Of a DNA stretch of 28,092 nt, positions 1-28,092 are shown piece by piece. Source of the DNA: a virus; IMG/VR virus record IMGVR_UViG_3300003323_000433, positions 1 through 28,092 of that record, one strand, 5' to 3'. Under the pieces are notes generated by a model. It was not told the origin of the DNA. It did no database searches and saw nothing but the letters and a program-made list of their open reading frames with translations. The translations under genes were made by a program, and so were the position numbers. The stretch's first letter is position 1; every line of letters starts with the position of its first letter.

Positions 1-1
1 T

Positions 2-286
2 AATAAAACATGGAAAGCTTACTGGGACTCAACCGGCACTCCAATTACAGCCATTAACTTAGTTCTTACTACTGTTGCGAGTATTGTTGGTGAAGTAGTT
101 ATTCAAAACAAGAATAGTGTGACTTCGCAGAACGTAATTGGAATTGCGAATTTCGCAGTAAGTGCTTTTACAGGTGCTTCTAAGAATACAGATACTTCAA
201 CAACTACGATTACAGTCACTGGTCAGAAAGCTGTAGCTGCTGACACTCTTACTCTTAATAACATACTTGTGGAGATTATCCCATGA
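2..286 (+). CDS. Phage structural protein, C-terminal part only
   Basis: The left edge of the window cuts this gene. The open frame read from base 2 gives 94 residues ending ...NNILVEIIP, then TGA at 284-286. The sequence is rich in Thr, Val, Ala and Asn with alternating polar and hydrophobic residues, as in beta-rich virion proteins. It has no motif I recognise. The stop overlaps the next start as ATGA, so it belongs to the same transcript as the tail-associated genes downstream. A neck, tail or fibre-associated protein is the reasonable inference from position; the exact role cannot be seen from this fragment. Confidence 0.7.
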   Translation, partial: NKTWKAYWDSTGTPITAINLVLTTVASIVGEVVIQNKNSVTSQNVIGIANFAVSAFTGASKNTDTSTTTITVTGQKAVAADTLTLNNILVEIIP

Positions 287-516
287 GGAAAGTCCTTCTT
301 AGGATTGATTTCTGGGCAGCTTCTGCAATTTTTAACTGTCCGTGGCCGATAACTTTGTCAGCCTATTCTTGGAAACTGGAGAAAGATAATAAATTCTGGG
401 GTAAATTTTGGCGTCCTCGGATAGACTGGCTAATGCTGAAAATTGAAGGGCAGGAAGATCATTGTCATCGTGCATGGAAACATGACATGCATGCTTTGGG
501 ATTGGAAGCAGAATGA
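283..516 (+). CDS. Small hypothetical phage protein (77 aa)
   Basis: This is a basic, tryptophan-rich protein of 77 residues that starts in an ATGA overlap with the previous gene and ends in an ATGA overlap with the next. It has six Trp and a terminal His/Cys patch (EDHCHRAWKHDMHAL). I know of no function. Codon use and spacing match the neighbours, and the double overlap argues strongly that it is real. There is no signal peptide or membrane segment. The His/Cys cluster near the C-terminus could bind a metal, but nothing else supports that. Confidence 0.7.
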   Translation: MRKVLLRIDFWAASAIFNCPWPITLSAYSWKLEKDNKFWGKFWRPRIDWLMLKIEGQEDHCHRAWKHDMHALGLEAE

Positions 517-776
517 GCAGCTTCTTTCGTCCCGGTTTTATAAATAATAATTCTATCCCAATCATTCACGAGGATGATGACCAGTTTATTCAAGGTGGGC
601 TGCCAGGTGAACATTATCATCTTTCAGCCGCAGCCCATGCAGCTTTGGTAGAAATTCTTACTTCTAAACTTTCAGCTGCCGAGCCGATGACTTCTCTGAC
701 TGGCGAAATCATGTTAGCCAAAAGCGGAGACATCATTGTGCAAGGAGTTAAACTTCCAATAACTGAGGCACCATAA
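513..776 (+). CDS. Small tail/fibre-associated protein with GEHYHLS motif (87 aa)
   Basis: The 87-residue product contains GGLPGEHYHLSAAAHAALV at about residues 28-46. Motifs of the form GG..GEYYHLT.AE are common in short proteins and fibre segments of phage tail modules, so a tail-associated role is likely. The C-terminal third (LAKSGDIIVQGVKLP) looks like short beta-strands. The start overlaps the upstream stop as ATGA, and the next gene begins two bases after its stop. The precise virion position is not visible. Confidence 0.72.
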   Translation: MSSFFRPGFINNNSIPIIHEDDDQFIQGGLPGEHYHLSAAAHAALVEILTSKLSAAEPMTSLTGEIMLAKSGDIIVQGVKLPITEAP

Positions 777-778
777 TT

Positions 779-1327
779 ATGCTGCACTTTCTTGCAATGC
801 CTTCGGATGGTATCCATCCAGTTCATAATTGGGAAGTAGCAGATGCTGCGGCCCTTGCTGCACTTACTCTTGTTGCAACAGATATTGGACGAATCGCTAA
901 ACAACTAGATATTGGAAAGTTTTTTGTTCTTGAGCAGATAACTCCGACAGTTCGTTGGGGCAGGCTTGGTTACAATAAAGTTGTATTTCCTGTCGTTTGT
1001 TCTGATGAAACTACAGGAATGACAACAGGCGTAAAGGTTACTCTGCGAGCTCCTTTCGCAATGACGATCGAATCTGTAAAGGCTTCTCTTACTACTGCAC
1101 AAGCAACTGGTGCTCTTTTCACTGTAGATATTAAGAAGAATGGCGTAACTATCTTTACAACAAAGCCAACTTTTGATAATACAGAAAAGACCACTGCAAC
1201 AGCTGTTACTGCAAATGTACTTTCTACAACAGCAATTGCAGATGATGATGAATTGACTTTTGAAATCTCTCAGATTGGAGATGGCACTGCTAGAGGTTTG
1301 AAGATTTATCTTATCGGCTGGGTCTAA
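779..1327 (+). CDS. Putative minor tail or fibre protein (182 aa)
   Basis: The product has 182 residues. Its first half contains VATDIGRIAKQLDIGKFFVL, which resembles the short beta-strand units (D.G...Q.D.G.F..L) seen in phage tail fibre and receptor-binding region proteins. The second half (about 75-182) is a run of beta-strands rich in Thr, Val and Ala, consistent with a jelly-roll or similar virion domain. GAGG lies ten bases before the chosen ATG; the in-frame ATG at 797 is an alternative start without a better ribosome site. The gene sits between a small tail-associated gene and a LamG-like gene, which supports a tail-tip role. Confidence 0.68.
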   Translation: MLHFLAMPSDGIHPVHNWEVADAAALAALTLVATDIGRIAKQLDIGKFFVLEQITPTVRWGRLGYNKVVFPVVCSDETTGMTTGVKVTLRAPFAMTIESVKASLTTAQATGALFTVDIKKNGVTIFTTKPTFDNTEKTTATAVTANVLSTTAIADDDELTFEISQIGDGTARGLKIYLIGWV

Positions 1328-1329
1328 CA

Positions 1330-2076
1330 ATGAGTCTTATAAATCCTTACATTAATAAAGGCGACCAGCTTTGGAATAATGTTACGCTCTCTTTGAGTGG
1401 GCAGTCCTTTCAAGATAAAAGCAAGAATGGTGGGAATAGGGTTGCAACCGTAGTTGGAGGAGCTGCTTTATCCGCCGCCAGAACAAAATGGGGTTCTGGT
1501 AATTCTATTCGTCTGAATGCATCTACAGATTCTATCCAATTTGCCCACACTGCAAACGATTGGAATCTATCTCAGAGTGATTTCTGTTTGGAGATGTGGG
1601 CTTATTTCGATGCTCTTGTTGTTGGACAGCAGGTTATAAATCACGGAGCTTTTTCTTCTAGCCCTTTTCATAACTGGTGGATTTCTACGGGAGACCCTGG
1701 GCCTAGCCCTTCTGGGCGTAGGCTCGCATTTGCAGCTACCAATAGTGCAGGATTTACGTTCCCTAATGCCAGAGAAATGTTGACATCTGTAGATGTACTA
1801 ACTGCAGGACAATGGCAATTTATTGCATTTGGTAGAACTGGTGTCTTATTTTATATTTGGGTAGATGGAGTAAAGTATACTTATACTGACCCTGCTAACA
1901 ATGGTGCTTTGAATATGGATATTGATATTTCCAATAACTCTACTCCATTAACAATTGGTGGATTCGTTGGAAATGTGCAGGATGTGCGTTTGACAATAGG
2001 TCCAGGCAGTAACAGATATGGAAGTGCTGCTTCCTTTTCTGTACCTACTGCTCCTTTTCCTCAATATGGAAATTAA
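1330..2076 (+). CDS. LamG/concanavalin-like tail protein (248 aa)
   Basis: Residues about 45-235 follow the pattern of a laminin-G/concanavalin A-like jelly roll: a strand ending in SIRLNASTDSIQF, then FCLEMWAYFDAL, then GQWQFIAFGRTGVLFYIWVDG, then a PLTIGGFVGNVQDVRL segment near the end. In this fold the 'w.h.a..r.g....iyvdG' strand and the 'iGg....G.i.dvRi' strand are typical. Phage proteins with this domain are usually fibre or tail-tip components that may bind surface glycans; that role is inferred here. No signal peptide. It starts two bases after the previous stop and ends one base before the endolysin gene, so it is clearly co-transcribed. Confidence 0.78.
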   Translation: MSLINPYINKGDQLWNNVTLSLSGQSFQDKSKNGGNRVATVVGGAALSAARTKWGSGNSIRLNASTDSIQFAHTANDWNLSQSDFCLEMWAYFDALVVGQQVINHGAFSSSPFHNWWISTGDPGPSPSGRRLAFAATNSAGFTFPNAREMLTSVDVLTAGQWQFIAFGRTGVLFYIWVDGVKYTYTDPANNGALNMDIDISNNSTPLTIGGFVGNVQDVRLTIGPGSNRYGSAASFSVPTAPFPQYGN

Positions 2077-2077
2077 T

Positions 2078-2563
2078 ATGAACATTACTTTTGACATTGC
2101 TTTTGATAGGCTTCTTGGTAATGAAGGAGGATACGTAAATGACCCTAACGATCCTGGCGGTGAAACTAATTGGGGTATCAGCAAGCGTTCTTATCCTCAG
2201 TTGGATATTAGGAATCTTAGCAGAGACGATGCTAAAGTTATTTATAAAAGAGATTTCTGGCAAAGAATTTCAGCAGATGCTTTGCCTGGATCAGTAGCTT
2301 TCCAACTCTTTGATTTTGCAGTAAATAGTGGAATTGAAACTGCTGTTCGTGCCTTTCAAAGAAGTCTCGGTGTAGCAGATGACGGACATTGGGGCCCTAT
2401 CTCTGAGACTGCTGCTGATAAGACTTCTGAGACTGATATGATCTTTGGAGTTCTTGCAGAACGCCTTGAGTTTATGACGAAGCTTTCAAATTGGCCTAAT
2501 GCAGGGAAAGGCTGGGCTCGCAGGATAGCAGCCAATCTTCGTTACGCTAAACAAGATACTTAA
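2078..2563 (+). CDS. Endolysin, glycoside hydrolase 108 type
   Basis: The product is a peptidoglycan-degrading lysozyme-like enzyme of 161 residues, the usual size for a single-domain GH108 endolysin of Gram-negative phages. The N-terminal motif F.RLLGNEGGYVNDPNDPGGETNWGIS carries the catalytic Glu at residue 16 (EGGY) and the DPGG.TN.GIS segment typical of the family. Residues about 90-115 (FAVNSGIETAVRAFQRSLGV, then DDGHWG) match the peptidoglycan-binding part that follows in these enzymes. There is no signal peptide or N-terminal membrane anchor, so release should depend on the holin downstream. I chose ATG 2078 because GGA lies seven bases upstream; an in-frame ATG at 2066 and codons further upstream would overlap the previous gene. 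Confidence 0.92.
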   Translation: MNITFDIAFDRLLGNEGGYVNDPNDPGGETNWGISKRSYPQLDIRNLSRDDAKVIYKRDFWQRISADALPGSVAFQLFDFAVNSGIETAVRAFQRSLGVADDGHWGPISETAADKTSETDMIFGVLAERLEFMTKLSNWPNAGKGWARRIAANLRYAKQDT

Positions 2564-2583
2564 TTTTTAGATTAGGATAAAAC

Positions 2584-3084
2584 ATGGAACCAATCTCTGT
2601 TGCTCTCTCTCTTGCGCAGTTTGTTCCTTCTATTCTTCGTTATTTCGGTGCAGGAAATGAATCTGTAGAAGTTGCAAATAAAGTTGTTGGAATTGCTACG
2701 CAAGTTACTGGCGCGAAAACTCCAGAAGAAGCAATCGCTGCTTTGAAAGCAGATCAACAACTTCAAATCACTTTCCAAGAAGAGGTGATGAAGAATGAAG
2801 CACAACTTCAGCAAATTTATCTGAATGATATTTCCGATGCAAGAAAGCGAGACATTGCAATTCGGGCCGCAGGACAAAAGAACATTCGTGCAGATGTTAT
2901 GAGTGCAGGAGCTTTTTTAGTTGTAGCTCTTATTGTCTTCTGGGTTTGGAGTAAGCCTGACGTGAATGATTATGTTAAAGGAATCATCACTCTCGTCTTG
3001 GGGCGCTTCCTAGGTTACACGGATCAAATTTTCCAGTTTGAGTTTGGAGCTGTCAGGAATTTGATTGGAAAGGATAAGAAATGA
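2584..3084 (+). CDS. Holin-like membrane protein
   Basis: The 166-residue protein has a soluble, partly coiled-coil N-terminal region (about 50-95, with charged and Gln-rich helices) followed by two hydrophobic segments, about 106-122 (AGAFLVVALIVFWVW) and about 130-145 (VKGIITLVLGRFLGY), and a basic tail ending KDKK. This arrangement resembles the holin family associated with gene-transfer-agent release (GTA holin, 3TM type), and the gene follows the endolysin directly. It would form the membrane lesion that lets the endolysin reach peptidoglycan. AGGATAAAAC precedes the ATG. The exact family is inferred from pattern and position. No spanin gene was seen nearby. Confidence 0.78.
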   Translation: MEPISVALSLAQFVPSILRYFGAGNESVEVANKVVGIATQVTGAKTPEEAIAALKADQQLQITFQEEVMKNEAQLQQIYLNDISDARKRDIAIRAAGQKNIRADVMSAGAFLVVALIVFWVWSKPDVNDYVKGIITLVLGRFLGYTDQIFQFEFGAVRNLIGKDKK

Positions 3085-3470
3085 CTGCACCTAAGGAACT
3101 TTATCCTTTCTCAACACAAGACGGAAGAGCAATTCCTGTAGATATTGCTATGCCAGTGTCTCTTGTTGCTTTCTCTTTCACAGCGAATACTCCGCAAGGA
3201 ATCATTATTCCTGCTGGATTCACTACTTGCTATGTCTTTGCCTCTAAGGATTGCATCCTTCGTCTGAATAATACAGCACTTCCTGCCGGACTTGTTAGCG
3301 GAACAGAATATGATAATGCCATCTTTATCCCAGGCAATCTTCCGATGACTTTACTTCTTGCTCCTGGAAATGCCCAGCTTCTAGGTGGTGCAAATGCTGG
3401 TACTCTTTATCTTAATTCTATAGAACAATGGGCAGCCCTTCATCAACCGGCTCAAACTTCTGTTGCTTAA
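3081..3470 (+). CDS. Small putative virion protein (129 aa)
   Basis: The 129-residue product is rich in hydrophobic and small residues arranged as short beta-strands (for example IPAGFTTCYVFASKDCILRL) and has no membrane segment or catalytic motif. It begins in an ATGA overlap with the holin gene. Its position, directly before the large tail protein, and its beta-rich character suggest a small structural component such as a decoration or tail-associated protein. I do not recognise a named family. AAGGATAAGA stands immediately before the start codon and recurs exactly before the next gene. Confidence 0.68.
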   Translation: MTAPKELYPFSTQDGRAIPVDIAMPVSLVAFSFTANTPQGIIIPAGFTTCYVFASKDCILRLNNTALPAGLVSGTEYDNAIFIPGNLPMTLLLAPGNAQLLGGANAGTLYLNSIEQWAALHQPAQTSVA

Positions 3471-3496
3471 GGATAAGCTTTTACCAAGGATAAGAA

Positions 3497-6433
3497 ATGC
3501 AAAACGCTAAGATCATTGATGTTACTCGTAGTTTTATTCCAGTTGATCCTAACGAATATCCTGAGAATCTTCACATCTTTTCTGGAGAGAATTCTCCCGA
3601 GCAGCGCACTCCACCTATTGTTCCTTATATGGGATGGAATTTCATGCCAACAGCTTATGGTTATAGAAGCTTTTTTGGTACGAATTCAGCTGGCGACTAC
3701 GCCTCGCTTTCTCCGAACAAACCAGATCATGTTTTTCTTTTTCAGACTCTGACTTATAAGAATGTCTGGATTGCACTTTGTGATACTGGCATTTGGATCA
3801 AAGAAGCATCTACAACAGGTGCTTGGACTCAACTTGTTGTCTTAGCCGCACCTGCAGATGATGTTTTCTATGAATGGTATTTCTTCACAATTCAAAATAA
3901 ACTTTATTGCTACAGAGCTAATGGTGCGAACTTCTACGAGATTCTGACGGATGCAGGAATTCCTACTACAAATATTGCTTGCAATACCAAGACCCCTAAC
4001 TTCATCACTCCAACAGCTCAACTTGGAATGTTTCGACTTGGACAAAGAGTGGGATTCTGGGATGCGCAAAATGCTGTAGCCTATTCTTCAGCAGATGACT
4101 ATGAAGATTTTACACCTGCTGTCCTTACTGGCGCTAACGTAACGACGTTCAATTCCGTTCTTGGGAAGATTTCCTCTATTCGCTCACACGGAAACAATGC
4201 AATCATCTATGCTTCAAAAAGTGTTGTTGGTCTTGTTATTCAAGCTGGCGAGACTTTCCTCGTAAGAGCTGAACCTATTTTGCAAGCTGCCGGTGTTCCT
4301 TACGCACGAAATTCTGTAGCTGCTGCAACAGATACTGTTCATTACGCTTATACTACTACTGGTATTTATAGAATTGAGAATGGCAAACCAGATCAGGTAG
4401 TTCCTGAAGTATGGGATTATTTCCAAAAAATGAAGACTGGAATTGTCTATCTTCGCTATCTGGAAGGCAGGCATCTTGTTTTTGAAGTAATGGATGAAGA
4501 TACTATCAATGGAAACCCTATTTTCACTAAAGAATATATTGATTCCTCTTCCATTACTTTTCCAGGCTATGATTCTGTAGACGATCTGCACAATCTTCCT
4601 GCGCTTCCTTATGATAATGTTACTTTGATGAATTCTTTGGACAGTGGAAGTTTCGGAGAAATGCAAAGTGCATTTGCTGGCACAGGCGCACAAAAGAAAC
4701 CCGGGACTTTTGCTACACCTATCTGGACTTGTTATCTCTCGAACAATGGAGTCAAGGATGTAAATAATATTACATTCGGAGCAGTTCCTTGCGGTTTCAC
4801 TGGACCTTTGGGAACCTCTTTCAAGATGAGTCCGAATGGAGTTCCTAAGACTACTGACTTAACAACTGACTCTACGCATAAGACAGCAAGTTCTGGCTCA
4901 GATGCTTGGGTTGATGGCAACTGGACAATGCAGCGCTTTGCACAAGTACAGACTGCAATTTGGGAAAAAGAAGAGCAAGTTCTTCAAGATGTTGTAAATA
5001 GAATTCTTGCACAAGCTTACTTTGAACAAAAGACAACTAATGATGTAACTGTCTGCGCAGCTAGTGGCCCTACTACTTCCTATTGTGCCTTAGGAACTTA
5101 TCCTTATACTTTTACACCACCTCAGTTTGGTTTTAATGGCTGCTCGTTTTGGCTAACACGTTATTGCACAGAAGCTAAGCAATTGCGCGCAGCTAATATA
5201 AATCAAGTCCAATGCGATAATACAGGAACTCTTCACTCAGCTCCTAGTTATTTTAAGGCAACTTTTAATGGTGGTGATTTTAGTGGAATCCATCACGCAA
5301 CGGCTGCTGATTGCGTAACGGAAGTAGCTAGTTTTTATGGCTTTGCCGGCTTTCAATACTTTCCTGATGGAAGTGATAATAATCCTGGCGGTCCTGGTAA
5401 TCTTATCTCTGCGCAACAAGGAGAAATCAGAGACCAAGCCTTTCCTACTTCTTCTCGTCCATATGGTATTCGAGCTTATTGGCAAGCAGATGATGCGGAT
5501 CATTATCTTCAACAATCAGGCACTGCCTTTGCACCGAATCAGCCAGTTATCTATCAGTATTTGATTGCAGGGCATTACAATAAAATTGAGACAGGTAGTG
5601 CTCACAATGAAGTGCAGAACTCGCTGACAGGAATTCTTGCTGTAGAAAGTGCTTATTGCGAAATCACTGGCTGGAAGTACACAAAACCTGACGGAACAAC
5701 AGCTACTGTAGCAGCGGCTTCTTGTACAAATACGACAGATGATTATCCTAGTTCAACTTCTACAGGAACAAGGGCTGTCCCTTCAGATGACACCAGGCCG
5801 CCAGTAGCTTCAGGGGATGGTTCGCTTGGAGATTTTCCTTATTCGATTCCTTCTATTACTGGAATCGATTCCACTGATTGGCCAGATCAGACTCTAACCT
5901 ACCCTCCTTCTTCTTTCCTTCTTCAGAATGGAAGTATCGCACCGAAGTATCCTACTTTCGTTGGAGCTTTTGTCTATGATACAGAGCTTAAGAAATGGGG
6001 CAAGGCTAAGCTGAACTACAAGCAATTGCTCGATTACGCTCCTATCAACAGTGAATCGTCATCTCTCGTCCCCTACACTACCTTTGGTATGCTAGCTGGG
6101 GCGATCAAAGATGATGGTTTTCTTTATATCTTCGATGATAAGCCTGCTAGTTCAGAAATTACGTGGGGCAAAATTGGATTCTACCGTCTAGGAATTACAG
6201 ACTGTGAAAGCATTCGATTTGATTTTGCTTCTGTTTGTTCGGGTACTTTGAGAGTTGATGTATCTGTAGAAGGACAAGAAATTCTTGCGCCAATTAGTTA
6301 TTCAATCTCTTACGATGGAAAGCAAGTAATTGGTTATCCTCCATACAGTGCTAAATGGTTTAACGTCACACTCAGCGGAAAGTTTGACGTATCTTATGCA
6401 GAGTTTAATGGATTGACGAAAGGAAGACGATAA
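3497..6433 (+). CDS. Large tail protein with cysteine-rich central region (978 aa)
   Basis: The product is 978 residues. The N-terminal part (about 1-400) has repeated short strands ending in W, Y or G (VWIALCDTGIWIKE, LYCYRANG, VHYAYTTTGIYRIENG), compatible with a beta-propeller-like domain as in podovirus tail hub and tubular proteins. The C-terminal part (about 790-978: AFVYDTELKKWGKAKLNY, LLDYAPINS, GFYRLG) resembles the end of that class of protein. Between them lies a central region with ten cysteines from residue 412 to 743, against five in the rest. A Ser/Thr/Pro/Asp-rich linker follows at about 750-800. The start has a strong site (AAGGATAAGAA). It likely belongs to the tail tube or hub; the assignment is by layout, not by a diagnostic motif. 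Confidence 0.7.
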   Translation: MQNAKIIDVTRSFIPVDPNEYPENLHIFSGENSPEQRTPPIVPYMGWNFMPTAYGYRSFFGTNSAGDYASLSPNKPDHVFLFQTLTYKNVWIALCDTGIWIKEASTTGAWTQLVVLAAPADDVFYEWYFFTIQNKLYCYRANGANFYEILTDAGIPTTNIACNTKTPNFITPTAQLGMFRLGQRVGFWDAQNAVAYSSADDYEDFTPAVLTGANVTTFNSVLGKISSIRSHGNNAIIYASKSVVGLVIQAGETFLVRAEPILQAAGVPYARNSVAAATDTVHYAYTTTGIYRIENGKPDQVVPEVWDYFQKMKTGIVYLRYLEGRHLVFEVMDEDTINGNPIFTKEYIDSSSITFPGYDSVDDLHNLPALPYDNVTLMNSLDSGSFGEMQSAFAGTGAQKKPGTFATPIWTCYLSNNGVKDVNNITFGAVPCGFTGPLGTSFKMSPNGVPKTTDLTTDSTHKTASSGSDAWVDGNWTMQRFAQVQTAIWEKEEQVLQDVVNRILAQAYFEQKTTNDVTVCAASGPTTSYCALGTYPYTFTPPQFGFNGCSFWLTRYCTEAKQLRAANINQVQCDNTGTLHSAPSYFKATFNGGDFSGIHHATAADCVTEVASFYGFAGFQYFPDGSDNNPGGPGNLISAQQGEIRDQAFPTSSRPYGIRAYWQADDADHYLQQSGTAFAPNQPVIYQYLIAGHYNKIETGSAHNEVQNSLTGILAVESAYCEITGWKYTKPDGTTATVAAASCTNTTDDYPSSTSTGTRAVPSDDTRPPVASGDGSLGDFPYSIPSITGIDSTDWPDQTLTYPPSSFLLQNGSIAPKYPTFVGAFVYDTELKKWGKAKLNYKQLLDYAPINSESSSLVPYTTFGMLAGAIKDDGFLYIFDDKPASSEITWGKIGFYRLGITDCESIRFDFASVCSGTLRVDVSVEGQEILAPISYSISYDGKQVIGYPPYSAKWFNVTLSGKFDVSYAEFNGLTKGRR

Positions 6434-7335
6434 TGCCTATCACTTCAGTTAACCCTCCGGATAATTACGGTCTTGGCGGAACACAGTCTGGAAGGATGAA
6501 TAACACTGTCACATCTTCTGGCAGTGGCTCGTCAAGTGGTTCTTCTGTCAGTACGACGAATCAAAATACAGTTTCTAATCAAAGTACCAGCACAAATCAG
6601 AAGACTACAAATCTTTCTAGCGCAGAGCAGAAACAGCTTGATGCTTTGATTAAGATGCTTATGCAGGGTGGAACTCCTGCTATGCGTCAAAGTCAAGCTG
6701 AGAGGCAAGGTGTTATTCAAGACACACTTAATCAGCAGGGACAATACAGTAAATCCGCTGCATTTGGAGATGCTCAAGGTCTTATCTCACAACAGATGCG
6801 TAGGACTCTTGAGCAACTTCTTCCTTCTATTAACAGGGCTGCTGAAGATGCAGGTTCTTCTGGCGGAGCTCTGCGTGCTCTGCTTTTGCAAGATGCTGCA
6901 AATAAAGCTGCTGAATCTTCTTCAGCTCTCGGAGTACAAACTGCAGTAAATTATGGCAACATCTCGGCCAATCTAAGTTCTGTCCTTGAACGTCTTACTC
7001 AGACTGATCCTACTGTCGTAAATGCTCTTCTTGGCGCACTTAATGTAGCGAAGGGTGCAACTTCTACCACTGTTGGAACTTCTAATACTTCTGGTTCTTC
7101 TTCGACTAGTGGCACCACTACGCAGCAGAATCAGACGGATACTTCACAAGGCTCTCAACAAACCACACAGTATTCTCCTTTCTCTGTATCTACTCCTGTC
7201 GGTTCTTCTACTTCACCAACTTATTTTGGTCCTTCTGTGAGCGATCAGGCTTTTAACGATCAAGCGGCTAAGGCTCTTGCTAATATCTCCACCAGTATGG
7301 GGAATGCTAATAGCTGGTCTGCTTATTCCTTCTAA
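6433..7335 (+). CDS. Ser/Thr-rich putative internal virion protein (300 aa)
   Basis: The protein has a low-complexity N-terminal tract rich in Ser, Thr, Asn and Gly (about 15-60), a helical core (about 62-200, with AEDAGSSGGALRALLLQDAA and Gln-rich helices), and a second Ser/Thr/Gln tract (about 215-265). There is no catalytic motif. Proteins of this size and make-up, just before two larger helical proteins at the end of a podovirus structural block, are usually the smallest of three ejection proteins that pass into the host with the DNA (analogous to T7 gp14 or P22 gp7). The start overlaps the previous stop as TAATG, with AAGGAAG upstream. The role is inferred from context. Confidence 0.66.
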   Translation: MPITSVNPPDNYGLGGTQSGRMNNTVTSSGSGSSSGSSVSTTNQNTVSNQSTSTNQKTTNLSSAEQKQLDALIKMLMQGGTPAMRQSQAERQGVIQDTLNQQGQYSKSAAFGDAQGLISQQMRRTLEQLLPSINRAAEDAGSSGGALRALLLQDAANKAAESSSALGVQTAVNYGNISANLSSVLERLTQTDPTVVNALLGALNVAKGATSTTVGTSNTSGSSSTSGTTTQQNQTDTSQGSQQTTQYSPFSVSTPVGSSTSPTYFGPSVSDQAFNDQAAKALANISTSMGNANSWSAYSF

Positions 7336-7344
7336 GGAAAAACA

Positions 7345-9069
7345 ATGGCTACTCCTTTTGATGAAGTGACCTTTGATCAGCCTGCACAAGAGCAGCCTTC
7401 CATCAACGCAGATGATCTTAATTCTACTTTCCAATCCTTGGTGAATGGAAATAACAGTGCATTCATTCCTCCTTCTACTCCTAGTAATAAACCACAGCAG
7501 GTACAAGGAGGTACGCAGGCTGGTGTAGATAGAGTTAATCAAGATACTGGAAATACCGGGGTAGTTGCTTATAGAGATGAAAAAGGGCAAGCAGTTCTTA
7601 CGAATGTAGCTAAGAATCCTATTACTGGACAAGATCAGCCAATTCTTCTTAATAAGCAGGCTCCTGGCCAGCAACGAGGGCCTGACACGCCTAATGCAAT
7701 CTTCCAGGCTATCGCTCAATTGAGGAAAACAAATGATATTGCTGCCGCTCGTGGAATCTATGAGAATTTGCAACAAACTCTTGCGCAAGAACAAGCAAGA
7801 TTAACGACAGAAGCTTTTACTTTTGCCGAGAATAAACTCAATCTCCCTCAGCTTCAAAAACAACTTGAACTCAGCAGACAAACGGATCAAGCTTCAATTG
7901 GCTGGTATCCAGGTATTGGTGATTCTCCAATTACCCAAAAGATCAGCGCACAAATTGCGCAAGCTAGGGCTTTTGCAGATAACGAAGCAAAAAATTATCT
8001 TTCGCAAAATTCTTCCTGGACTTCTTTGATTGCAGCTCAAAAGAGTTCTGATCTAGAATTCAAGCGAATTGAGAATATTGACAATCAAGTGCAACAGAAA
8101 CTCTTGACGCAACAGCTTACTCAAGAGAATATGCAATTAAGAAGTCAAGAAAGGCAGCAAGAAAAACAGGAAAACCAAAAGGATGCTCTTCTTCGCACCT
8201 ACGATCAACTAACTGCTGAACAGATTGCACGGATTCAATTCCTTAATCAAGCTGATTTTTCTGGTCTTTCTTCCATTACAGATGAAGATACCAGAAAGAT
8301 GAAGACTGCTGCCCTTGCTATCGGACTTGGAAAAAATAAAAATAAAGATTATCAAGCTGCAATCAATGCAGAAGGAAATCAGCAACTTCTTGTGCAATCC
8401 TTGCAAGGTAATGATTATGCAAGGAAGATTCTGATCGCTAATGAATCCACTGCAACTGGTATTGATCCCACTCAAGTAGATCAACAACTGAAAGCACTTC
8501 AGCAAGCTCTGTATGATCCTAAGATGGTTTCAGAAGTTCTGCAAGCTCGTTATGCAGGTGATCCCAAGAAAGCTAAGGAACTTGAGACTGAGCTTAAAAT
8601 GAACATGAAGTCCTTTGATCCAAATAAAAAATTGGATGCTGGAAATCAAAGAATGTCTATGCTTTTTGAATGGGCGCAAGGACAGAAGAACGCCAAGTTC
8701 ATGAATGATGTCGGTTCATGGAATACAACTGATCCTGAACTTCTTGCTGCAATTGATAAGAGTAGGAAAGTCACTGGAACAGCATCTCTTGAGAATATCA
8801 TTCCTGCATATGTAGGAAATGCCGAAGGACCAGAATTCCTTCAAAAGCTCACAAATCTTAAAGGTCTTGCAGAAGCTGCTGCTTTAAAGCAGAAAAATTC
8901 TGTCTTTGGTGCACCTGATTATATGAGAGCGAGAGCAATCATCGATCAGCATGCTATTGGAAGTACAGTAGTTGGTCGCTATATTCAACAATTTAAGAAG
9001 AACTTTGCAGCTGCTATTGATCCTCTTAATCTCAGTGGCCAAATCACCTATCAACCTGGTGAGGAATAA
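7345..9069 (+). CDS. Gln-rich helical putative ejection protein (574 aa)
   Basis: The 574 residues begin with a disordered, Gln/Pro/Asn-rich segment (about 1-110). A long, probably coiled-coil stretch follows (about 120-320) with many Gln, Glu and Lys, such as QLTQENMQLRSQERQQEKQ, and then a mainly helical C-terminal half. No enzyme motif or membrane helix stands out. It sits between the 300-residue and 1805-residue genes with an AAGGAAAAAC ribosome site, matching the middle member of a three-protein ejection set as in T7 (gp15) or P22-like phages. Sequence similarity to those proteins is not evident by eye, so the role is inferred from order and composition. Confidence 0.65.
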   Translation: MATPFDEVTFDQPAQEQPSINADDLNSTFQSLVNGNNSAFIPPSTPSNKPQQVQGGTQAGVDRVNQDTGNTGVVAYRDEKGQAVLTNVAKNPITGQDQPILLNKQAPGQQRGPDTPNAIFQAIAQLRKTNDIAAARGIYENLQQTLAQEQARLTTEAFTFAENKLNLPQLQKQLELSRQTDQASIGWYPGIGDSPITQKISAQIAQARAFADNEAKNYLSQNSSWTSLIAAQKSSDLEFKRIENIDNQVQQKLLTQQLTQENMQLRSQERQQEKQENQKDALLRTYDQLTAEQIARIQFLNQADFSGLSSITDEDTRKMKTAALAIGLGKNKNKDYQAAINAEGNQQLLVQSLQGNDYARKILIANESTATGIDPTQVDQQLKALQQALYDPKMVSEVLQARYAGDPKKAKELETELKMNMKSFDPNKKLDAGNQRMSMLFEWAQGQKNAKFMNDVGSWNTTDPELLAAIDKSRKVTGTASLENIIPAYVGNAEGPEFLQKLTNLKGLAEAAALKQKNSVFGAPDYMRARAIIDQHAIGSTVVGRYIQQFKKNFAAAIDPLNLSGQITYQPGEE

Positions 9070-9073
9070 TTAA

Positions 9074-12000
9074 ATGGATAATCCCTTTAATACTACAACT
9101 CAAGCTGATGAAGTGCCTACGCAAAGTACTGATGTAAGCACCGGGAATCCTTTTGATACTCAACTCAATGACAATGTTCACCGTTATGCAGTTGATCCTA
9201 TCGGCGCAGCAGCTTCTGATGTTGTCGGCGGTGCTGTGGCTACTGTCACTGATATTGGTACTTCTTTGTGGAATTCTCTTCCTCTTACGCCAAATGTCTC
9301 CACTCAGGATGTTCTCTCACGTGTCAGCTCTGATGCGCTCAGAGTCTACAATGAAAACCCTGATACGATTAATACTCTTAGTTTTATTGGCGGCATGCTT
9401 CTTCCCATGAGTTTGGCTACTAAAGGAATGGGCGCAATGCGCGCAGGAATTAAAGGAGTCAATTGGTTCTCGGCTGCTGGCAGGGAAGCTGATCTTGCAC
9501 GAGTTGCAACTCTCTTTGATCAAGCGGCTGAATCGACTGCTGAATATCGTAATCTGACAAGAAGTATCTATGCAAAGACTGCTGTTAATCAAGCAATTGA
9601 TGCAGTAGCCGCAGAAGCTGCTTTTGTCGCCATGTATAATGCACATCCGTACATGGAAGATTATCTGAAAGACCCTGTGCAGAACTTCACATTGTCTGCT
9701 CTAATTGGCGGAGGTTTAGGAGCCGGTGTTGGCGCTATTGCAGATCGCTTTGTTCTTAAGGATATCACTGGTTCTGTAGCTGAAACTGCGTTCAATTCTG
9801 TTAATGAAGCCATGCGGGCTATTACGCCTGACATGACGAATGCAGTTAAACTACAATCCTACGATCTTAATGTAAAGAATCTGCAAGATGTAATTGATGC
9901 AAGAAAGGAACTTGGTAAAGATAAATTCAATGATTTGACCTATCAGATTGCTGATCAAGTTCAGAATTCTATCAAAGCAGAACAGGCTAAACTCTTTGAT
10001 GAAATGGTTTCTCCTGGTATCAAAGCTCTTCCTAAGGAAGAACGTGATGTTATCATGCAGAAAATTATTCAATCCCCAGAGATGTTTGGAGCGGATAATT
10101 TTAGACTCTTGACTGACAAAGAGATTACAGCTTCCGGTGTCGTTAAGCCTCCTAAGAATCAGCTCGAAGCGCAACCCTCTTTTGTAAGTAATACAAGCAG
10201 CAAAGGTCCAACTGTTCCTGTTCCTAAAGATGCTGTTTATTACCCTGAACTTGGTCTTTATGGAACTAAACAGGATGCAGTGCATTATGCAGGGGCTTCA
10301 GTTTTTGGAAAGACTAAAGAACAGCTCGCGAAGGAACTTCCCTTCAATTATGGAAAGATTCCAAACTATGATTCTAATCTTGAGTTGCTAGCAAAGGGCA
10401 GTGCTGACGCACAGGCTGAACAAATTGCAGCTTGGGAACGCGTTAAGCAGATGAGTGTCAAGGAACTATCTAAGCTTAATATCAGTGAAACTGACGCCGT
10501 TCTTCAGAATGCTGTTCTTCATCGTCTTCTGACTGACCCTGAAGCAGCAGGACTGGCTGTCAGAGTCTCCGATAATTCACCTGTCCTCAAGAAGATTATC
10601 GAAACGCATACTGAAAGGCTTGTTCAAGACGGAAAGCTTAGTGCAAGTGAAGTGGCTGCTTCTGGGCCTGACGCTGCTTACATGAACAAGGTAAGAAGTT
10701 TCACAGACGGGGACAAGATTAACACTTTCCGTCCTTCTGATCCTGATGCGTTGGACCAAATTAATCGCTGGGTTGCTGGAGGTGGTGTACAAGAACTTAG
10801 GAAAGCATCTGTAGATTATTTCGCAATTAAATATGGTGGTTATGCGAAGTCGGGTGCAAGTACTGTTGCAGCTAAAAATTTTGCTAAGCTTTATGAAGCT
10901 CCTGAATCGATTGCATTAAGAAATAAATATAGAGAACTTGCCGATGCTGGCGGGAATGTATATCTATATCGTGGCTGGAAAACAAATGATATCAAGGGGC
11001 ATGCTCCTGTAGAAAGTTATTCTGCTACCCCAGAAAAGGCTAAACAGTTCGGTCACGTTAAACTCTATAAAGTAAATGTAGATGATATCATCGCAGGTTT
11101 CAAAGACGTAGGACCTGGAGAAAATAATGCTGAGATTCTTGTAAGAGCTGGAGCAAGGCCTGTTGAAGCTCATTTGGATGCTAAAGGTCTTTTGGCTTTC
11201 AAGAAAGCGCAGCAGCAAGAAGCAGGGAAGATTACAACCACTACAACTACGACAATCAGTGCTGATTCTGCAGGAACTAGCCTTGTTGATGCTCAAGGTC
11301 TTTCTAAAATCTACATCGCAAATAAGCAAGATGCAATTGATTCTCTTCTGAATCAAGGCATGCCTATTCAAAGCATTGCACTTAAAACTAACACTGACCC
11401 CGATGTTGTTAACGCCTGGGCTCATGCAAGGCAGAATGTAGATTCCTTGGAATCTCTCATTCCTCCGAATCAAAGTCCTATTTCTTTCCTTAACAAAATC
11501 AAGAGCTACGATGACATTGACAATGTCTTGAAAAGCAGCAATCAGCCTATCGTAATGAGCGGTAATCTCCGGAAGAATGCTGCTTATGTTGACAATCACG
11601 TTGCTCTTGACAAGCATGAGATGAGGAGTTTGAATAGAGAATTCCTTTATAGGACTATGCTCAGTTCAAACAACAGTGCAGTGCAAGCGATGGCTGATGC
11701 TTTTTACTCACCTGAAGGCTTCGGCCCAGCTCTTGATGTAATCGCCGCAAAACTTGGTAAAGTGAATAATGAGCTTGCTGGCAATGGGTTTATCAATTCC
11801 TTTGACTTTTTCGCCAGGAACATGGCTGAAGTCGGTCCTGCCACATCAGCTATTGGAAAACAGATTCAAAACATTGCGAACGGATACATCAAGCAAGTTG
11901 TAGCTCCTATCGAGAATGCAATGGTAGCAGTTCAGAAGGACCCTGCTGCGCTTGTCGAATTCTCAGTCTTTCATAATCTTAACGCTTCTTTGAAAGGTTG

Positions 12001-14491
12001 GAGAGGTTTTGATAAAGATGGCTATCTTGTTCAGAAAGTAGAGAAGCAACTCGAAGATGGAACTACTGGGCAAGTCCTTGAGCGAGTTAAATATCAAGGT
12101 AATGATTACAAAGTTGTTACCCAAGAAGCAAGGGACTTGATCCAAGCAATTCAGGATCAATCTGCAGGACTTCGTGATCTTTCTAACACACTAAGAAAAG
12201 CAACTGGTGCACCTGATATTTCTGATATCGGTCTGTGGATTCCTTCGTTTAATCCTGTAGATAAGTTCATTGCTTATGTACATGATACTGTCACAGATAC
12301 AACGAAACTCCTTTGGGGTAAGACAGAGGCTGAACTCGATAATTCTGTAAAAGCTTATCACGGTTATCTAAAAGAGACTGGACAAGCTGATACGGTCAGA
12401 ATCATTAGCAATAAAACTGAACAAGCTAACTGGAATATTCTAAATGGACGACTTGACCCTATCAACATGGAACGAGCCGATATCGGCTTACAGAAGACTG
12501 GTTCAAGCGCAGCTGCAATTGTTAAGCCTGACATTAAGCTTCTGGGAGAGATCGCTGCTGGCTATGAACACTACATTACTGCGCAAGTAAGGAATCTCGC
12601 CGACATTAATATGCATGAGATTACTGAGGGACTTCAAAGAATCTCAGCCTACAATAAGAGGAACTTCACCAGCCAACCTCTTAGTGATGTTAAGAAAGCT
12701 ATCCAGCAACCGAAAGATGCTGCGGCAATTATGCGCAATGTCTTGCTCGGTTCTCCCAATCTAGGAGAATACGCAGGATGGCAGTGGCTTAATAAAGGAT
12801 TTGAAACAACCATTGCTGTCGCTGTAAATTCTCTTAACCAAGTTTGGAATTCCACTGTTAAACCTATCACCAAAGGAATCTTTGGAGGAAAGAAGGAACT
12901 TGATCTTGCAGGGATTAAGAAGATTGACTTTGAAGAATTTACGAAAGAACTTAATTCCAGAGGAATTCAGCATCCTTTCCAGGATTTCGATAGGGCTGCT
13001 GCAGAGAAACTAGGATTCTTCAATCTCGAAGCAAATCCTGATACTTCCAAGCGAGTGATCTTTGCTTCCAATGCTCTCGCTGCAACTATGGCTTTGCGCT
13101 TTGCAGAACTTGCTCAGCCTCTTGTGAACGCAATGTCCTTGCCTATTCTTACCGGGCTGGCAATTGCACAGAAAATGCCTGACACTTTTATGGGAGTACA
13201 AAAAGCTACTACAAAAGCTTGGCCTTCACAAATTATGTATGAAGGCGTCAGGGCTATGCATTCTCCTATGTTTGCTGATCTGAATACTAAATGGGAGAAA
13301 CTCGGTTATTTCTCTCCTATGGTGTCGGAAGCTACGAACGTGATGAGGGCAACTAGGAGATTTGAACCTGGGCTTATCTCTAAGGTGGAGAATGCTCTCG
13401 ATAGCAATATTGTAAAGACAATGAGCAAGCCTTCAGACTATGCAGAATCTCTTACTAGAAAAGCTGCAATGAATACTGGGGCTGTGCTTGCCAAGCGGCT
13501 TTATCCTGAACTCGATGATGCAGGAATTACCATCTTTGCTCGTGATTTCATGGATAAAGCTATCGGTAATTTCCATGCGTCTCAGCGTCCAGTGATGTTC
13601 CAAGGAACGCTTGGTGTTGGCCTAGGTCTCTTTCAGACGTACATGCTAACCCTTGCGCAATCTGTATACAGGCATCTTGAGCTAAAGAATTACAAAGCTC
13701 TCGGAAAAGCAATGCTTGCTCAGAGTACCTTGTTCGGTGCTAAGAGCATGCCTGGATTCAATTTTGTATCAGAAGCTATTGGCGATCATTTCTCAGATGA
13801 TAATGTTGATCTCACTACTGGAACTTACAGAGCGCTGCCTAACAAATTAGCTGATCTTACTCTGTATGGACTTCCAAGTAATCTCGGCCCTAGCTTTACT
13901 TCACGTGGAGGAGTAGACTTCAGGCCTCCTAATTTCACTGCATTGCAATTCCTTGCGCAAACTTATGGTCTGTTGGATAATACTTATAAGGCAGTGAAAC
14001 TTGAGAACGAGAATGTCGGCAGGGCTTTCTTACAAGCTCTCTCACTTCAAAGTATGAGCCGTCCTCTAGCAAGAACTTCTGAACTTGCAACTGGATATTC
14101 TCTTACACAGAAAGGAGATACCGTCCAAATTCCTGAAGAGGTGTGGAGCTATCAGGGTGTTGCTGCGAGATTATTAGCAACGCGGCCTGTAGAGGAACAA
14201 AAATTGCGCGATGAGATGCATCTGAATAGTTTCTATGGAGCTCTTGACAGAGATCATCGTGAAGAAGTGATGAACAAAGTAAGGACTGCTATTCGTTCAG
14301 GCACTTTGGATGATTCAAAGCTTAGCACTTATGCAGAAGAATACTTCAGGAAAGGCGGAAGTCCTAGTGGATGGAGAAGTGCAATTAATAGCGCAGTAGC
14401 TAGAACGGATGCGCCTGGACAGGATGCTCTAATTCAGAAACTGCGCCCAGACAATCCTGTCAATTTTATGATTGATTCTCTGGAGAGATAG
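9074..14491 (+). CDS. Giant internal/ejection protein with ADP-ribosyltransferase-like domain (1805 aa)
   Basis: At 1805 residues this is the largest gene and the last of the plus-strand block. Ala/Gly-rich segments (about 40-130 and 200-230) may interact with membranes. Residues about 560-705 look like an ADP-ribosyltransferase fold: helices, then VYLYRGW with Arg633, then ESYSATPEKAKQFG with Ser648/Ser650, then NNAEILV with Glu687. This is the R-S-E order of the family; the residue two before Glu687 is Asn, not Glu or Gln. A seven-Thr stretch (721-727) follows as a linker. The C-terminal region contains ASQRPVMFQGTLGVGLGLFQ followed by TYMLTLAQ, a pattern I know from very large virion proteins of other podoviruses. 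No lytic transglycosylase motif was seen. GAGGAATAAT precedes the start. The protein probably enters the host with the DNA, and the enzyme domain could then modify a host target; both points are inference. Confidence 0.75.
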   Translation: MDNPFNTTTQADEVPTQSTDVSTGNPFDTQLNDNVHRYAVDPIGAAASDVVGGAVATVTDIGTSLWNSLPLTPNVSTQDVLSRVSSDALRVYNENPDTINTLSFIGGMLLPMSLATKGMGAMRAGIKGVNWFSAAGREADLARVATLFDQAAESTAEYRNLTRSIYAKTAVNQAIDAVAAEAAFVAMYNAHPYMEDYLKDPVQNFTLSALIGGGLGAGVGAIADRFVLKDITGSVAETAFNSVNEAMRAITPDMTNAVKLQSYDLNVKNLQDVIDARKELGKDKFNDLTYQIADQVQNSIKAEQAKLFDEMVSPGIKALPKEERDVIMQKIIQSPEMFGADNFRLLTDKEITASGVVKPPKNQLEAQPSFVSNTSSKGPTVPVPKDAVYYPELGLYGTKQDAVHYAGASVFGKTKEQLAKELPFNYGKIPNYDSNLELLAKGSADAQAEQIAAWERVKQMSVKELSKLNISETDAVLQNAVLHRLLTDPEAAGLAVRVSDNSPVLKKIIETHTERLVQDGKLSASEVAASGPDAAYMNKVRSFTDGDKINTFRPSDPDALDQINRWVAGGGVQELRKASVDYFAIKYGGYAKSGASTVAAKNFAKLYEAPESIALRNKYRELADAGGNVYLYRGWKTNDIKGHAPVESYSATPEKAKQFGHVKLYKVNVDDIIAGFKDVGPGENNAEILVRAGARPVEAHLDAKGLLAFKKAQQQEAGKITTTTTTTISADSAGTSLVDAQGLSKIYIANKQDAIDSLLNQGMPIQSIALKTNTDPDVVNAWAHARQNVDSLESLIPPNQSPISFLNKIKSYDDIDNVLKSSNQPIVMSGNLRKNAAYVDNHVALDKHEMRSLNREFLYRTMLSSNNSAVQAMADAFYSPEGFGPALDVIAAKLGKVNNELAGNGFINSFDFFARNMAEVGPATSAIGKQIQNIANGYIKQVVAPIENAMVAVQKDPAALVEFSVFHNLNASLKGWRGFDKDGYLVQKVEKQLEDGTTGQVLERVKYQGNDYKVVTQEARDLIQAIQDQSAGLRDLSNTLRKATGAPDISDIGLWIPSFNPVDKFIAYVHDTVTDTTKLLWGKTEAELDNSVKAYHGYLKETGQADTVRIISNKTEQANWNILNGRLDPINMERADIGLQKTGSSAAAIVKPDIKLLGEIAAGYEHYITAQVRNLADINMHEITEGLQRISAYNKRNFTSQPLSDVKKAIQQPKDAAAIMRNVLLGSPNLGEYAGWQWLNKGFETTIAVAVNSLNQVWNSTVKPITKGIFGGKKELDLAGIKKIDFEEFTKELNSRGIQHPFQDFDRAAAEKLGFFNLEANPDTSKRVIFASNALAATMALRFAELAQPLVNAMSLPILTGLAIAQKMPDTFMGVQKATTKAWPSQIMYEGVRAMHSPMFADLNTKWEKLGYFSPMVSEATNVMRATRRFEPGLISKVENALDSNIVKTMSKPSDYAESLTRKAAMNTGAVLAKRLYPELDDAGITIFARDFMDKAIGNFHASQRPVMFQGTLGVGLGLFQTYMLTLAQSVYRHLELKNYKALGKAMLAQSTLFGAKSMPGFNFVSEAIGDHFSDDNVDLTTGTYRALPNKLADLTLYGLPSNLGPSFTSRGGVDFRPPNFTALQFLAQTYGLLDNTYKAVKLENENVGRAFLQALSLQSMSRPLARTSELATGYSLTQKGDTVQIPEEVWSYQGVAARLLATRPVEEQKLRDEMHLNSFYGALDRDHREEVMNKVRTAIRSGTLDDSKLSTYAEEYFRKGGSPSGWRSAINSAVARTDAPGQDALIQKLRPDNPVNFMIDSLER

Positions 14492-14521
14492 AGATATTCT
14501 AGGAAGAAGAGATAATAGACG

Positions 14522-14562
14522 AAAAAAGGCCCCTCAGATCGCTCTTTGGGGCTTTCTTTTTT
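14522..14562. terminator. Bidirectional intrinsic terminator between convergent operons
   Basis: A stem built from AAGGCCCC and GGGGCTTT (four G-C pairs, one C-G, one G-U, two A-U) encloses a 14-base loop and is followed on the plus strand by TTTCTTTTTT. On the minus strand the same hairpin has one A-C mismatch and is followed by GCCTTTTTTC, so it can also stop leftward transcription, less perfectly. It lies 30 bases after the last plus-strand gene and about 50 bases from the last minus-strand gene. The remainder of the 122-base gap (14492-14613) shows no gene. Confidence 0.88.
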
Positions 14563-14613
14563 GGGAGGAATGGTAACGGCAACTCGGAAATTTTTGATCG
14601 CTTGCAGGGTTGT

Positions 14614-14964
14614 TTAAGCGGTTTTGAGGGGCCTTGACGGGCTCTTTTTTGTTCCTTCTAACTTCAACTTTGTTTTATCTCTATTAAATTCTGCAATATC
14701 TTCAGCTAGGTCTCTTGCTTCTGCTGCAAGATTACGAAGTCTTTTTGTTATCTTTCCTGTTTTTTCTTGATCATAATCATCCAATTCCTTCCAGTGTTCA
14801 TTGCGCATATCGCTAGCTACCAAACGAGCACAAGTGTCTAAATTTCCTGCATAGCCTTTAACTGTAAATTGCGCAAAAGCTAAGTGCCTGCTTCTGTCTT
14901 GGTTAAAGTTTCCTATCCTTCCTGCATTGTGATGGTTAGGATTTGTCTTGCTCCTTTTAATCAT
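14614..14964 (-). CDS. Hypothetical protein (116 aa), last gene of minus operon
   Basis: The product is a highly charged protein of 116 residues. The N-terminus is basic and His/Asn-rich (KRSKTNPNHHNAGR), a helix rich in Ala, Glu and Leu follows at about 70-95 (ITKRLRNLAAEARDLAEDIAEF), and the tail is Lys-rich. I recognise no family. A nucleic-acid-binding role would fit the charge but is not shown. The start codon overlaps the stop of the upstream gene as ATGA, which supports it as a real, co-translated gene, and its stop lies close to the convergent terminator. Confidence 0.62.
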   Translation of the reverse strand: MIKRSKTNPNHHNAGRIGNFNQDRSRHLAFAQFTVKGYAGNLDTCARLVASDMRNEHWKELDDYDQEKTGKITKRLRNLAAEARDLAEDIAEFNRDKTKLKLEGTKKSPSRPLKTA

Positions 14965-15221
14965 TCTTCTATCTCCTTATTGAAATTTCTCTTTAAACTT
15001 ATGTTGTCTCTAATGTACGCCCTACACCAAGCATCTACTTCTTTTGCTACTTTGATGTATTCATCTGAAGGGTCTTTAGTAATTTCTTGCCCTGGCCTAT
15101 AGACTCTCCAAATTTTATCTCTTAGTTCTTTTGGAAGTGTATACCAATGCATAGGACAACCCCAGAATTTAGGAGCGATTACTCTTTTGCATCCTGGGAA
15201 ATGACAAGTATGAGCTTGCAT
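14961..15221 (-). CDS. Small zinc-binding-like phage protein (86 aa)
   Basis: The N-terminus holds Cys6, Cys11, Cys22 and His25 (CHFPGC, then GCPMHW), a plausible single zinc site. The next segment, LPKELRDKIWRVYRPGQE, is a pattern I associate with a widespread family of small phage proteins of unknown function. The C-terminal half is helical and charged. GAGGTAAA lies just before the ATG, within the end of the upstream gene. The protein may bind nucleic acid or protein partners through the zinc module; no enzymatic residues are visible. Confidence 0.72.
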   Translation of the reverse strand: MQAHTCHFPGCKRVIAPKFWGCPMHWYTLPKELRDKIWRVYRPGQEITKDPSDEYIKVAKEVDAWCRAYIRDNISLKRNFNKEIEE

Positions 15222-15222
15222 T

Positions 15223-15510
15223 TTACCTCTTAAAGATAGAAGGATCAGGGGTCAAACCAAATAACTCAATGTGCGCTTTAGTAAGCGCGAATCTATCTTT
15301 AGCCACCTCCTGAAAACTAACTGTCTTCTGCATGAAGCCTAGAATCCAAAACTCCCACCGAAGACCAATATTATTTTGTCTAACTCCCGTGAATTCAATC
15401 TTCTCCAGTTCCGCAACATCCATGAAATCTGGATGATTAGGGCGCTTAAAAGATTCTGTTTGTTGCTTTCCCGGAGAGACAATAATTGGATTGTTCTTTG
15501 CGTCAGTCAT
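15223..15510 (-). CDS. Hypothetical protein (95 aa)
   Basis: The 95-residue product has an unstructured first third (NNPIIVSPGKQQTESFKRPNHP) and a more ordered part containing LRWEFWILGF and two short helices. There is no membrane segment of full length and no motif I recognise. Its start overlaps the stop of the DHH phosphoesterase gene as ATGA, so the two are likely translationally coupled. A role as an accessory to that enzyme is possible, but only position suggests it. Confidence 0.6.
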   Translation of the reverse strand: MTDAKNNPIIVSPGKQQTESFKRPNHPDFMDVAELEKIEFTGVRQNNIGLRWEFWILGFMQKTVSFQEVAKDRFALTKAHIELFGLTPDPSIFKR

Positions 15511-16502
15511 CAGAACCTCGCCAATTCATGATCTCGGGGAACAGAGAATCCTGCAGCATGCTTATGGCCGCCACCTCCAAAGAGCTTAGCAATCTCTGAG
15601 ACATCAGGACCGCCTTCGATACTGCGCAAGCTAAAGATTCGCTTTTCAGCAGTATCGTAGTAGGTAACAGCTGCCATGCCAGCAACTTCAGTAGCCATGA
15701 TATGGCCCGCATCCGAAGTCCACATATAAGGACAATTCAAGCAAGGCATGATCCAAAACACGGCTGAATCTTGTGGATGTTCAATGATAATTTGACGCTT
15801 AGCGACTTTTATAAGTTCCCTGATATCCTTGAAGTGCTTTCGCTCGATAGCCATTCCACCTTCTGCCAGTTGCAGAGTAGAAGTCTCAAGCATCAGTTTG
15901 TCCCAATTCTCGAAAGTGTATTCATAACTAAAAACATTAGCCTGAATCTCACGAGTAAGAGCCAGCTTAAATTTCCAAAGATCGCGATCTTGAATATGAC
16001 CTAGGAGAGTAGGAGGCGAAAAATAATCAAAATCAGTTGGTTTGATGTCAAGAATCAAGCAAATTTTGTTATCTTCAGGATACTCCCAACGTGTGTTGAA
16101 AAGAAAATCCCAAGCAAGCATTGCTCCACTACGTTCAAGGTCTGTGTAAGCGATAAATTTCTTGTGTTCTTTAAGAGGCCCAAGATCTTCAATTGCGGTC
16201 TTATGATGATCGATGAGATAAATACCTCGACTTCTCTCAAGCATCTGTTCAACAATCTCGCGCTTGTAAGAGAAGTCAACAAGATAGATAATCCTGTCAT
16301 CGATATCTACTGAACCATTCAGGATATCTTCCCCATAAACTCCGGGATGATAATCATAGGCAATTTCTGTTCTATTTTCCGAATGATGAAAACACCATGC
16401 AGCAGAGAATCCATCTGCGCAATTACCATGATAGATAACCAGAGGGCGCTTGTATTGAGAGAGTTCAAGATTATTGCCATTAAAGAGATTTTCAAGACTC
16501 AT
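15510..16502 (-). CDS. DHH-family phosphoesterase
   Basis: The 330-residue protein has the full layout of a DHH/DHHA1 enzyme. Near the N-terminus VIYHGNCADGFSAAW carries the first metal-binding set (His25, Asn27, Asp30), VDFS gives Asp76, and YLIDHHKT gives the signature Asp98-His99-His100. The C-terminal GGGGHKHAAGF (309-319) is the DHHA1 substrate-binding loop. Family members are Mn-dependent phosphodiesterases such as RecJ exonuclease, nano-RNases and cyclic-dinucleotide hydrolases. The length and lack of extra domains are closer to the small oligonucleotide or cyclic-dinucleotide hydrolases than to RecJ. In this operon it could degrade short oligonucleotides or a host signal nucleotide. 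AGGAGCAAATA precedes the ATG. Confidence 0.9.
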   Translation of the reverse strand: MSLENLFNGNNLELSQYKRPLVIYHGNCADGFSAAWCFHHSENRTEIAYDYHPGVYGEDILNGSVDIDDRIIYLVDFSYKREIVEQMLERSRGIYLIDHHKTAIEDLGPLKEHKKFIAYTDLERSGAMLAWDFLFNTRWEYPEDNKICLILDIKPTDFDYFSPPTLLGHIQDRDLWKFKLALTREIQANVFSYEYTFENWDKLMLETSTLQLAEGGMAIERKHFKDIRELIKVAKRQIIIEHPQDSAVFWIMPCLNCPYMWTSDAGHIMATEVAGMAAVTYYDTAEKRIFSLRSIEGGPDVSEIAKLFGGGGHKHAAGFSVPRDHELARF

Positions 16503-16528
16503 TATTTGCTCCTAATTAAAAGAAAAAA

Positions 16529-17767
16529 TTAAAGAAGTTCCTCTTCAGTCAGCCATTCTTCATCTATTAAGTCCTTTCTCCATTCTTTGGTCTCCGCGTG
16601 CTTTGTCATAAATCCTACCTTGTTTCCAATATTCACTGTTTGAATTTTATCTGCTGCTTTAAGATTGGCAATGATATCTTGAAGCTCAGACATTTTAGTA
16701 ACTGTTCTTGATATCACTCTATAGCACTCAGAGCCGGTGACGGGTTTTGTTTGCTTATCCAACCACTGAAGAAGTTCATTACTTGCTTCAGCATAACGAC
16801 TCTTCCCGAATTCCCCTAATGCTTTAGGCATCCACCGTTCAGCTCTGCTTAGCATAGTGTTCGCACGGATCACATGCTTTTCCAGAACTTCTGTAGAAAT
16901 GTCCGCAGCAGCCAAAATAATGGCAAGCTTGAGCATGTGAATGTGTCTTCTTTGCTGGTAAAACCCGAATCTTGAGTCGCTAATCTGTACTTCATTGCCA
17001 TAAATTTCTTTTGAAATTCTCTTAGCATCTGCACAAAATATTGCTTCACCTGTGATTCTCTCTTTGATCTCTTTAAGTTCTGAGACAAATTGAGCTTTCT
17101 GAAGTTCATCTGCTAAAGAAGGCCACGCTATTTTCTTCCCTGTTGGATCAGCGTGTATGAGGATAAGTCTGCTTGTGAATCCTGTTCCAATAACTTCTGG
17201 AGGAAATGCGATGCTAAAGGTTTGAGGGGTGCTTCCGCCGAAAAGATTAACCGTCGGCTTATAAACTTCCACTGACTTTCCCTGAATTTTCGGATGCTTA
17301 TAGTCCGGTAAGTTATCCCATAGATTAGTGAGTAAGTTGATAAATGCAATATCGTTTGGGCCAATGAAGTCAACGAATTCTCCTGCGCAGATATAAGTTT
17401 CCGCTGGACTATCTAATACAAACTCTTCTAAATCTTCCACCAATCCTACATCCAATTGCTTCATGTCAATCAAGAATCTTTCAAGAGAAGTTCTTGACGC
17501 AGCGAATCTAGTGTATCCTGCAGCTTGGAGCAAATCCTTTCCAATACCCATAGCAGATCCCTTCCGGGTGCCAGGAGTACCCATAAGCATAATGAACTGA
17601 TTAGGATAAATAATTCCCTTACCAAAAGGGAGAAAGAATTGTCGTCCGAGAAGGGCTCCAAGAATAGAAGCAAGAGTCCAACGATGATAAATGGCAGGAG
17701 CTTCCTGATTTTCCAGATCAACATAATTCATGTACCTCGTAAAGAGATCGTTGTTTTTAGAAGGCAT
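16529..17767 (-). CDS. DUF3987-like phage helicase/ATPase
   Basis: The product is 412 residues from ATG 17767, which has GGAAGG upstream and starts one base after the polymerase stop; an upstream in-frame start would lie inside the polymerase gene. IMLMGTPGTRKGSAMGIG (about 59-76) is a P-loop in the G.PG.RKG[ST] style of DUF3987-type proteins, differing from the canonical GKS/T by a residue between Lys and Ser. VNLFGGSTPQTFSIAFPPEVIGTGFTSR fits the sensor/arginine-finger region of that family. Phage members sit beside polymerase and are taken as replicative helicases, perhaps with primase partners; no primase zinc finger or TOPRIM motif is seen here. The C-terminal 90 residues look like a winged-helix plus acidic tail (DEEWLTEEELL). 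Confidence 0.72.
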   Translation of the reverse strand: MPSKNNDLFTRYMNYVDLENQEAPAIYHRWTLASILGALLGRQFFLPFGKGIIYPNQFIMLMGTPGTRKGSAMGIGKDLLQAAGYTRFAASRTSLERFLIDMKQLDVGLVEDLEEFVLDSPAETYICAGEFVDFIGPNDIAFINLLTNLWDNLPDYKHPKIQGKSVEVYKPTVNLFGGSTPQTFSIAFPPEVIGTGFTSRLILIHADPTGKKIAWPSLADELQKAQFVSELKEIKERITGEAIFCADAKRISKEIYGNEVQISDSRFGFYQQRRHIHMLKLAIILAAADISTEVLEKHVIRANTMLSRAERWMPKALGEFGKSRYAEASNELLQWLDKQTKPVTGSECYRVISRTVTKMSELQDIIANLKAADKIQTVNIGNKVGFMTKHAETKEWRKDLIDEEWLTEEELL

Positions 17768-17768
17768 T

Positions 17769-20165
17769 TTATGAAGCCTTCCATTCAAAGGTGCCAGTAG
17801 GATTCTTATCTGAACCCTCAGCCCAATTCCTTCCAAATTTTATGTCAACAGGGATGCGTAATAGCCTACCATGAACAGTAACAGGATTGTCCATGCAAGC
17901 AATAATGCGAGGCGCATAGTAGTCACGTGTGCCAATACGGATTTGGCCAAATATAGAATCGTGGATTTGTGCCTTAAGTCTGATATCGCCATTTCCAGGA
18001 AGCACAAGCTCAGTATAAACTCTGCAAAAGCCACGATTAAGAATTGAAACAGAGAGATTCTGTGGCTGATGAGCAACTGCGCTCCGAAGAACATTGTGAT
18101 TAGTATTAATGTCGCCGAAAAAATGACGCACATGACCGAGAGGCGAAACCAACTTAGATGTAGTAGCCACCTCATGCTTAATTTCTCCATACCACTTCCT
18201 CACTCTTGGAAAAGGTTTATGATAGCTATCAAGCAGCATCTTTGCAAAGGTCTTAAGATTCATTTCATCGCTTCTTCCCTTCCTAGGATTCGGCGTGATT
18301 GTTATCTTAAGTTCTTTGGCTGCCTTATAAAGAATTTCCAGCCCTTCTTCAACTTCCTTGATGATGTTATTGATGAAGGTTCCTTCACCCATCATGTAGT
18401 TGGAGCCGTGAACAATTCTTTTAATAACCTTATTTCTAAATTCCTTCGTTACTTTCTCGTATGGAATTTCAAAGAAAAGCTCACCCAAGGTCTTGTAGAA
18501 ATCCCTTTCCGCATTCTCGAGTGCTTTGATAAGGTTTTCTTCTTGAGCACAATACGCTGTTGTACGCCCTTCGGATTGCTTATTGTCTGCCTCAAAGAGC
18601 TCAAAGCCTTCATCAGCAATGAGCATCTCTTTTGCATAACCCGGTATATTCTGTACTTGGGTCCCGCACCAAAGGCTGCTAGAAGTACAGGCCATTCTGT
18701 CGGTTTCCGTACCGAACGGGTTAATGGCGTATAGAAGTCGCTCGTTATATTGGAGAAAATCGTAATACGTCCCAATTGCTTTCGACGCTTCACGGTATTT
18801 AAGAATGTCATTCGTTAGCCTCGCAAGCAAAGGATGCTGTGTCATCACAGCTCTTAGATTCATTTCATCTGTACAACTCTTGCTCTTACCTAGTCCTGGT
18901 TTTTGCGCTCCGAAGACTTGATAGATGTATTTTTCAACTTGCTGCCAGCTTCCGGGATTGAAGCTAGGATCAGCGAACTTAACACGGAGAGAGTCCCTAG
19001 CTCCATTGTATTTCTTAATTGAATCCTCGCGCAGTCTTTTTCGAGCATTGTTATCAACTCGGATTCCTTCAAAGTTACTATAGAGGGCAGGGAAGACTGT
19101 AGGGAATTGTTCTGCATAATTTCTGAAAGCGTATGCAGCTGCTCCTCGAAGCTGAGATATTGCGATTCTTGCAGTGTTCCAAGTGTCTTTAGCATTGTAG
19201 CTCCAGTACTTTTCTATGTCTTGCTTCTTGGAAGCTTCCTCTGAGTCATCTTTCCAGAAAATGTAGTCATAGAGTTCGTAGGAGGCAATAAAATCGAGGG
19301 TTTGTGGCAGCTCTGAATACTGAGCATGCGCCATTGCCATTGTATCGTAGGTCCAATTGAGTGGGGGTGCATGATAACGAATGGAGTGAGTACAATCGTA
19401 CATTCCATTCTGCATGATCTTAGGTTGCGGGAGTGCATTTACTTTCCTCAGAAAAAGAAGAGCTTGCGCATACTCTGCATTATCTTTCCAGTGATCAATA
19501 CCAAAATCAACCAGTGGAAGAACATAAGTACGAAGTTTACCATCTGCGAAAATACCCGTCCAGCTCGCACAAGTTATTACTGTCTTCCCTACTTCAATAA
19601 CATTCCCTGCGTCAGCTAGCTCTCTGCCGTGATTTCTGGTACTTGTATTGGTTACAATCGTACCTTTATCCGGCCCATCAACTACTCTTCCATCAGCAAA
19701 GAAAGTCCTGGTCTCAATGTCGTAGGCAATTGCGATGGACTGATTAAGTTCAGCCAAAGCGTAGGAGAATTTTTGTGGAGTGTCAAGAAGAGTATAGCCG
19801 AATGTTTGCGGCGGCTTTAGAACATAACGAAGTTTTGCAATATCCTTTTCAAGCAACCATCTTCCATGAGGAACAGTCCTGATGTGCTCAAGTTTGTTGA
19901 TAATAATTGTAGGAACAGAGAAGTTCAGTCTTGACCCACGCCACTTATCAAGTGAAGGTTTATCTCCAGGTACACAATACCTTAGAGTTTGGTCATTACA
20001 AAGAAGAATTGCATCACAGGAAGATTGTTTGGCTTGGGATAAAAGTTCTCCGATCGTAAGGTCTTTGGCTGTAGAAAGTGCCGTTACTCCCATTGTCCTT
20101 AGAATGTGCCCCAGGGAAGAAAGAAACGGCTTGTCATCCTTGCTGTAATTTACTAGTACCCTCAT
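17769..20165 (-). CDS. Family A DNA polymerase with 3'-5' exonuclease
   Basis: This 798-residue replicative polymerase has a proofreading domain with Exo I YDIET (Asp149, Glu151), Exo II NGMYD (Asp257) and Exo III YNAKD (Tyr323, Asp327). The polymerase domain has motif A ADNKQSEGR (Asp527, Gln530, Glu532, Arg534), motif B IKRIVHGSNYMMG (Lys582, Tyr590) and motif C QIHDSIF (His735, Asp736), where Ser replaces the Glu of the classical HDE. About 140 residues precede the exonuclease; they start MRVLVNYSKDD and match no domain I know. There is no 5'-3' nuclease. All catalytic acids are present, so the enzyme should be active. It follows a hairpin that may reduce read-through from the ssDNA-binding gene and is followed immediately by the helicase-like gene. 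Confidence 0.95.
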   Translation of the reverse strand: MRVLVNYSKDDKPFLSSLGHILRTMGVTALSTAKDLTIGELLSQAKQSSCDAILLCNDQTLRYCVPGDKPSLDKWRGSRLNFSVPTIIINKLEHIRTVPHGRWLLEKDIAKLRYVLKPPQTFGYTLLDTPQKFSYALAELNQSIAIAYDIETRTFFADGRVVDGPDKGTIVTNTSTRNHGRELADAGNVIEVGKTVITCASWTGIFADGKLRTYVLPLVDFGIDHWKDNAEYAQALLFLRKVNALPQPKIMQNGMYDCTHSIRYHAPPLNWTYDTMAMAHAQYSELPQTLDFIASYELYDYIFWKDDSEEASKKQDIEKYWSYNAKDTWNTARIAISQLRGAAAYAFRNYAEQFPTVFPALYSNFEGIRVDNNARKRLREDSIKKYNGARDSLRVKFADPSFNPGSWQQVEKYIYQVFGAQKPGLGKSKSCTDEMNLRAVMTQHPLLARLTNDILKYREASKAIGTYYDFLQYNERLLYAINPFGTETDRMACTSSSLWCGTQVQNIPGYAKEMLIADEGFELFEADNKQSEGRTTAYCAQEENLIKALENAERDFYKTLGELFFEIPYEKVTKEFRNKVIKRIVHGSNYMMGEGTFINNIIKEVEEGLEILYKAAKELKITITPNPRKGRSDEMNLKTFAKMLLDSYHKPFPRVRKWYGEIKHEVATTSKLVSPLGHVRHFFGDINTNHNVLRSAVAHQPQNLSVSILNRGFCRVYTELVLPGNGDIRLKAQIHDSIFGQIRIGTRDYYAPRIIACMDNPVTVHGRLLRIPVDIKFGRNWAEGSDKNPTGTFEWKAS

Positions 20166-20208
20166 TCTTCTCTTTACTTCAAAGGTTGTTTACGCGAGTT
20201 GCCAATAC

Positions 20209-20235
20209 AAAAGGCACTGCCTTGTGAGCAATGCC
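20209..20235 (-). terminator. Weak intrinsic terminator or attenuator before polymerase
   Basis: On the minus strand GGCATTGC and GCAGTGCC form an eight-pair stem with one G-U pair and a seven-base loop (TCACAAG), followed by TTTTG. It lies 26 bases after the stop of the ssDNA-binding gene and about 45 bases before the polymerase start, in the longest gap of the minus operon (95 bases). The short T-run suggests partial termination, which would lower polymerase expression relative to the ssDNA-binding protein. Confidence 0.6.
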
Positions 20236-20260
20236 CTTCAGATTGGAAGCTTGCTACTTT

Positions 20261-20749
20261 TTAAGCAGCTGCTTCATGGACAGGGCGCACCTGAACGTTC
20301 TCGTATTCTCCGCCTTGAGGATTCGGAGTCTTGCGAATGCTGATCTTTGCCTTGAATTCCATATCCTTCAAACCTTCAAGAACATCTTTCATGCGAGCAC
20401 CGTCAAGGTCCGTCACGTTCATGATGTTCATTGCTTGACGCTTGAAGAACTTCAGACCATCTTCCGTAGCCATGAAGCTCTCAGAGAACAAACTACCATC
20501 CTTCACAGGAAGGTCACCACTCTTTTCCAATTCAAGAGTCTTCTGCACAGCGTAGACAATCTTCAGACGATTGCCTTCTTCTGCAGGCTTCCCATCCTTC
20601 GGTTTGGTTTTGTACTTCTCGATCTTAGCTTCTTCAACTTTGAGTTGGTAAGAGCCCGCAGGAGGAGTAACGAAATCAGGCAAGGTCTCAACCTTGTCCA
20701 TTTCAATATCCATCATCGCGTCAAGATCAAGAATCGTGTTTTCAGCCAT
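20261..20749 (-). CDS. Putative ssDNA-binding protein (162 aa)
   Basis: The sequence (PPAGSYQLKVEEAKIEKYKT, RLKIVYAVQKTLEL, then a region on a C-terminal complex subunit-like helix, then EYENVQVRP) follows the pattern of DUF669-type phage proteins, which are OB-like single-stranded DNA-binding factors encoded beside recombination ATPases. The N-terminal 25 residues are acidic. Unlike typical SSB, the C-terminus (RPVHEAAA) lacks an acidic tip. It lies between the Sak4-like ATPase and DNA polymerase, which fits a role in coating ssDNA during replication and annealing. The family assignment is by pattern only. GAGAG precedes the ATG, a weaker site than in the neighbours. Confidence 0.62.
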   Translation of the reverse strand: MAENTILDLDAMMDIEMDKVETLPDFVTPPAGSYQLKVEEAKIEKYKTKPKDGKPAEEGNRLKIVYAVQKTLELEKSGDLPVKDGSLFSESFMATEDGLKFFKRQAMNIMNVTDLDGARMKDVLEGLKDMEFKAKISIRKTPNPQGGEYENVQVRPVHEAAA

Positions 20750-20773
20750 TTGTTTACTCTCTAGATAAAGTTA

Positions 20774-20816
20774 AGATTTGCGTCTGCGTACTGTAGATTT
20801 GCGTATGCGTCTGCGT
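20774..20816. repeat. Iteron-like ACGCA repeats
   Basis: Read on the minus strand, five ACGCA units occur in 43 bases, arranged as two imperfect direct copies of ACGCAGACGCA...AATCT; the first copy has an extra TACGCA. The repeat fills most of the 66-base gap between the ATPase stop and the ssDNA-binding gene. Such clustered short direct repeats are typical of replication origins or protein-binding operators, but no adjacent AT-rich unwinding element or known binding site is evident, and function is unknown. Confidence 0.7.
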
Positions 20817-21817
20817 TATGCTGCCTTCTTCTTCAAAGCTAGTCTCTCGGCAAGCGTAAGAGATTTCGCCGTTTCTTTCAGCGCTTCATTCATTGTCTCC
20901 TTTTCTGGTACTGATGTTTTTCCTGATAAATTTGCTGGATCAGTGCTTTGATTGCTAGATAAATTAGACTGTGCTTCAATTGAAGAACCTTCACGAATGA
21001 TTCCTCCTTCTACGAGAATCGCGCGCATCGAAGTATCTGCTGATTTTTCAATTGCAGCATTTACTCTGCTTCCTGTCACCCTGTCACCGAGATAAGTTGA
21101 AGAACTGCCTGCTGCATGTTTGTTAAGTTTCTTATGAAGATAAACAACAGTGCCAAAGTACTTAGCGCACTTCATCGAGAATGCTTTTGTCCCCATCAAA
21201 GGATAGAAAATATCTTTCTTTTCATCATTCTCAATACAAATCTCATGAGTGATAACCACGAAATTGGTATAAGTTGCTTGTTGGATAATTGTCAGAATAT
21301 CTGAAAGCCACTTACCTTGGATTCCATACTCATCCCATCCTGGTTTGAACATAGAGTCCTTGCCAAGGCAGAGAGCAGCCATTGCGCTGTCCCCTAATTG
21401 ACTTCCACTATCTATGATGATAAGATCATTGTGCGTACAGTCGGTCATCCGGAAGAATGTAGAAGAAGCTCCGGCTTTTTTGCAAGCAGCGCAGTTTACC
21501 CTACCATGCACATCACAGATATGAACTCCTTCTTTTGTTGTAAAAGCTTTGAGGACAGTCTCAATAAAGATAGGCTCGTCTTTGGTATCCCTGATTTTGA
21601 AGAGAATAACTTTATCCATCTCTTCTTCTGTAAGACCCATGTGTAGAAGAGTCTCCGCACCGTTCTCTCCATCAAAGAGATAGATTTTTCTGATTTCTTT
21701 AATCTTAGCTGCAGTTCCAGCAAGCCTAGTCTTACCTACTTTAGGCGCTCCATAGATAAGAATACTATGATTAGGCTGGATGGCTGCCACTGCTTTAGCA
21801 ACTTCTGAAAGTTTCAT
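20816..21817 (-). CDS. Sak4-like recombination ATPase (RecA-fold)
   Basis: The 333-residue protein starts with ILIYGAPKVGKTRLAG, a Walker A motif (Gly23-Thr30), followed by KIYLFDGENG. DLIIIDSGSQL (131-141) is Walker B, and FVVITHE after it fits the next strand of the RecA/AAA_24 core. Such phage proteins are single-strand annealing or recombination ATPases that work with an ssDNA-binding partner, here the gene immediately downstream. Before Walker B there is a Cys/His cluster (His99, Cys101, His104, Cys109, Cys112, Cys127) that could bind zinc. The last 80 residues are low complexity (Ser, Asn, Thr) and end in LTLAERLALKKKAA, a motif echoed in the protein at 24550-25212. AAGGAATAAAG precedes the ATG. 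Confidence 0.85.
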   Translation of the reverse strand: MKLSEVAKAVAAIQPNHSILIYGAPKVGKTRLAGTAAKIKEIRKIYLFDGENGAETLLHMGLTEEEMDKVILFKIRDTKDEPIFIETVLKAFTTKEGVHICDVHGRVNCAACKKAGASSTFFRMTDCTHNDLIIIDSGSQLGDSAMAALCLGKDSMFKPGWDEYGIQGKWLSDILTIIQQATYTNFVVITHEICIENDEKKDIFYPLMGTKAFSMKCAKYFGTVVYLHKKLNKHAAGSSSTYLGDRVTGSRVNAAIEKSADTSMRAILVEGGIIREGSSIEAQSNLSSNQSTDPANLSGKTSVPEKETMNEALKETAKSLTLAERLALKKKAA

Positions 21818-21820
21818 TCT

Positions 21821-22414
21821 TTATTCCTTCTCAGCCGAACGCCAGACAATGCCCTTCTCAGCTACTGTCTTCTTGTCTGTTTCAGAGGCTTCGATCATCC
21901 TGTCCAGAAGCAGGGCTTGAATCTGAGGCTCTGGTTTCCAATACATCGGGCCTTTCATAACTTTGCCTGCGTCGTCATAGATAGGCTGCCCATCAGCTCC
22001 TAGTTTTGAGAAATTAGAGGACATGATAATAGAGAGAACTTCCTCTGCAGGAATGCCATATTTAACGCATTCTGAGCGGCAATAGACAGTCATGTCGTTG
22101 AGCCAATCAGCGATGTCAACCAGACAATCCATCTCTGTGTATGGCTGTCCCTCTTTTTCGCCACTGGCGATTGCGCTAATAATGTCTTCGACCTCTTCTA
22201 CTTCTTTTAGAATTGTCTTCTGGAAACTTCTAAGACGATGAATAAGGAAATCCTTGGCTGCTATCTCTGCTAGACCAGTCAATGGATGTTTTTTCCTCTC
22301 ATCCGCAATAACTACAGCCGTAGTCGGATAAGGAGCTATCGGCAGCTTGTAGAGCCCGTTAAAGAAAAGAATCTTAGATTCAAAGGAGCGGAGTTTAAGT
22401 TCAACAGCAGTCAT
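21821..22414 (-). CDS. MazG/PRA-PH-like NTP pyrophosphohydrolase
   Basis: The 197-residue product has a helix with acidic residues (KEVEEVEDI, about 70-78), an LVDIADWLNDM segment supplying Asp100/Asp103, and then IMSSNFSKLGADGQPIYDDAG followed by KVMKGPMYWKPEP (130-162). The NxSKxxxDGxPIYxxxGKVxKG pattern is the signature of phage proteins of the all-alpha NTP pyrophosphatase (phosphoribosyl-ATP pyrophosphohydrolase-like) superfamily. These enzymes hydrolyse nucleoside triphosphates to monophosphates, possibly adjusting the dNTP pool or removing modified nucleotides or alarmones. GAGG lies before the ATG. Substrate is unknown. Confidence 0.82.
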   Translation of the reverse strand: MTAVELKLRSFESKILFFNGLYKLPIAPYPTTAVVIADERKKHPLTGLAEIAAKDFLIHRLRSFQKTILKEVEEVEDIISAIASGEKEGQPYTEMDCLVDIADWLNDMTVYCRSECVKYGIPAEEVLSIIMSSNFSKLGADGQPIYDDAGKVMKGPMYWKPEPQIQALLLDRMIEASETDKKTVAEKGIVWRSAEKE

Positions 22415-22421
22415 GATAACC

Positions 22422-22799
22422 TCAAGAAGAAGACCTAACGAAACGATTAGAACCGTGGCAATGAGAGCATTTGAATATCACTTCACTTACTCCTTCCTTA
22501 ACATCTAAAAGATTGATACTTTTACAAACTACACAATTCACACCAATCCTTTTTGTCCTTGCTTTTTCTTTAGCGGATGGTGAAGTATCTTGCGTTTCAT
22601 AAGGCTGGAGCCCCGCTTCAGAAGACAAGTGCTCAAGCAACATAGGATTTGTAATTCTGTCTGCAAATACTTTAATCTCAGGAGTAGCATCCGGCCAGAG
22701 ATTGGTAGCTCTTTGCACCAACTCTGTGAAGGATTCTCTACTCTGAGTCCCTGAGATAAAAATACTTATTGTATCTTTGTCTTGTACAACTGAAATCAT
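22422..22799 (-). CDS. Zinc-ribbon hypothetical protein (125 aa)
   Basis: The first 60 residues form an alpha/beta segment (ISIFISGTQSRESFTELVQR), followed by a Ser/Lys-rich linker and a C-terminal zinc ribbon: Cys89-x2-Cys92 and Cys111-x2-Cys114, spaced as in small nucleic-acid- or protein-binding ribbons. The tail after it is short and basic. I do not recognise a named family. It is placed between the nuclease and pyrophosphohydrolase genes, so a part in DNA processing is conceivable. AGGAG stands further upstream than usual, with AGAAG nearer the ATG. Confidence 0.68.
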   Translation of the reverse strand: MISVVQDKDTISIFISGTQSRESFTELVQRATNLWPDATPEIKVFADRITNPMLLEHLSSEAGLQPYETQDTSPSAKEKARTKRIGVNCVVCKSINLLDVKEGVSEVIFKCSHCHGSNRFVRSSS

Positions 22800-22811
22800 T
22801 TCTTCTTTCTC

Positions 22812-23732
22812 CTAGACCAATTCAACAAGCTTGTCTGCGGGAATGCGCGCCATGTGATCCTTTATCAGATCATCTAATTTGAATCTGAAAGCATAATCTA
22901 CTGTGTCTTCTTCTCTTTGTTTAAGAACATCAAGACTTTGCAAGGTACAGGTTCCGAAATAGCGGCAAGGACGATTATAACTCAAACAAGAACCGCCCCT
23001 TCTCGGATAATAACCTAGCTCTGCCATACTCTCCATTCTTTTTACATCGAGACCAAGAGTAAGGAACCATTGAAGGCGATCTAGCAGAGTCTTGTCGTAG
23101 GTTAGAATGTGCGTTTTGGAAGTCAGCTTCTTTGCATCAACCTGAGCCACAATAAATCCAACGCCATAGCTACTAAGATTGGAACCGACGATGCTATCAA
23201 GAGCAACAGAATAACCCAAAACTTGTCCAGAGTTTTGGTAAAGGGGTGAGAGATCAAATATATTAAGCCCGGTAGATTTAACATCAAATATGCTATAGAC
23301 ACCAGTGAACCTGTGCCGTAGAACAACATCGATGTGACCGACAAAGTAATAGTCATCTGAAATATCCAGTCTGAAAGAAAGTTCTACTGCAGGCTTTCCG
23401 TCAAAGAATGCTACTTCATAATCCATCAAGAGTGTATCAAGCTGAGGAAATGCGCTCATCAAGGCACTCATACAAAGCTCAATATTCTTTTTATCACTTT
23501 CAAGTTCAGGCCAATACGAAAGCCATGCTTGATAGAGTGCCATATCTGTATCTTGCGTCACTAGATAAGTAGCAATACCGGCTCCAAGAGCTTTGCCAAA
23601 TACTGTGTGCTCAGTGTCCTCTCTTACTGCTGGATCAACTAAGAGTTTTTCAAGCTGCCACTTTCTTTCACATTCATGAAAGACTTCAAGAGAAGAATAA
23701 GATAGGCGGATTGGAATTACTTTGTCGTTCAT
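22812..23732 (-). CDS. Cas4/RecB-like PD-(D/E)XK nuclease with four-cysteine cluster
   Basis: The 306-residue protein opens with RLSYSSLEVFHECERKWQLEK, a classic RecB/Cas4 N-terminal helix with Cys21. The nuclease core shows Glu117 (AVELSF), Asp135 (GHIDVV), Asp150-Val-Lys152 (FDVKST) and Gln170...Tyr174 (QVLGY), which is the PD-(D/E)XK set. Near the C-terminus Cys249, Cys256 and Cys262 (CLSYNRPCRYFGTC) complete a four-cysteine arrangement like the 4Fe-4S cluster of Cas4 and AddB. The usual motif I His is not where expected (FGKALGAG). Such phage nucleases resect DNA ends for recombination or replication with Sak4-type ATPases. No CRISPR array or cas gene is present. The start has only a weak GAGAT site and directly follows a hairpin. 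Confidence 0.87.
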   Translation of the reverse strand: MNDKVIPIRLSYSSLEVFHECERKWQLEKLLVDPAVREDTEHTVFGKALGAGIATYLVTQDTDMALYQAWLSYWPELESDKKNIELCMSALMSAFPQLDTLLMDYEVAFFDGKPAVELSFRLDISDDYYFVGHIDVVLRHRFTGVYSIFDVKSTGLNIFDLSPLYQNSGQVLGYSVALDSIVGSNLSSYGVGFIVAQVDAKKLTSKTHILTYDKTLLDRLQWFLTLGLDVKRMESMAELGYYPRRGGSCLSYNRPCRYFGTCTLQSLDVLKQREEDTVDYAFRFKLDDLIKDHMARIPADKLVELV

Positions 23733-23739
23733 AATCTCT

Positions 23740-23787
23740 AAATATTTTTCAGACTACTTTGGTTAGAAAGTAGTCCAAGAAATATTT
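23740..23787 (-). promoter_or_regulatory. Long intergenic hairpin upstream of the nuclease gene
   Basis: A perfect nine-pair stem (GACTACTTT with AAAGTAGTC, six-base loop) is extended, after a two-by-two mismatch, by two more pairs and an AAATATTT/AAATATTT outer stem. It fills almost the whole gap between the DUF6378-like gene, overlapping its stop, and the nuclease gene, ending about six bases before the nuclease ATG region. No strict T-run follows, so RNA processing, mRNA stabilisation or translation control is more likely than termination. The function is not shown. Confidence 0.7.
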
Positions 23788-24316
23788 ACATTCCGTAAGG
23801 TGCGTTATCCTCAGGATTCCTGAAATCTGCAATATTGCCCTTAAGCTTAGCGCCGTTCTTGCGTTCTTCTTGCAGCTTGTTATGGCAGCCGATATAGCCT
23901 GCGATATCAAGGACAGAATCCTCGTGATCCGGGGATTTTGCAAGACGTGCAATTTTAACTTGAATCATACAAAGAGCTACATCCTCGGCTGTGATCATTT
24001 CGCCGGGCATGAGCTTGTGAGCAAGAGTGCCTTGCCAGAGCATGGAAATTTGAGCAAAATTTTGAAGCTTATCTCCGTAGTCTTTTTGCCTATCTCCATT
24101 AATAAGTTCTTCAGCCCTATGAAGTAAAGGAGCTTTTTGTTTGTAAGACTGGTCTGTTAGATTAGGAGGCATAAAGCCAGTTCCTTGTACGTTACTATGT
24201 GCTTGAGCGCGTCCGGCCATTAAATTATCCCAATCTTTCTTTGTAATGCCGGTTACGTTCTTTACAACCTTCTTCACAAGTACTTTCTTAACTTCATTCT
24301 TCTTAGCTGTCACCAT
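23786..24316 (-). CDS. DUF6378-like phage protein (176 aa)
   Basis: Residues about 65-155 carry the pattern LLHRAEELINGDRQKDYGDKL, NFAQISMLW, MITAEDVALCMIQVKIARLA and DSVLDIAGYIGC. This matches what I know of DUF6378, a common phage domain of unknown function with an all-helical predicted fold. The conserved Asp/Glu and Lys positions are intact. The first 60 residues are very basic (KKNEVKKVLVKKVVKNV) and may bind nucleic acid. The domain is often near nucleotide-metabolism genes, and here a MazG-like gene is two kilobases downstream, but no activity can be claimed. The start overlaps the previous gene by seven bases. Confidence 0.78.
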   Translation of the reverse strand: MVTAKKNEVKKVLVKKVVKNVTGITKKDWDNLMAGRAQAHSNVQGTGFMPPNLTDQSYKQKAPLLHRAEELINGDRQKDYGDKLQNFAQISMLWQGTLAHKLMPGEMITAEDVALCMIQVKIARLAKSPDHEDSVLDIAGYIGCHNKLQEERKNGAKLKGNIADFRNPEDNAPYGM

Positions 24317-24525
24317 TTCAAGCTCCTTGCTTCATGAGGATTAACGAGTTCATCACTGATAGGTTCCTCACAAATACCTTCTGTGATAATTGCTACTCCA
24401 CCCATGGCTACGATGCCATCAGCGAAGTTATTAGCAGCTTCTTTCGTATAGCGCTTGAGTTCCTGCTGAGGAGATTTGGAATCTATACGAAAAGTCACGG
24501 TATATTCTAATTGACCGAATGGCAT
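24310..24525 (-). CDS. Hypothetical protein (71 aa)
   Basis: This short protein begins with a beta-strand (EYTVTFRID) followed by a helix (QQELKRYTKEAANNFADGI) and an Ala/Gly/Ile segment. It has no membrane helix and no recognised motif. AAAGGAGAAAC before the ATG is among the strongest ribosome sites in the operon, and the reading frame overlaps the DUF6378-like start by seven bases, so translation is expected. Function unknown. Confidence 0.66.
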   Translation of the reverse strand: MPFGQLEYTVTFRIDSKSPQQELKRYTKEAANNFADGIVAMGGVAIITEGICEEPISDELVNPHEARSLKW

Positions 24526-24549
24526 GCGAGTTTCTCCTTTATTTTCTTA

Positions 24550-25212
24550 TCAAAGTTCGTCGAAGATTGCAGCAACCTTGCTAGCGTCAGACAGGTCAAT
24601 CTGTTCTTTGGGCTTCCTGCCAGCTTTCTTTTCCTTAGCTGCCTCAACGAGAGCTTCTCCAGTGATCTTGCGCAGGGCAATCACCATCTGACCAATGTCA
24701 GTATCTTCCATGAGAGAGACTGCTGCGGGATTCTTCATCAGAGCAGCCTTAAGTTCCTTCATGGCATTCTTGAGGTCCGTGTCAGAAGCTTCAGCCAAAC
24801 GTTCAATCTTGACTTTAATATCAGCGTAGGCTTGAGCAACTTCAGGATTATCTTCTGCCCTATTCGATACATCCGACGTAGTCGTCGTATCTCCCGAGAC
24901 ACGGATAGGTGCAGCCCCTTCTACCGACTGCGAAACAGACGGAACAGGGGCCGAAGCTTTTGGGACTTCGTTAGGGATAGTATTCGTGCCACTGCCTGTA
25001 ATAGTCCCATTCTCTGTCTTCTTCGCTTCTTCCATCTTCTTCAGAGCCATCTTCTCTGCAAAGCTCAAAGGCTTTGGGCTTTCCTGTTTAGGAACCTCCG
25101 CTTCTTTATTTTCTTCAACAGGTTGCACTGCTGCGATTGCCTGAGTTTTGGTATCAGGGAGACTAGATGAAGCTGCACGCTTAGCAGCAAGAATTTCAGC
25201 CATTGTTGGCAT
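24550..25212 (-). CDS. Low-complexity protein sharing a motif with the Sak4-like ATPase (220 aa)
   Basis: The first 115 residues are disordered (Ala, Glu, Lys, Thr, Ser, Pro) and contain two related short motifs: MAEILAAKRAA at 4-14 and PLSFAEKMALKKM at about 48-60. The second closely resembles LTLAERLALKKKAA at the C-terminus of the ATPase encoded at 20816-21817. The C-terminal half is helical (VAQAYADIKVKIERLAEASD, then LRKITGEALVEAAKEKKAG) with the sequence GRKPKEQ like an AT-hook core. No enzyme motif. AAGGAGAAAC precedes the ATG; ATG 25203 is an alternative. A recombination or replication partner role is possible, based only on the shared motif. Confidence 0.68.
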   Translation of the reverse strand: MPTMAEILAAKRAASSSLPDTKTQAIAAVQPVEENKEAEVPKQESPKPLSFAEKMALKKMEEAKKTENGTITGSGTNTIPNEVPKASAPVPSVSQSVEGAAPIRVSGDTTTTSDVSNRAEDNPEVAQAYADIKVKIERLAEASDTDLKNAMKELKAALMKNPAAVSLMEDTDIGQMVIALRKITGEALVEAAKEKKAGRKPKEQIDLSDASKVAAIFDEL

Positions 25213-25229
25213 TTTGTTTCTCCTTAAAC

Positions 25230-25568
25230 TTAAGAATGACTAATCTTTGCCTTATTCAAGGCATGGCAAATAGAAGTACAGAGTACTTTCTCAATCTCTT
25301 CTATTCTTGTCTTTACCCGCTGGCTTAGAACTCTCTCAAAATCAACTTTCCTATTCTTGCACTCTGCGTCACTTCTGCATTGAATGAGATAGGTCTTCTG
25401 ATTGTAGACGAATTCTTCTTCCCAGCTATTGAGCTCAGACAGATGATGATTGATGAGATGATTTATCCTATCAAGCCAATCAGGCTCTTTCTCTTTGATC
25501 TTTGTCTGAAGAGGTTGATTGGCTTTGAGCCTGTTCTGTTCTCTAATCTTTGCAAAGTCAATGGACAT
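25230..25568 (-). CDS. Hypothetical protein (112 aa)
   Basis: Starting at ATG 25568 (AGGAGAATAGTC upstream), the product opens MSIDFAKIREQNRLKAN and is helical and charged, with a His-containing stretch (INHLINHHLSELNSWEEEF) and Cys at about 72, 78, 104 and 108. A longer start at 25601 would overlap the previous gene by 44 bases and is less likely. A helical protein-interaction or nucleic-acid-binding role would fit, but no family is recognised. Confidence 0.65.
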   Translation of the reverse strand: MSIDFAKIREQNRLKANQPLQTKIKEKEPDWLDRINHLINHHLSELNSWEEEFVYNQKTYLIQCRSDAECKNRKVDFERVLSQRVKTRIEEIEKVLCTSICHALNKAKISHS

Positions 25569-25827
25569 GACTATTCTCCTGTCCTTCTGTCGTTCCTTCA
25601 AGCGGGTACTCTACTTTGTAGATTCCAAAAGCAGGCTTAGCTTCTTCATTAAGTCCGGGGACTGTGATTGCTTGGATTAGACCAATGACTATAGAAGAAA
25701 GAGCTTCTGCAAATTCTTCCTCTTCGAGTCCGGCATCTTCTACAGATACTATATGAACACTTCTAGTTGGTTTGGCTTTATCCCCATCTCCATAAGAAAC
25801 GGTAACCATTACTTTATGTATAGCCAT
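25558..25827 (-). CDS. Hypothetical protein (89 aa)
   Basis: The product has a strand-rich start (KVMVTVSYGD), a second strand (RSVHIVSVEDAG) and an acidic helix (LEEEEFAEALSSIVIGLIQAI), and ends in a short hydrophilic tail. ATG 25827 overlaps the upstream stop as TGATG with GGAG upstream; a GTG one codon earlier is a less likely start. No family recognised. Confidence 0.64.
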   Translation of the reverse strand: MAIHKVMVTVSYGDGDKAKPTRSVHIVSVEDAGLEEEEFAEALSSIVIGLIQAITVPGLNEEAKPAFGIYKVEYPLEGTTEGQENSHVH

Positions 25828-26192
25828 CACAGGTCTCCAGGAATTTGGATTCCAAGAATAGTAACAGACTTCTTAGGACCGAGTTTGACTCTTACTTCTG
25901 TGATTCCGGGAATCTCTTTCCCAGTTTTATCTTTTGCAGGATAAGACAGGAAAGAGAGAACACTTTGATCCACAGAAATTCCGGCGTCTTTCATCCGTTG
26001 GTTATCTTTACCCTTTCGAGTAATCAACCCTTTCTTCAGAAGCTCAACTTGGTCTGAAGGAACAATGAAGATAGCATCTTTCAATGCATAAACTTGATCC
26101 ATTAGTTCACGCATATTGTATTCAGTGCCATCACCTTCTTCTTTGAAGAGGTCTTCGTCAATGGTGTCCGTAGTAGCTTTAGCTTGAGTCAT
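25827..26192 (-). CDS. Hypothetical protein (121 aa)
   Basis: The N-terminal 25 residues are acidic and probably flexible; a helix follows (MRELMDQVYALKDAIFIVP), then a basic stretch (KKGLITRKGKDNQRM), then a beta-rich C-terminus (ITEVRVKLGPKKSVTILGIQI). No catalytic or metal motif is seen. AAGGAAAC lies about ten bases before the ATG and the stop overlaps the next start, so the gene is well placed in the operon. Function unknown. Confidence 0.63.
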   Translation of the reverse strand: MTQAKATTDTIDEDLFKEEGDGTEYNMRELMDQVYALKDAIFIVPSDQVELLKKGLITRKGKDNQRMKDAGISVDQSVLSFLSYPAKDKTGKEIPGITEVRVKLGPKKSVTILGIQIPGDL

Positions 26193-26204
26193 ACTGCTGT
26201 TTCC

Positions 26205-26570
26205 TTAAAGGATTGAATCAAGTATAGCACAGTTTTCGGGTGATTTTTCAATCATTGTCCCTTTCCTACCTTTCATGATTTGAAAGATTTTTATCTGCTG
26301 GGTTATTGTATAGTGGGCTTCGATGTGGCTCATGAGAAGAGCTTGCCTCATAAGAGCAGTAGAGTCTTTCTTGTGTTTCTTATAAGCTTCATCTAGAAGT
26401 TCTTCATAGAGTTCGCGAGAATCTGGGAAGACATATTTTTTGATTCCTAGATTCTCTGTGCAGTATTGCCAGTCTTGATAGATGAGTCTATCTGAACAAA
26501 GAAGAACACCGAAGTGGAGATAAAGTTCTTCTTCGTCAGAGGATTCATCTAAGGAATCAAGATCAATCAT
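26205..26570 (-). CDS. Hypothetical acidic protein (121 aa)
   Basis: The N-terminus is strongly acidic (DLDSLDESSDEEELY), followed by helical segments with LYEELLDEAYKKHKK and ALMRQALLMSHIEAH. Two Cys lie near the start (about 25 and 37). Acidic small early-region proteins of phages sometimes mimic DNA or bind host factors, but nothing specific shows that here. The start overlaps the previous stop as ATGA. Confidence 0.62.
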   Translation of the reverse strand: MIDLDSLDESSDEEELYLHFGVLLCSDRLIYQDWQYCTENLGIKKYVFPDSRELYEELLDEAYKKHKKDSTALMRQALLMSHIEAHYTITQQIKIFQIMKGRKGTMIEKSPENCAILDSIL

Positions 26571-26896
26571 TGCTTATAAATATCCCGCCAGTCTTCAATT
26601 AAGACTTTATCTGGAGTTGCTTTCTCAGATTGAATTCTCAAAGCTGTCCTGCTGTCAGACAGATAAAGCATTTCAATGGTTCGGAAAGAATTCAAAAGAC
26701 TCCTTACAAGAATTCCAGCATCAACTGAATCCTTTGCAATCTCCATTGAAAGAGACTCAATTACTTTCTGAGCTGATTGAATTCGACAGAGAATGTACTT
26801 TTGTCTTTCTCCCATTGTTTGGAGTTTCTCAAACTCTGAGGGATTTTCAGGCAAGAATTGAGGGATTTTGCATTCCTCTGGTTTAGAATTATTCAT
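26567..26896 (-). CDS. Hypothetical helical protein (109 aa)
   Basis: Mainly helical, with two amphipathic stretches (EFEKLQTMGERQKYILCRI and QKVIESLSMEIAKDSVDAG) and a basic C-terminus ending DWRDIYKQ. No recognised domain. It overlaps its upstream neighbour by eight bases and its downstream neighbour as ATGA, which supports coding status. Function unknown. Confidence 0.61.
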   Translation of the reverse strand: MNNSKPEECKIPQFLPENPSEFEKLQTMGERQKYILCRIQSAQKVIESLSMEIAKDSVDAGILVRSLLNSFRTIEMLYLSDSRTALRIQSEKATPDKVLIEDWRDIYKQ

Positions 26897-27086
26897 AAGC
26901 TACCTCTTTAATTTCAGGAAAGTTTTTGACGTACCATTCTTTAGTAGAATCTGAAATTTTCCACCACTTAAATACAAATGTCCCATGCACAGTGGTGTAG
27001 ACTTCCCAGCATTTTAGATGTGGATTGTATCGAAGCCTGAGCTTCATCCTAGTTTCTTGTATTTCTAGGCGATTTAATCCACTCAT
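26889..27086 (-). CDS. Hypothetical protein (65 aa)
   Basis: The small basic product contains MKLRLRYNPHLKCWEVYTTVHGTFVFKWW, which alternates strands and aromatic residues, then an acidic end. The start at 27086 overlaps the upstream stop as ATGA; Met14 (27047) is an alternative start. There is no clear ribosome site, so translation may depend on coupling. Function unknown. Confidence 0.58.
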   Translation of the reverse strand: MSGLNRLEIQETRMKLRLRYNPHLKCWEVYTTVHGTFVFKWWKISDSTKEWYVKNFPEIKEVAYE

Positions 27087-27361
27087 TTCTTATCTACTTT
27101 CTCTACGCCATAAAGGACCCACTGACCTAAGCGATAAGAGATAGTTCGTCGGAGTTCATATATTACCCCCGGTTTGTAAGAATCAAAGGCGACATTATCA
27201 ATAATTTCTTTTGCTAGAGAGCAATTAAGAAGCTCTTGGATAATCTCATCAAGCGTTCTATTTTTGTTCGCATTCTTGATGAAAAGTTCGCAATATTGGC
27301 TAAATGCAATCATTCTCTCAGATTTGGCCGCAATGTAAGTTGCTCCTGTTGAAGAAATCAT
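27083..27361 (-). CDS. Hypothetical helical protein (92 aa)
   Basis: ATG 27361 overlaps the previous stop as ATGA; a TTG two codons earlier is open but unneeded. The sequence is a set of helices (IIQELLNCSLAKEIIDNV) with a basic/aromatic C-terminus (RRTISYRLGQWVLYG). No motif recognised. The coupling supports both this gene and the overlapping one before it. Function unknown. Confidence 0.6.
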   Translation of the reverse strand: MISSTGATYIAAKSERMIAFSQYCELFIKNANKNRTLDEIIQELLNCSLAKEIIDNVAFDSYKPGVIYELRRTISYRLGQWVLYGVEKVDKK

Positions 27362-27546
27362 TTCCAAAGTCCTTTCACAATTGCTTTCTTTACAACATAC
27401 TCGGGAAGATAAGGTGAGGTCGGATAACTTGTTCTTATCTTCATCCCTAGATAAACTTCATTCCATAGCTGGATTATAGGAGCGAGACTTTTCCATGCAG
27501 CTAAGATTGCATTGTTTAGCTTCTTTAAGTTTTTCTTTAAGTTCAT
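27358..27546 (-). CDS. Small basic protein overlapping its upstream gene (62 aa)
   Basis: From ATG 27546, with GAGGAAATTG upstream, a 62-residue basic product rich in Lys, Leu and Asn is read (MNLKKNLKKLNNAILAAW... ending VKKAIVKGLWK). It overlaps the gene at 27458-27691 by 89 bases in a +1 frame. The ATGA overlap with the following gene argues that the frame is used. A GTG at 27558 is another start. The alternative is that this is the continuation of the upstream gene after a frameshift. Confidence 0.5.
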   Translation of the reverse strand: MNLKKNLKKLNNAILAAWKSLAPIIQLWNEVYLGMKIRTSYPTSPYLPEYVVKKAIVKGLWK

Positions 27547-27691
27547 CAATTTCCTCACAAAGAGCCATTATTGTAAGTTTGGCATGAAGTATTTCATGGG
27601 AAGAAGAACCATAATGTAGGTCATGTATTGCAATGTGCGGGGAAAATAAGATTGCATTCTTGGTTCTTGTTGGAATTTCAATTCTTTTCAT
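27458..27691 (-). CDS. Hypothetical protein with coiled coil (77 aa)
   Basis: ATG 27691 has a strong GGGAG site and starts one base after the upstream stop. The product is a short helical protein with a probable coiled coil (LCEEIDELKEKLKEAK at about 47-62) and a Cys-containing tail. An earlier in-frame codon at 27733 would overlap the previous gene. Its last third overlaps the next gene in another frame, so its C-terminus is uncertain. Function unknown. Confidence 0.6.
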   Translation of the reverse strand: MKRIEIPTRTKNAILFSPHIAIHDLHYGSSSHEILHAKLTIMALCEEIDELKEKLKEAKQCNLSCMEKSRSYNPAME

Positions 27692-27692
27692 C

Positions 27693-28019
27693 TTAATCTC
27701 CCGCAATTTCAGCAAGCCAAATGGCTTTGTCAAACAATTGCATTACTTCTTTGTGCGAGCTATTATCATTGAAATAACTCAAGTTACGCTCAAAATCAGA
27801 TGGCAATGCTTTTTGCAAATATCGATAATATTTTGCTGTTTGACGAGTTTCGCAAACTTCCATTATCGCTCCTATAGCACAAAAAGATACTGCATAGATA
27901 CTATCTGGTGATATCGACACGCCTTGACTATCTCGTGCATATGTTTTCTGTGTCCAATGTTTTTCTTTTTCAATCAGTTTTTTAGCTTCTTTTAAAATCT
28001 CACTGACTTTTCTTTCCAC
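27693..28019 (-). CDS. DUF6197-like protein (108 aa), GTG start
   Basis: The pattern HWTQKTYARDSQGVSISPDSIYAVSFCAIGAI resembles DUF6197, a small family of unknown function found in phages and bacteria (W.qg..A.d..G....d...a.c..GA). The rest is helical and ends WLAEIAGD. The only suitable start is GTG 28019, with GGAGAAACATT placed correctly upstream. No catalytic mechanism is known for the family, and the match is by eye. Confidence 0.63.
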   Translation of the reverse strand: MERKVSEILKEAKKLIEKEKHWTQKTYARDSQGVSISPDSIYAVSFCAIGAIMEVCETRQTAKYYRYLQKALPSDFERNLSYFNDNSSHKEVMQLFDKAIWLAEIAGD

Positions 28020-28042
28020 AATGTTTCTCCTTAGTTTCTAGA

Positions 28043-28092
28043 TTAATCCTTCAAAACCTTAATCGGCTCAGGGGCATTATCCATGATTCCTG
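28043..28092 (-). CDS. C-terminal end of a minus-strand gene
   Basis: The right edge of the window cuts this gene. The frame reads GIMDNAPEPIKVLKD followed by TAA at 28043-28045. The stop lies 23 bases before the next gene's GTG start and its ribosome site. Too little is present to name the protein; the fragment alone shows the operon continues to the right. Confidence 0.5.
   Translation of the reverse strand, partial: GIMDNAPEPIKVLKD

What the first reader, a model, noticed from the sequence alone, without database searches (positions are those of the whole stretch)
10740..11190. ADP-ribosyltransferase-like domain inside a giant injected virion protein
Residues about 560-705 of the 1805-residue protein show the ART order: YRG (Arg633), a S-x-S segment ESYSATP (Ser648/650), then Glu687 in NNAEILV, followed by a Thr-only linker. 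Known: T4 Alt is an injected ADP-ribosyltransferase, and ART domains occur in phage 'polyvalent' proteins that travel with the DNA. Inference: this podovirus carries a host-modifying enzyme within its ejection protein. The residue two before Glu687 is Asn, so the usual Glu/Gln-x-Glu is altered and the activity or target may differ.
Basis: partly seen in the sequence, partly recalled or inferred. Interest (0 to 1): 0.85.

Follow-up and report, generated by a model that had tools for sequence, protein, structure and literature searches.

The report
ADP-ribosyltransferase cargo in podovirus structural protein
A giant structural protein of a short-tailed bacteriophage carries, as a removable middle segment, what looks like an enzyme that would attach ADP-ribose to bacterial molecules at the start of infection; the same kind of segment comes and goes across the whole virus family and, as far as the records and papers read here show, had not been recognised in it.

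Summary
The 1805-aa ORF at 9074-14491 contains R633, S648 and E687 as described. No Pfam model recognises the region, but four other tests point to an ADP-ribosyltransferase (ART) domain of the R-S-E type. (1) In 23 diverged copies R633 and E687 are invariant and S648 is kept in 22; they are among the seven most conserved columns. (2) The AlphaFold2 model puts R, S and E on strands in ART order. (3) Its best solved-structure matches are nearly all R-S-E ARTs, at modest scores. (4) The family profile aligns with T4 ModA/ModB ARTs, R and S in register, far above 200 shuffles. The ART block is absent from close relatives that keep the flanks, and the tree needs seven gains or losses, so it is an optional module, not structural core. 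Position -2 from the Glu is Glu in 11 copies, Asn in 9 (this window included), Lys, Thr or Ala in 3. Injection and catalysis are inferred, not shown: no homology to T7 gp16 was detected and the C-terminal model was uninformative. New variant of a known kind (virion-borne phage ARTs such as T4 Alt).

The parts
9074..14491 (+). 1805-aa virion (probable internal/ejection) protein, PHROG 16165 family
   Evidence: ORF; PHROG 16165 E 7.7e-224; homologues in Tiera, EBPR podovirus 3 and Fredfastierviridae phages, annotated 'structural protein' in PaMx41
10751..11188 (+). ART-like domain, residues 560-705
   Evidence: alignments A3/A4/A7, AF2 model, Foldseek, hhalign to T4 Mod ARTs
10970..10972 (+). 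Arg633, predicted NAD-binding Arg on strand 1
   Evidence: invariant in 23/23 copies; strand 88-95 of the model
11015..11017 (+). Ser648, predicted Ser of the S-x-S/T strand
   Evidence: 22/23 copies; strand 106-110 of the model
11126..11128 (+). Asn685, position -2 of the predicted catalytic Glu (Glu in 11 of 23 copies)
11132..11134 (+). Glu687, predicted catalytic Glu on strand 5
   Evidence: invariant in 23/23 copies; strand 146-151 of the model
10604..11228 (+). approximate extent of the block missing from ART-less relatives (residues about 511-718)
   Evidence: alignment with L032, L035 and L034; also L010, L011, L012, L017
11318..11428 (+). conserved segment just after the ART slot, helix-turn-helix-like, kept in ART-less relatives
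   Evidence: weak HTH_7 match in L065

Best explanation
Residues about 560-705 are an ART domain of the R-S-E clade carried as an optional cargo module in a giant virion protein of a Fredfastierviridae-related podovirus. Most likely the protein is packaged inside the head and ejected with the genome. The ART then binds NAD+ through Arg633 and Ser648, uses Glu687 as the catalytic residue, and modifies one or more host molecules in the first moments of infection, as T4 Alt does. Shown here: the motif, its conservation, its profile similarity to T4 ModA/ModB, an ART-like predicted fold, and the presence or absence of the block across the family. Inferred: packaging, ejection, catalysis and a host target.
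For: R633 and E687 invariant and S648 22/23 over 23 diverged copies. The AF2 model (pLDDT 78, pTM 0.75) has strands holding R, S and E in ART order after an N-terminal helical part. Nearly all of the top 13 PDB matches are R-S-E ARTs (ExoS E 5.7e-3 prob 0.94, ART2.2, ExoT, a Listeria ART effector, C3 enzymes); viral-library matches include annotated ADP-ribosyltransferases. hhalign of 23 copies against 8 T4 Mod-family ARTs: score 32.9, P 2e-4, LYRG and SYT/SFT in register; best of 200 column shuffles 20.0, reversed 9.6. The block is cleanly missing in L032/L035, which are 79-82% identical to ART-bearing L034; presence/absence needs 7 changes on the tree, so the domain is not part of the structural core. 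dN/dS in the ART is well below 1 in diverged pairs, including Asn-x-Glu pair L038/L056 at about 0.13, so it is maintained.
Against: No significant Pfam, NCBIfam or PDB-sequence match. Foldseek TM-scores are low (0.2-0.4) and no PDB match reaches E 0.001. The Glu/Gln at -2 expected for transfer to protein side chains is Asn here. Virion location rests on gene position and on annotation of relatives; homology to T7 gp16 was not found and the C-terminal half gave no usable structural match. The pocket geometry could not be inspected.
Confidence: 0.7

Rival explanations
1. The domain is an ART, but in the Asn/Lys/Thr/Ala-x-Glu lineages, including this window, it no longer transfers ADP-ribose to a protein side chain: it only hydrolyses NAD+, or it modifies a different acceptor such as a nucleic acid or a small molecule.
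For: Position -2 is not Glu/Gln in 12 of 23 copies, while R and E stay invariant; the Glu/non-Glu split needs at least 3 changes on the tree and Asn occurs in separate clades; Asn-x-Glu pair L038/L056 shows dN/dS about 0.13.
Against: No direct evidence on acceptor or activity; Asn at -2 could still position an acceptor. E-x-E is kept in half of the family.
Confidence: 0.3
2. The domain is a degenerate ART kept only as a structural or binding module (a pseudoenzyme) in the virion protein.
For: Loss of the -2 Glu in half of the copies; faster evolution than the rest of the protein in most pairs; excess non-synonymous changes in the L050/L051/L064/L071 set.
Against: R and E are invariant and S nearly so in 23 copies, unlike decay; the non-synonymous changes avoid these residues; relatives do without the block altogether, so it is not needed for structure.
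Confidence: 0.15
3. The giant protein is not ejected: it is a tail or head structural protein and the ART acts elsewhere, for example during assembly or late in infection.
For: No homology to T7 gp16; annotation of relatives only says 'structural protein'.
Against: Last of a 978/300/574/1805-aa series in the structural gene cluster, which resembles in order the gp14-gp15-gp16 internal proteins of T7 (resemblance only); hydrophobic glycine-rich N-terminal segments.
Confidence: 0.2
4. The motif is a chance resemblance within an ordinary structural domain.
For: No curated family matches; low TM-scores.
Against: Independent agreement of conservation, fold search and profile comparison with T4 Mod ARTs in the right register.
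Confidence: 0.05

Closest known systems
T4 ModA/ModB and Alt (R-S-E ARTs of T4-like phages)
   Same: R-S-E signature with profile-level similarity to ModA/ModB, R and S in register; Alt is carried in the virion and injected (PMC9503650, PMC5512222)
   Different: Here the ART is an internal, optional block of a podovirus structural protein of about 1800 aa, not a free-standing protein; half the copies lack the -2 Glu; Alt itself was not compared
ARTs of phage polyvalent proteins (Tox-ART-HYD2-like, N4-type)
   Same: ART domain within a very large virion-associated protein
R-S-E bacterial and vertebrate ARTs (ExoS, C3 enzymes, ART2.2)
   Same: Best structural neighbours of the model
   Different: No sequence-level match; low TM-scores; different context
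T7 gp16 internal virion (ejection) protein
   Same: Position as last and largest of a series of structural proteins; T7 gp16 also carries a phage-specific enzymatic domain (PMC8954989)
   Different: No detectable homology; the enzyme here is an ART, not a transglycosylase
PHROG 16165 / PaP2-119X-PaMx41 giant protein (Fredfastierviridae)
   Same: Full-length homologues, ART included
   Different: Recorded as hypothetical or structural protein, in one record as a peptidoglycan transglycosylase; the ART is not named in the records or papers read here

Membership tests
ART superfamily, R-S-E clade | Arg on strand 1 | tested here: met
   R633, 23/23 copies, on model strand 88-95
ART superfamily, R-S-E clade | Ser of the S-x-S/T motif on strand 2 | tested here: met
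   S648 22/23, on model strand 106-110; the third position of the motif varies (S/T/A)
ART superfamily, R-S-E clade | catalytic Glu on strand 5 | tested here: met
   E687 23/23, on model strand 146-151
ART superfamily, R-S-E clade | Glu or Gln two residues before the catalytic Glu (feature of many side-chain-modifying members, not of every ART) | tested here: not met
   Asn685 in the window; Glu in 11, Asn in 9, Lys/Thr/Ala in 3 of 23 copies. It limits the claim on activity rather than on fold
ART superfamily, R-S-E clade | ART fold (split beta-sheet core) | tested here: inconclusive
   Top PDB matches are almost all ARTs, best E 5.7e-3, prob 0.94, but TM 0.2-0.4; strand order fits; coordinates not inspected
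ART superfamily, R-S-E clade | sequence-profile similarity to a characterised member | tested here: met
   hhalign to T4 ModA/ModB family, P 2e-4, above 200 shuffles; covers 42 columns around R and S, not E
ART superfamily, R-S-E clade | NAD+ binding and ADP-ribosyl transfer | not testable with these tools
   needs biochemistry
Pfam ART models (PF03496 and others) | match at the curated cut-off | tested here: not met
   no ART model reaches its cut-off; best is DRAT E 0.019 in one relative
Polyvalent-protein ART (H-Y-D) | His/Tyr/Asp active site | tested here: not met
   R-S-E residues instead (definition from PMC5512222)
Injected virion ART (T4 Alt-like) | packaged and injected with the DNA | not testable with these tools
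   only indirect: structural-gene position and annotation
T7 gp16-type ejection protein | homology to T7 gp16 | tested here: not met
   hhalign P 0.57 against the T7 gp16 sequence alone
Fredfastierviridae-type giant structural protein (PHROG 16165) | full-length homology and same gene position | tested here: met

The most novel reading that the evidence does not exclude
The giant virion protein of these podoviruses is a carrier with slots for interchangeable early effectors: an R-S-E ART in a downstream slot in most lineages, a zincin-type metallopeptidase in an upstream region in others, neither in others. The repeated change of Glu to Asn at -2 marks ARTs with a new acceptor or a pure NADase activity.
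Probability: 0.35. Interest if true: 0.75.

Novelty: new variant of a known kind. Interest (0 to 1): 0.55.

Why it matters
[quoted passage not shown] If this holds, a podovirus group that includes cultured Pseudomonas phages (119X, PaP2, PaMx41) carries an unrecognised ART in a structural protein, with natural ART-less relatives and two active-site variants for comparison. That makes early host takeover by a podovirus testable in a laboratory system.

Tried and rejected
Pfam, NCBIfam and PHROG scans of the protein and of the domain copies gave no ART family at cut-off. Sequence search of the PDB, single and profile, gave only chance matches. The C-terminal half (residues 890-1805) was modelled to test an ejection-protein fold: pLDDT 61 and no meaningful match. 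T7 gp16 comparison negative. A scan of genome contigs with the domain profile could not be run (alignment not conserved enough). The first viral-contig scan with the single protein found nothing. Virion mass spectrometry for this phage group was not found in the held literature. The antisense ORF at 10964-11617 was not taken as a gene.

Full report
The window is a 28,092-base virus record with structural genes on the + strand up to about 14.5 kb and mainly replication genes on the - strand beyond. The ORF at 9074-14491 encodes 1805 aa. It belongs to PHROG 16165, unknown function, E 7.7e-224, and has full-length homologues in Polaromonas phage Tiera (44%), EBPR podovirus 3 (33%) and the Pseudomonas phages 119X, PaP2, PaMx41 and Ph_15 (about 32%), the last group being Jamesmcgillvirus, Fredfastierviridae. 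The gene is the last of a series of 978, 300, 574 and 1805 aa, with the same order in Tiera and PaMx41.

R633, S648 and E687 are invariant among the first four homologues. Further viral-contig scans brought in many more relatives. In 23 copies less than 90% identical, R633 and E687 are invariant and S648 is kept in 22. At the residue two before the Glu, 11 copies have Glu, 9 have Asn including the window and Tiera, and three have Lys, Thr or Ala.

AlphaFold2 on residues 541-717 with 11 sequences gave pLDDT 78 and pTM 0.75, with R633, S648 and E687 each on a strand in ART order after a helical N-terminal part. The best PDB matches are almost all R-S-E ARTs, best E 5.7e-3 with probability 0.94, but with low TM-scores. 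In the viral library the two best matches carry no name, and named ADP-ribosyltransferases appear among the following ones. Profile-profile comparison of 23 domain copies with eight T4 Mod-family ARTs gave score 32.9 and P 2e-4 over 42 columns, with LYRG and SYT/SFT in register; the best of 200 column-shuffled controls scored 20.0 and the reversed profile 9.6. Curated family libraries give no ART match at cut-off. Together I take the domain to be an ART of the R-S-E clade; the fold is the least secure part because coordinates could not be inspected.

The block is optional. L032 and L035 lack it but are 79-82% identical to ART-bearing L034 and keep the flanks, including a helix-turn-helix-like segment. 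L010, L011, L012 and L017 lack it too. On a tree of the C-terminal region, ART presence needs 7 changes, and Glu versus other at -2 needs 3 among ART-bearing rows, so Asn at that place is unlikely to be a single event. Between diverged pairs the ART evolves faster than the rest in most cases but with dN/dS well below 1, about 0.13 in the Asn-x-Glu pair L038/L056. In the near-identical set L050, L051, L064, L071 the ART has a higher ratio of non-synonymous to synonymous changes than the rest in four of six comparisons (Fisher p 0.0007-0.016; the comparisons share sequences and were not corrected), none at the three key residues. That may be diversifying selection or relaxed constraint.

Delivery is inferred. 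ORF20-23 of PaMx41 are annotated 'structural protein', but the basis of that annotation was not seen, since the paper is not held. T7 gp16 shows no detectable homology, and the model of the C-terminal half was of low confidence without useful matches.

In the literature, ARTs packaged in virions are known and are much more frequent in myoviruses than in podoviruses (PMC9503650). ARTs of polyvalent proteins are of the H-Y-D type, and the R-S-E Alt/VIP2 family is said not to occur in genuine polyvalent proteins (PMC5512222). A review of ejection proteins describes swapping of an enzymatic domain, the transglycosylase, between T7-type proteins; a search of it for ADP-ribosylation found nothing (PMC8954989). 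I found no report of an ART in the Fredfastierviridae protein in the held library, which holds open-access papers only.

Verdict: a new variant of a known kind, well supported as an ART domain, moderately supported as an early effector, with the N-x-E form and the slot idea as the open questions.

Noticed in passing
L074 (gene at 2643), L073 (gene at 1566), L005 (Aeromonas phage P5 gene at 4164): ART-less relatives carry a zincin-like HExxH...ExxAD motif in the middle region: RHEVGH/ELLADAYA in L074 (Pfam Peptidase_M48 above its cut-off, E 1.1e-4), AHELGH/ELIADGVA in L073, YHEKGH/ELWADAFA in P5 (no family match in the last two). It seems to lie upstream of the ART position. Possibly another cargo.
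   Followed up: partly
window 11318-11428: Segment after the ART slot with a helix-turn-helix-like pattern, kept in ART-less relatives; one relative (L065) has a weak HTH_7 match (E 0.086).
   Followed up: no
L038, ORFs starting at 2146 and 5153: The homologous gene appears split into ORFs of 994 and 782 aa in this contig, with the ART in the first: frameshift, assembly error or a real split.
   Followed up: no
L050, L051, L064, L071: Near-identical contigs with an excess of non-synonymous changes in the ART relative to the rest: recent diversification or relaxed constraint.
   Followed up: partly
window 2018-2563: Glycosyl hydrolase 108 (endolysin-type), E 2.7e-27.
   Followed up: no
window 1330-2076: Concanavalin A-like lectin (Laminin_G_3) match, E 1.4e-4 but below cut-off; possibly a tail or receptor-binding part.
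   Followed up: no
window 15510-16502 (-): DHH phosphoesterase next to the structural cluster (PHROG 4771 E 1.2e-86; DHHA1), matching the 'putative phosphohydrolase' of Tiera in the same position.
   Followed up: no
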